46,756 nt of DNA from an uncultured Clostridia bacterium (GTDB taxonomy: Bacteria; Bacillota; Clostridia; Oscillospirales; SIG627): positions 1-46,756 of the forward strand of contig CAMPCJ010000006.1 in NCBI GenBank assembly GCA_946645685.1. The letters are read 5' to 3'. The position numbers were made by a program, and so were the translations under genes. Below are positions 1 to 46,756 of this stretch, piece after piece (within the stretch, counting starts at the first letter, position 1; each line of letters begins with the position of its first letter). The notes beneath the pieces were generated by a model that worked only from the letters and a program-made list of their open reading frames with translations, searched no databases and had not been told where the DNA came from.

Positions 1-6
1 TTTTCA

Positions 7-83
7 TGGCCCGCCCAAAGGGACTCGAACCCCCAGCCTTCAGAATCGGAATCTGACGCTCTATCCAATTGCGCTATGGGCGG
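7..83 (-). tRNA. tRNA-Arg (anticodon CCG)
   Basis: Read on the minus strand from 83 to 7 this folds as a complete cloverleaf. The acceptor stem CCGCCCA pairs perfectly with TGGGCGG, the anticodon stem TCAGA/TCTGA closes the 7-base loop TTCCGAT, and the T loop is TTCGAGT. The loop places CCG at positions 34-36, which reads the arginine codon CGG. The discriminator base is G and the terminal CCA is encoded in the DNA. It lies downstream of and in the same direction as the P-type ATPase-like gene, 33 bases after that gene's stop, so co-transcription and processing are possible. No separate promoter was recognised. Confidence 0.95.
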
Positions 84-88
84 ATGTG

Positions 89-110
89 AGCGCCAAGAGA
101 ACTTGGCGCT
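89..110 (-). other. Perfect hairpin between membrane-protein gene and tRNA-Arg
   Basis: AGCGCCAAG at 89-97 and CTTGGCGCT at 102-110 form a perfect 9-bp stem with a 4-base loop. It lies 5 bases after the stop of the upstream gene on the minus strand. No T-run follows it on either strand, so it is not a classical intrinsic terminator. It could protect the mRNA 3' end or mark a processing point before the tRNA. Confidence 0.55.
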
Positions 111-115
111 GTAAG

Positions 116-2770
116 TTACGCTAAGAGATTGGGAATGAAGACCGGCACCAGCCACAGAAGCTGGTAAAGCATAACGAACATCGTATCCGCTTTGGCAAGG
201 TTGCCGGTAAGGTACAGAAAGACGAGAGAGCCGGCGCCCGCCAGAAGGGACAGGATCTTGATCACACTGTTGATCCGGACGGTATGCACCATGGAATCCG
301 ACAGGACGAAGGTTTGCAGAAGTCCCGCGATGCTGGCGGTGCAGACGACGCCGCTCTGGCTCTTTTCCAGAATGGGCGCGTCCTTCATGGCGTCCGTGGT
401 CTTAATGACCCCAGCAGGTATTTTATCACTCTTTAAAAGATTTTGCAAGAGGTTTGTGTCAATATTCGGGTCACAAGTTTTTACCGCCGGACAGATGCCC
501 GCTTTGTACAAACTGACCAGTGTTTTCTTGAAGCGGGTGCTGACCGAGTAACGAATGTAGAACTTCGCCGCCAGCTCCGTGCCGATGACCATATACATGA
601 TCTTGCCGGAGTGCTCTTCAAACTCTTCGTCCGTGTTATCCTTGGGATAGCCGAAATCGTAAGAGAGCATATAATCTTTGTTCCCCACGAAAACGTCCTG
701 GCCTTCCAGCTTGGCGCACATACCGTCCGCGGTGATCTCGCTGAAATCGAAGTCCTGGGAGATCTCGTCCACCACGCCGGAAATGGTTTTCTTGAACACC
801 ATGGAAAGGGGACCGCCCAGCTTTTCAAAGATCATGGCGGCGTACAGGATGGCTTTGTCGATCCTGGTCTGCCCGTAGGTGCGGATGGTGGTCACTTTTA
901 CATATTTGGCGGGGAAGACCTCCTTATCCGTAAAGGAAACGACGCTTGCCCGGGCGCAATCTTCCGCCTCCGCCAGACTGATGATGGCTGCGTCCTTCTT
1001 TTCCGCTTTCCGGGTGAAATGTGCCTGGGGCAGGGTCTGCGTGAAGATGCCGCACAAGGGCAGCGTCATAAACGCGGCAGTGACGAAAATGCCGACCGCG
1101 TCCGGAATGGAGCGGGTCTGCAGGTAATAATACACGCCGAACGCTGCGGAGAGAAGAAAGGACAAGGCCACCGTCCAACCGTAAATGGCTTGGGAGCGGG
1201 GCGTTTTTTGGCTGCGCTTGAAAAAGTCCTCCACAAACTCCGCCCGCTGCACGGTGTAGATCTTCTGTTCGCCGGGCAAAAGCTCCCGGAATGCTTCATT
1301 CTCGGCGCTGTCCCCCGCGACTTCCTCGCCCACGAATTTTGTGTGACGGGAGGCTGCGACGCGGAAGGAGCGGTACAGGCGCTTGTTATCCAGAAAACGG
1401 GCAATGCCGTTTAAAAGGCTGTAGAGCAAAGCGACGCTGCCGAACAGAACGTAATGATCGGTGGGGAAAATGATGTGGACGATGGGGTTGACCACCGCGA
1501 GAAGCATGACCAGGAACGTCAGGGAATCCCGGTTGGCTTTTCCGGTGAACAACCGCTTGATCCCGTCTCCCAGACTTGAGAGCTGAAACAGGGCGCTGAT
1601 GAAGATCAACTGCACGTCCAGAAGCAGATAGATCATGTCGTAAGTATCGTAGGGGCGCAGGAACTCGGGGTGATAGATGTTGGAGAAGGTAGCGCTCTCC
1701 AGGTACAGGACGATGCCGAAGAGCAGGAACAGCCACACGCAGTTCACAAGAGAACGGAAGTTTCTGTTCCGCAGATGCTCCGCGAATTCATCGTACTGCT
1801 CACGGGAAGTGTATTCCTCGGGCAAAACCTCCAGACGGGTCTTGCCGGTGTTCTCCAGCTCGTCGTAGGTATCGTTATACGGCGTGTCCGGGTCGGGCAC
1901 GTGAAATTCATCCGCCACGGCGGGGGCTCCGTTTCCATCCGCGGACGCGCCCTCGGCGTTCTCTTCTTTCGAGGCGGAGGAATACTCCCTGGTTTTTTCG
2001 TCTTCGCCTACGTGGACGGCGACGTAATCCCCGTTGTCTCCGGTGCCCACGGCGGCAAACGCCTGGGTCTCCCCGTTGTCCCCGGCGCCCACGGCGGCAA
2101 ACGCCTGGGTCTCGCCCGACTCATCGCCTTTGCCTGCTTCGGCAAGGTCTGCCTGGGCGTCTTTCGCGGAAGGGGCTTCTTCGCCCTTGTCCTTTTTCTT
2201 CTTTTTCTTTTTGGCTTTGTCGTCGTTGAACGCCTGGATCAAAAGAGAGGTGGCGTCTTCCGCCGCGCCGCCGATCGCCGCGGCGTCCACCGCCTGCCGG
2301 GACGCGCCGAAAACGGCGTCCAACTTGGCAAAGTCGATCTCGTCGTGCTTGAGAGAAAACTCTTCTCCCTCTTTTTCTTCCGTCAGCCGACGGATCAGCT
2401 CCTCGTCATAGTCCGCGTCCTTCACGGGCTCGGCCGGCTTTTCCTCCGGAGCCTGATCGGTCAGAAGATCTTCCGGGATCTCGCCGGTCTCGTCGGCGGC
2501 ACGGGCGGCAGGGGAAATGGGGGACTCCATTGCGTCCATCCCGCGCTCGGACTTTTCTTCGGGTGCGGCGCCGTCGCTTTCGGCCTCCGGCTTTTCTTCC
2601 GGGATCCGGCGGCGGGAAACTTCCGCCAAAGGCTCCACCTTGTCCTCCGCCACGGCGGCAGGGGCGGACGCGGTAGCAAGATCCAGGTCCGTCAGCAGCT
2701 CCGGATTCTTCGCGGGCGCCGGCGTTTCCTGGGTTTTGGTCTTTCGTTTGATCCTGTAAACGGATGCCAT
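116..2770 (-). CDS. Degenerate P1B-type ATPase-like membrane protein with long acidic N-terminal tail
   Basis: The 884-residue product has three parts. Residues 1-340 are acidic, low-complexity and probably disordered, with a lysine run near 186-193 and two tandem GETQAF repeats at about 215-243. Eight predicted membrane helices follow (about 342-358, 376-398, 414-435, 439-459, 530-550, 556-578, 833-855, 861-882), which is the P1B heavy-metal ATPase layout. A soluble domain at 585-830 lies between helices 6 and 8. It keeps traces of P-type motifs: D615-K616 where DKTGT should be, then E-V-F; TCD at 765-767 for TGD; D793 and D797 in a sequence ending KDAP, like GDGxNDAP; and PLC at 571-573 where CPC sits. 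TGES and the full DKTGT are absent, so ATP-driven transport is doubtful. The function is unknown. The start lies 5 bases after the rlmB stop, so the two genes are probably co-transcribed. Confidence 0.8.
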   Translation of the reverse strand: MASVYRIKRKTKTQETPAPAKNPELLTDLDLATASAPAAVAEDKVEPLAEVSRRRIPEEKPEAESDGAAPEEKSERGMDAMESPISPAARAADETGEIPEDLLTDQAPEEKPAEPVKDADYDEELIRRLTEEKEGEEFSLKHDEIDFAKLDAVFGASRQAVDAAAIGGAAEDATSLLIQAFNDDKAKKKKKKKDKGEEAPSAKDAQADLAEAGKGDESGETQAFAAVGAGDNGETQAFAAVGTGDNGDYVAVHVGEDEKTREYSSASKEENAEGASADGNGAPAVADEFHVPDPDTPYNDTYDELENTGKTRLEVLPEEYTSREQYDEFAEHLRNRNFRSLVNCVWLFLLFGIVLYLESATFSNIYHPEFLRPYDTYDMIYLLLDVQLIFISALFQLSSLGDGIKRLFTGKANRDSLTFLVMLLAVVNPIVHIIFPTDHYVLFGSVALLYSLLNGIARFLDNKRLYRSFRVAASRHTKFVGEEVAGDSAENEAFRELLPGEQKIYTVQRAEFVEDFFKRSQKTPRSQAIYGWTVALSFLLSAAFGVYYYLQTRSIPDAVGIFVTAAFMTLPLCGIFTQTLPQAHFTRKAEKKDAAIISLAEAEDCARASVVSFTDKEVFPAKYVKVTTIRTYGQTRIDKAILYAAMIFEKLGGPLSMVFKKTISGVVDEISQDFDFSEITADGMCAKLEGQDVFVGNKDYMLSYDFGYPKDNTDEEFEEHSGKIMYMVIGTELAAKFYIRYSVSTRFKKTLVSLYKAGICPAVKTCDPNIDTNLLQNLLKSDKIPAGVIKTTDAMKDAPILEKSQSGVVCTASIAGLLQTFVLSDSMVHTVRINSVIKILSLLAGAGSLVFLYLTGNLAKADTMFVMLYQLLWLVPVFIPNLLA
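2029..2112 (-). repeat. Two tandem 42-bp units inside the ATPase-like gene
   Basis: Positions 2029-2070 and 2071-2112 are two 42-base copies that differ at only two bases. They encode a 14-residue repeat containing GETQAFAAVG in the acidic tail. The unit is a multiple of three, so copy number can change without a frameshift. Confidence 0.85.
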
Positions 2771-2774
2771 CTGT

Positions 2775-3560
2775 TTACCTCTCCGATCTTTCTTTTGATC
2801 TCTGCCGCAGCACCTCGTACAAAACGACGGCGCCCGCGCAGGAAACGTTCAGGGAATTGACTCTGCCCCGCATGGGCAGGGAGATCACAAAATCGCTTTT
2901 TTCTTTCAGCAGGCGGGAAACGCCTTTTCCCTCGCTGCCTAAGATCAAGGCGCAGGGACCGTGATAATCCACCCGGTCATAAGGCTCTCCGTCCGCTTCG
3001 CAGGCGTAGATCCAAACGCCGCTATCCTTCAATTTGTCCACCGCGGACGCCAGATTGCTCACCCGGCACACCGCCACGTGTTCCGCCGCTCCGGCGGAGG
3101 ATTTCATCACGGCGCCGGACAGGGAAGCCGCTCCGATCTTGGGGATGATGATCCCGTGCGCCCCCGCCCCGTCAACGGAACGGATCAGAGCGCCCAGATT
3201 GTGGGGATCCTCCACGCCGTCCGCAATGAGGAAGAAGGGGTCTTCCCCCCGTTCCCGGGCGACGGCGAAGAGATCGGAAAGCGTGGCGTATTCTTTGCCG
3301 GTGGCGACGGCGGCAACGCCCTGATGGCGCGCTCCTCCCGTCATGCGATCCAGCTTTTCCCGGTCGCAAAAGCCCACGGGAATGCCCCTCTCCCGGGCGA
3401 CGGCGCAGATCTTTTTCAAACTGCCGTCCCCGTCCCGGAGCAGGTGGATCTTGTCCACGCTCCTGCCGGCGGCAAGGAGCTCCAGAACGGCGTTGCGCCC
3501 GTAGATCAGATCCGTTTCCTCCCGCGGCGCAGGATCAAGTCTCGTTCTTTCTCGCTTCAT
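2775..3560 (-). CDS. rlmB: 23S rRNA 2'-O-methyltransferase, RlmB/TrmH family
   Basis: A SpoU/TrmH enzyme that transfers a methyl group from S-adenosylmethionine to a ribose 2'-OH; RlmB acts on G2251 of 23S rRNA. An N-terminal RNA-substrate domain (YGRNAVLELL near the start) precedes the knotted SPOUT domain. The three family motifs are visible: DGVEDPHNLGALIRS, ILGSEGKGVSRL and ISLPMRGRVNSLNVS. I chose the ATG at 3560 (261 residues) over the in-frame ATG at 3578, because AGGA lies 8 bases before it and the likely promoter -10 box (3589-3594) would leave almost no leader for the upstream ATG. It is divergent from a second TrmH-family gene at 3784. RlmB is the best call, but TrmH subfamily specificity is not certain from motifs alone. 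Confidence 0.9.
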   Translation of the reverse strand: MKRERTRLDPAPREETDLIYGRNAVLELLAAGRSVDKIHLLRDGDGSLKKICAVARERGIPVGFCDREKLDRMTGGARHQGVAAVATGKEYATLSDLFAVARERGEDPFFLIADGVEDPHNLGALIRSVDGAGAHGIIIPKIGAASLSGAVMKSSAGAAEHVAVCRVSNLASAVDKLKDSGVWIYACEADGEPYDRVDYHGPCALILGSEGKGVSRLLKEKSDFVISLPMRGRVNSLNVSCAGAVVLYEVLRQRSKERSER

Positions 3561-3588
3561 ATGCTTTTCCTGTCTCATAATTAAAATC

Positions 3589-3594
3589 AGTATA
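3589..3594 (-). promoter_or_regulatory. Extended -10 promoter for rlmB
   Basis: On the minus strand TGT precedes TATACT, giving an extended -10 element. No good -35 is present 17 bases upstream. The predicted transcript start, near 3582, leaves a leader of about 20 bases before the ATG at 3560 and supports that start. Confidence 0.55.
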
Positions 3595-3640
3595 ACACAG
3601 TTTTTCGGAAAAGTATAGTCCTTTTTCTATTTTTTTGACG

Positions 3641-3669
3641 AAAAAGGGCAGCTTTTTTGTCTGCCCTTT
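3641..3669 (-). terminator. Intrinsic terminator-like hairpin reading toward rlmB
   Basis: AAAGGGCAG (3643-3651) and CTGCCCTTT (3661-3669) form a 9-bp stem with a 9-base loop. On the minus strand it is followed by TTTTT, as in an intrinsic terminator. No minus-strand gene lies immediately upstream, so it may insulate rlmB from antisense transcription or end a short RNA. Confidence 0.5.
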
Positions 3670-3676
3670 GGCACAT

Positions 3677-3701
3677 AGGAAGAAATAGCGCTTTTCTTCC
3701 T
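3677..3701. other. Second intergenic hairpin
   Basis: AGGAAGAAA (3677-3685) pairs perfectly with TTTCTTCCT (3693-3701) around a 7-base loop containing the palindrome AGCGCT. It lies 7 bases from the terminator-like hairpin at 3643-3669. Its role is unknown. Confidence 0.5.
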
Positions 3702-3719
3702 AAATAATTGAAAAAGAAC

Positions 3720-3747
3720 TTGCTTTTTCCATCCGGTTTGGTATATT
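3720..3747 (+). promoter_or_regulatory. Sigma-A promoter for the trmH-dprA-topA-plsX-smc array
   Basis: TTGCTT at 3720-3725 and TATATT at 3742-3747 are separated by 16 bases, and TGG precedes the -10 box (extended -10). The ribosome site AAGGAGG follows at 3766-3772. This is the only good promoter I could see ahead of the ten-gene plus-strand array. Confidence 0.6.
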
Positions 3748-3783
3748 ATAGGAGGAAAAGATCGGAAGGAGGAAAGGCAGACT

Positions 3784-4566
3784 ATGGATTGGCTCTATCT
3801 CACCAGCCGCCAAAACGGTACGGTCAAAAGCGTATGTTCTTTGCGGGATAAAAAGTATCGTGATGAAATGGGCCTTTTCCCGGTGGAGGGGATCAAGTTC
3901 CTTTCCGATCTGGCAAAGGACGGGATCGTGCCTGCCGCTCTCTTTCTGTCCGAAGACAGCCGCCTGGATCGGGCGCGCGCCGAGGAAATGGCGGGGGAGA
4001 AGACCCGGCTTTATCTGGTCACGCCATCCGTGTATGAAAAGATTTCCGAAGAGCAGGCGGGGGAAGGGGTTTTGGCGCTTTATGAAAAAAGCAGCCTGCC
4101 TGCGCCTCGCGGCGGGGAAAAGCGCGTCATAGCGCTGGAAGGTGTGCAGGATCCCGGCAACGTGGGCGCCTGCGTTCGTTCCGCCGCCGCGCTCGGCTTT
4201 GACGCGGTCTGGGTCGCCCGCTGCGCCGACGTACTCGGCTCCAAAGCGCTGCGCTCTTCCATGGGCGCTTTGTTTCGCATTCCCGTGGTGATTTTTCCCG
4301 ACGGGAAAGCGCTCTTGTCCGCCGCCCGGGAGAAAAATCTTCTTTCCGTTGCAGCGTGCCTTTCCGGGGACGCTGTTTCTCTCTCCCGTGTGGATCTGCG
4401 CCGTCCGGTCTGTTTGTTCATCGGCAGTGAGGGGCAGGGGCTGACGGAGGAAGTCGCTCGGGGCGCCGACGTGCGCGCCGTCATTCCCATGCGTGGCATG
4501 GAAAGCGTGAACGCCGCCGCCGCTGCCGCCATTTTTATGTGGGAGGCTGTCCGGGATGAAGCGTAA
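3784..4566 (+). CDS. TrmH-family (SpoU) RNA 2'-O-methyltransferase
   Basis: A second SPOUT methyltransferase of 260 residues. The N-terminal part (1-105) resembles the substrate-binding domain of SpoU enzymes, with LTSRQNGTVKSVCSL and the VEGIKFL segment. The catalytic domain has motif 1 as VQDPGNVGACVRSA (121-134), motif 2 as IGSEGQGL (213-220) and motif 3 as IPMRGMESVNAAAA (234-247). It probably uses S-adenosylmethionine to methylate a ribose in rRNA or tRNA; the target base cannot be read from the sequence. AAGGAGG lies 11 bases before the ATG. The gene overlaps dprA by 11 bases. It resembles the YsgA/TsnR-like group rather than RlmB. Confidence 0.88.
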   Translation: MDWLYLTSRQNGTVKSVCSLRDKKYRDEMGLFPVEGIKFLSDLAKDGIVPAALFLSEDSRLDRARAEEMAGEKTRLYLVTPSVYEKISEEQAGEGVLALYEKSSLPAPRGGEKRVIALEGVQDPGNVGACVRSAAALGFDAVWVARCADVLGSKALRSSMGALFRIPVVIFPDGKALLSAAREKNLLSVAACLSGDAVSLSRVDLRRPVCLFIGSEGQGLTEEVARGADVRAVIPMRGMESVNAAAAAAIFMWEAVRDEA

Positions 4567-5866
4567 GGAACGGGAAAACGAGGACAGATTGCTGTCCTGG
4601 CTGTGGCTGGCGGGCGCGTGCCGACCCGGTTCCGTGCTGCCCTCCACCCTTCTGAAGTTTTTCGGCTCCCCGGAAAAGATCTACGAAGCCGGGGAAGAGG
4701 ACTTCGATCAGGTCGACACCAATTTTTACGGGCATAAAGAAACCCTTTGCGATAAGGAGCTGGAAAAAGCCCGTTCCATCCTTTCCTATTGCCGGGAAAA
4801 CGGAGTAGGGATCATGACGCCGGATGATTATCTCTATCCGGAAAAGCTGCGTTCCATCCCCAACAAACCCCTGGTCTTATACTATCTGGGCAACTTTTTC
4901 GATCCCGATACCACCTTTACCGTGGGCGTGGTGGGCACCCGCCGCGCCAGCACCTACGGCATCCACGCCGCCAAAAGGATCGCTTACGACCTCGCCCGCA
5001 GCGGCGCCGTGATCTGTTCCGGTATGGCTGCCGGGATCGACGCTGCGGCTCATCGCGCCGCTCTCTACTGCGGCAAATTCACCGTGGGTATTCTGGGGTG
5101 CGGCATTGACCGGGTCTATCCCAAAGAAAACGAGGCGCTTTACGCCGAGACCATTGAAAAAGGGCTGGTGTTGACGGAGTATCCGCCCGGCACTCCGCCC
5201 CTGGGACGGAATTTTCCGGTGCGCAACCGTTTGATCGCCGCGCTTTCCGACGCCGTCGCCGTGATCGAAGGCGGCGAGGAGAGCGGCGCGCTGATCACCG
5301 CGGAGGACGCCATGCGTCAGGGCAAGGCGCTTTACACCGTTCCCGGATCCATTTTCGCTTCCGACAGTGCGGGATCCAACTTTCTTTTGAAACTCGGCGC
5401 AAAGCCTTTGCTTTCCGCTTACGATATCGTTTCGGATTTTCAGCGCAAGTATCCCGGTTTGGAAGGCGCCGTCAAACTCTTCCGGCAGGAAGACAGGGAT
5501 CGCCGGGAGGCGCCCAAGTCCAAAAAGGAACCGTCTGTTCGGGCAAAGATCAAAAAGTACGCGTTTCCGGGACTGAAACGGGTAAGCGAAGAAAAAGAGC
5601 CCGTTCCGCCCGCGTATGAATTTATCCCCCTCGACGAAGCGGCGCCCAAGGAGGACGGCGCGTCGCTCACCCTGCCTCAGCTCAGCGAGGAGGAGATCGC
5701 CGTTTATCAGCGCCTTTCCTTCGATCCGGTGACGCCGGATCAGCTGTTGGGAGAAGGGGAGCGGATGGCGGATCTTCTCAAAACCCTCACCAAACTTGAA
5801 ATCAAGGGCCTCATCGACCGCTCTCCCGGCGGGAAATTCGTTCGGCGGGATCGGGCGGAGGCATGA
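4556..5866 (+). CDS. dprA: DNA-processing protein DprA/Smf
   Basis: DprA binds incoming single-stranded DNA during transformation and loads RecA. The 436-residue product has an N-terminal helical region (1-110), a Rossmann-like core with GTRRAS at 127-132 and SGMAAGID at 155-162, then GRNFPVRNR near 218-226 and EGGEESGALITAE near 238-250. A charged linker (about 300-365) leads to a C-terminal winged-helix domain (about 370-432), as in longer DprA proteins. The ATG overlaps the end of the upstream methyltransferase gene and the stop overlaps the region of the topA start, so translation is probably coupled. No other competence genes lie in this window, so use in transformation cannot be confirmed here. 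Confidence 0.95.
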   Translation: MKRKERENEDRLLSWLWLAGACRPGSVLPSTLLKFFGSPEKIYEAGEEDFDQVDTNFYGHKETLCDKELEKARSILSYCRENGVGIMTPDDYLYPEKLRSIPNKPLVLYYLGNFFDPDTTFTVGVVGTRRASTYGIHAAKRIAYDLARSGAVICSGMAAGIDAAAHRAALYCGKFTVGILGCGIDRVYPKENEALYAETIEKGLVLTEYPPGTPPLGRNFPVRNRLIAALSDAVAVIEGGEESGALITAEDAMRQGKALYTVPGSIFASDSAGSNFLLKLGAKPLLSAYDIVSDFQRKYPGLEGAVKLFRQEDRDRREAPKSKKEPSVRAKIKKYAFPGLKRVSEEKEPVPPAYEFIPLDEAAPKEDGASLTLPQLSEEEIAVYQRLSFDPVTPDQLLGEGERMADLLKTLTKLEIKGLIDRSPGGKFVRRDRAEA

Positions 5867-5877
5867 AAGGAAAAACA

Positions 5878-8142
5878 ATGGCAAACAATCTGGTAATCGT
5901 GGAGTCCCCCACCAAAGCGGCAACCATCAAGAGCTTTCTCGGCTCCGGTTATAAGGTGGTCGCCTGTCAGGGACACGTGCGGGATCTTCCCAAAAGCGCC
6001 CTGGGCGTTGACGTGGAGCATGATTTTGCACCCAAATACATCAACATCCGCGGCAAGGGCGATCTGATCCGCGACCTGAAAAAAGAAGCGAAAAAGGCGG
6101 ATAAGGTCTATCTCGCCAGCGACCCTGACCGGGAGGGAGAAGCCATCAGCTGGCATCTGGCTCAGGTTTTGGGGCTGGAAGGGAAGAGCGGCGGGCGCAT
6201 CTCCTTCAATGAGATCACCAAAAGCGCCGTCAAAAGCGCCATCGCGTCCCCCCGCAAGATCGATATGGCGCTGGTGGACTCTCAACAGACCCGCCGCATC
6301 CTGGATCGCATCGTGGGGTATAAGCTCAGTCCCCTTCTGTGGAAAACCGTTCAGAACGGCCTTTCCGCAGGGCGTGTGCAGAGCGTTGCCACCCGCCTTG
6401 TGGTGGATCGGGAGCGGGAGATCCGCGCTTTCGTGCCGGAGGAATACTGGACCATGGCGGTGACGTTGACCACCGAGGGGGGCAAGGATTTCGTCGCCCG
6501 GTTCCACGGCAGCGCCGCCAAGAAGATGACCTTGGGCAGCCGGGAAAGCTGCGATAAGGTGCTTTCTTCTCTCAAGGGTGCCGTCTACACCGTTCGCAAG
6601 GTGGAGAAAAACACCAAATATAAAACGCCACACGCACCTTTCACCACCTCTCAGCTGCAGCAGGAGGCGTTCAAGCGGCTTGGCTTTTCCTCCAAGAAGA
6701 CCATGCGGGTCGCGCAAAGCCTGTATGAGGGTATCGTTCTGGGGCGCCATGAGGAGCATGGCTTGATCACTTATATGCGTACTGACTCTCTTCGGGTCTC
6801 CGACGAGGCGAGAAGCGCCGCCAAGGATCTGATCCTTTCCCGTTACGGCAAGCAGTTTTATCCCGAAAAGCCCCGGATCTACCGCACGGGCAATTCCGCT
6901 CAGGACGCCCACGAAGCCATCCGTCCCACCGATCCCGCGAAGACCCCGGATCAGGTGAAGGACGCGCTTTCAGCCGAACAGTACCGTCTGTATAAGCTCA
7001 TCTGGGAACGCTTCACCGCCAGTCAGATGGCGAGCGCCGTCATTGACTGTCAGAGCGTGGACGTCGTGGCGGACTGCGCCGACGGGAAAAAGTATCTGTT
7101 CAAGGCTTCCGGAGAAACTGTTCGCTTCCAGGGCTACCTGAAGGTGTACGGTGAATGGAAGGATGAGGAAGACGGTGACAAGACGGGAAAATTGCCTCCC
7201 CTGACGGAGGGAGAGGGCTTGACCGTGAAGGATCTCACCCACAAGCAGAACTTTACCCAGCCCCCCCGCCGTTACAATGAGGCGAGCCTTGTGGACGCGC
7301 TGGAAGCCAAGGGCATCGGGCGCCCCAGTACCTACGCGCCCACCATCGAGACCATCCTCACCCGGGGGTACATTGCCCGGGAGAAAAAGCAGCTCGCTCC
7401 CACCAAGCTGGGCGAAGTGACCAACGATATTATGGAAAAGAACTTCGGGCCCGTGGTGGATTATGAGTTCACCGCCAACCTGGAGAAAAAACTGGACGAC
7501 ATCGCCGACGGCAAAGAGGATTACGTCCGCGTGCTGTCCGACTTCTACGGCGAGTTCAAGGGACTGTTGGACGAGGCGGAAAAAGAGTACGCGGAAAAAG
7601 GCCGCGTGGAGCTTCCTCAGGAAGAGCTGGACGCCGTCTGCCCCAACTGCGGACGGCGGATGATCGTCAAGTCCGGGCGTTTCGGAAAATTCGCCGCCTG
7701 TCCCGGCTATCCCGAGTGCCGTACCACTCTGCCCCTGGACAAGGACGGGAAGATCAAAAAGGTGGAAAAGGCGCCGGAGGAAGTGGTGCCCGGCATGACT
7801 TGTCCCAAGTGCGGCGGGGAAATGGTGAAGAAGACCGGTCGTTTCGGGGAGTTTTTCGCCTGCAGAAACTATCCCAAGTGCCGCTATACTTACCAGACGC
7901 CCAAGACCATCGGCGTGAAATGCCCCAAGTGCGGCGGGGAGATGGTGGAAAAGAGCAGCCGGAAGAGCACCTTTTACGGATGCAGCAATTTCCCTGCCTG
8001 CGACTATTCCCTGTGGGATGAGCCCACCGGGCGCGCCTGCCCCAAGTGCGGCGAGATGCTGGTCAAGAAGAAAAACGGTACGGTGGGCTGTTCTTCCCGT
8101 ACCTGCAAATACAAAGAGAGTGCCGAAGGAGAGGAAAAGTAA
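5878..8142 (+). CDS. topA: DNA topoisomerase I (type IA)
   Basis: TopA relaxes negative supercoils by passing one strand through a transient 5'-phosphotyrosine break. The Toprim domain is at the start (NLVIVESPTKA, then the acidic SDPDREGEAISWH). The catalytic tyrosine is Y299 in ITYMRTDS. The C-terminus carries four Cys4 zinc ribbons (starting CPNCGRRM, CPKCGGEMVKK, CPKCGGEMVEK and CPKCGEML), typical of Firmicutes TopA. I chose the ATG at 5878 (754 residues, starting MANNLVIVESP). AAAGG precedes it, whereas the ATG at 5863 has its only purine-rich site 1 base away. dprA ends 11 bases upstream and plsX follows without a gap. Confidence 0.97.
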   Translation: MANNLVIVESPTKAATIKSFLGSGYKVVACQGHVRDLPKSALGVDVEHDFAPKYINIRGKGDLIRDLKKEAKKADKVYLASDPDREGEAISWHLAQVLGLEGKSGGRISFNEITKSAVKSAIASPRKIDMALVDSQQTRRILDRIVGYKLSPLLWKTVQNGLSAGRVQSVATRLVVDREREIRAFVPEEYWTMAVTLTTEGGKDFVARFHGSAAKKMTLGSRESCDKVLSSLKGAVYTVRKVEKNTKYKTPHAPFTTSQLQQEAFKRLGFSSKKTMRVAQSLYEGIVLGRHEEHGLITYMRTDSLRVSDEARSAAKDLILSRYGKQFYPEKPRIYRTGNSAQDAHEAIRPTDPAKTPDQVKDALSAEQYRLYKLIWERFTASQMASAVIDCQSVDVVADCADGKKYLFKASGETVRFQGYLKVYGEWKDEEDGDKTGKLPPLTEGEGLTVKDLTHKQNFTQPPRRYNEASLVDALEAKGIGRPSTYAPTIETILTRGYIAREKKQLAPTKLGEVTNDIMEKNFGPVVDYEFTANLEKKLDDIADGKEDYVRVLSDFYGEFKGLLDEAEKEYAEKGRVELPQEELDAVCPNCGRRMIVKSGRFGKFAACPGYPECRTTLPLDKDGKIKKVEKAPEEVVPGMTCPKCGGEMVKKTGRFGEFFACRNYPKCRYTYQTPKTIGVKCPKCGGEMVEKSSRKSTFYGCSNFPACDYSLWDEPTGRACPKCGEMLVKKKNGTVGCSSRTCKYKESAEGEEK

Positions 8143-9180
8143 GTGGCAATCCGTTTGATCGTTGACGCGATGGGCGGCGACCACGCCCCGGGCGAGATCG
8201 TCCTCGGCGCGGCGAAAGCCCTGGAGATGATCCCCTCCCTGACCTTGCTCTTTACCGGGGATCGGGAGAGCATACTCCGGATCCTGGAACAGTGCGGCGC
8301 GCCCATGGATCGGATCCGCATCGAGCATACCGCCTCCGTGGTGGAAATGGAGGACGATCCGCTCCTCCTTCTGAAAAGCAAAAAAGACTCTTCCATGGCG
8401 CGGGGATTTGCCCTGCTGCGGGATGGAGAGGGAGACGCGTTTCTCAGCGCCGGCTCCACCGGAGCCATGCTCATCGGCGCCTCCAGCCGCGTGTATAAAA
8501 ACCGGCTGCCCGGTGTTAAGCGCTGCGCCCTGGGGGCGATCCTGCCCTTCAGCAATCCCACCCTGCTTTTGGACGCGGGTGCCAACCCGGAAGTCAGCGC
8601 GGAAGAGCTGGCGCAGTTCGCTCAGATGGGCAACGTCTATATGAAAGCCGTCTTCGGCATTGAGAGGCCCCGGATCGGTCTGGTGAACAACGGCGGCGAG
8701 GCCACCAAAGGCACCCCGGTCTACGTGGAAGCGCATCAACTGCTGAGAGAAGCGGGGGATCTGAACTTTGTGGGCAACGTGGAGGGCAGGGACCTGCCTT
8801 TGGGCGCCTGCGACGTGGCGGTGTGCGACGGCTTCACCGGCAACGTGATCTTAAAGCTCTCCGAGGGCTTCGGCAAGTTTTTGTCCAAGTCCCTGGAAAA
8901 AACGTTCCGCAGCGGACCTCTCTCCGGCCTTTCCTACGTCCTGATCAAGAAGGATCTGATGAAGTTCAAAGCGGATATGTCTTATGAAAAATACGGCGGG
9001 GCACCCTTGTTGGGTACCATCCGTCCGGTGATCAAAGCCCACGGTTCCTCCCGGGCGGAGGCGATCCGGAACGCCGTGTTGTACGCCGCCAAATACGCTT
9101 CCTCCGAGGCCTCCCGCTCCCTGTATCACTCTTTTTCCCAACAGGCGCGGACGGAGAACGGCGGGGAGAGCGAGGTGTGA
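8143..9180 (+). CDS. plsX: Phosphate acyltransferase PlsX
   Basis: PlsX makes acyl-phosphate from acyl-ACP and phosphate, feeding PlsY in phospholipid synthesis. It is a peripheral membrane enzyme. The 345-residue product starts at a GTG directly after the topA stop and reads MAIRLIVDAMGGDHAPGEIV, the family N-terminus. Other family segments are SAGSTGAML, LLDAGANPEVSAEELAQFA, NVEGRDLPLG and VCDGFTGNVILK. The stop overlaps the rnc start by 4 bases. In many Firmicutes fabD, fabG and acpP follow plsX; here rnc follows at once. Confidence 0.96.
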   Translation: MAIRLIVDAMGGDHAPGEIVLGAAKALEMIPSLTLLFTGDRESILRILEQCGAPMDRIRIEHTASVVEMEDDPLLLLKSKKDSSMARGFALLRDGEGDAFLSAGSTGAMLIGASSRVYKNRLPGVKRCALGAILPFSNPTLLLDAGANPEVSAEELAQFAQMGNVYMKAVFGIERPRIGLVNNGGEATKGTPVYVEAHQLLREAGDLNFVGNVEGRDLPLGACDVAVCDGFTGNVILKLSEGFGKFLSKSLEKTFRSGPLSGLSYVLIKKDLMKFKADMSYEKYGGAPLLGTIRPVIKAHGSSRAEAIRNAVLYAAKYASSEASRSLYHSFSQQARTENGGESEV

Positions 9181-9944
9181 TCGTGGAAGTAAGGCACGCC
9201 CGCCTTTCGGACTACCCGAAGGCGTTTCTCACCCGTCTGCCGGATCTGATGAAAAAGATCGGCTATTCCTTCCGGGACGAGAGCTATCTGCGGATCGCCC
9301 TGACCCATTCGTCCTTTGCCAACGAAAAGCGGAGCAAGGTGCGCTTTGAGCATAACGAACGGCAGGAGTTTTTAGGGGACTCCATTTTGTCCGCCGTGGT
9401 ATCGGAGCATATTTTCGCCGACCACCACGCCTATCCCGAGGGCATTCTCACTCGGCTCCGGTCCGGCTCCGTCAACGCGGACGCGCTGTTCGAATACGCC
9501 AAAGACCTGTCTCTGGGTTCATATATGCTACTCAATCACGGGCTGGAGGAATCCGGCGGAAGAGAACAGAAAAACGTTTTGGCGGATTGCTTTGAGGCGC
9601 TCATCGGCGCCCTGTTCCTGGACGGCGGAATGGAAGCCGCCGCGCCCTTCGTCCTGCGCTTTGCCGTTCCCAAGCTGAAACAGCTCGTTTCCGGCGGCAA
9701 GCTCCACGATCGGGATTATAAGTCCCTGATCCAGGAAAAAGTGCAGACCAGCCCCGGCGAGAAGCTGGAATACCGCACGGTGGAAGAGACCGGACCCGAT
9801 CACGACAAACGCTTTCGGGTGGAACTGTACCTCAACTCCAACCGGGTGGGGGAGGGCGCCGGGCACAGCAAGCGGGAAGCGGAGCAGGCGGCGGCGCGGG
9901 AAGCGCTTAGGACCTGGTTCGGCGAAAGCTTTGAGACAGAATAA
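9177..9944 (+). CDS. rnc: Ribonuclease III
   Basis: RNase III cuts double-stranded RNA, including the rRNA precursor. The 255-residue product has the RNase III domain with the signature NERQEFLGD (catalytic-site E64 and D68) and LADCFEALIGALFLD (D137 and E140). A double-stranded RNA-binding domain follows from about 180 (DYKSLIQEKVQ, later AGHSKREAEQAAAREAL). The GTG start overlaps the plsX stop, which argues for coupling. It adds about 24 residues before M25 (ATG at 9249), where many homologues begin, so the shorter form is possible. smc follows after 21 bases. Confidence 0.95.
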   Translation: MIVEVRHARLSDYPKAFLTRLPDLMKKIGYSFRDESYLRIALTHSSFANEKRSKVRFEHNERQEFLGDSILSAVVSEHIFADHHAYPEGILTRLRSGSVNADALFEYAKDLSLGSYMLLNHGLEESGGREQKNVLADCFEALIGALFLDGGMEAAAPFVLRFAVPKLKQLVSGGKLHDRDYKSLIQEKVQTSPGEKLEYRTVEETGPDHDKRFRVELYLNSNRVGEGAGHSKREAEQAAAREALRTWFGESFETE

Positions 9945-9965
9945 GAATTGTAAGGAAACGCTTTT

Positions 9966-12900
9966 ATGTATTTAAAAACCTTGGAACTTGTGGGGTTCAA
10001 ATCTTTCCCCGACAAAACGGTCATTGAATTCGATAAGGGGATGACCGCCATCGTCGGCGCCAACGGCTCCGGCAAGAGCAACATTTCCGACGCGGTACGT
10101 TGGGTGCTGGGTGAAATGAGCGCCAAGAGCCTGCGGGGCAGCAAGATGGAGGACGTGATCTTCAACGGCTCGGGCAAGCGCCGCCCCGCCAATTTTGCCG
10201 AGGTGATCATGACCATCGACAATTCCGACTACCTGATGAAGATCGATTACGATGAGGTCAGCGTGGGGCGTCGGCTTTACCGTTCCGGGGAAAGCGAGTA
10301 TTTCCTCAACCGGAAGCAGGTGCGCCTGAAAGACGTGGTAGACCTGTTCCTCAACACCGGTATCGGCAGAGAGGGCTATTCCGTCATCAGTCAGGGCAAG
10401 ATCGCGGAGATCATTTCCCTGAAGGGCAACGAGCGCCGGGAGCTGTTCGAAGAGGCGGCGGGCATCACCCGCTTCCGCTACCGCAAGCACGAGGCGGCGC
10501 TGAAGCTGGCAAGCGTTTCGGACAACGCCGTGCGGATCAACGACATCCTTTCCGAAGTGCAGTCCCGTCTGCCCGGTTTGGAGTCCCAGGCAGCCAAGGC
10601 GGAAAAATATCTCGCCATCGCCGGAGAAAAGAAACAGCTGGAGCTGGGCTTCTGGGCGATGCGTACCAAGGCGCTGACAGATCAGATCGCCGCCGGCAAA
10701 GAAGAGTACGCCGCGGAGGACAAGGCGCTGATCAGCCTGTCCGATCAGATCGAAGGGCAGGATCGCGCCATCGACGCGCTGTACGTGGAAACGCAGGAAA
10801 AGAACGTGGAAAGCGAAAAGAAGCGGAGCGAGGTATCCCGCCTTGCCACGGAGGACAGCGATCTGTCCGCCCGGCTTTCCGTTTTGGAAAACGAGATCCG
10901 GCATATCGAGATCCGCCACGCCGAATCGGAGGAGGAAGCGGGGCGCAACGCCGACCGCCGCGCCGCCGCCGAGGAAAGCCGCGCAGAGGCGGAAAAAGAG
11001 CTGGGCGTCATTCAGACCGAAATGGACGGGGTGGAAAAGACCCTGGCGGAAAACCTCGCCGTGCAGAAGGAATTAGCGGATCGCACCATCGCCGCCGGCG
11101 AGCGGGAAGAGAGCGTTCTTTCGGAAAAGGAAGAATTGGAAGGGCAGATCCGTGAGTTGGAAATGCGCCTGAAAGAGGAAGAAGGCTTCGGCAAGGCGCG
11201 GGAAGAACGTGTAGCCGCCATTCGCGCCTCCCTGGCCGGCGCGCAGGAGGATCGCACCCGCGCCCGGGACGTCCTTACCGGACTGGAAGAGGAACTGCGG
11301 CGCGCGGAAGAAAAGAAGAAAGCGGCGGATGAGGAATGCGGCAGGATCAACCTGGAATTGTATCACCTGGGCGAATCCATCGACGATCAAAGCGACGTGC
11401 TGCAGCGGGAAAAACTGAAGAAGCTGGAAGCAGAGCAGAGGCGGGAGACCCTGAGCCGGATGGAACGGCTGTTGGAGGGCTTTTCCGATTCGGTTCGGGA
11501 GATCATGGCAGCCGCCGGGGATGAGGAGATCCACGGCATTTGCGGGCCTGTTTCCCAAGTCATCTCCACAGACGAGGAATACGTGCTCGCCGTGGAGACT
11601 GCTTTGGCGGGCGCCATCCAGCACGTGGTGGTGGAGGACGAGAACAGCGCCCGGGACGCCATCCGCTTTTTGAAGGAAAACAAACTCGGCAGAGCCACCT
11701 TTCTGCCCTTGACCACCATCCGACCTGCACGGTACCGGGACGAACATATTCGCGCCAAAGGCTACCGGGGCGTGGCGTCCGATCTGTGCCGCAGTGAGGA
11801 AAAATTCACACCGGTTGTGGAATATCTTTTGGGAAAAACATTGGTGTGCGAGACGCTGCAGGACGCTATAGAACTTGCGCGAAAGGAAAAGTACGGCGTC
11901 AAGATCGTCACGCTGGACGGTCAGGTCATCCACGCCGGCGGCGCCTTCTCCGGCGGTCAGGCGCAGCATAAATCCGGCACACTCTCCCGGGCGGGCGATA
12001 TTGCCCGGCTGGGGGATGAGATCGCCTCTTCCGAGGAAAAGATCGCCCGCCTTCAAAAGGCTTTGGACGAAGCAGAAGCGGAGCGGAGCGGCCTTCGGAA
12101 CGCTCTGAAGGAACTGGAAAAAGAGCTGGAAGTCCTGAACGCCGCCGTTGCCTCCCGCCGGAACGAAGTTCAACTGGAAGGGGAGCGCCTTTCCCGGGGG
12201 GATGAAAGCTTTCGGGAAATGGAGCGGGAACTTGCCGACCTTACCGGCGCTTTGTCCCGCCGGGAAGAGGAAAGCGAGGCGCGGCAGAAAGCCGTTGCGG
12301 ATCTGAAAGATAAGATCGCATCCCTGGGCGGGGAGCTGGAAAAGATCCACGCCGAACAGGAAAGCCTGGAGGAATCCCGGGAAAAGGAGATCATCCGCCA
12401 GGGCGAGATCAATACGCTGCGGGCGCAGGCACAGCTCCGGCTGGAGAGCGCCGCGGAAAAACTGAGTCAGGTGCAGCGCGTTTTGGATCAGATCGACGAG
12501 GGGGAGGCGAAAAAAGCCGAGGCGGAGGCAAATCTTGTTCGCGCCCGGGAAGACGCCCTTGCCGAGATCGAGACCATCAAGATCCGCCGCGCGCAGCTTG
12601 GCGCCCTGATCGAGTCGGAAAACGCCGCCATCGCCGCCCTGCAGGAGCGGGTCCGGGAAGCCGGGGAGGAATCCGGCAAGCTCCGTCAGGAGCAGCGGCT
12701 TTTGATCGCGGATAAGGAAAAGCGGATGGAAGCCTTTTCCCGCCTTGCGGGTCGTCTCAACGGCGCCGAGCGGGAGATGGAAAACATCAAGCGCCAACTC
12801 TTTGAAGAGTACGAGCTGGAAGAGACCAGCGAGGAGTTTTTGGAAGCCGGGAAAACGGACGTCGCCGCCATGGGCGGGGAAAAACGTCTTTCGGAACTGC

Positions 12901-13541
12901 GGAGCCAGATCCGGCGCATCGGGCCGGTCAATTTGGATTCCGTGCAGGAGTTGGCGGAGACCAAAGCCCGCTTCGACTTTCTCAACGCCCAGTATTCCGA
13001 TATTATCCAGTCCAAGGAAGAACTGGAAAAACTCATCGGCGATCTGGAAGGGACCATGCGGGATATGTTTGCCGCGACCTTTGAAGAGGTGCGCGCGGCG
13101 TTCAGGCAGATCTTTGTGGAATTGTTCGGCGGCGGCAGCGCCGACATCGAACTGACCAACAAAGAGGATATCCTCAACTGCGGCGTGGAGATCCGGGTAC
13201 AGCCCCCCGGAAAGGTGATCAAGAATCTGTCCCTGCTTTCCGGCGGGGAACAGGCGTTCGTTGCCATCGCCCTGTATATGTCCCTGCTGCGGATCAATCC
13301 CAGCCCTTTCTGTATCTTTGACGAGATCGAATCCGCCCTGGACGAAGCCAACGTACGCCGCTTTGCCCAATACATACACGCCCACAATGACAAGACCCAG
13401 TTCATCGTCATTACCCACCGCCGGGGCACCATGGAGGAGGCGGACACCCTCTACGGCATCACCATGCAGGAAAAGGGCGTCAGCGACTTTATCCGCCTGG
13501 ACGCCGGCAGCATCGGCAACTATACCTCAGATAAAGCATAA
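9966..13541 (+). CDS. smc: Chromosome segregation protein SMC
   Basis: SMC is the ATPase of the bacterial condensin complex with ScpA and ScpB. The 1191-residue length is normal. The Walker A motif GANGSGKS is at 31-38. Two long coiled-coil arms flank a hinge around residues 515-670, which includes GPVSQVI and the glycine-rich GGAFSGG. Near the C-terminus are the ABC signature LSGGEQAFVAIAL and Walker B CIFDEIESALDEAN. AAGG lies about 10 bases before the ATG. The position between rnc and ftsY is the conserved Firmicutes order. Confidence 0.98.
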   Translation: MYLKTLELVGFKSFPDKTVIEFDKGMTAIVGANGSGKSNISDAVRWVLGEMSAKSLRGSKMEDVIFNGSGKRRPANFAEVIMTIDNSDYLMKIDYDEVSVGRRLYRSGESEYFLNRKQVRLKDVVDLFLNTGIGREGYSVISQGKIAEIISLKGNERRELFEEAAGITRFRYRKHEAALKLASVSDNAVRINDILSEVQSRLPGLESQAAKAEKYLAIAGEKKQLELGFWAMRTKALTDQIAAGKEEYAAEDKALISLSDQIEGQDRAIDALYVETQEKNVESEKKRSEVSRLATEDSDLSARLSVLENEIRHIEIRHAESEEEAGRNADRRAAAEESRAEAEKELGVIQTEMDGVEKTLAENLAVQKELADRTIAAGEREESVLSEKEELEGQIRELEMRLKEEEGFGKAREERVAAIRASLAGAQEDRTRARDVLTGLEEELRRAEEKKKAADEECGRINLELYHLGESIDDQSDVLQREKLKKLEAEQRRETLSRMERLLEGFSDSVREIMAAAGDEEIHGICGPVSQVISTDEEYVLAVETALAGAIQHVVVEDENSARDAIRFLKENKLGRATFLPLTTIRPARYRDEHIRAKGYRGVASDLCRSEEKFTPVVEYLLGKTLVCETLQDAIELARKEKYGVKIVTLDGQVIHAGGAFSGGQAQHKSGTLSRAGDIARLGDEIASSEEKIARLQKALDEAEAERSGLRNALKELEKELEVLNAAVASRRNEVQLEGERLSRGDESFREMERELADLTGALSRREEESEARQKAVADLKDKIASLGGELEKIHAEQESLEESREKEIIRQGEINTLRAQAQLRLESAAEKLSQVQRVLDQIDEGEAKKAEAEANLVRAREDALAEIETIKIRRAQLGALIESENAAIAALQERVREAGEESGKLRQEQRLLIADKEKRMEAFSRLAGRLNGAEREMENIKRQLFEEYELEETSEEFLEAGKTDVAAMGGEKRLSELRSQIRRIGPVNLDSVQELAETKARFDFLNAQYSDIIQSKEELEKLIGDLEGTMRDMFAATFEEVRAAFRQIFVELFGGGSADIELTNKEDILNCGVEIRVQPPGKVIKNLSLLSGGEQAFVAIALYMSLLRINPSPFCIFDEIESALDEANVRRFAQYIHAHNDKTQFIVITHRRGTMEEADTLYGITMQEKGVSDFIRLDAGSIGNYTSDKA

Positions 13542-13552
13542 GGAAAGAAACC

Positions 13553-14464
13553 ATGGGATTTTTTGAAAAACTGAAAGCCGGTCTCGCCAAGACCAAAAAC
13601 GCCATCCTGCACCGGGCAGACGCTTTGTTTCGCGCCCTTTCCGGGGAGATCAACGACGATTTCTACGATGAATTGGAAGAGATCCTGATCTTAGCGGATT
13701 TCGGTGCGGAGACCACGGAGGAGATCCTTTCCGCCCTGCGTGAAAAAGTGCGGGACGAGCGGATCATGAACGGGGAGGGTGCCAGAGCCGCTCTGCGGGA
13801 GATCCTCACCGGAATGATCCAGAGCGAGGGACTTTCCCTGGATCTGGACAAAAAGCCCGCCGCCATTCTCATGATCGGGGTCAACGGCGTGGGAAAGACC
13901 ACGTCCATCGCCAAGATCGCCCATTATTTGAAAGAAGAGGGGAAAAGCGTTCTTCTCGCCGCGGGAGACACCTTCCGCGCCGCCGCCATCGAGCAGCTCG
14001 GCATCTGGGCGGATCGGGTCGGCGTGGAGATGATCGCCCAGGGGGACGGGGCGGATCCCGCCGCCGTGGTATTCGACGCGGCTTGCGCCGCCCGGAAGCG
14101 AGACGCGGACGTCCTCATTGTGGACACCGCCGGCAGATTGCACAACAAGAAAAATTTGATGGACGAGTTGGCAAAGATCCGCCGGGTGCTGGATCGGGAA
14201 CTGCCCGATACCTCCCGGGAGGTCCTGCTGGTGCTGGACGCTACCACCGGGCAAAACGCCGTTTCCCAGGCGAAGGAGTTCAGCCGCGCCACCGGGATCA
14301 CCGGGCTTGTGCTGACCAAGCTGGACGGCACCGCCAAGGGCGGCATCGTTTTCTCTCTGAAAAAGGAGCTGGGCGTGCCGGTGAAGTTCATCGGTGTGGG
14401 GGAAGGGATGGACGATCTGCGCCCCTTCGATCCGGAAGCCTTTGTTTCCGCTCTGTTTGAATGA
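13553..14464 (+). CDS. ftsY: Signal recognition particle receptor FtsY
   Basis: FtsY is the SRP receptor GTPase that brings ribosomes making membrane proteins to the translocon. The 303-residue product is the short form without a long acidic A domain. The N-terminal helical part of the NG unit starts MGFFEKLKAGLAKTK. The G motifs are GVNGVGKTT (109-117), DTAGRLHNKKNLMDEL and TKLDGTAKGG, and DTFRAAAIEQL is the insertion-box segment. It starts 11 bases after smc, and its stop overlaps the nadD-yqeK start by 4 bases. Confidence 0.97.
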   Translation: MGFFEKLKAGLAKTKNAILHRADALFRALSGEINDDFYDELEEILILADFGAETTEEILSALREKVRDERIMNGEGARAALREILTGMIQSEGLSLDLDKKPAAILMIGVNGVGKTTSIAKIAHYLKEEGKSVLLAAGDTFRAAAIEQLGIWADRVGVEMIAQGDGADPAAVVFDAACAARKRDADVLIVDTAGRLHNKKNLMDELAKIRRVLDRELPDTSREVLLVLDATTGQNAVSQAKEFSRATGITGLVLTKLDGTAKGGIVFSLKKELGVPVKFIGVGEGMDDLRPFDPEAFVSALFE

Positions 14465-15663
14465 AAACGGTTTTATTCGGCGGCGGTTTTGATCCGCCTC
14501 ACCGGGGACACGAGGAAGCCCTGCGCGCCATTCTGAAAGGGGTGGATCCGGATCGGATCATCGTTTTGCCATCCGGGAAGCCTCCGCACAAGGATCTCTC
14601 CGGCGGCGCTGAAGACGAAGGACGGATGGCGCTGTGCCGTGCCGCCTTCGCTCCCTTGAGTGAAAAGATCGTTTTTTCCGACTATGATTTAAAACAAAAA
14701 GGAAAGTGCTATACCGTTAACGCTCTGGCGCATTTTCAACAGGAGGATCCCTCCGGGGAGCTGTTCCTCTTCACGGGAACGGATCAGCTCGCAGCTTTTG
14801 AGACCTGGTATCGCTTTGAGGATATTCTAAAAATCGCCGTTCTCGTCGCCATGTCCCGGGACGGGGAAAAGGCGCTCCTGCGGGAGAGCGCCGCGAGGCT
14901 TCGCCAAAATTTCGGTGCCCGCGTCCTTCTCCTGGAGGACGAGCCCGTGGTGGTCTCCTCCACCCGCGTGCGGGAGGAGGTTGGGAAGCGGGGCTTTTCC
15001 GATTACCTGTCTCCCGCCGTCAATGAGATCATTGCCCGCCGGGGCTTTTACAAAAGTGCTCTGAATGAGCGCCGGCGAACCATTTTGGATTTTGTGTGCG
15101 CATCTCTGGATGAAGAGCGCCTGTCCCATAGCCTGGGCGTGGAGCGGGAAACGGTACGCCTGTGCGAATTGTTTTCCGTGCCCGAAAAGGAGCTTCGCCT
15201 GGGCGCCCTGCTTCACGACTTGGCTCGTCGTTGGGATACGGAACGGCAGGCGGCTTTCCTGAAAGAGGCAGGGGAGACCGTCACGCCGGAGGATCTGGCG
15301 TCGCCCGCAGTCCTGCACGGGCGCTGCGCCGCCCTGACGGCAAGGGATGAATTCGGACTGGACGAGACGGTTTGCAGCGCCATTCGCTACCACACCACCG
15401 GCCGGAAACAGATGAGCCTTGCGGAGAAGATCCTCTTTTTCGCGGATATCATCGAGGATACCCGCCGTCACCGGGTCTGCGTGGAAGCGCGCAGCCGCTT
15501 TTACGCCGGACTGCCCGCGGGCAGGGAAGAGAGGCTTGTCTGGCTTGACCGGTGTGTCCTGGACACCCTGAACGGGACGGTTTCCCATTTGAAACAGCAG
15601 GGCCTGCCCGTACACCCTCTGACTTTGAGCGCGGTGGATTCGCTTTCCCGCGCAGAACGGTAA
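14461..15663 (+). CDS. nadD: Fused nicotinate-nucleotide adenylyltransferase (NadD) and HD-domain hydrolase (YqeK)
   Basis: One 400-residue reading frame joins two enzymes that are usually separate neighbouring genes. Residues 1-198 are NadD, which makes deamido-NAD from nicotinate mononucleotide and ATP. It has the nucleotidyltransferase motif PPHRGH (H14 and H17) and the second motif SSTRVR (166-171). Residues 200-395 match YqeK, an HD-domain enzyme shown in other Firmicutes to hydrolyse Ap4A. Its metal ligands are visible as H223, HD at 252-253, H286, H311 and D329 (FFADIIEDTR). I see no stop or internal ribosome site at the joint near 15063. The order NadD, YqeK, RsfS matches the usual separate-gene order. 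Confidence 0.93.
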   Translation: MKTVLFGGGFDPPHRGHEEALRAILKGVDPDRIIVLPSGKPPHKDLSGGAEDEGRMALCRAAFAPLSEKIVFSDYDLKQKGKCYTVNALAHFQQEDPSGELFLFTGTDQLAAFETWYRFEDILKIAVLVAMSRDGEKALLRESAARLRQNFGARVLLLEDEPVVVSSTRVREEVGKRGFSDYLSPAVNEIIARRGFYKSALNERRRTILDFVCASLDEERLSHSLGVERETVRLCELFSVPEKELRLGALLHDLARRWDTERQAAFLKEAGETVTPEDLASPAVLHGRCAALTARDEFGLDETVCSAIRYHTTGRKQMSLAEKILFFADIIEDTRRHRVCVEARSRFYAGLPAGREERLVWLDRCVLDTLNGTVSHLKQQGLPVHPLTLSAVDSLSRAER

Positions 15664-15680
15664 AAAAGAAAGGAAACTAT

Positions 15681-16037
15681 ATGACAGCCATTGAAAAAGC
15701 GGAGCGTATCGCCCGCGTCCTGGACGACAAAAAGGGCAGGGACGTAAAGATCCTCCGCGTGACGGATCAGACCGTCATCACCGACTATTTCGTCATTTGC
15801 GGCGGCGGGAGCAACACGCAAGTGAAAGCCCTCAGCGATGAGGTGGAGTTCAAATTGCGCACGGAAGACGGCATTACCCCCGCCCGTGTGGAAGGATATG
15901 CCGGCGCCGCCTGGATCCTGATCGATTACAGCGACGTGATCGTCCATATTTTCGATCCCGCCAGCCGGGAGTTTTATAAACTGGAAAAGCTTTGGGCGGA
16001 AGCGGAGGAAGTTCCCTTCGCCGCCAAGGAAGACTAA
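15681..16037 (+). CDS. rsfS: Ribosomal silencing factor RsfS
   Basis: RsfS binds ribosomal protein uL14 on the large subunit and blocks subunit joining when nutrients are scarce. The 118-residue product has the family core: DVKILRVTDQTVITDYFVI, then GYAGAAWILIDYSDVIVHIF and a C-terminal FYKLEKLW. I chose the ATG at 15681, which has AAAGGAAA just upstream; a longer in-frame opening would overlap the previous gene by over 100 bases. It sits between nadD-yqeK and leuS, a common Firmicutes arrangement. Confidence 0.95.
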   Translation: MTAIEKAERIARVLDDKKGRDVKILRVTDQTVITDYFVICGGGSNTQVKALSDEVEFKLRTEDGITPARVEGYAGAAWILIDYSDVIVHIFDPASREFYKLEKLWAEAEEVPFAAKED

Positions 16038-16055
16038 CGCAAAGAAGGTAGAGAG

Positions 16056-18452
16056 ATGGAATACAATTTCAAGGAAATCGAAAAAAAGTGGCAGGAAAAG
16101 TGGGACAAGGAAGGCACCTTTGTCGCCAAAGACGACTACACCCTGCCGAAATTCTACGCCCTGGTGGAATTCCCCTATCCCTCCGGGCAGGGACTGCACG
16201 TGGGGCATCCCCGTTCTTACACCGCGCTGGATATCGTGGCGCGGAAGAAACGGCTGGAAGGGATCAACGTCCTTTATCCCATGGGTTGGGACGCCTTCGG
16301 CTTGCCCACGGAGAATTTTGCCATCAAAAACCACGTCCATCCCCGCATCGTCACCGAGAAGAACGTGGCGCATTTCAAAGAACAGTTGAAATCTTTGGGC
16401 TTCTCCTTTGACTGGACACGGGAAGTAAACACCACCGACCCTTCCTATTATAAATGGACCCAGTGGATCTTCCTGCAGCTCTACAAAAAGGGACTCGCCT
16501 ATAAAAAAGAAATGGCGGTAAACTGGTGCCCCTCCTGCAAGTGCGTGCTTGCCAATGAGGAAGCCGCCGGCGGCGTGTGCGAAAGATGCGGCAGTGAAGT
16601 GGTGCGCAAGGTGAAGAGCCAGTGGATGCTCAAGATCACCGAATACGCCGAAAAGCTTCTGGACGGGCTGAATGGCGTGAACTTCATCGAGCGGGTCAAG
16701 ACCCAGCAGCGCAACTGGATCGGACGCTCCACCGGCGCCCAGGTCACCTTCAAAACCAGCGCCGGGGATGATCTGGAGATCTATACCACCCGACCCGACA
16801 CCCTCTTCGGCGCCACCTACATGGTCATGGCGCCGGAACACGCCCTCATCGAAAAGTGGGCGGATCGCCTGACCAATCTGGACGAGGTGCGCGCTTACCA
16901 GGCGGAAGCCGCCCGGAAGTCCGATTTTGAGCGCACCGAGGTCGCCAAGGATAAGACCGGCGTAAAACTTGTCGGGGTGACCGCCATCAACCCCGTGAAC
17001 GGCAGAGAGATCCCCATTTTCATTTCCGACTACGTTTTGGCGTCTTACGGAACCGGCGCCATTATGGCGGTGCCCGCTCACGATGAGCGGGACTACGCCT
17101 TCGCCAAGGTGTTCGATCTGCCCATCATCGAGGTGGTGAAGGGCGGGGACGTCACCAAGGAAGCCTACGTGGACTGCAGTGAAGGGGAAATGGTCAATTC
17201 CGACTTCCTCAACGGGCTCACCGTTCCGGAAGCGAAAAAGAAGATCATAGCCTTCCTCACGGAAAAAGGCGTGGGATACGAAAAGGTCAACTTCAAGCTG
17301 CGCGACTGGGTCTTCTCCCGTCAGCGCTATTGGGGCGAACCCATTCCCATCATCCACTGCCCGCATTGCGGCGCCGTGCCGCTGGAGGAGAAGGATCTGC
17401 CTCTGGTACTGCCGGACGTGGATTCCTATGAGCCCACCGAGACCGGGGAAAGCCCCCTGGCGAAGATGACCGACTGGGTCAACGTGCCTTGCCCCAAGTG
17501 CGGTGCGCCCGCTCAGCGGGAGACTGATACCATGCCCCAGTGGGCAGGCTCCTCCTGGTACTTCATCCGTTACGTGGATCCCCACAACGATCACGCCATT
17601 GCCTCCGAGGAAGCCATGAAATACTGGCTGCCGGTGGACTGGTACAACGGCGGTATGGAGCATACCACCCTGCATCTGCTTTACAGCCGCTTCTGGCACC
17701 AGTTCCTGTATGACATTGGCGCCGTGCCTTGCCCCGAGCCCTACGCCAAGCGCACCAGTCACGGGATGATCCTGGGCGAAAACGGTGAGAAGATGAGTAA
17801 ATCCCGCGGCAACGTGGTCAATCCCGACGACATCGTCAACGAGTACGGCGCGGACACCATGCGGTTGTATGAGATGTTCATCGGTGACTTTGAGAAAGCG
17901 GCTCCCTGGAGCTCTTCCTCCATCAAGGGATGCAAGCGTTTTCTGGATCGTGTGTGGGCGCTGGGCGAAACCGTAAAGACAGGGGAGATCCGTCCCGAAC
18001 TGGAAGGCGCTTTCCACAAGACCATCAAAAAGGTGACCGAGGACATCGAGTCTTTGAAGATGAACACCGCTATCGCCGCCCTGATGACCTTGATGAACAA
18101 TCTGGACGGCAGCGTCACCACCGAAGAGTGGAAGATCTATCTGACCCTGCTCAATCCCTTCGCGCCTCATATTACCGAGGAATTGTGGGTGCGCGCGGGC
18201 TTTGCGGGCGAGCTGAACGCGGCACCCTGGCCTGTGTTCGACCCCGCCAAGTGCAAGGACGATACCGTGGAGATCGCCATTCAGATCCTGGGAAAGATCC
18301 GCGCGCGGATCAACGTTGCCGCGAACGCTTCCAAGGATGAGGTGCTTGCTCTTGCCAAGGCGCAGCCCGCCGTTGCTTCTCAGCTGGAAGGCAAGACCAT
18401 CGTTAAGGAGATCGTCGTTCCCGGCAAGCTGGTAAACTTCGTGGTGCGGTAA
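16056..18452 (+). CDS. leuS: Leucyl-tRNA synthetase
   Basis: This class I synthetase charges tRNA-Leu. The 798-residue product has the HIGH-type motif HVGHPRSYT after [10 protein letters not shown], a zinc-binding region with CPSC and CERC, and an editing (CP1) domain containing [19 protein letters not shown] and the [16 protein letters not shown] segment. A second Cys-rich segment (CPHC, CPKC) precedes the KMSKS motif [10 protein letters not shown]. The C-terminal anticodon-binding region is normal. It begins 18 bases after rsfS. That gap is too short for a T-box leader, so any regulation acts at the array promoter. It is the last gene before a strong terminator. Confidence 0.98.
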
Positions 18453-18461
18453 AGCGCCTGC

Positions 18462-18506
18462 AAAAAAAAGAAGCCGAAAGAAGAATTCTTTCGGCTTCTT
18501 TTTTTT
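18462..18506. terminator. Bidirectional intrinsic terminator between leuS and folC
   Basis: AAGAAGCCGAAAGAA pairs with TTCTTTCGGCTTCTT around a three-base loop, flanked by an A-run on one side and a T-run on the other. It therefore works as a U-tailed hairpin on both strands and serves the convergent leuS (plus) and folC (minus) genes. Confidence 0.92.
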
Positions 18507-18514
18507 GTTTGACG

Positions 18515-19789
18515 TTAGGCGCCGGCAAGGGAGCGGGCGGCTTGACGCAATTCCGCGTAGGAGTACAGACTGCCAACGCACAACACAACGCCGCCGTTTT
18601 CCGCCGCGTCCCGGGCGGCGCTTTCCAGCGCCTTTGTCATACTGTCGCAGGGGACGGCGTGTACGCCTGCCTGCTCCAGCGCCCGCGCCAGCTCAAGCGC
18701 CGGCAGGGAGCGGGGCGTTTCCGGCGCGCCTACGTAGGCTTTGCCGGAAATGCCGGCGAGTGTTTTCACCATGGTGTCAAAGCTCTTGTCCTTCATCACG
18801 CCGGAAACCAGAATGATCCGTTCGTCGGGATAGAGCGCCCGGCAGGTGGCAACGGCGCCTTCGATGCCGTCCGGATTGTGGGCGCCGTCAAAAATGATCC
18901 TGGGCTCCTTGAGAAGCGTTTCAAAGCGCCCGGGCCAGTACACGGAGGAAAAGCCCTTTTGAAGCGCCTCGTCGGGGATGGCAAAGCCCTGCTTTTTCAG
19001 TTCCTCCGTCACGGCAAGAACGGTCTTGATGTTCTTTTCCTGGTACACGCCGGACAGGGGTGTGAAGAGGGACAGAGAGTGGTACCGGAAGGAAATGCCC
19101 TCCCGGGTGTGGGCAACGTCGGACAAAACAAGATCCGCCGCTTGGATCAAAGGCAGCCCCTTTTCCCGGCATTTGTCCAGAATGACTTTCTCCGCGCCTG
19201 CGGGGGCGTGACCCAGCACGCAGGGCGCTCCCTTGAGAATGCCCGCTTTTTCCCCGGCGATCTTTTCCACCGTGTCTCCCAACACGTCCGTGTGGTCCAG
19301 AGCGATGTTGGTAATGACGGACAAAAGGCTTTCGTCGATCACGTTGGTCGCGTCCAGCCGTCCCCCCAGTCCGCATTCCAAAACGATCACGTCCGGTTTC
19401 ACTTCGCTGTAATACTGAAAGGCGATGGCGGTGATCAATTCAAATTCCGTGGGACCGTCCTCCATGAGATCCGCCTTTGCCTTGACCGCTTCCGTGACCC
19501 GGCACAGATCCTCGTGGGAAATGGGGCTTCCGTCAAATTGGATCCGTTCCGTAAAGTCCACCAGATACGGGGACGTGTAAAGACCGACCTTCAACCCCGC
19601 TGCCCGGAGAATGGAATCCGTCATGGCGGAAACGGATCCTTTGCCGTTGGTACCCGCTACGTGGATGAAATGCAGTTTCTTTTGAGGGTTGCCCAATAGA
19701 TCGCACAATACGCGTATACGTTCCAGCCCGGGCTTTCTGCCCCGCCAGGAAACGGAATGGATGTAAGTGAGGGCTTCTTCGTAAGTCAT
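18515..19789 (-). CDS. folC: Folylpolyglutamate synthase / dihydrofolate synthase
   Basis: FolC adds glutamate to folates, and in bifunctional forms also joins dihydropteroate with glutamate. It keeps imported or newly made folate in the cell. The 424-residue product has the Mur-ligase ATP loop HVAGTNGKGSVSAM (GTNGKGS at 46-52), LECGLGGRLDATNV and NIALDHTDVLGDT, with the C-terminal ligase domain holding DGAHNPDG. Its start overlaps the folT stop by 4 bases. The pairing with a riboswitch-controlled folate transporter subunit suggests a salvage role. Whether it also has dihydrofolate synthase activity cannot be told from these motifs. Confidence 0.95.
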   Translation of the reverse strand: MTYEEALTYIHSVSWRGRKPGLERIRVLCDLLGNPQKKLHFIHVAGTNGKGSVSAMTDSILRAAGLKVGLYTSPYLVDFTERIQFDGSPISHEDLCRVTEAVKAKADLMEDGPTEFELITAIAFQYYSEVKPDVIVLECGLGGRLDATNVIDESLLSVITNIALDHTDVLGDTVEKIAGEKAGILKGAPCVLGHAPAGAEKVILDKCREKGLPLIQAADLVLSDVAHTREGISFRYHSLSLFTPLSGVYQEKNIKTVLAVTEELKKQGFAIPDEALQKGFSSVYWPGRFETLLKEPRIIFDGAHNPDGIEGAVATCRALYPDERIILVSGVMKDKSFDTMVKTLAGISGKAYVGAPETPRSLPALELARALEQAGVHAVPCDSMTKALESAARDAAENGGVVLCVGSLYSYAELRQAARSLAGA

Positions 19790-20316
19790 AGCTTGCCTCC
19801 TGCGTCGTCAATGCCGAAAATCTTTCTGATCGCGTGATGTTTCATCAGGAGCGCGCACAGATACGCCTCCAGAGGAATGATGGGTAAATAGGTAAGGCAG
19901 CGCCATCCGAAGAGGGACAACAGCGGCGTTCCGTAGGTGAAGTGCAGGATCAAGGTTTTAAACCCGATGGAAAGGAGCAGGTGGGTGATGGTGATGGAGA
20001 GCACGATGGAAGACGTCTTCCTGTTTCGGAAAACGAAGCGTACCAAGAGACCCGGCAGCAAGCCCATGAACGCCTGCGCCACCGTCATCAGGGGGATGAC
20101 GGCGTATCCGCGCAGAGCGCAGCCCACCAGATCCGCCACGATCCCGGTCGCCATTCCCCACAGCGGTCCCAGAAAGACCGACGCAAGGAACAGGGGCAGG
20201 TTTTCAAAGCTGATGCGTATGTCCGATCCGATGGAAACGGCAAGAAACTTTCCCAACAGGATAGACAGCGCCGCCAGAAGCGCGGCAAAGACGAGAAACG
20301 TAAGGTTTTTGCGCAT
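19786..20316 (-). CDS. folT: Folate ECF transporter substrate-binding subunit FolT
   Basis: FolT is the membrane S component that binds folate and works with a shared ECF energising module; the module genes are not in this window. The 176-residue product has about six hydrophobic helices, including an N-terminal FLVFAALLAALSILL and SFENLPLFLASVFLGPLWG, the typical S-component segment for the folate and related families. It is preceded by a tetrahydrofolate riboswitch and followed by folC with a 4-base overlap. These two neighbours fix the substrate better than the protein alone. AAGGAGG lies 7 bases before the ATG and is inside a 13-bp hairpin. Confidence 0.93.
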   Translation of the reverse strand: MRKNLTFLVFAALLAALSILLGKFLAVSIGSDIRISFENLPLFLASVFLGPLWGMATGIVADLVGCALRGYAVIPLMTVAQAFMGLLPGLLVRFVFRNRKTSSIVLSITITHLLLSIGFKTLILHFTYGTPLLSLFGWRCLTYLPIIPLEAYLCALLMKHHAIRKIFGIDDAGGKL

Positions 20317-20322
20317 AAAAAC

Positions 20323-20392
20323 ACCTCCTTTTCCGCTGAATTGCCCGTGTGCGGGCTCCGGAAAAGGAGGTAAAAGAAGGGACCTTTTTCGG
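20323..20392 (-). promoter_or_regulatory. folT riboswitch expression platform (Shine-Dalgarno-masking hairpin and alternative)
   Basis: On the minus strand ACCTCCTTTTCCG (20371-20359) pairs perfectly over 13 bp with CGGAAAAGGAGGT (20335-20323), which contains the folT Shine-Dalgarno site. A 5-bp GCCCG/CGGGC hairpin sits in its loop. Just after the aptamer, CCGAAAAAGG (20392-20383) can instead pair 9 of 10 bases with CCTTTTCCGG (20367-20358). The two pairings exclude each other, as expected for a translational switch. Confidence 0.8.
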
Positions 20393-20492
20393 ACAGCGGG
20401 ATGCGGATCTCAAACCGCAAGCAAAAAGCCTTTCGTCCCCGGAGCAACTCCCCGTCTCCAAGGGGCACTTAACGCTTGAGATCCTACTCTGT
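20393..20492 (-). ncRNA. Tetrahydrofolate (THF) riboswitch aptamer
   Basis: On the minus strand this segment follows the folT-type THF riboswitch core. It has AGAGTAGG, then a P2 strand GATCTCAA, then GCGTTAAGTG, a GC-rich hairpin ending GGGGACGAA, GCTTGCGG, the P2 partner TTTGAGATC, and CGCATCCCGCTGT. P1 is the short pair ACAG/CTGT. P2 is GATCTCAA with TTTGAGATC. The class binds reduced folates and controls folate transport or synthesis genes in Firmicutes. It lies directly before folT and starts 11 bases after the tadA stop. Confidence 0.92.
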
Positions 20493-20502
20493 TTTGTAAG
20501 CG

Positions 20503-20970
20503 TTACCGCTTACGCGTACGTTTGTCCCGAAGACCGGCGAAAAAGCGCTGCAAGAGCGCTTTCGCTTCGTCTTCGCAAAGACCGAATGAAACGCCGGGAG
20601 AGTGGTTAAAGGGAAGGGCGGGCAGGTTTACCACGCTGCCCATCGCCCCCGCTTTGGGGTCCTTTGCGGCGGCAAAAACCGCGTCGATCCTGGCGTTGAT
20701 GATGGCGCCGGCGCACATGGGACACGGCTCCAGCGTAACGTAAAGCTCACAGCGGGGCAGACGCCATCCGCCCAGTTTTTTACAGGCTTTGTCAATGGCG
20801 ACCGTCTCCGCGTGGAGCAGGGCGTTTTTCTTGCTTTCCCGGGCGTTGTGACCTCTGGCGATGATCTTACCATCCTGCACGATCACACACCCCACGGGGA
20901 CCTCGCCTTTACTTTCCGCCTTTTCCGCTTCTCTCAGGGCGGCGCGCATAAAGACTTCCCGATCCGTCAC
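20503..20970 (-). CDS. tadA: tRNA-specific adenosine deaminase TadA
   Basis: TadA converts adenosine 34 to inosine in tRNA-Arg(ACG), allowing wobble reading. The 155-residue product has the zinc site HAETVAID (His and catalytic Glu) and PCPMCAG (two Cys), with GEVPVGCVIV at the front. The GTG start overlaps the stop of the upstream penicillin-binding protein gene by 4 bases. A 7-bp hairpin (GTAAGCG/CGCTTAC, 20496-20513) spans its stop codon but has no T-run, so transcription probably continues into the riboswitch. Confidence 0.94.
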   Translation of the reverse strand: MTDREVFMRAALREAEKAESKGEVPVGCVIVQDGKIIARGHNARESKKNALLHAETVAIDKACKKLGGWRLPRCELYVTLEPCPMCAGAIINARIDAVFAAAKDPKAGAMGSVVNLPALPFNHSPGVSFGLCEDEAKALLQRFFAGLRDKRTRKR

Positions 20971-23579
20971 GTAATTCCTCCGCCTGCGTCACCGCCCTCC
21001 GGCGGCGCTTCCTCCGTGGGCAGGGGGACGCCGTCGTGAACGGCACAATAGGCGTTCATGGGAGAAGCGACCTTGCTGGTGCCCGGCCAGCTTCCGGCGC
21101 TGTACAGATTCATATAGTAGGGTAGCGACTGATCCAGGGAGGGCTTCACGTTGTCCGGCAGGGCGACGTAGGTGTACTGAGCGTCCGCGATGCCCACGTT
21201 GAGCGAAAACTCCCGCTGTTCGTTGATCAGCGCCACCTGATGGGTATGCGGGCAGGTGGGGCAGGCAATGTGTCCGGAATCGTCGCAGATGTTCACCAAA
21301 ACGTGCTTATCGCAGGCGCCGGCGGGCAAGTTGGATTCGGTATAATACCCGGTCTGCGTTCTGTTGCCGCGCGGATCCATCTTGCAGTTATCTCCTACCA
21401 AAAGTCCGGAATCCTTACAAAAACTCCGGGTGACCAGATTTCGGGTCAGGTGATCGGAAAAACGTCTCAGCCCGCCCGCGGCGATGTATTTTTCATGGAT
21501 CCGGGTCATGACCGTATCCCACAGATACATGGCGGGGGAAACCCTGGTCTGCCCCTGCTTGAAGTTGAGAAGGGCTTTGGGGATATCATAGCCTACCCAA
21601 CAGGTCGCGGTGTAGTAGGGCGTATAGCCGCAGAAGTACAGGTCGTTGTTGTCGTTGGTGGTACCGGTCTTACCGGCGACGTCCATCTTCCTGCGCAGGG
21701 AAACCGGCGTACCGGTACCGGAGGTCACCACGTCCTGCATCAATCGGGTCATCACGGCGCAGCTATCTTCGGAAAGAATGACTTCCGGATTGCCCGTATT
21801 TTCCAGAATGACGTTATCCGTGCTGTCCAGCACCTTCACGTAGGTGCGGGGACGGTTGTAAACGCCGGAATTGGCGATGGAAGCGTAAGCGGCGCACATA
21901 TCCCGGGTGGTGACGCCGTTGGTGAAGCCGCCCAGCGCCAGAGGCGCGTAATCCATATCCGACTTCACCAGGGTGGAGAAGTGGAATTTATTGACCATAA
22001 AGTCAAAGGAATTGGAGGTGCCCAAAAGGTTGAGAGTCTTGACTGCCACGGTGTTCTTGGAGTGCCTTACACCGTCCGCCACGGTGGTCAGCCCGTCGTA
22101 GACGTTATTCCAGTTGTTGGGCCAGGTCTTGCCGCCCCCCTCGATGCGGAAGGGCGAATCGTCAAAGACGGTGGAGTAATTGATCAGCCCTCTGTCCAGC
22201 GCCTGGACGTACACGCCCAGGGGCTTGATGGAGGAGCCGGGCTGCCGGGCGGCTTGCGTGGCGCGGTTGAAGCCCAGAGGCGTGGTTTTAACGCCTCTGC
22301 CGCCAACGATGCCCACCACGTGTCCGGTGGACTGGTCGATGATGGTCATGGCGCTTTCCACCTGGACGCCGGTACCTTGGGAGGGGAAATTGGCGTCGTT
22401 CTGATACACGTCGTCCAGAACGGCTTGAATGTCCCGATCCACGGTGGTCATGATCTTCAGACCGCCGCTGTACACCATGTTCTTCGCCATCTGCTCGTCA
22501 TAGTTGTAGGTGGTCTGCAGGTCTTCGATAACGTCGTAGATCAGCGTATCCACAAACCAGGAGTGGACCACCGCCGTGACCTCCTCCGTGGCGCCATCCG
22601 CCAGGACCAGATCCGCTTCCTTCGCCGCGTCGATCTCCTCCTTGGTGTAGCGCTTGTCAATGTTGTCGTTTTTCAGCATCTGATCCAAAACGACCCATCG
22701 CCGCTCCGCGTTGTTCTCCGGATGGGTGACCGGGCTCCACCGGGACGGGTTCTGAGGAATGGCGGCAAGGGCGGCGCATTCCACCAGCGTCAGATCCTTG
22801 ACCTCTTTTCCGAAAAATTCCTTGGCGGCGGATGCTACGCCGTAACAGCCCTTGGAAAGATAAATGGTGTTTAGATACATTTCCAGGATCTCGGTTTTGC
22901 TCCGCTTGCTTTCCAGATTAAAGGCGCGTAGGATCTCCTGCACCTTTCTCTGAATGGTTACGTCGTCCTCACCGGAAACGTTCTTGATAAGCTGCTGGGT
23001 GATGGTGGAACCGCCGTAGCTGCTATCCCCCTTCAGGAAGAAGCCCAGAACGGCGCCGAAGGTACGATGAGTATCCACGCCCTTGTGGACGAAGAAGCGC
23101 TTGTCCTCGATGGAAACGAACGCGTTGATCAGATCCTCCGGCATCTCTTCATAAGAGACCCAGGTGCGGTTTTCACTGCCGTGGATGGATTCTTCCTCCC
23201 ATTCCGTCCAGGTGACGGAGCCGTCCTCGGCGGTGGTCTGGTAATACAGCGTGGTGGTCAGGCTGGAATTGAATTTCAAATTCTCAATGTCGTAGACCGG
23301 ATCCACGTAGTTTTTGATATAGACCACCAAAGCGACCGCGACAACGCCGCCGGTGATGATGCCGATGAGAAAGACGGTCAAAAGAATGTTCAGCGCATAG
23401 GTGACGATCTTCCCCAAATACCGGGAAAGGGTGGAGCCGACCCCATGCGCCGCTTCGGTTCCTTTTCCCTGCGGCTTTTTCGAGCCTGCCGCGGCGCCGC
23501 GGCCGCTTGCAGGCGCGGTGCGCTTTGCCGGCAGCGAGGATTTTCTCCCGGAAGCGGGCGTTCTCTTGTTTTGATTCAT
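20967..23579 (-). CDS. Class A penicillin-binding protein (glycosyltransferase/transpeptidase)
   Basis: This bifunctional cell-wall enzyme polymerises lipid II and cross-links peptides outside the membrane. The 870-residue product has a basic cytoplasmic tail, one membrane helix (LTVFLIGIITGGVVAVALVV), then a glycosyltransferase domain with SIEDKRFFVHKGVD and GGSTITQQLIKN. The transpeptidase domain has QPGSSIKP (SxxK), HSKNT (SxN) and GKTGTTND (KTG). The C-terminus is Cys- and His-bearing (CPTCPHTH). I chose the ATG at 23579: AGGAG lies 8 bases before it and this avoids a 120-base overlap with dnaE. It starts 19 bases after dnaE and is probably co-transcribed with it. Confidence 0.94.
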   Translation of the reverse strand: MNQNKRTPASGRKSSLPAKRTAPASGRGAAAGSKKPQGKGTEAAHGVGSTLSRYLGKIVTYALNILLTVFLIGIITGGVVAVALVVYIKNYVDPVYDIENLKFNSSLTTTLYYQTTAEDGSVTWTEWEEESIHGSENRTWVSYEEMPEDLINAFVSIEDKRFFVHKGVDTHRTFGAVLGFFLKGDSSYGGSTITQQLIKNVSGEDDVTIQRKVQEILRAFNLESKRSKTEILEMYLNTIYLSKGCYGVASAAKEFFGKEVKDLTLVECAALAAIPQNPSRWSPVTHPENNAERRWVVLDQMLKNDNIDKRYTKEEIDAAKEADLVLADGATEEVTAVVHSWFVDTLIYDVIEDLQTTYNYDEQMAKNMVYSGGLKIMTTVDRDIQAVLDDVYQNDANFPSQGTGVQVESAMTIIDQSTGHVVGIVGGRGVKTTPLGFNRATQAARQPGSSIKPLGVYVQALDRGLINYSTVFDDSPFRIEGGGKTWPNNWNNVYDGLTTVADGVRHSKNTVAVKTLNLLGTSNSFDFMVNKFHFSTLVKSDMDYAPLALGGFTNGVTTRDMCAAYASIANSGVYNRPRTYVKVLDSTDNVILENTGNPEVILSEDSCAVMTRLMQDVVTSGTGTPVSLRRKMDVAGKTGTTNDNNDLYFCGYTPYYTATCWVGYDIPKALLNFKQGQTRVSPAMYLWDTVMTRIHEKYIAAGGLRRFSDHLTRNLVTRSFCKDSGLLVGDNCKMDPRGNRTQTGYYTESNLPAGACDKHVLVNICDDSGHIACPTCPHTHQVALINEQREFSLNVGIADAQYTYVALPDNVKPSLDQSLPYYMNLYSAGSWPGTSKVASPMNAYCAVHDGVPLPTEEAPPEGGDAGGGIT

Positions 23580-23598
23580 AGTTTCTCCTGTCAGAGCG

Positions 23599-26500
23599 TT
23601 ATGAACGGAAGGTGAGGGCGACGTTCTCTTCGCCCAGGATCTCCACAAGTTCCCGGTAGATGACCGGGGTGAGGGCGCAGTCCAATCCCGCGATGCGGAA
23701 CAGCTTGCGCTCGTTTTCATAGAAGAAGAATACGGGTGTCTGCCCGGGGAAGATCCCGAGGAGCCCCAGGATCCTTCTCTCCATTATACTATCCTTTTGA
23801 GGAAACCGCAAGTGGATTTTCGCAACATCCGCAAGATTTGCCGGGCTTTTTTTTGCGGCGGAAGCGGCGGGCGTGGGCTTTTCATGCTGTTCCCGGGAAA
23901 CGGGGACGGCGTCGTCCGGCAAGGAGATCTTTTGTGCGATGATCTTGATCTCCTCGTCTTTGAGATTGACTTGACCGGTGATGGCGAGGATCCGGTCTTC
24001 CTCCAGCAGGGAAGCGGCTTTGGCGTAAACCTTTGGGAAGACGATCACTTCCGTCTGCCCCGTGGTATCCTCCACCCGGAGAAACGCCATTCGCTCGCCG
24101 TTTTTGAGTTGTTTTAGCGTGATCTTGTTCACCAGACACAAAAGAAGAACCTGATCGCCCTCCCGAAACCGCTCCGGCTCCGTGTGAAAGCGGACGATCT
24201 CTTCCGCGCCGAGCTTTTTGGCTCTTTCTTCCTCATCCGTCAGAGGATGCCCGGACAAATACACGCCCACGGCGGCTTTCTCCAGCCGCAGCAAGGTGGG
24301 CTTATCGTATTCCGGCGCTTCCGGAAACTCGAATTCCGGAAGGCTTTCCGGTTCCGCCATATTCTCCCCGAACAGGGAAAGCTGTCCCTCCATGACCCCC
24401 CGCTCCACGCCGGTGGAAAGGGTGGAAAGCAGCTGCTCGATGGAAGCGGCGAGCCGTGCCCGGGCAATGCCGAACGTATCGAAAACGCCGGCGAAAACCA
24501 TGCTTTCCAGCGCCTTGCGGTTCAGTCCCTTCGGCTTCATCCGCACCACGAAATCCATAAAGGAACTGAAACGGCTGCGGGCGCGCTCCCGGAACAGCTC
24601 CTCCAAAAAGGCGCCGCCCACGTTCTTGATGCCGACCAGTCCGAAGCGCAGTCCTTGAGGCACCACCGTAAAGGACGCCATACTTTCGTTCACGTCCGGC
24701 GGCAGGATGGAAAGTCCCATTTTCCGACACTCCGCGAAGTAGAAGGCGTATTTATCGCTGTCCAGCTGGCTGGTGAGGATCGCCGCCATATATTCCTTGG
24801 GATACCGGCATTTCAAGTAAGCCGTGCGGTAACTGAGCAGGGCGTAGGCGGCGGCGTGGGATTTGTTGAAGGCGTATTCGGCAAATCTGGCGATCTCGTC
24901 AAAGAGGGCGGCGGCGCTGTCCCGGTCGATACCCGCTTTGTCCGTTCCCGCCAAAAAAGTCTCCCGCTCCCTGTCCATTACGTCTTGCTTTTTCTTGGAC
25001 ATCGCCCGGCGCACCACGTCGGCTCTGCCGAAGGTATAGCCCGCCAGCTTCCGGAAGATCTCCATCACCTGCTCCTGGTAGACGATGCATCCGTACGTGT
25101 TGTCCAGGATGGAGGCGAGGGCGGGAATGGAATAGTCCACCTTGCCCTTACGCTTGTTTTCCAGATACTTGGGGATGGATCCCATGGGACCCGGGCGGAA
25201 CAAGGCGATGGCGGCGCAGATCTCCTCGATGCTTTCCGGCTTCATCTGCATCATCAGGGCTTTCATTCCGCTGGATTCGATCTGAAACAGTCCGCTTGTC
25301 TTGCCCTCGCCGATCATCCGGAACACGTCCCGGTCGTCTTCGGGAATGGTGCGGATGTCAAAGGCGGGCTCCTTTTTGCGGATCAATTCAACCGCGTCCC
25401 GGATAATGGTAAGATAGCGCAGTCCGAGAAAGTCGATTTTCAACAGACCCAGATCCGCGATCTCGTTCATGGTGTACTGGGTCACCCGGGCGCCGGTGTT
25501 CACCGCCAGGGGCACGTAATCGGTGACGGGTCTGTCCGTGAGCACGACGCCCGCCGCGTGAACGGAAGCGTTTCGAGGCATCCCCTCCAGCTTCAGCGCC
25601 GTATCCATCAGTTTCTTCCCGGGTCCCGCCGCGCACAGGGAACGCAGTTCTTCGTCCCCCGCCAGGGCTTTTTCCAGCGTCATATTGAGGAAGTGCGGCA
25701 CCCGTTTGGCGATCCTGTCCACTTCGGCGTAGCTCATCCCCAGCACCCTGCCCACGTCCCGCAGGACGGCGCGCGCCGCCATGGTGCTGAAGGTGACGAT
25801 TTGCGCCACTCGATCCGCACCGTATTTTTCCGTGACGTATTCAATGACCTCGTGCCGCCTCTCAAAGCAGAAATCCACGTCAAAATCGGGCATGGAGACC
25901 CGCTCCGGGTTGAGGAAGCGCTCGAAGATCAGCTTGTACCGCAGGGGATCCAGCTCCGTGATGTCCAGGCACCACGCCGCCAGGCTCCCGGCGCCGCTTC
26001 CGCGCCCGGGTCCCACGTATATGCCGCTCTTTTTGGCAAAGCCCACAAAGTCCGCCACAATGAGAAAATAGTCGCAAAAGCCCATTTTCTCCACCACGGA
26101 CAACTCGTATTCCAGCCGCTCTTCGTAAGGAGCCCGTTCCGTAATGCCGTTTTCCTTCAGGCGCTTTTCCAGCCCCTCCCGGCAGATTCTGCGCAGGTAT
26201 TCCGGAGAGGAAAGTCCCAGACGGTTTTTAAACACGGGCAGGTGGGCGTCGGTGAAATCAAAGGCAACATTGCAGCGATCGGCAATGCGGCGCGTGTTGG
26301 CAAGCGCCTCGGGCACTCGGCCGAACAGCGCTTCCATTTCCTCGGCGGATTTGAGATAGAATTCCTCCGTTTCAAATTTCATCCTGCCTTCGTCCGTGAG
26401 CGTCTTGCCCGTCTGGATGCACATGAGAACGTCCTGGCTGGCGGCGTCCTCTTTTCTGAGGTAATGCACGTCGTTGGTGGCGACCAGTCCCAGCCCCGTC

Positions 26501-27093
26501 TTTTCCGCCAGAGCGGTCAGAGCCGCGTTCACCTTCAATTGATCGGTGATGCCGTGATCCTGCATCTCCAAGAAAAAGTTCTCTTTCCCGAAAATGTCCG
26601 CGTATTCCAGCGCCGCCTGTTCCGCGCCGTCCCGATCCCCCGCCAGGATCTTCTTGGGGATCTCTCCCGCCAGGCACGCGGAAAGGGCGATGAGCCCCTC
26701 GTGGTGCGCCCGCAAAAGCGCCTTGTCCACCCGGGGCTTCTGATAAAACCCCTCGGTAAAGGAAGAAGTGACCAGATGGATGAGGTTCTGATACCCGGTC
26801 ATATTCTCGCACAGTAGGACCAGGTGACTGTAATCCCGATCCACACTGAGATCCTTGTCCGTCATAGAGCGGGGCGCCACGTATACTTCACATCCGATGA
26901 TGGGCTTGATCCCGTGTTTTTGCGCCGCCTTGTAAAAGGCGATCACCCCGTACATCACGCCGTGGTCGGTAATGGCGACCGCCGTTTGACCCAACTCCCG
27001 GGCGCGCTCAAAAAGCCTGTCGATGCGGCAGGCGCCATCCAGGAGGGAGTACTCCGTATGCAGGTGCAAATGGACGAAATCTTCTTGTTTCAT
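23599..27093 (-). CDS. dnaE: DNA polymerase III alpha subunit DnaE
   Basis: This is the catalytic subunit of a replicative C-family polymerase. In Firmicutes it normally works beside PolC; no PolC gene is in this window. The 1164-residue product starts with a PHP domain (HLHLHTEYSLLDG). The polymerase domain has GPGRGSGAGS (361-370) and the catalytic acidic cluster PDFDVDF (402-408). Helix-hairpin-helix motifs follow, then an OB-fold near the C-terminus (KNGERMAFLRVEDTTGQ). A sigma-A promoter lies just upstream at 27150-27178, and a class A penicillin-binding protein gene follows 19 bases downstream. Confidence 0.97.
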   Translation of the reverse strand: MKQEDFVHLHLHTEYSLLDGACRIDRLFERARELGQTAVAITDHGVMYGVIAFYKAAQKHGIKPIIGCEVYVAPRSMTDKDLSVDRDYSHLVLLCENMTGYQNLIHLVTSSFTEGFYQKPRVDKALLRAHHEGLIALSACLAGEIPKKILAGDRDGAEQAALEYADIFGKENFFLEMQDHGITDQLKVNAALTALAEKTGLGLVATNDVHYLRKEDAASQDVLMCIQTGKTLTDEGRMKFETEEFYLKSAEEMEALFGRVPEALANTRRIADRCNVAFDFTDAHLPVFKNRLGLSSPEYLRRICREGLEKRLKENGITERAPYEERLEYELSVVEKMGFCDYFLIVADFVGFAKKSGIYVGPGRGSGAGSLAAWCLDITELDPLRYKLIFERFLNPERVSMPDFDVDFCFERRHEVIEYVTEKYGADRVAQIVTFSTMAARAVLRDVGRVLGMSYAEVDRIAKRVPHFLNMTLEKALAGDEELRSLCAAGPGKKLMDTALKLEGMPRNASVHAAGVVLTDRPVTDYVPLAVNTGARVTQYTMNEIADLGLLKIDFLGLRYLTIIRDAVELIRKKEPAFDIRTIPEDDRDVFRMIGEGKTSGLFQIESSGMKALMMQMKPESIEEICAAIALFRPGPMGSIPKYLENKRKGKVDYSIPALASILDNTYGCIVYQEQVMEIFRKLAGYTFGRADVVRRAMSKKKQDVMDRERETFLAGTDKAGIDRDSAAALFDEIARFAEYAFNKSHAAAYALLSYRTAYLKCRYPKEYMAAILTSQLDSDKYAFYFAECRKMGLSILPPDVNESMASFTVVPQGLRFGLVGIKNVGGAFLEELFRERARSRFSSFMDFVVRMKPKGLNRKALESMVFAGVFDTFGIARARLAASIEQLLSTLSTGVERGVMEGQLSLFGENMAEPESLPEFEFPEAPEYDKPTLLRLEKAAVGVYLSGHPLTDEEERAKKLGAEEIVRFHTEPERFREGDQVLLLCLVNKITLKQLKNGERMAFLRVEDTTGQTEVIVFPKVYAKAASLLEEDRILAITGQVNLKDEEIKIIAQKISLPDDAVPVSREQHEKPTPAASAAKKSPANLADVAKIHLRFPQKDSIMERRILGLLGIFPGQTPVFFFYENERKLFRIAGLDCALTPVIYRELVEILGEENVALTFRS

Positions 27094-27104
27094 GGGATTA
27101 CCCT

Positions 27105-27133
27105 TTGACAGACGTGTGGGAAAGTATTATAAT
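27105..27133 (+). promoter_or_regulatory. Consensus sigma-A promoter for the thioesterase-tgt operon
   Basis: TTGACA at 27105-27110 and TATAAT at 27128-27133 are separated by exactly 17 bases, a perfect match to the sigma-A consensus. Transcription should start near 27140 and read toward the acyl-ACP thioesterase gene at 27200. Confidence 0.88.
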
Positions 27134-27149
27134 ATTTACACTTACATAC

Positions 27150-27178
27150 AGTATACCACAAATTTATCGGTCTGACAA
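27150..27178 (-). promoter_or_regulatory. Sigma-A promoter for dnaE
   Basis: On the minus strand TTGTCA (27178-27173) and TATACT (27155-27150) are separated by 17 bases, and TGG precedes the -10 box. The start should lie near 27143, giving a leader of about 50 bases before the dnaE ATG. Confidence 0.8.
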
Positions 27179-27199
27179 CCGTTTTTAAGGAGAACCGTT

Positions 27200-27904
27200 T
27201 TGGAGAAAATCATCCGTTTTCAAAGCTTTGACCTTGCTCCGGATCACCATCCCCGTCCCGGCGCTGTTCTGCGGCAGATGCAGCAGCTTGCCCGGGAACA
27301 TATGAATACCTTCGGACATACGTATTACTCCATGCTGGAAGACGGCATGGTCTTTATTCTGACCCGCCTTTCCCTCCGCCGGGAAAAGGACGTTCCCGGG
27401 GAAAAGGATCTGCGCCTGGTCACCGGCGCAAACGGCGTTCACGGCGCATCCTTTTACCGCTCCTTCGCGCTTTACGACGGGGAGGAGCTTTTGATGCGCG
27501 CCCACACGGAATGGGTGCTGCTCAGCTTTACCGACCGCCGCATCCTGCGCCCCACGGCGCTGAAATGGGACGCGCCGGAAGATCCCGTCCTCTGCGGTGA
27601 GCTGACCGCTTCCCGGCTTTTGCCTCCGGAGAGCGGGGAAGTGATCGCCCGGGACGAGCGGCGCGTTTATCTCTCTATGCTGGATGAAAACGACCATATG
27701 AACAACTGCGTGTATGTGGATCTCATCTTCGACGTACTCCCCCGGGACTTTGCCTGGAAAGAAATGACCTTGAATTTTCTCAAGGAAGTCCGCTGGGGGC
27801 AAAGCCTTTCCGTCACGGCGCAAAAGGGATCGGACGGTGTGTTCGTTCAGGGGTTGCTTCCCGACGGCGCCGCGTCCTTCCGCGCCCGGCTTCTCGCGGA
27901 GTAA
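27200..27904 (+). CDS. Acyl-ACP thioesterase
   Basis: This family releases free fatty acids from acyl carrier protein. The 234-residue product contains two hot-dog folds. The first includes QQLAREHMNTFGH (28-40). The second holds the catalytic-type motif DENDHMNN (162-169), the D-x-N-x-H-x-N-N pattern of the bacterial and plant-type family. The start is a TTG at 27200, with AAGGAG ending 7 bases before it. A perfect sigma-A promoter lies upstream, and tgt follows after 4 bases. Chain-length preference cannot be inferred from the sequence. Confidence 0.87.
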   Translation: MEKIIRFQSFDLAPDHHPRPGAVLRQMQQLAREHMNTFGHTYYSMLEDGMVFILTRLSLRREKDVPGEKDLRLVTGANGVHGASFYRSFALYDGEELLMRAHTEWVLLSFTDRRILRPTALKWDAPEDPVLCGELTASRLLPPESGEVIARDERRVYLSMLDENDHMNNCVYVDLIFDVLPRDFAWKEMTLNFLKEVRWGQSLSVTAQKGSDGVFVQGLLPDGAASFRARLLAE

Positions 27905-27908
27905 ACGT

Positions 27909-29045
27909 ATGGGCGCCTATCACTTGCTGAAAACAGAGGGGAAAGCCCGCCGGGGTGAATTTGTCACCGTTCACGGCACGGTTCAGACCCCCGCCTTTAT
28001 GAACGTGGGTACCTCCGCCGCCATCAAAGGCGGCGTGGCTGCGGACGATCTGAAGGAACTGAAGTGTCAGATCGAACTTTCCAACACCTATCATCTTCAC
28101 GTCCGCCCCGGGGATGAGGTGGTGCGCGCCCTGGGGGGACTACACCGCTTTATGAATTGGGACCGCCCCATCCTGACGGACAGCGGCGGCTTTCAGGTCT
28201 TTTCCCTGGCGGCGCTGAATTCCATCGACGATGACGGCGTGACCTTCAACAGCCATATCGACGGCAAACGCATCTTCATGGGACCCGAGGAAAGCATGCG
28301 CATCCAGTCCAACCTGGGCTCCACCGTCGCGATGGCGTTTGACCAGTGCATCGGCAATCCCGCCACCCGCCGGGAAGCGGAGGACGCCGTCCGCCGTACC
28401 ACCCTTTGGCTGGGCAGATGCAAAGCCGAAATGGCGCGGCTGAACGCCCTGCCCGATACGGTCAACCCCCACCAGCTCCTCTTCGGCATCAACCAGGGCG
28501 GCACGTTTTTGGATCTGCGGATCGATCACATGAAAACCGTTGCCGAAATGGATCTGGACGGCACCGCCATTGGGGGGCTTGCCGTGGGGGAGAGCGCCGA
28601 GGAAATGTACGAGGTCATTGAAGCCGTGGAGCCGTTCGCCCCTCGGGATAAGATCCGCTATCTCATGGGCGTGGGCACCTGCGAAAACATCATTGAAGCG
28701 GTGTGGCGGGGCGTGGATCTCTTTGACTGCGTGATGCCCAGCCGCAACGCCCGCCACGGGCATCTGGTCACCCACGAGGGCATCATCAATCTGAACAATC
28801 AGAAGTATATGTTGGATCCCTCTCCCATCGATCCCGCTTGCTCCTGTCCCGTATGCCGGCAGTATTCCCGGGCGTATATCCGCCACCTGCTGAAAGCCAA
28901 GGAAGCGCTGGGACAGCGTTTGGCGGTGATGCACAATCTCTATTTTTACAACAACTTGATGGAAGACATCCGCACCGCTCTGGACGAAGGAAGATTTGAA
29001 GCGTTCCGGGCGGAAAACAGCAAAAAGCTGGGAACGAGGATCTGA
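27909..29045 (+). CDS. tgt: tRNA-guanine transglycosylase
   Basis: Tgt replaces guanine 34 with preQ1 in tRNAs with GUN anticodons, a step in queuosine synthesis. The 378-residue product has ILTDSGGFQVFSL (D91 region), GINQGG, GGLAVGE and DLFDCVMPSRNARHG, which holds the catalytic aspartate. The C-terminal zinc site is CSCPVC followed by a histidine in YIRHLLKAKE. I chose the ATG at 27909, 4 bases after the thioesterase stop and matching the family N-terminus. queA, the usual partner, is not in this window. Confidence 0.96.
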   Translation: MGAYHLLKTEGKARRGEFVTVHGTVQTPAFMNVGTSAAIKGGVAADDLKELKCQIELSNTYHLHVRPGDEVVRALGGLHRFMNWDRPILTDSGGFQVFSLAALNSIDDDGVTFNSHIDGKRIFMGPEESMRIQSNLGSTVAMAFDQCIGNPATRREAEDAVRRTTLWLGRCKAEMARLNALPDTVNPHQLLFGINQGGTFLDLRIDHMKTVAEMDLDGTAIGGLAVGESAEEMYEVIEAVEPFAPRDKIRYLMGVGTCENIIEAVWRGVDLFDCVMPSRNARHGHLVTHEGIINLNNQKYMLDPSPIDPACSCPVCRQYSRAYIRHLLKAKEALGQRLAVMHNLYFYNNLMEDIRTALDEGRFEAFRAENSKKLGTRI

Positions 29046-29046
29046 C

Positions 29047-30195
29047 GTGGAAGAGATGGTCACATTGGTCGCCACCTGCCTGTTCGGACTGGAAAAGTTC
29101 GTGGGGGAGGAGATCGACGATTTGGGATATAAACGCCTGGAGACCCGGGACGGAAGGGTGATCTTTGAAGCACCCTTGTCCGGCATTGCCCGCGCCAACG
29201 TGTTTTTGCGATGCGCCGAGCGGGTCTTCATCCTGATGGGGGAATTCCCCGCGACAAGCTTTGAGGAGTTGTTTCAGGGGACGAAAAAACTGCCCTGGGA
29301 TCGCTGGATCGGACAGGACGACGGATTTCCCGTCAAAGGGCACAGCGTCAGAAGCGCCTTGAAGAGCATTCCCGACTGCCAAAGCATCGTGAAAAAAGCC
29401 GTGGTGGAACAGATGAAGGAAGCCTACGGCGTCACCTGGTTTTCCGAGGAAGGCACCCGGATGCAGATCGAGTTTTTCATTTTGAACGATCTGTGTCAGC
29501 TCCTGCTGGATACCTCCGGCGCGCCCCTCTACAAGCGGGGCTACCGCACGGAAGCGGGGGAGGCGCCCCTGCGGGAAACGCTGGCGGCGGCAATGGTGCG
29601 CCTATCCCGCCCCCGGGAGGACGTTCTGTTCTGGGATCCTTTCTGCGGCTCCGGCACCATTCCCATCGAAGCGGCGATGCTGATGGCGGATCGCGCCCCC
29701 GGCTTGGAGCGCCCCTTCCTGGGAGAAGCGTTCCTGGATCTGCCTCTGTCCATCTGGAAAGACGCCCGGGAAGAGGCGAAAAGCCGGATCAAAAAGACCT
29801 CCTTTGAGGCGTTCGGCAGCGATATCGATCCGAAAATGACCGAGCTTGCCGCCGCCAACGCCCGCCGCGCCGGGGTGGAGAACAGCATTCGCTTCTTTCC
29901 CAAAAACGCCCTGGGGATCGAAACCCACGGGCGCAAGGGCAGCGTGGTGTGCAACCCGCCCTACGGAGAGCGGATGGAGACACCGGAAGAGGTGATCCGG
30001 CTCTATCGCGCCATGGGCGCCCATTGGAAAAACCTCGACCGCTGGCAGATCTACGTCATTACCACCGACCCCGATTTTCAGACCCATTACGGGCGACGCG
30101 CCGACAAGGTGCGTAAACTGTATAACGGGATGCTCAAATGCTTTTATTACCAGTTCTTCCGTCCCCGGGACGGCAGAGGAAAGGATGAGAAATGA
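29047..30195 (+). CDS. THUMP-domain RNA N2-guanine methyltransferase (RlmL/YpsC-like)
   Basis: This S-adenosylmethionine enzyme probably methylates a guanine in 23S rRNA. The N-terminal part (VATCLFGLEKFVGEEI) and the middle THUMP region bind RNA. The Rossmann methyltransferase domain has DPFCGSGTIPIEAAM, GSDIDPKM and the catalytic NPPYGERM. I chose the GTG at 29047 (382 residues), with GAGG 8 bases upstream and directly after tgt. A longer frame from 28996 would overlap tgt by 50 bases. The 3' end overlaps the next gene by 4 bases. It resembles the YpsC/RlmL N-half group rather than the fused RlmKL. Confidence 0.9.
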   Translation: MEEMVTLVATCLFGLEKFVGEEIDDLGYKRLETRDGRVIFEAPLSGIARANVFLRCAERVFILMGEFPATSFEELFQGTKKLPWDRWIGQDDGFPVKGHSVRSALKSIPDCQSIVKKAVVEQMKEAYGVTWFSEEGTRMQIEFFILNDLCQLLLDTSGAPLYKRGYRTEAGEAPLRETLAAAMVRLSRPREDVLFWDPFCGSGTIPIEAAMLMADRAPGLERPFLGEAFLDLPLSIWKDAREEAKSRIKKTSFEAFGSDIDPKMTELAAANARRAGVENSIRFFPKNALGIETHGRKGSVVCNPPYGERMETPEEVIRLYRAMGAHWKNLDRWQIYVITTDPDFQTHYGRRADKVRKLYNGMLKCFYYQFFRPRDGRGKDEK

Positions 30196-31055
30196 AAGAC
30201 CTTGCTTATTACAACGGGCGCGTCACGCCCGCCGGTGAAATGATGATCCCCGCCGAGGATCGCGCCTTTTACTTCGGAGACGGTATCTACGACGTCACCA
30301 CCGTCCACGGGGGGAAGTGCTTTGCCCTGGACGATCACTGCGCCCGCTTCTACGGCAACGCGGTGAAGTTGAAAATGGATCTGGGGATGACCCTTGACGA
30401 ATTGAAGGCGCTTTGCCTGTCCTTGATCGAAAAGCTGGACGGGGACGTGCCTGAAGCCGTCCTTTACTTTCAGGCGTCTCGGGGCAGTGCCCCCCGGAAT
30501 CACGTGTTTCCGGAAAAAGCCAAAGCCAATTTGTATTTCACTTTAAAGGGCGCGACGCTCAAGCCCATCGGTCAGACCGTCACCGCCATCACCGTGGAGG
30601 ATCAGCGCTTCGAGTTCTGCGACATCAAGACTCTCAACCTGCTCCCCAACGTCCTTGCGGCGCAGAAGGCAAAGGAGGCGGGCGCCTATGAAGCCATCCT
30701 GCACCGGGGAGATACCGTGACGGAAGGCTCCCACAGCGGTGTTTCCATCCTCTCCGGGGGCAAGCTCATCACGCCGCCTCTGTCCCGGTTCATCCTGCCC
30801 AGCGTTACCCGGAAGCATTACATCGAGCTTGCCACCGCCATCGGCGTGCGAGTGGAGGAGAGAGAATTCTCCCTGGAGGAAATGATGGGCGCCGATGAGG
30901 TCATCATCATGTCCTCCACCGGGCCCTTGAACCGGGTGGAGAAGATCGATTCCCATCCCGTGGGCGGCCGCGACCCCGCGCTGATCGCCTCGTTTGCAAA
31001 AGCCTACGCGGAAAAGATCAAGGGAGAGACCGGCGCGTCCCCCCGTCTTGCCTGA
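30192..31055 (+). CDS. dat: D-amino acid aminotransferase (class IV)
   Basis: This pyridoxal-phosphate enzyme swaps amino groups between D-amino acids and 2-oxo acids, supplying D-glutamate or D-alanine for peptidoglycan. The 287-residue product has K146 (in CDIKTLNLLPN) as the cofactor lysine, E178 in VTEGSHS, and R102-N-H104 in APRNHVFP. The R-x-H pair is the carboxylate trap of D-amino acid aminotransferases and separates them from branched-chain enzymes. It overlaps the upstream methyltransferase gene by 4 bases and ends in a strong terminator. Confidence 0.88.
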   Translation: MKDLAYYNGRVTPAGEMMIPAEDRAFYFGDGIYDVTTVHGGKCFALDDHCARFYGNAVKLKMDLGMTLDELKALCLSLIEKLDGDVPEAVLYFQASRGSAPRNHVFPEKAKANLYFTLKGATLKPIGQTVTAITVEDQRFEFCDIKTLNLLPNVLAAQKAKEAGAYEAILHRGDTVTEGSHSGVSILSGGKLITPPLSRFILPSVTRKHYIELATAIGVRVEEREFSLEEMMGADEVIIMSSTGPLNRVEKIDSHPVGGRDPALIASFAKAYAEKIKGETGASPRLA

Positions 31056-31060
31056 AGAGA

Positions 31061-31099
31061 ACACAAGGAAAGGATCCACCGGTCCTTTCCTTGTGTTTT
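31061..31099 (+). terminator. Intrinsic terminator after dat
   Basis: ACACAAGGAAAGGA (31061-31074) pairs perfectly over 14 bp with TCCTTTCCTTGTGT (31083-31096), with an 8-base loop, followed by TTT. It closes the thioesterase-tgt-methyltransferase-dat operon. Confidence 0.85.
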
Positions 31100-31149
31100 G
31101 ATCTGATTTTGAGACATCTTTTGTTTTGCATTGGCAGAAAGGAAATCGT

Positions 31150-33117
31150 ATGAAACGCTTCTTTGCCGGCTGTTTGGCGCTTTTGCTGCTGACGGGGCTT
31201 TGTTCCTGCGCGCCCGGGGCGCCCGCTTCCCCTGCGACAACCGATGACGGTGCCCCCGCAGCCGTTTTGCTCAACTGTTTTGAAAAGGACTGTGTTTTAA
31301 TGGGCTTTGACCCCGTGAGCGGGGATAGAGCCTTGGTGGCGTACGGCGTTCCCGTTGAAGGGCCGGACGGGCTGACGCTCAACTATTACCTTGCTCTCGT
31401 CGACGGGGCGGAGGATGCTCTGATCCGGCAGATCCCCCTGGAAGGCTGGGAGCAGCAGTTCGTCGCGGTGCGGAAGAACGGGGAAGTCTTGGTGGAAAAC
31501 GTGGCGGAGCACTGCCTGCTCGTGTATGACGCCGCGCTGTCTTTTGACCGGAAGATCTCTTTGCCGGAGGAGTGCTATTCCGTTGCCTATGATCGCGGAA
31601 GCGACCGGCTGTACTGCTTCCCCGGGGACGGCGTGGAGCTGATAGACTGGGACGGCGCGGTAACGAAGCTTCCTCTGCCGGGAGAGCGCGCCATGGCCTG
31701 GGCGTTCGATCCGGCAAGCTCCTTTGCCGTTTTGGATCGTCCCGCCGCCAATGACGATACCGGGAGAAAGTTCACCCTGTACGACCTGGCAGGCGCTCGC
31801 ACCGTGCGGGATTATCCGTATTACACCAACACCGCGTTTCTGTTCCGGGAAGGCGCTCTCTACATGAATCAGACCCTCTCTCTTTCCGAAGAGACGCAGG
31901 ATCGGACGGAGCAAACGCTTCTCACCTGTTGCGGGGAAGATTTCGCGCCGGTCAAAACGCTGGATTTGGGTGAAACGTCTACGTTTTCCCTTTTGGACGG
32001 CACCCCTCTCGCCGCCGGATGCCGTCTTGACCGCAGCGGCGGGGAGGTGTCTTATTCCCCCGTCCTGTATGATCTGGAAGCGGAAAAGGCGGCGCTCGTC
32101 CCCGTGGAGGAGTCGGATCTGTTTGACGCCGCGTTTTGTTATCTGCCGGATGCGGATCGCCTTCTTGTGTGTACCATCAGTCAGGAGGAGCGTGGGGACG
32201 GAGCGGGTCGTATGCGCTTGTACCGGGTAGATCCCGGAAAGCTCAGCTTTGACGAGCCTCTCTTGCCCGCGGCGCTTCCGGAAGAGTACGTGCCCTCTTT
32301 TGAGAGCGGAAAGGATCTGGCGGCGCTGCGCCGTGCCGCCGACGAGATCGAAGACGCCTATCCGGTGACCGTTCTGCTGGGCAACGCCTGCTTGAACGCG
32401 GCGCCTTCTCCGGATTTCGGCGTGATCTCTACCGAGCAGGACGTCCGCACTGACGGGCGTATGGAGGAGATCGGCGTTTCCCTTGCTCTTTTGCGCCGGG
32501 TGCTCTCCTCTTATCCCGACGGTTTTCTGGAACGGTTCCGGAACGAGGAGGGGGAAGGCGGCTTGCGCTTCCTGCTGGTGGCGGACCTGACTTCCGAGGA
32601 ATTATCGAACTTCAGCGCCGCCGCTCTCTTTTATCGATTCGGAGCGTGGTACAACGTGGTCCTGGACGTGGACGAGCCGTTTTCTTCGTTTTACTTTGCC
32701 TCCGTTCAGCACGAACTGTGGCACGCGGTGGAGGAGAGGATCAAGGACGAATATCCCGGCGTTTTCGATTCGGAAAACTGGGAAAGAGATCTGCTCCCCG
32801 CCGGTTTTACCTACCACAGGGACTTTGACCGGTATCAAGAGCTTTCCGCCCCGTGGAACGATCGCCTGCTCGGTGTCGGAAATGATCCCTGGTTTGTGGA
32901 GGATTACTCTCTGGTTACCGGCGCGGAAGATCGGGCAACGCTGCTGGAATCTCTCTACAACGAAACCTTTGGCGTCTCCTCCCCCGCGCAAGCCGCCCGC
33001 GCCGTGGCTCGATACCCCCACCTTTACGCCAAGCTCTCCTACATGGGCAAACAGGTGGAGCGGGTCTTCGGATGTGTCTATTGGGAGTTGGATGAGAAGG
33101 GCTTTTACCGGGAGTGA
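31150..33117 (+). CDS. Putative lipoprotein with C-terminal HExxH metallopeptidase motif
   Basis: The 655-residue product begins with a lipoprotein signal (MKRFFAGCLALLLLTGLCSC; the LCSC box is at the end). Residues of about 40-400 have repeated short beta-strand and turn segments such as LYDLAGARTVRDY and VLYDLEAEKAALV, which suggests a beta-propeller, but the repeats are weak. The C-terminal region has HELWH at 521-525 (an HExxH zinc motif) and E593 in GAEDRATLLE, placed as a possible third ligand. It is probably a cell-surface zinc peptidase; substrate and activity are unknown. I chose the ATG at 31150, preceded by AAAGGAAA. No close family name was recognised. It lies alone between two terminators. 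Confidence 0.78.
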   Translation: MKRFFAGCLALLLLTGLCSCAPGAPASPATTDDGAPAAVLLNCFEKDCVLMGFDPVSGDRALVAYGVPVEGPDGLTLNYYLALVDGAEDALIRQIPLEGWEQQFVAVRKNGEVLVENVAEHCLLVYDAALSFDRKISLPEECYSVAYDRGSDRLYCFPGDGVELIDWDGAVTKLPLPGERAMAWAFDPASSFAVLDRPAANDDTGRKFTLYDLAGARTVRDYPYYTNTAFLFREGALYMNQTLSLSEETQDRTEQTLLTCCGEDFAPVKTLDLGETSTFSLLDGTPLAAGCRLDRSGGEVSYSPVLYDLEAEKAALVPVEESDLFDAAFCYLPDADRLLVCTISQEERGDGAGRMRLYRVDPGKLSFDEPLLPAALPEEYVPSFESGKDLAALRRAADEIEDAYPVTVLLGNACLNAAPSPDFGVISTEQDVRTDGRMEEIGVSLALLRRVLSSYPDGFLERFRNEEGEGGLRFLLVADLTSEELSNFSAAALFYRFGAWYNVVLDVDEPFSSFYFASVQHELWHAVEERIKDEYPGVFDSENWERDLLPAGFTYHRDFDRYQELSAPWNDRLLGVGNDPWFVEDYSLVTGAEDRATLLESLYNETFGVSSPAQAARAVARYPHLYAKLSYMGKQVERVFGCVYWELDEKGFYRE

Positions 33118-33127
33118 CCGGAACGGC

Positions 33128-33164
33128 AAAAAAAGGCTGTCACGCATCGTGACAGCCTTTTTTT
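33128..33164. terminator. Bidirectional intrinsic terminator
   Basis: GGCTGTCACG and CGTGACAGCC form a perfect 10-bp stem with a three-base loop, flanked by seven A's and seven T's. It ends the lipoprotein gene (plus) and the phosphoribosyltransferase gene (minus). Confidence 0.93.
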
Positions 33165-33173
33165 GTGGTCGCT

Positions 33174-33737
33174 TCAGCCGATTACTTCGCCCTTGGCGTT
33201 GAACAGAGGCAGCTTTTCCAAGTATACCAGATCCTCTCGGCTCTGGGCGTCGCCCTCCGCCAGGATCGCCATCCGACCCACGACCTCGCCACCGGCCTTC
33301 TTCACCAGCTCTTCTACGGCGCGCAGGCTTTCCCCGGTGGAGATCACGTCGTCCACGATGAGGATCCGCTTGCCGCGCATCAAATCCGCGTCCGCCACGT
33401 CGAGGTACAACTTCTGCTCCTTGGCGGTGGTGATGGAATGAACTGTCACGTCGAACACGCCGGTCATATACAGCTTGGGCGCTTTCCGGGCGAGGAAGTA
33501 TTTCTTCGCGCCGCTCTGCCGCGCCATTTCGTGGATCAGAGGGATCCCCTTGGCTTCCGCCGTGATCATGTAATCATATTCGCAGGGGATCCGCTTCAGC
33601 AATTCCCGGGCGCAGGCGCAGGTGAGTTCCTGATCTCCGAAAATGACAAATCCGGCAATATACAGGTCGTCCGTCAGGCGGCAGATGGGCAGGTCTCTTT
33701 CCAGCCCGGCAATGGTCATATGATGATAGAGTTGCAT
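33174..33737 (-). CDS. Phosphoribosyltransferase of unassigned specificity
   Basis: A 187-residue type I phosphoribosyltransferase. The PRPP-binding loop is ILIVDDVISTGESL, and ITAEAKGIPLIHEMA and ARKAPKLYM are further family segments. These enzymes add ribose 5-phosphate to a purine or pyrimidine base. The product looks closest to adenine phosphoribosyltransferase-like proteins, but the motifs do not separate these from xanthine or orotate enzymes. AGGAG lies 7 bases before the ATG. It lies downstream of the putative peptidase lipoprotein gene on the same strand, 46 bases after its stop, and ends in a bidirectional terminator. Confidence 0.85.
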   Translation of the reverse strand: MQLYHHMTIAGLERDLPICRLTDDLYIAGFVIFGDQELTCACARELLKRIPCEYDYMITAEAKGIPLIHEMARQSGAKKYFLARKAPKLYMTGVFDVTVHSITTAKEQKLYLDVADADLMRGKRILIVDDVISTGESLRAVEELVKKAGGEVVGRMAILAEGDAQSREDLVYLEKLPLFNAKGEVIG

Positions 33738-33752
33738 GTGTTTCTCCTTTTG

Positions 33753-33776
33753 TAACGGGGCGGCGCCCCGGCGTTA
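33753..33776 (-). other. GC-rich intergenic hairpin
   Basis: GGGGC and GCCCC form a tight hairpin around three bases. An outer TAAC/GTTA pair is separated from it by a small bulge. It lies between the NlpC/P60-like lipoprotein gene and the phosphoribosyltransferase gene. No T-run follows on the minus strand, so it may shape the mRNA rather than end it. Confidence 0.45.
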
Positions 33777-33783
33777 ATCGTTT

Positions 33784-35109
33784 TTATTCACTGTAAAAGA
33801 AGTCCACCGGCGTAAAGACCTGTCCGTTGGCAAGCCGCACCTCCACGGTGATCCGGGTGCTTCCGGAAATCAGCTTGGAATTGTGAGACAGGGAGCTGGC
33901 GAGGGAAGAGAGGTCATACGCCGTGGCGACGCCCCGGTCGATCTCATCCCGGGTGAACAGATGGATGGAGAGACGGTCCTTCTCGCCGCCGTCCTTGTTC
34001 TGCGCGTAAAGGCTCAGAGTCGCCATGGGATAGTTGGAAGTAACCACGGCGTTTTTGAGATCTGCGCTTTTGGAAACGGCGTCGCCCGTCAGGGAAACGG
34101 CGGGCGTATCATAGGGCTTTTGTCCCTGGAACTCCGCCGTGGTCATGGGGATATAGCCTTCTTTTTTCTTTTCAAACAATTCGCTGAAGGTGTATTTGCA
34201 GTCGATGCGTCCCTGCCCGTGATAGACGTTGCCGCTATCTTCATCCGTCTGATCGAAGCCGCCGGAGCGCTGATCCTGGATGATCACGTAGCTTTCGTCC
34301 CCGTTGATGGTACCGTCCGCGTTTTTGACCACCACGGCGTTTTCCGTCGCCATCATGGTGTGCCCCAGCTTTTCGGTATTCTGCCAGACCAGAATGTCCC
34401 CGGGCTGCAGAAGGGCGTAGCATTGATACATCTTCTCCCGCCCGTACCGCTCCAGGATCTTGTCCGTACTTTCTTTGGAGTCCGTCGTGCCGAAGGAAGG
34501 CGTGGTCAGGTCATAGGTGTAATCGCCCAAAGGCAGCCACCCGTTCTGCGCTACCATATAATAAGCCTGGAATTTGCCGTGAACGCTGTTGCAAACGGAT
34601 GCGATCGCCCATCCCGCCGTGCCGGAGCAGCTGCTCCCCAGGCGGCTTTGAAAGTTTTGCCCCAGCTTGCCGCCGTTGGGATTGAGCTCCTCCGTGAGGA
34701 GCCGTCCGCTTGCGGGATCCAGGAATTCCAAAAAGGCGTAAAGGCTGGTGTTGGGACCGGTGTAGGGAATGCCGGCGTACCGGGTATCCTTGTCAAACTT
34801 GGTTTGGGAGACCGTGGTAGATACCGAAAAGGCTTCCGGCGTGTACCACTGCACCGTCAGGGCGTAACGCATCAGCGCGACCGCCGCGGCGCGCATTTCC
34901 GCCACCGTCGGTTCGTGATCAAAGGCGTAGACGGGCATTTCTCCGTAGGGAGCGTCCACCGTGAAGTTATAGGCGGGTTTATCCGCGCCGTTCGTTTCAG
35001 TGCTTTGACCGGGCGCGGTGGTCGCGGCGGGTGAGGCACCGGAACAGGCGCAAAGCCCTGCAAAGGTGAGCGCCATCAGCGCGGCGAGTATCCTTCGGAA
35101 GTGCTTCAT
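33784..35109 (-). CDS. Putative lipoprotein resembling NlpC/P60 cysteine peptidases
   Basis: The 441-residue product has a lipoprotein signal ending LCAC, with lipidated C22 likely, then a Ser/Thr/Ala-rich linker. The centre has C161 in SSCSGTAGWAIA, LQPGDILVW (235-243) and H250 in LGHTMMAT. This order (Cys followed by SG, then a PGD segment, then GH) is that of NlpC/P60 or CHAP papain-like cell-wall hydrolases. A third polar residue could be Q278 or D279. Residues 330-440 look like a separate beta-rich domain. It is probably an extracytoplasmic cell-wall enzyme, but this rests on motif order only. AAGGAGG precedes the ATG and a sigma-A promoter lies at 35139-35167. Confidence 0.72.
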   Translation of the reverse strand: MKHFRRILAALMALTFAGLCACSGASPAATTAPGQSTETNGADKPAYNFTVDAPYGEMPVYAFDHEPTVAEMRAAAVALMRYALTVQWYTPEAFSVSTTVSQTKFDKDTRYAGIPYTGPNTSLYAFLEFLDPASGRLLTEELNPNGGKLGQNFQSRLGSSCSGTAGWAIASVCNSVHGKFQAYYMVAQNGWLPLGDYTYDLTTPSFGTTDSKESTDKILERYGREKMYQCYALLQPGDILVWQNTEKLGHTMMATENAVVVKNADGTINGDESYVIIQDQRSGGFDQTDEDSGNVYHGQGRIDCKYTFSELFEKKKEGYIPMTTAEFQGQKPYDTPAVSLTGDAVSKSADLKNAVVTSNYPMATLSLYAQNKDGGEKDRLSIHLFTRDEIDRGVATAYDLSSLASSLSHNSKLISGSTRITVEVRLANGQVFTPVDFFYSE

Positions 35110-35138
35110 AGTTCCTCCTTATCGAATTGATCAATATT

Positions 35139-35167
35139 ATTTTACCAAAACATACGAAAAAAATCAA
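35139..35167 (-). promoter_or_regulatory. Sigma-A promoter for the NlpC/P60-like lipoprotein gene
   Basis: On the minus strand TTGATT (35167-35162) and TAAAAT (35144-35139) are separated by 17 bases, and TGG precedes the -10 box. The leader would be about 25 bases and carries AAGGAGG. Confidence 0.65.
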
Positions 35168-35247
35168 GGACGCCCGGGTAAAAATCCGCAAATAAGCAAG
35201 ATTATATTACAAATTCAAAAGCCTTGCAAAGAACGACGGGTTTCCCC

Positions 35248-35276
35248 TTGACAAAAGGACTGAAACAGTGTAACAT
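35248..35276 (+). promoter_or_regulatory. Sigma-A promoter for the hemolysin III family gene
   Basis: TTGACA at 35248-35253 and TAACAT at 35271-35276 are separated by 17 bases. The -35 is a perfect match. Transcription should start near 35283 and read toward the gene at 35312. Confidence 0.75.
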
Positions 35277-35311
35277 AGTATCGAAAACTAAATGAAGGCA
35301 TCGCGATAACC

Positions 35312-36010
35312 ATGAAAATGAAAGATCCACTGCTGAAACTGAAATATAAACAACCGCTCCCGCCCTACTCCCGGGGGGAGGAGATCATGAATATGGTCAC
35401 CCACATCGTGGGCGGCGCCTTTGCCGTATCCGCTCTGGTACTGTGTGTGGTGTTCGGCGCTTTGCGGGGAGACGGCTGGTCGGTCGCCGGCGCCATCGTT
35501 TACGGCGTTTCCATGATCCTGCTTTACACCATGTCCAGCATTTATCACGGCTTGGTGCCGGAAAAGGCGAAGCGGGTCTTCCGGGTCATTGACCACTGTA
35601 CCATTTACCTGCTCATCGCCGGGACCTATACGCCGGTCTGCCTGGCGGGGATCTGCCGTGTGGATCCTGTCACCGGGTGGATCATTTTCGGGGTCATCTG
35701 GGGCGCCGCCGTCCTGGCGGTCACGCTTACGGCGGTGAATATGCACAAGTTCAAGATCTTTTCATTCGTCGCCTACATCGCCATGGGCTGGGCGGCTCTG
35801 GTACGCATTTCTCTCATTGCCTCCCTTTTGGGGGTGCGAGGGACTGTGTTTTTGGTGGCGGGAGGCGTCCTTTACACCATTGGCGCCGTTCTGTACGTTA
35901 TCGGAAAAAAGAAGAACACCCCGTTCATTCACGGCGTGTTCCACATTTTCGTCCTGCTGGGAAGCATTTCCCATTTCTTTATGATCCTCCTGGACGTTTT
36001 GCCCTGCTAA
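35312..36010 (+). CDS. Hemolysin III / PAQR family membrane protein
   Basis: A 232-residue protein with seven predicted helices. It carries the conserved PAQR/hemolysin III marks: MSSIYHG, VIDHCTIYLLIAGTYTP, GGVLYTIGAVLY and HGVFHIFVLLGSISHF. The conserved Ser, Asp and three His residues form the metal site of the superfamily. Bacterial members are often called hemolysin III but have been tied to membrane energetics. An alternative start six bases downstream (second Met) is equally plausible, since the nearest AAGG site is distant. It has its own promoter and a strong terminator, so it is a single-gene unit. Confidence 0.92.
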   Translation: MKMKDPLLKLKYKQPLPPYSRGEEIMNMVTHIVGGAFAVSALVLCVVFGALRGDGWSVAGAIVYGVSMILLYTMSSIYHGLVPEKAKRVFRVIDHCTIYLLIAGTYTPVCLAGICRVDPVTGWIIFGVIWGAAVLAVTLTAVNMHKFKIFSFVAYIAMGWAALVRISLIASLLGVRGTVFLVAGGVLYTIGAVLYVIGKKKNTPFIHGVFHIFVLLGSISHFFMILLDVLPC

Positions 36011-36019
36011 AGAGCGTGA

Positions 36020-36061
36020 AAAAAGGAAAGCGCACTTTTGAAGAAGTGCGCTTTCCTTTTT
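36020..36061. terminator. Bidirectional intrinsic terminator
   Basis: AAAAGGAAAGCGCACTT pairs with AAGTGCGCTTTCCTTTT around a 6-base loop, with A and T runs at its ends. It lies between the converging hemolysin III gene and ROK-like gene. Confidence 0.92.
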
Positions 36062-36071
36062 GCCTGTTCGT

Positions 36072-37448
36072 TTACCCGATGGCGGGCAATCCCGCCGCGG
36101 CGACGCTTTGACCCACCCGACGGGTCTTTTCATCCGGGAGCTGCACGTTGACGGAAAGGGCGGGATATTCCTCCGCCAGGACCTTCCGGCACGCCGCCAG
36201 GATCTCCTCGCCGCCTCTGCCGCTGGTGACGCGCCCCAGGATCAAAAGGTGCTTCAGATCGTAGGTGAGCGCGTACAGGGGCAAGGTGTGCCCCAGATAG
36301 GTGCCGATGGAACGGAATACGTTCAACGCTCCTTCGTCCCCGTCATTGGCCATACTTTGTACCACTTTCAGCTTCTCGGCGGGAGAGAGCTCCTCGTTCA
36401 GAAAGATCCCCGCCTTGGGAGCCAGCTTGATCACCGCGTCCTGGGAGAAATATTTCACGCCGCAGCCCTTGTCGCCGCTCCATTCGTCAACTTCGCCGCT
36501 TTCCGAGACGTCCACCGGGGTAAAGGCAAGCTCGTTCAGCCAGCCGGTGACGTTGCCTTTGCGATCCACGTATCCGGCCGCTTCGCTGGTGCCCATGGCG
36601 ATGCCCAGAACGCCGGTGTCGCCCAGCCCCATGGCGCCGGCAAGCGCCGTTACGTCGCCGTCGTTGGCGACCTGCACGGGAATATCCCCCAGCGTTTTGG
36701 CGGCGCGGATATAAATATCCTTCACCTTGGCGTCAAAATCCTCCGGGGATACCTTCAGGAACAGGGAAGAGAGCCGGGTGCGGTCGTTGATAAAGATCCC
36801 GGCTGAACTGACGCCCACGGCGTCCACCCGGGGCATTTTGGAAGCCGCCGTTTGCAGCGCCTCCACGATCCCCCGGAAATGATAATCCGGGTCGCTGTTG
36901 GTTTTGGGGAACCACACCACCTCTTCGGAATATACGGTCTCGCCGTCGATCACCGCGGAAACCTTCCGGTCGGATCCGCCCGCGTCAAAGCCGATGCGGC
37001 ACCCGTCCAGATGTCCCCCCACGGGCAGGGAAGCGTCCTTTTCCGTCGGGCGCTCCTCAAAGCGCCTGCTTTCCACCGCGAAGGGATGTTCGTACACATT
37101 CCCCATGGTCTTGTAGTCAAATTCCCGTGCGCCTCCCGGGGCGTAAGCGGCCTTGACAAACCGGGCGATGGCTTCATTTCCGCAGATGATCACCCGGAAA
37201 CCGCCCTTTGCCCAGAGCAGGGTCTTTACCAGGCGCTCCACATAAAAGCAATCCGCCTCTCTCATTTCTTCGGTGCCGTAAATCCTTGTTTCCACCACGG
37301 CGGTTTTGCCGTCTTCCCGCTCCAGCGCCACGGCAAGGGGCTCCCTCGCCCCGGCAAGATAAGCTTCCTGCCACCGGTACAGGGGCATAAACGCCTCATC
37401 CAGCGCAGGCTTGTTTTGTATTTCAAATTCGATTCCGAAACGTTTCAT
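36072..37448 (-). CDS. ROK-like sugar kinase or regulator with extra N-terminal domain
   Basis: The 458-residue product has an actin-like ATPase core from about 150 onward. It shows GFDAGGSDRK (153-162) as the phosphate-binding strand, and VANDGDVTALAGA (260-272) with the ROK-type catalytic aspartate D263. VLGIAMGTSEAAGYVD follows as the second phosphate segment. The classical ROK zinc signature CxCGxxGC is absent; only KGCG at about 330 is left. The first 150 residues form an additional domain I cannot assign. It begins immediately after the nagA stop with no gap, so it probably acts on an amino sugar from that pathway. The substrate is inferred from context. Confidence 0.78.
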   Translation of the reverse strand: MKRFGIEFEIQNKPALDEAFMPLYRWQEAYLAGAREPLAVALEREDGKTAVVETRIYGTEEMREADCFYVERLVKTLLWAKGGFRVIICGNEAIARFVKAAYAPGGAREFDYKTMGNVYEHPFAVESRRFEERPTEKDASLPVGGHLDGCRIGFDAGGSDRKVSAVIDGETVYSEEVVWFPKTNSDPDYHFRGIVEALQTAASKMPRVDAVGVSSAGIFINDRTRLSSLFLKVSPEDFDAKVKDIYIRAAKTLGDIPVQVANDGDVTALAGAMGLGDTGVLGIAMGTSEAAGYVDRKGNVTGWLNELAFTPVDVSESGEVDEWSGDKGCGVKYFSQDAVIKLAPKAGIFLNEELSPAEKLKVVQSMANDGDEGALNVFRSIGTYLGHTLPLYALTYDLKHLLILGRVTSGRGGEEILAACRKVLAEEYPALSVNVQLPDEKTRRVGQSVAAAGLPAIG

Positions 37449-38528
37449 TTAGCCAAACCTCCTACCGCCGATGATCACTTCATCCAGCGTCATATCGTCT
37501 CCGATGATCAGCAGATCCGCGTCGTACCCGGCCTTGATCTGTCCCCGCTTCAATCCCAGAAGCTCGGCGGGGGTTTTGGTCGCCATGGTGACGGCACTGT
37601 CAAAGGGGATCCCCATCTCCACGGCGCATTTTACGCATCTCCACAAGGTGCTGCCGCTGCCGCCCAGGGTATCGGAATCCTTTAAGTACACCGCGCCGTC
37701 CCGTACCACCACGGGTATGCCCCCGGATTCGGAGACCGTACCTTCCGGCAGTCCCGCCGGACGAATGGCGTCGGAGATCAAGGTCAGCCGATCCGCCCCG
37801 AAGAGCTTGAGCGCCATCAGAACGGCGGCGCGGTGAATATGGATGCCGTCGCAGATGATCTGCGCCCAGATATGCTTCTCCGAGGCGGCACCGATGGGAC
37901 CGGGCTTTCTGTGATGAATGGGATTCATGGCGTTGAAGGTGTGAGTCAGACACCTGGCGCCCGCGTCGATGGCGCGTATGGCAGTGTCATAATCCGTATC
38001 GGAATGCCCGATGGAGATCACCACGCCCTCCTCCGTCACCCGGGCGATAAAGTCCATAGCGCCTTCCCACTCCGGCGCCACGGTGATCATTTTCACGTTG
38101 TGGAAACGGTGGAACTCGGCAAGATCCGGCGCTTTGATGTAGTCTTCGTTTTGGGCACCTTTGTACTTGGGAGAAATGTAGGGACCCTCCAAATGGAACC
38201 CCGCGATCCGGGTACCGGGAAAGTCCGTCTTTTTCCCCGTCACTTCTTCCAGGGTATCCGCGTCCATGGTCATGGTGGTGGGCAGCCAGGTGGTGGTGCC
38301 GTTTTTTGCCAAAAAGGCGCACATGGGCTCAAAATCGCCGTCCAGCGCGTCCATACCGATGCACCCGTGGGCGTGAACGTCCACCAGTCCCGGGATCACC
38401 CGTCTTCCTTGTGCGTCGATGTCCCCCCGGGCTCTTTCTTCCCGGACGTCGCTGATCACGCCGTCTGTCATCTCTATGGTATACAATTTCTCACCGATGC
38501 GTGCGTTGGTCACGGTGCTTCTTTCCAT
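37449..38528 (-). CDS. nagA: N-acetylglucosamine-6-phosphate deacetylase
   Basis: NagA removes acetate from GlcNAc-6-phosphate, giving glucosamine-6-phosphate. The 359-residue product is an amidohydrolase with DVHAHG, FHLEGPYISP (metal-binding Glu), SIGHSDTDYD, LTHTFNAMNP and ISDAIRPAG (catalytic Asp). GGAGG lies 5 bases before the ATG. It is divergent from an AraC-type regulator and is followed with no gap by a ROK-like gene. No nagB or transporter is near, so the rest of the pathway must be elsewhere. Confidence 0.95.
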   Translation of the reverse strand: MERSTVTNARIGEKLYTIEMTDGVISDVREERARGDIDAQGRRVIPGLVDVHAHGCIGMDALDGDFEPMCAFLAKNGTTTWLPTTMTMDADTLEEVTGKKTDFPGTRIAGFHLEGPYISPKYKGAQNEDYIKAPDLAEFHRFHNVKMITVAPEWEGAMDFIARVTEEGVVISIGHSDTDYDTAIRAIDAGARCLTHTFNAMNPIHHRKPGPIGAASEKHIWAQIICDGIHIHRAAVLMALKLFGADRLTLISDAIRPAGLPEGTVSESGGIPVVVRDGAVYLKDSDTLGGSGSTLWRCVKCAVEMGIPFDSAVTMATKTPAELLGLKRGQIKAGYDADLLIIGDDMTLDEVIIGGRRFG

Positions 38529-38558
38529 AAACGCCTCCGAACAGTTGTTCTTTTTCTC

Positions 38559-38564
38559 AGTATA
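38559..38564 (-). promoter_or_regulatory. Extended -10 promoter for nagA
   Basis: On the minus strand TGA precedes TATACT, giving an extended -10. A TTGACT lies too far upstream (22-base gap), so the -35 is weak. That fits a promoter needing an activator. Confidence 0.5.
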
Positions 38565-38589
38565 TCACGTTTGCCGCCTTTGGGAAAGT

Positions 38590-38621
38590 CAAAAAATGCA
38601 GAATCAGAACCCTATTTTTTG
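38590..38621. promoter_or_regulatory. Inverted repeat between the nagA and AraC-type regulator promoters
   Basis: CAAAAAAT (38590-38597) and ATTTTTTG (38614-38621) are perfect inverted copies 16 bases apart. They lie about midway between the nagA -10 box and the regulator promoter. This is a candidate binding site for the adjacent AraC-type protein; A/T-rich bias makes it uncertain. Confidence 0.4.
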
Positions 38622-38642
38622 CACTTTTTCGTAATAAATCTC

Positions 38643-38671
38643 TTGCGCTCCCTCGACATTTGTAGTATACT
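38643..38671 (+). promoter_or_regulatory. Promoter for the AraC-type regulator gene
   Basis: TTGCGC at 38643-38648 and TATACT at 38666-38671 are separated by 17 bases. GGGAGG follows at 38678-38683, 8 bases before the ATG, so the leader is very short. Confidence 0.6.
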
Positions 38672-38691
38672 GTCGCCGGGAGGAAACGCGT

Positions 38692-39582
38692 ATGGATTAT
38701 AAAAAAACGACTCTGCGGCAGGATCTCATCGTTCGCGACGTGATCTCCATTCACTATTTCGAATACACCGTTGATTTTGCATTTTCCGGGGAACTTCACG
38801 ACTTTTGGGAAGTGGTTTACGCGGACAAGAACGAATTGGTCATCACCGCGGACGCCAGTGAGATCTTGCTTCCTCAAGGATCCCTGTTCGTCCATAAACC
38901 CATGGAATTCCATAACGTGCGGGGCAACGGCGTTCACGCGCCCAACTCCGTGATTTTTTCCTTTTCTTCCGACGCGCCGGAGCTTTACGAGATCGCCGGG
39001 CGTCCCATCCCCTGCACCGACCAGGAAAAACTGCTTCTGGGGCAGATCGTGGAGGAGGGAAGACTGGCGTTTTCCACGCCCCTGGGCGACCCTTATACGG
39101 AGGAACTGATCCGTCGGGAAAACTCGCTTTTCGGCTGTGAGGAGTTGATCGGCAACGCCATCAGTGCTCTCGCCATCTCCCTCATCCGCCGCTCCCGGAA
39201 AAAGGGCGTGGTGGCGGATCCGGCGGAGGGCTACCCCAAGCGGCGCATGGATGAAGTCCGCCTCAGGGAGATCTGTTCCTATCTGCAGGAGAACGTGGAA
39301 AAGGATCTGTCCAGCCGTGACGTCCTCTCCGTCTTCTCCCTTTCGGAATCCAGCCTGCAAAAGCTTTTTCAGAACAAAGTGGGTATGGGCGCCATGCAGT
39401 ACTTTCAGCGCTTGAAGATCGACCGGGCAAAGGAGCTGATCCGGGAAAAGAAGCTGAATTTCTCCGAGATCTCCGAAAAGCTGGGCTTCTCTTCCATTCA
39501 CTATTTTTCCCGCCGCTTCAAGGCGGTATCCGGTATGACCCCTTCGGAATACGCCGCCTCGGTGAAATCCATCTCCTTGTAA
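38692..39582 (+). CDS. AraC-family transcriptional regulator
   Basis: The 296-residue protein has an N-terminal cupin-like sensing domain (about 1-160). It includes HDFWEVVYAD and LPQGSLFVHKPMEFH. A C-terminal AraC DNA-binding domain (about 195-292) has two helix-turn-helix units, the second containing ISEKLGFSSIHYFSRRFKAV and GMTPSEYA. AraC proteins of this layout sense sugars. Its divergence from nagA and the ROK-like gene makes it their likely regulator, responding to an amino sugar or its phosphate. This is inference from position. A terminator follows the stop. Confidence 0.88.
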   Translation: MDYKKTTLRQDLIVRDVISIHYFEYTVDFAFSGELHDFWEVVYADKNELVITADASEILLPQGSLFVHKPMEFHNVRGNGVHAPNSVIFSFSSDAPELYEIAGRPIPCTDQEKLLLGQIVEEGRLAFSTPLGDPYTEELIRRENSLFGCEELIGNAISALAISLIRRSRKKGVVADPAEGYPKRRMDEVRLREICSYLQENVEKDLSSRDVLSVFSLSESSLQKLFQNKVGMGAMQYFQRLKIDRAKELIREKKLNFSEISEKLGFSSIHYFSRRFKAVSGMTPSEYAASVKSISL

Positions 39583-39590
39583 TCAGGTCG

Positions 39591-39622
39591 AAAAAAACGC
39601 CGCGCCGCCGCGGCGTTTTTTT
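39591..39622 (+). terminator. Intrinsic terminator after the AraC-type regulator gene
   Basis: ACGCCGCG and CGCGGCGT form an 8-bp stem with a 4-base loop, flanked by A and T runs. It separates the regulator gene from the his operon. Confidence 0.9.
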
Positions 39623-39684
39623 ATCCCCCTCGTTTTTCCCTTAAAAGAATTCCTGAAAGGAACTGAAAAACCTTGCAAATCCTC

Positions 39685-39713
39685 TTGACTTTAGCGATTT
39701 AGTGTGCTAAACT
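39685..39713 (+). promoter_or_regulatory. Sigma-A promoter of the his operon
   Basis: TTGACT at 39685-39690 and TAAACT at 39708-39713 are separated by 17 bases. AGGAGG follows at 39730-39735, before the ATG at 39742. The leader is only about 20 bases, so no T-box or attenuator fits. Confidence 0.75.
39690..39711 (+). promoter_or_regulatory. Palindromic operator candidate over the his promoter
   Basis: TTTAG occurs at 39690-39694 and again at 39698-39702, and CTAAA at 39707-39711. The last two form a perfect inverted repeat with a 4-base centre (TGTG). The outer copy and CTAAA form TTTAGC-N10-GCTAAA. The site covers the spacer and part of the -10 box, so a bound protein would block RNA polymerase. 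The TrpR-like regulator encoded first in this operon is the natural candidate. Confidence 0.6.
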
Positions 39714-39741
39714 GCACCAAAGACATCATAGGAGGCGTTTT

Positions 39742-40032
39742 ATGGAGCAAATTCGCACGGAATCCGTTCGCCGGCTTTGCCGCGCGCTGGCGCTTTTGCA
39801 AACGGAAAAGGAATGCACCGACTTTTTGCTTGACCTATGCACCATCAAGGAATTGCAGGACATGGCGCAGCGCCTGGATACCGCCCTTCTTTTGGACGAG
39901 GGGAAGAATTATCAGATCATCGCCAAGGACGTAGGCGTTTCCACCGCGACCATCAGCCGGGTCAGCCGTTGCCTGCGCTACGGCAGCGGGGGATATCGCG
40001 CCGTGCTGGATAAACTGAAGGAAGAGAAATAA
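39742..40032 (+). CDS. TrpR-like (YerC/YecD family) transcriptional regulator
   Basis: The 96-residue protein is all-helical with a TrpR-type DNA-binding turn: YQIIAKDVGVSTATISRVSRC (48 onward, first helix before it). The family is found in Firmicutes, often next to histidine genes, and members have been proposed as histidine-responsive repressors. It is the first gene of the his operon and is preceded by a palindrome over the promoter, which suggests autoregulation. hisZ follows after 2 bases. The ligand cannot be identified from the sequence. Confidence 0.88.
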   Translation: MEQIRTESVRRLCRALALLQTEKECTDFLLDLCTIKELQDMAQRLDTALLLDEGKNYQIIAKDVGVSTATISRVSRCLRYGSGGYRAVLDKLKEEK

Positions 40033-40034
40033 GC

Positions 40035-41117
40035 ATGGCGGGCGCTTTTATTTCCAGAGAGGAGACCGTGGCGGGGGAGCTTTGCACCCTGTTTCGCCGT
40101 TTCGGCTACCTTCCGTATAAAATGCGGAAATTCGAAGATTACGACCTGTACGTGCGCTTTAAGGATTACCTTCTTTCCGATCATGTCATCACGTTTACCG
40201 ACGAGGGCAAGCTTCTCGCGCTGAAGCCGGACGTGACCTTGTCGCTCATCCGTTCCGTGCGACCGGAAAAAGGGGCGATCAAAAAACTGTTTTACCGGGA
40301 AAGCGTGTATCGCCGTCCCCGACCCGGGGAACCGATCCGGGAGCTTTTGCAGACCGGGCTGGAATGTATCGGAGACCTGGATACCTATTCTTTGAGCGAG
40401 GTGCTGTCCCTGGCGGCGCTTGCCCTGCAGCGCATCTCTCCGGACGCCGTTTTGGTTATCAGCCAGTTGGATCTGGTAGACGCCTTCTTGCGGCGCATCA
40501 CCGCGGACACCGTCGCAAAAAAAGACCTTCTGCGCCTTGCCGGAGAAAAGAACCTGCCCGGCATCCGCGCTTATTCAACCGCCTCGTCTCTGCCGGCAAA
40601 GGAAACGGAGGAGCTTTGCGATCTGCTGGCGCTCTCCGGAAGACCCGGGGAGGTTTTGCCCGCTTTGAAGCCCATGGCGGAAAAAGCCGGCGCGGAAGAG
40701 GCGTTCGCCTCCCTCTCCGCCGTGCTTGCCCTCTTGAAGGACACCCCCGCCGAGGAAATGCTGCAGCTTGATTTTTCCGCCGTCAGTGACGGGAAGTACT
40801 ATAACGGGCTGGCGTTCCGGGGCTTTGTGAAAGGCTTGCCGGAGCGTGTGCTTTCCGGCGGGCAGTACGATCGGTTGATGGATCGGATGGGAAAGCGCGC
40901 CGGGGCGGTGGGCTTTGCCGTGTATCTGGATCAGCTTTCCTTGCTTGACGGGGAAAATGAACCGGACGCTGACGTCCTTTTGGTTTACGGAAACGCCTCC
41001 CCGGAGAGGGTCAAGGCAGCCGTGGAGCGCCTGACAGCGCAGGGAAAAACCGTTTTGGCGCTTCCCATTCGTCCTGCCGAGGGGCATTTCGGCACCATAG
41101 ACGTGCTTGCGGAGTAA
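40035..41117 (+). CDS. hisZ: ATP phosphoribosyltransferase regulatory subunit HisZ
   Basis: HisZ is a histidyl-tRNA synthetase paralogue that lost charging activity and activates short-form HisG. The 360-residue protein keeps the class II fold marks: LKPDVTLSLIR (motif 2 region), KKLFYRESVYRR, LLQTGLECIG and VLSGGQYDRLMDRMG. Its length is shorter than HisS and it lacks the anticodon-binding domain, although residues after 305 look like a remnant. It lies directly before hisG, 6 bases apart, as expected for a paired subunit. Confidence 0.93.
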   Translation: MAGAFISREETVAGELCTLFRRFGYLPYKMRKFEDYDLYVRFKDYLLSDHVITFTDEGKLLALKPDVTLSLIRSVRPEKGAIKKLFYRESVYRRPRPGEPIRELLQTGLECIGDLDTYSLSEVLSLAALALQRISPDAVLVISQLDLVDAFLRRITADTVAKKDLLRLAGEKNLPGIRAYSTASSLPAKETEELCDLLALSGRPGEVLPALKPMAEKAGAEEAFASLSAVLALLKDTPAEEMLQLDFSAVSDGKYYNGLAFRGFVKGLPERVLSGGQYDRLMDRMGKRAGAVGFAVYLDQLSLLDGENEPDADVLLVYGNASPERVKAAVERLTAQGKTVLALPIRPAEGHFGTIDVLAE

Positions 41118-41123
41118 GAGACT

Positions 41124-41762
41124 ATGAAGGACTATCTGAATATCGCCCTGCCCAAAGGCAGGTTGGGCGAAAAAGTGTATGATCTGTTTGAAAAAGCGGG
41201 CTTCGGTTGCCCCGCCATCCGCTCCCCGGGACGGAAGCTGGTGTTTGAAAGTGAAGAAAATCGCGTTCGCTACTTTTGGGTCAAGCCTTCGGACGTGCCT
41301 ATTTACGTGGAGCGCGGTGCGGCGGATCTGGGCGTAGCGGGGAAGGACATTTTGCTGGAGTACACCCCCGACGTGTATGAGCTTCTGGATCTGGGGCTGG
41401 GCAAATGCCGCCTTGCCGTGGCGGGTAAGAAGGGCGCCCGTCTCCACGGAGACCGGACGCTGCGGGTGGCGACCAAGTTTTCCCACGTCGCCCGGGAGTA
41501 TTACGCGTCCCTGGGGCGTGACGTGGATCTCATCCACTTGAACGGCTCCATTGAGCTGGCGCCCCTTTTAGGGCTGTCCGACGTGATCCTGGACATCGTC
41601 GAGACCGGCACTACCTTAAAGGAAAATGATCTGGAAGTGCGGGAGACGGTAGCCCCCGTGTCCGCCAGACTCATCGCCAACAAAGCGTCCTTCGCTTTTA
41701 AAAAGCGGGAAGCGGATCGGTTGCTTTCCGCTCTGTCTGACCAATTGGAGGAAACAAAGTGA
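41124..41762 (+). CDS. hisG: ATP phosphoribosyltransferase, catalytic subunit (short form)
   Basis: HisG joins PRPP and ATP in the first step of histidine synthesis. The 212-residue product is the short form that lacks the histidine-binding C-terminal domain, which matches the HisZ gene just upstream. Marks are NIALPKGRLGEKVYDLF at the start, GAADLGVAGKD and LSDVILDIVETGTTLKEN, the PRPP-binding segment. Its stop overlaps the hisD start by 3 bases. Confidence 0.96.
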   Translation: MKDYLNIALPKGRLGEKVYDLFEKAGFGCPAIRSPGRKLVFESEENRVRYFWVKPSDVPIYVERGAADLGVAGKDILLEYTPDVYELLDLGLGKCRLAVAGKKGARLHGDRTLRVATKFSHVAREYYASLGRDVDLIHLNGSIELAPLLGLSDVILDIVETGTTLKENDLEVRETVAPVSARLIANKASFAFKKREADRLLSALSDQLEETK

Positions 41763-43039
41763 TCCGTATCATGGCTTGGGGAGAGGTCTCCCCGGAAGAG
41801 ATCTTTGCCCGGAAAAATCCCGTCCGCTCTGTGGCGGAGCCGGTTGCTGAGATCCTTGAAAACGTCAGGAAAGACGGCGACGCAGCCCTCTTTTCCTACA
41901 CCGAACGCTTCGACGGCGTCCGCCTGTCATCCCTCACCGTCACCCCGGAGGAATGGCGGGAAGCGCGGGAACAGGTGGATCCTTCCTTCCGCGCCATCCT
42001 GGAGGAGGCGGCAGCCAACATCCGCGCCTTCCACAGCGCCCAGGTACGGCAGAGCTTTCTATTGAACGATCGCCCCGGTGTGGTTATGGGGCAGAAGATC
42101 ATTCCCCTGGATCGGGTGGGGCTATACGTGCCCGGCGGCACCGCCGCCTATCCTTCCACCGTTTTGATGGACGCCATTCCCGCCCGCATTGCCGGGTGCC
42201 GGGAGATCGTGTTGGCTACGCCCCCCGGTAAGGACGGCAAAGTGCCCGCCGCCATTCTGGCTGCGGCGGAGGTCGCGGGGGTGGATCGCATTTTCAAGGT
42301 GGGCGGCGCACAAGCCATCGCCTCGCTCGCCTTCGGCACCGAGACCGTGCCCCGGGTGGATAAGATCGTGGGGCCCGGCAACGCTTTCGTAGCGGAAGCC
42401 AAACGTCAGGTTTTTGGTACTGTATCCATTGATATGATCGCCGGACCCAGTGAGATCCTCATCCTCTCCGACGGCAAGAGCGACCCCGCCTGGATCGCTG
42501 CGGATCTGCTCAGTCAGGCGGAACACGACAAAAACGCCTCCGCCGTGCTGGTCACCGATTCCATGTCCCTTGCCCGAGCGGTACAATCGGAGGTGGAAAA
42601 CCAGCTGGCTGCCCTTGAGCGGCGGGAGATCGCCCGGGCGTCCGTGGACGACAACGGAAAGATCATCGTCTGCTCCGACTTGAGCGGAGCGCTGGACGTG
42701 GTGAACGAGATCGCCCCCGAGCATTTGGAGATCTGCACCGACGATCCCTTCTCCCTGCTGGACCGGGTGCGCCATGCCGGCAGCGTCTTTTTGGGACGGC
42801 ATTGCCCGGAAGCTCTGGGAGATTATCTGGCGGGTCCCAACCACACCCTGCCCACCGGTGGCACCGCCCGCTTTTCCAGTCCGCTTTCCGTGGATGATTT
42901 CGTAAAGAAGACCCAGTACAGCTACTTTTCGCCGAATGCTCTTGCGGCAGTGAGCGAAAAGGTCGCTTCCTTTGCCCGGGTGGAAGGCTTGACCGCTCAC
43001 GCCGCCAGCGCCCTGATCCGGGGAAAGGAGAAGTCATGA
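41759..43039 (+). CDS. hisD: Histidinol dehydrogenase
   Basis: HisD oxidises histidinol to histidine in two NAD-dependent steps. The 426-residue product starts at a GTG overlapping the hisG stop. It shows GLYVPGGTAAYPSTVLM, GGAQAIASLAFG, VGPGNAFVAEAK, MIAGPSEILIL and LSQAEHDKNA, where the zinc-binding Gln and His lie, and NHTLPTGGTARFSSPLSV near the C-terminus. Length and motifs are normal. hisC starts 4 bases before its stop. Confidence 0.97.
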   Translation: MIRIMAWGEVSPEEIFARKNPVRSVAEPVAEILENVRKDGDAALFSYTERFDGVRLSSLTVTPEEWREAREQVDPSFRAILEEAAANIRAFHSAQVRQSFLLNDRPGVVMGQKIIPLDRVGLYVPGGTAAYPSTVLMDAIPARIAGCREIVLATPPGKDGKVPAAILAAAEVAGVDRIFKVGGAQAIASLAFGTETVPRVDKIVGPGNAFVAEAKRQVFGTVSIDMIAGPSEILILSDGKSDPAWIAADLLSQAEHDKNASAVLVTDSMSLARAVQSEVENQLAALERREIARASVDDNGKIIVCSDLSGALDVVNEIAPEHLEICTDDPFSLLDRVRHAGSVFLGRHCPEALGDYLAGPNHTLPTGGTARFSSPLSVDDFVKKTQYSYFSPNALAAVSEKVASFARVEGLTAHAASALIRGKEKS

Positions 43040-44100
43040 GCCGTTTTTTCTCATCCCGGTTTGCCGCTCTCACCCCCTATACCCCCGGGGAACAGCCCCG
43101 GGACAAAAAGTACATCAAACTGAACACCAACGAAAGTCCCTTCGACGTGCCGGACAGCGTGATCCGCGCCGCTGAAGCCGCGTCCCAGGATTTCCGGCTT
43201 TATTCCGACCCCACCTGCCTGGCGCTGTCACAGGCGCTGGAACGGGCGGAGGGCGTTCCCCGGGATCGGGTGGTGTGGGGCAACGGCTCCGACGAACTGC
43301 TCAATTTTGCCTTTATGGCGTATTGCGATGAAAATACCCCCGCCGTCTTCCCGGACGTCACCTACGGCTTTTATCCCGTGTTTGCCGCCGTCAACCGCGT
43401 CCCCGCGACGATCATTCCTTTAAAGGCGGACTTCACCGTGGATCTGGAAGGCCTGGCAAAGGCAAAAGGCACCGTCTTCCTCGCCAATCCCAACGCCCCC
43501 ACGGGCATGGCGCTGTCCCCGGAAGAGATCGAGAGTCTGGTCCGTTCCGATCCCGCCCGTATGGTGGTGGTGGACGAAGCCTACGTGGACTTCGGCGCCC
43601 GCACCGTGGCGCCTTTGACGGAAACGTATGAAAACCTGCTTGTGGTCCGCACCTTCTCCAAATCCCGTTCCATGGCGGGCGCCCGCATCGGTTACGCCAT
43701 CGGCTCGCCCGCTCTCATTGCGGATCTGCAGACCCTGCGCTATTCCCACAACCCCTATAATCTCAACCGGGTCTCCATTGCCGCGGGCAGTGCGATGCTG
43801 GGGGAGGAAACGCTTGTGCGGGAACGGTGCGAAAAGATCGCCCTCATCCGGGATGAGACTGCCGCGGCGCTCCGCTCTCTGGGCTTTACCCTCACCCCGT
43901 CTCGCGCCAATTTCCTTTTCTGCAAACATCCGCTCCTTGACGGGGAGGCGTTGTATCTCACCCTGAAAGAGCGGGGGATCCTGGTGCGTCATTTTTCCGC
44001 TCCCCGCGTTAAGGATTATCTGCGCATCACCGTGGGCGCGTCCGCGGATATGCATACGCTTGTTGAAACCCTGAAAGAAATTTTGGAGGAACAGTCATGA
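43036..44100 (+). CDS. hisC: Histidinol-phosphate aminotransferase
   Basis: This pyridoxal-phosphate enzyme makes histidinol-phosphate from imidazoleacetol-phosphate and glutamate. The 354-residue product has KLNTNESPFDVP, NGSDELLNF, FLANPNAPTGMAL, VVDEAYVDF and RTFSKSRSMAGARIGYAIG, which holds the cofactor lysine. The ATG overlaps the hisD stop and the stop overlaps hisB by 4 bases. The position in the his operon supports HisC over other aromatic aminotransferases. Confidence 0.95.
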   Translation: MSRFFSSRFAALTPYTPGEQPRDKKYIKLNTNESPFDVPDSVIRAAEAASQDFRLYSDPTCLALSQALERAEGVPRDRVVWGNGSDELLNFAFMAYCDENTPAVFPDVTYGFYPVFAAVNRVPATIIPLKADFTVDLEGLAKAKGTVFLANPNAPTGMALSPEEIESLVRSDPARMVVVDEAYVDFGARTVAPLTETYENLLVVRTFSKSRSMAGARIGYAIGSPALIADLQTLRYSHNPYNLNRVSIAAGSAMLGEETLVRERCEKIALIRDETAAALRSLGFTLTPSRANFLFCKHPLLDGEALYLTLKERGILVRHFSAPRVKDYLRITVGASADMHTLVETLKEILEEQS

Positions 44101-44687
44101 GAGACGCTACCATCGACCGCGTCACGGCGGAAACGGAGATCCATCTGACATGGGAACTGGACGGCAGCGGCGAGAGCCGCGTGGACACCGGCTGCGGCTT
44201 CCTCAACCATATGCTTACCCTCTTTGCCGCCCACGGGCGCTTTGATCTGGAAGTGGTGTGCCGCGGAGATGTGGAGGTAGACGACCACCATACGGTGGAG
44301 GATATCGGTATCGCCTTAGGGCAGGCACTTGCCCGGGCGCTGGGAGAGAAGCGGGGCATCACCCGCTACGGCAGCGCCGTCATTCCCATGGATGAAGCCC
44401 TTGTCCTGGCGGCGGTGGATTTGTCGGGCAGGAGCGCCCTGGGCTTCGATCTGCCCATCCCCACGGAAAAGGTCGGCGGCTTTGATACGGAATTGGTCAA
44501 GGAATTCTTTCTCGCCTTCACCCGGGAAGCGCGTCTGGCGCTTCATTTGCGGGAGTTTGCCGGGGAGAACAGTCACCACATCATCGAAGCGGCGTTCAAA
44601 GCCGTCGCCCGCGCTCTGCGCGCGGCGGTAAAGATCGACGGGGAAGCCTCGGGCGAGATCCCTTCCACCAAGGGCACGCTGGTATGA
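44097..44687 (+). CDS. hisB: Imidazoleglycerol-phosphate dehydratase
   Basis: HisB removes water from imidazoleglycerol phosphate. The 196-residue product is the single-function form, without the phosphatase domain found in enterobacteria. The metal-binding motifs are FLNHMLTLFAAHGRFDL, DDHHTVEDIGIALGQA and SHHIIEAAFKAVARAL. A separate histidinol phosphatase must be encoded elsewhere. It overlaps both neighbours by 4 bases. Confidence 0.96.
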   Translation: MRDATIDRVTAETEIHLTWELDGSGESRVDTGCGFLNHMLTLFAAHGRFDLEVVCRGDVEVDDHHTVEDIGIALGQALARALGEKRGITRYGSAVIPMDEALVLAAVDLSGRSALGFDLPIPTEKVGGFDTELVKEFFLAFTREARLALHLREFAGENSHHIIEAAFKAVARALRAAVKIDGEASGEIPSTKGTLV

Positions 44688-45304
44688 TCGCGCTGGTGGA
44701 CTACGGCGTCGGCAACCTTTTTTCCCTGCTTTCCTCCTTCGCCGCCATCGGTGTGGACGCGACGGCAACGGACGACCCCGCCGTCCTGAAAAAAGCGGAT
44801 CGCCTCATCCTGCCCGGCGTGGGCGCCTTTGCGGACGCCCGGAAAAAGCTGGCGGAAAGCGGGCTGGACCGGGTCGTCTGCCGGGAAGCGGAAAAGGGCA
44901 AGCCCTTGATGGGCATTTGCCTTGGGATGCAGCTCTTGCTGGATAAGAGCCTGGAATACGGCGAACACCGGGGGCTGGGGCTCATTTCCGGCACCGTCCG
45001 TCCCATCGCGGATGTGATCCCGCCTTCTCTCAAGATCCCTCATATCGGTTGGAACGCTTTGCGCTTTCCAAAGCCGCACCCGCTTTTTTCCGGCGTTAAA
45101 GAGGGGGATCACGTTTACTTTGTTCATTCTTTCTATGCCGCGGACTGCGGTGAGAGTGTTCTGGCGACCACCGAGTACGGCGCGCGCCTCACCGCCGCCG
45201 TGGGCTGTGAAAACGTGATGGGCTGTCAGTTCCATCCCGAAAAGAGCGGGGACGTGGGTCTCGCCATCCTGCGCGCGTTTTGTGAAAAGGAGTTCTCATG
45301 CTGA
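44684..45304 (+). CDS. hisH: Imidazole glycerol phosphate synthase, glutamine amidotransferase subunit
   Basis: HisH frees ammonia from glutamine and passes it to HisF. The 206-residue product is a class I amidotransferase with the nucleophile cysteine in MGICLGMQLLLD, and the catalytic His and Glu in GCQFHPEKSG. The start is DYGVGNLFSLL. It overlaps hisB by 4 bases and hisA by 7 bases. Confidence 0.96.
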   Translation: MIALVDYGVGNLFSLLSSFAAIGVDATATDDPAVLKKADRLILPGVGAFADARKKLAESGLDRVVCREAEKGKPLMGICLGMQLLLDKSLEYGEHRGLGLISGTVRPIADVIPPSLKIPHIGWNALRFPKPHPLFSGVKEGDHVYFVHSFYAADCGESVLATTEYGARLTAAVGCENVMGCQFHPEKSGDVGLAILRAFCEKEFSC

Positions 45305-46011
45305 TCTATCCCGCCATTGATCTCATTGACGGAAAAGCCGTCCGCCTCACCAAAGGGGATTATGACAAAATAAAGGTGTATGATTCCGATCCCGTCGCTT
45401 TGGCGTGCCGCTTTGCGCAAGCCGGCGCCCGGCAGATCCATCTGGTGGATCTTTCCGGGGCAAAGGACGGCACCACCCCTCATCTGGAGCTGATCCTTTC
45501 CATCAAGCGGAAAACCGGATTGTTTTGTCAAGTCGGCGGCGGTATCCGTTCCATGGACGTTTTGGAGGGGTATCTGGAAGCCGGCGTTGACCGTGCCATT
45601 CTCGGCACTGCCGCCGTCACCGATCCCGCCTTTCGCCGCGCCGCTCTGAAACGCTACGGGGATAAAGTCGCCGTGGGTGTGGACGTGAAGGATGGCAAGG
45701 TCGCCATCCGGGGCTGGCTGGAAAAAAGCGCGCTTTCCGCCGTTTCCTTTTGCCGGGAGCTGGAGGAGGAGGGCGTGAAAACCATCATTTGCACCGACGT
45801 TTCCAAGGACGGCGCCATGGCGGGAGCGGGATTTGAGTTATACCGGTCTCTGGGTGCCGCCGTTTCGCTGAACGTCATTGCCTCCGGAGGCGTCTCTTCC
45901 CTGGAGGATGTAAAGGAACTGAAAAAAATGGGTCTGTACGGCGCTATCATCGGTAAAGCGTACTATGAGGGAGCCGTGGATCTGAGCGCGGCTTTGGAGG
46001 CGGCAAGGTGA
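45298..46011 (+). CDS. hisA: Phosphoribosyl-formimino-AICAR ribotide isomerase
   Basis: HisA performs the ring-opening isomerisation before HisF. The 237-residue (beta/alpha)8 barrel has IYPAIDLIDGKAVRLTKGDY at the start, QVGGGIRSMDVLEGYLEAG, VGVDVKDGKVAIRGW and IICTDVSKDGAMAG, and the phosphate-binding ASGGVSSLEDV. It overlaps both hisH and hisF. Confidence 0.96.
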   Translation: MLIYPAIDLIDGKAVRLTKGDYDKIKVYDSDPVALACRFAQAGARQIHLVDLSGAKDGTTPHLELILSIKRKTGLFCQVGGGIRSMDVLEGYLEAGVDRAILGTAAVTDPAFRRAALKRYGDKVAVGVDVKDGKVAIRGWLEKSALSAVSFCRELEEEGVKTIICTDVSKDGAMAGAGFELYRSLGAAVSLNVIASGGVSSLEDVKELKKMGLYGAIIGKAYYEGAVDLSAALEAAR

Positions 46012-46756
46012 TCACCAAACGCATTATCCCCTGCCTGGACGTGAAGGACGGCAGGGTAGTCAAAGGCACCAATTTCAAGGGGCTCTCCGACGTAGCGTCC
46101 CCGGTGGAGTTGGCGCAGTTTTACAGTCGTTCCATGGCGGATGAATTGGTTTTTTACGACATCACCGCCTCCGCGGAAGGGCGCGCGCTCTTTACGGACA
46201 TTCTGAAAGAGAGCGCTCAGAAGGTTTTCATTCCGCTCACCGTCGGCGGCGGTATCCGCAGTCTGGAAGATTTTGACCGGGTTCTTCACTGCGGTGCGGA
46301 CAAGGTCAGCGTGAATTCCGGCGCCATTGCCGATCCGTCCCTGGTGGAACGGGCGGCGAAGAAATACGGGGATCAATGCGTCGTTCTCTCCGTGGACGTC
46401 GCCCGGGTGAACGGCGTCTTCCGGGTCTTTGCCAAGGGAGGCAGGGAAAACACCGGGATGGAAGCCATCTCCTGGATCCGCCGCTGCGTGGAAAGCGGCG
46501 CGGGGGAGGTGGTGGTCAATTCCATCGATACCGACGGGGTCAAGGGCGGCTTTGATCTGGAAATGCTTGCCGCCGTGTGCGACGCGGTGAAGGTGCCCGT
46601 TATCGCCTCCGGGGGAGCGGGACGGATCGAGGACTTTATCACCCTGTTCAAGACTCTGCCCGGGGTGGACGCGGGACTTGCCGCTTCCGTGTTTCATTTC
46701 GGTGAAATCGAAATATGTGACTTGAAACGGGCGATGCTGGAAAACGGCATTCCCGC
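46008..46756 (+). CDS. hisF: Imidazole glycerol phosphate synthase, cyclase subunit (3' end cut by window)
   Basis: HisF takes ammonia from HisH and makes imidazoleglycerol phosphate plus AICAR. The frame opens at a GTG at 46008 overlapping the hisA stop and runs to the window end without a stop (about 249 codons). It begins ITKRIIPCLDVKDGRVVKG and contains PLTVGGGIRS, VNSGAIAD, and the phosphate loop PVIASGGAGRIEDF. The family usually has about 250 residues, so only the last few are missing. hisI and hisE would be expected next. Confidence 0.95.
   Translation, partial: MITKRIIPCLDVKDGRVVKGTNFKGLSDVASPVELAQFYSRSMADELVFYDITASAEGRALFTDILKESAQKVFIPLTVGGGIRSLEDFDRVLHCGADKVSVNSGAIADPSLVERAAKKYGDQCVVLSVDVARVNGVFRVFAKGGRENTGMEAISWIRRCVESGAGEVVVNSIDTDGVKGGFDLEMLAAVCDAVKVPVIASGGAGRIEDFITLFKTLPGVDAGLAASVFHFGEIEICDLKRAMLENGIP

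Follow-up and report, generated by a model that had tools for sequence, protein, structure and literature searches.

The window, as we call the whole 46,756-nucleotide stretch of Clostridia DNA analysed here, begins with an open reading frame on the minus strand (116..2770) for which an initial annotation, made from the sequence, had proposed descent from a heavy-metal P-type ATPase that no longer pumps. The frame was confirmed and encodes 884 residues. It raises the question of whether this protein is one odd or decaying copy of a pump, or represents a family that has kept the pump fold for another role. On its own, the window protein gave no Pfam match, no NCBIfam match above chance and no solved structure (phmmer), and the proposed metal-ATPase origin was therefore tested through its relatives.

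An order-wide family

Using residues 336-884 as a single-sequence query, homologues were found in 20 of the 22 genomes of the window's own family and in 182 of the 197 genomes of its order, drawn from 26 families. Four of the 15 remaining genomes (G036, G121, G163, G183) were shown by profile search to encode full-length members scoring 290-362 bits, bringing the total to at least 186/197; in another of the 15 (G047), an N-terminus linked to rlmB lies at the end of a contig. Genomes essentially carry a single copy each, with additional matches in some. The finding thus concerns a whole order-wide family, not a single odd protein.

To define the limits of the family, a profile of 57 family cores (A1) was run against two class-wide samples. 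All order genomes in them were positive (12/12 and 7/7), and none of the other genomes of the class gave a full-length match (0/279 and 0/189). The A1 scores were bimodal: members scored at least 271 bits over their full length, while outsiders scored at most 132 bits over approximately profile positions 182-483. DKTGT is present in all 23 outsider loci retrieved, and on these grounds the weaker matches elsewhere in the class were rejected as relatives.

The membrane half has the fold of a copper pump

AlphaFold prediction on A1 gave a confident model (mean pLDDT 92.6, pTM 0.87), and the top PDB matches by Foldseek were copper P1B ATPases (4bbj, E 1.6e-15). Structural alignment with LpCopA (3rfu) by VIA-align gave a Z score of 23.1 over 477 residues with a large rmsd (8.3), as multi-domain pumps in different states would give; zinc and cadmium pumps scored 16-18 and other P-type ATPases at most about 14. 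Sequence profiles agreed with the model. The A1 profile found LpCopA at E 6.1e-34 (HMMER), and hhalign of the family against an alignment of 26 true P1B ATPases of these bacteria (A2) gave a probability of 99.9% and an E value of 1.6e-35 over 526 columns. Hydropathy and the model both place eight membrane helices in the window protein in the 4+2+2 order of P1B ATPases, as the initial annotation had proposed. We assign the modelled membrane half (residues 336-884, 119..1765, minus strand as for all features of this gene), comprising these helices and a soluble P/N domain, to the P1B (copper) ATPase fold, and its descent from a heavy-metal P-type ATPase is borne out by the fold, the LpCopA match and the hhalign comparison.

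The P1B-1 copper exporters (CopA; LpCopA 3rfu/4bbj, AfCopA) are the best structural and profile match of the family. They have in common with it the eight-helix 4+2+2 membrane part, the P and N domains, the helix MB glycine, the M4 proline, the Asp of TGD and the N-domain vGn glycine. In contrast to them, the window family lacks DKTGT, TGE, GDGxND, HP and CPC, has an A domain of only ~50 residues, carries a long acidic N-terminal region in place of metal-binding domains and is always encoded behind rlmB. The P1B-2 zinc and cadmium ATPases (ZntA, CadA) have fold and profile family in common with it and match more weakly than the copper group; the differences are the same. Among the database models, NCBIfam ATPase-IB_hvy (TIGR01525) matched 41/57 members (best 1.3e-14) and the Zn/Cd-pump models matched 15-17/57. 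Weak matches of this kind label most members "heavy metal ATPase", a name that would be wrong if transferred to annotations.

The catalytic motifs are lost throughout the family

To locate the phosphorylation site, the window protein was placed on LpCopA by HMMER and on the 26 true P1B ATPases by hhalign. In both profile alignments, the P1B segment VVFDKTGTLTEGKPEVTDI aligned without gaps on VVSFTDKEVFPAKYVKVTTI, so that in the window protein the phospho-Asp of DKTGT falls on T614, with D615 at the Lys and K616 at the Thr position (TDKEV, residues 614-618, 917..931). Column 614 is D in 13/57, T in 12/57 and A in 9/57 members. The members with Asp at this column are distant ones (for example VMVDAKDLFPKG and VVIDSNYLFPKG), and since their glycine falls in line with that of DKTGTLTEG, they support the register. 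The reading of D615-K616 as the DK of DKTGT is thus off by one and is ruled out, while the loss of the residues after the phosphorylation site was correctly noted, KTGT being gone altogether. Column 615 is D in 50/57, column 617 is D or E in 52/57 and column 619 is F or Y in 56/57 members, and from these columns D615-x-[DE]617-[VIL]-[FY]619 is recognized as a new conserved family signature; K616 is poorly conserved (K in 8/57).

The conservation of D615, and the lysine that follows it in the window protein, could alternatively indicate a genuine P1B ATPase whose unusual catalytic site the alignments misplace, with D615 as the phosphorylated residue. This is very improbable, as both profile alignments give T614 without a gap, the lysine is rare at column 616, Asp is missing from column 615 in members such as L053, L071 and L072, and TGE, GDGxND and an A domain of normal size are all missing.

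At the TGD position the window protein has TCDPN (residues 765-769, 464..478). As the initial annotation had seen, TCD stands for TGD: its Asp, D767, is kept in 56/57 members and is followed by x-N (N769, 52/57), while the glycine is not kept. The segment DAMKDAP (residues 793-799, 374..394), by contrast with what had been proposed, does not supply the hinge aspartates. In the hhalign alignment, D793 and D797 lie within an "LPEDK" segment and there is a deletion over GDGINDAPAL; the two columns are D in only 7/57 and 6/57 members, and the resemblance to GDGxNDAP is a chance one, limited to close relatives.

The remaining motifs were compared in the same way. The A domain is reduced to a remnant (residues 473-524, 1199..1354) of ~50 residues versus ~120 in LpCopA, whose residues 217-336 face profile positions 139-192 (HMMER); the remnant lacks TGE and retains strands at 478-483 and 504-513 in the model. 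PLC (residues 571-573, 1052..1060) occupies the CPC position of M4, where the proline is kept in 49/57 members, the cysteine pair is lost and the model breaks the helix. No other recurrent metal ligand replacing CPC in M4 was found across the family columns. In the N domain, GGP (residues 652-654, 809..817) stands at the EHP position, the His being replaced by Gly (G653; G in 40/57), and the Glu matching AfCopA E457 is replaced by F648 (F in 34/57). G683 (56/57) and G696 (57/57) are kept; of GxG, only the second glycine is kept, the first being variable. The last helix contains a YQLxW...P motif with W873 in 57/57 members.

Across 62 members, DKTG, TGE, GDGxND or CPC was in place at the aligned positions in none, in agreement with the loss of TGES and the change of CPC to PLC first noticed in the window protein. 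The only DKTG string (in L053) and the only TGEA string (in L011) among these members fall at other positions. Homologues with DKTGT and TGES intact, which the initial annotation had named as a sign of sequencing error, thus did not turn up among the 62. As judged from the alignments, the family as a whole has lost the motifs for phosphorylation, the phosphatase step, Mg coordination and metal coordination, so that a pump cycle by the known mechanism would not be expected.

Nucleotide binding by the window protein is also unlikely, because the residues that contact ATP are replaced as well. The initial annotation had argued for nucleotide or Mg binding from a kept Asp, Lys and pair of hinge aspartates; this argument is largely undercut, since the Asp-Lys pair is a coincidence of register, the hinge aspartates are the wrong ones and the Glu and His are Phe and Gly in most members. 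Some ligand binding may nevertheless occur, as the N-domain fold is largely retained, together with D767, G683 and G696. The main alternative is a nucleotide or divalent-cation sensor, whose N domain would bind nucleotide, or whose D615 and D/E617 would bind a cation together with D767 and N769, shifting the membrane part. These four residues are among the best conserved of the family and align with the Mg- and phosphate-holding positions of P-type ATPases, and the two N-domain glycines are nearly invariant; however, the residues that hold adenosine are Phe and Gly in most members, the first GxG glycine varies and the Mg-holding Asp of GDGxND is deleted. We regard a sensor as unlikely, and prefer a membrane scaffold or regulator that does not pump.

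The family is maintained by selection

In a quick tree built with the 26 true P1B ATPases, a branch of length 1.78 (support 100) separates the family from them. Pairwise comparison of the window gene with four same-genus relatives gave dN/dS of 0.09-0.23, with dS partly saturated. Member open frames span 540-1170 residues, and protein identities within the family reach down to about 15%. The family is an order-wide pseudoenzyme of single origin that has kept the fold, lost the active site and stayed under purifying selection.

Two broken copies were observed. In the closest relative (G004; L002:1498-3147, L021; 85% identical), a TGA codon lies in frame close to where the first membrane helix begins; it could be a sequencing error, a nonsense mutation or recoding. 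A distant member (L052:4164-6560) is divided by a stop into two open frames; no other distant member read is clearly broken. Together with the lost catalytic motifs, these copies could be taken to mean that the gene has no maintained function, being either a pump in decay or a product of faulty metagenome assembly. For the family this explanation is refuted, and its probability practically negligible, given the presence in at least 186/197 order genomes as one clade of open frames, dN/dS well below one and the fixed position behind rlmB. The same order-wide presence and purifying selection rule out a sequencing error or pseudogene, and the initial view that the protein is maintained rather than freely decaying holds. 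An anti-phage defence system was also considered and rejected, as none of the 57 members matched a PADLOC defence model.

An acidic N-terminal region with recurrent short motifs

Residues 1-335 of the window protein (1766..2770) form an acidic, low-complexity region with 82 D/E and 40 K/R. It contains a 42-bp tandem repeat of 2.1 copies (2028..2118, Tandem Repeats Finder) encoding GETQAFAAVGAGDN / GETQAFAAVGTGDN. The initial annotation had described an acidic, repeat-bearing tail; the composition and repeat stand, but the region is N-terminal and not C-terminal, and by P1B topology it would therefore be cytosolic. It had also been called atypical of the family, which is true relative to P1B ATPases and untrue of the pseudo-ATPases, nearly all of which have a similar, mostly acidic region of about 80-600 residues.

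Two short motifs recur in these regions. The first, [FY]S[LIV][DE][DE]ILxE, lies at the start of the region in many families (12/56 tails, none in 300 shuffles) and is missing from the window's own family (f1). The second, [DESN]Tx[AVIL]F, occurs in 13/56 tails against 1.9 expected and a maximum of 8 in 300 shuffles, and is present twice in the window protein, inside the 42-bp repeat; for both motifs, the shuffles ignore the relatedness of members. The second motif recalls the phosphothreonine sites of the GarA/OdhI type that are read by FHA domains. A literature search on the ETTSVF motif gave nothing useful, and a Clostridioides difficile phosphoproteome paper (PMC9674922) yielded no matching threonine motif.

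When the 197 genomes were searched with a DNA pattern for the [FY]S motif, the matches were mostly N-termini of the pseudo-ATPase family. Two other membrane proteins, each in one genome, also carry it: an ABC-2 permease that has a long disordered head, with the motif at its very N-terminal end (L155, G124:C1 about 2266695), and a lipoprotein signal peptidase that has a long disordered tail, with the motif at its very C-terminal end (L179, G115:C5 about 91318). Chance-like matches were seen in EF-Ts (internal) and MurC. The occurrence in the permease and the peptidase is no more than a lead.

The gene is fixed behind rlmB

The gene directly upstream of the window pseudo-ATPase, ending 4 bases before its start codon, is rlmB (2775..3578, minus strand), encoding a 23S rRNA 2'-O-methyltransferase with Pfam SpoU_methylase and SpoU_sub_bind domains. 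This adjacency is conserved: rlmB was found directly upstream on the same strand in 40/40 loci, which cover almost every family of the order, with a median gap of 20 bases and 35/39 gaps of at most 100, start codons being assigned mechanically. The remaining neighbours are shuffled between genomes, which rules out a conserved operon beyond rlmB. Outside the order, none of 28 class loci had a pseudo-ATPase relative downstream of rlmB; the genes found there are various, several sigma-H-like, and unrelated. A literature search on rlmB together with a P-type ATPase gave nothing useful.

The persistence of the pair amid shuffled surroundings, between proteins as little as ~15% identical, argues for shared expression or shared function, either one, and it may be expression only. 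The two genes are probably co-transcribed.

The linkage also bears on the alternative of an ATP-independent channel or facilitator, or of a partner to a genuine P1B ATPase in the same cell. All eight helices, the M4 proline break and the conserved motif of the last helix are kept, and the window genome also encodes two full P1B ATPases. On the other side, CPC is gone in every member and has no recurrent substitute in M4, and the gene is linked in all 40 loci to rlmB and not to a metal gene; we know of no P1B ATPase that needs a pseudo-subunit. A transport role is accordingly considered quite improbable.

Two further features of the window were noted. A second SpoU-type rRNA methylase gene (3784-4566, plus strand) is divergent from rlmB and heads a dprA-topA-plsX run; its pairing with rlmB is seen only in some genomes of the window's family. 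A tetrahydrofolate riboswitch (20392-20493, minus strand) lies upstream of a gene for a FolT-like small membrane protein (19786-20316), followed by a folC-like gene, an ordinary arrangement.

A proposed role as a membrane scaffold or regulator

The pseudo-ATPase is probably a non-pumping membrane scaffold or regulator. The initial annotation had suggested that it may sense or scaffold, which is a reasonable guess. We propose an ancient pseudoenzyme that would have arisen once from a P1B heavy-metal ATPase and become fixed in one Clostridia order. It would neither pump nor hydrolyse ATP and would reside in the membrane, where the P/N domain, with a retained TGD aspartate and a re-modelled loop (D-x-[DE]-[VIL]-[FY]-P), would offer a surface for binding. 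The N-terminal region, long and acidic, would extend into the cytosol and recruit partners through short motifs, [FY]S[LIV][DE][DE]ILxE in many families and the phosphothreonine-like [DESN]Tx[AVIL]F in others. Because the gene is probably co-transcribed with rlmB, its role would most likely be tied to the state of translation or ribosome assembly in growing cells, or it would simply need the same housekeeping expression.

A more specific and bolder version, which we consider distinctly unlikely, is a membrane adaptor invented once in the order's ancestor by gutting a copper pump, which would recruit cytosolic partners via phospho-regulated threonines and a short motif that it has in common with other membrane proteins (the ABC-2 permease and the lipoprotein signal peptidase of single genomes), and would connect the cell envelope with RlmB or the ribosome.

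Pseudoenzymes of kinases and proteases are well known. Like pseudoenzymes in general (e.g. pseudokinases), the present family has kept the fold, lost the catalytic residues and been conserved for another role. No P-type ATPase pseudoenzyme family was found described in the literature searched, and for the terms searched, a 2023 review of open questions on P-type ATPases (PMC10654040) made no mention of one. Pfam has no model for the family, although almost all genomes of a large order carry it and its position next to a gene for rRNA modification is fixed. This makes it a clear target: the protein may be a regulator, new in kind, of translation or the envelope in these bacteria, or it may put the pump fold to a new use.

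The acidic region is absent from the members of family f10 (L042, L075; 544-548 residues). These proteins are a natural deletion of the region and could show which role needs it.
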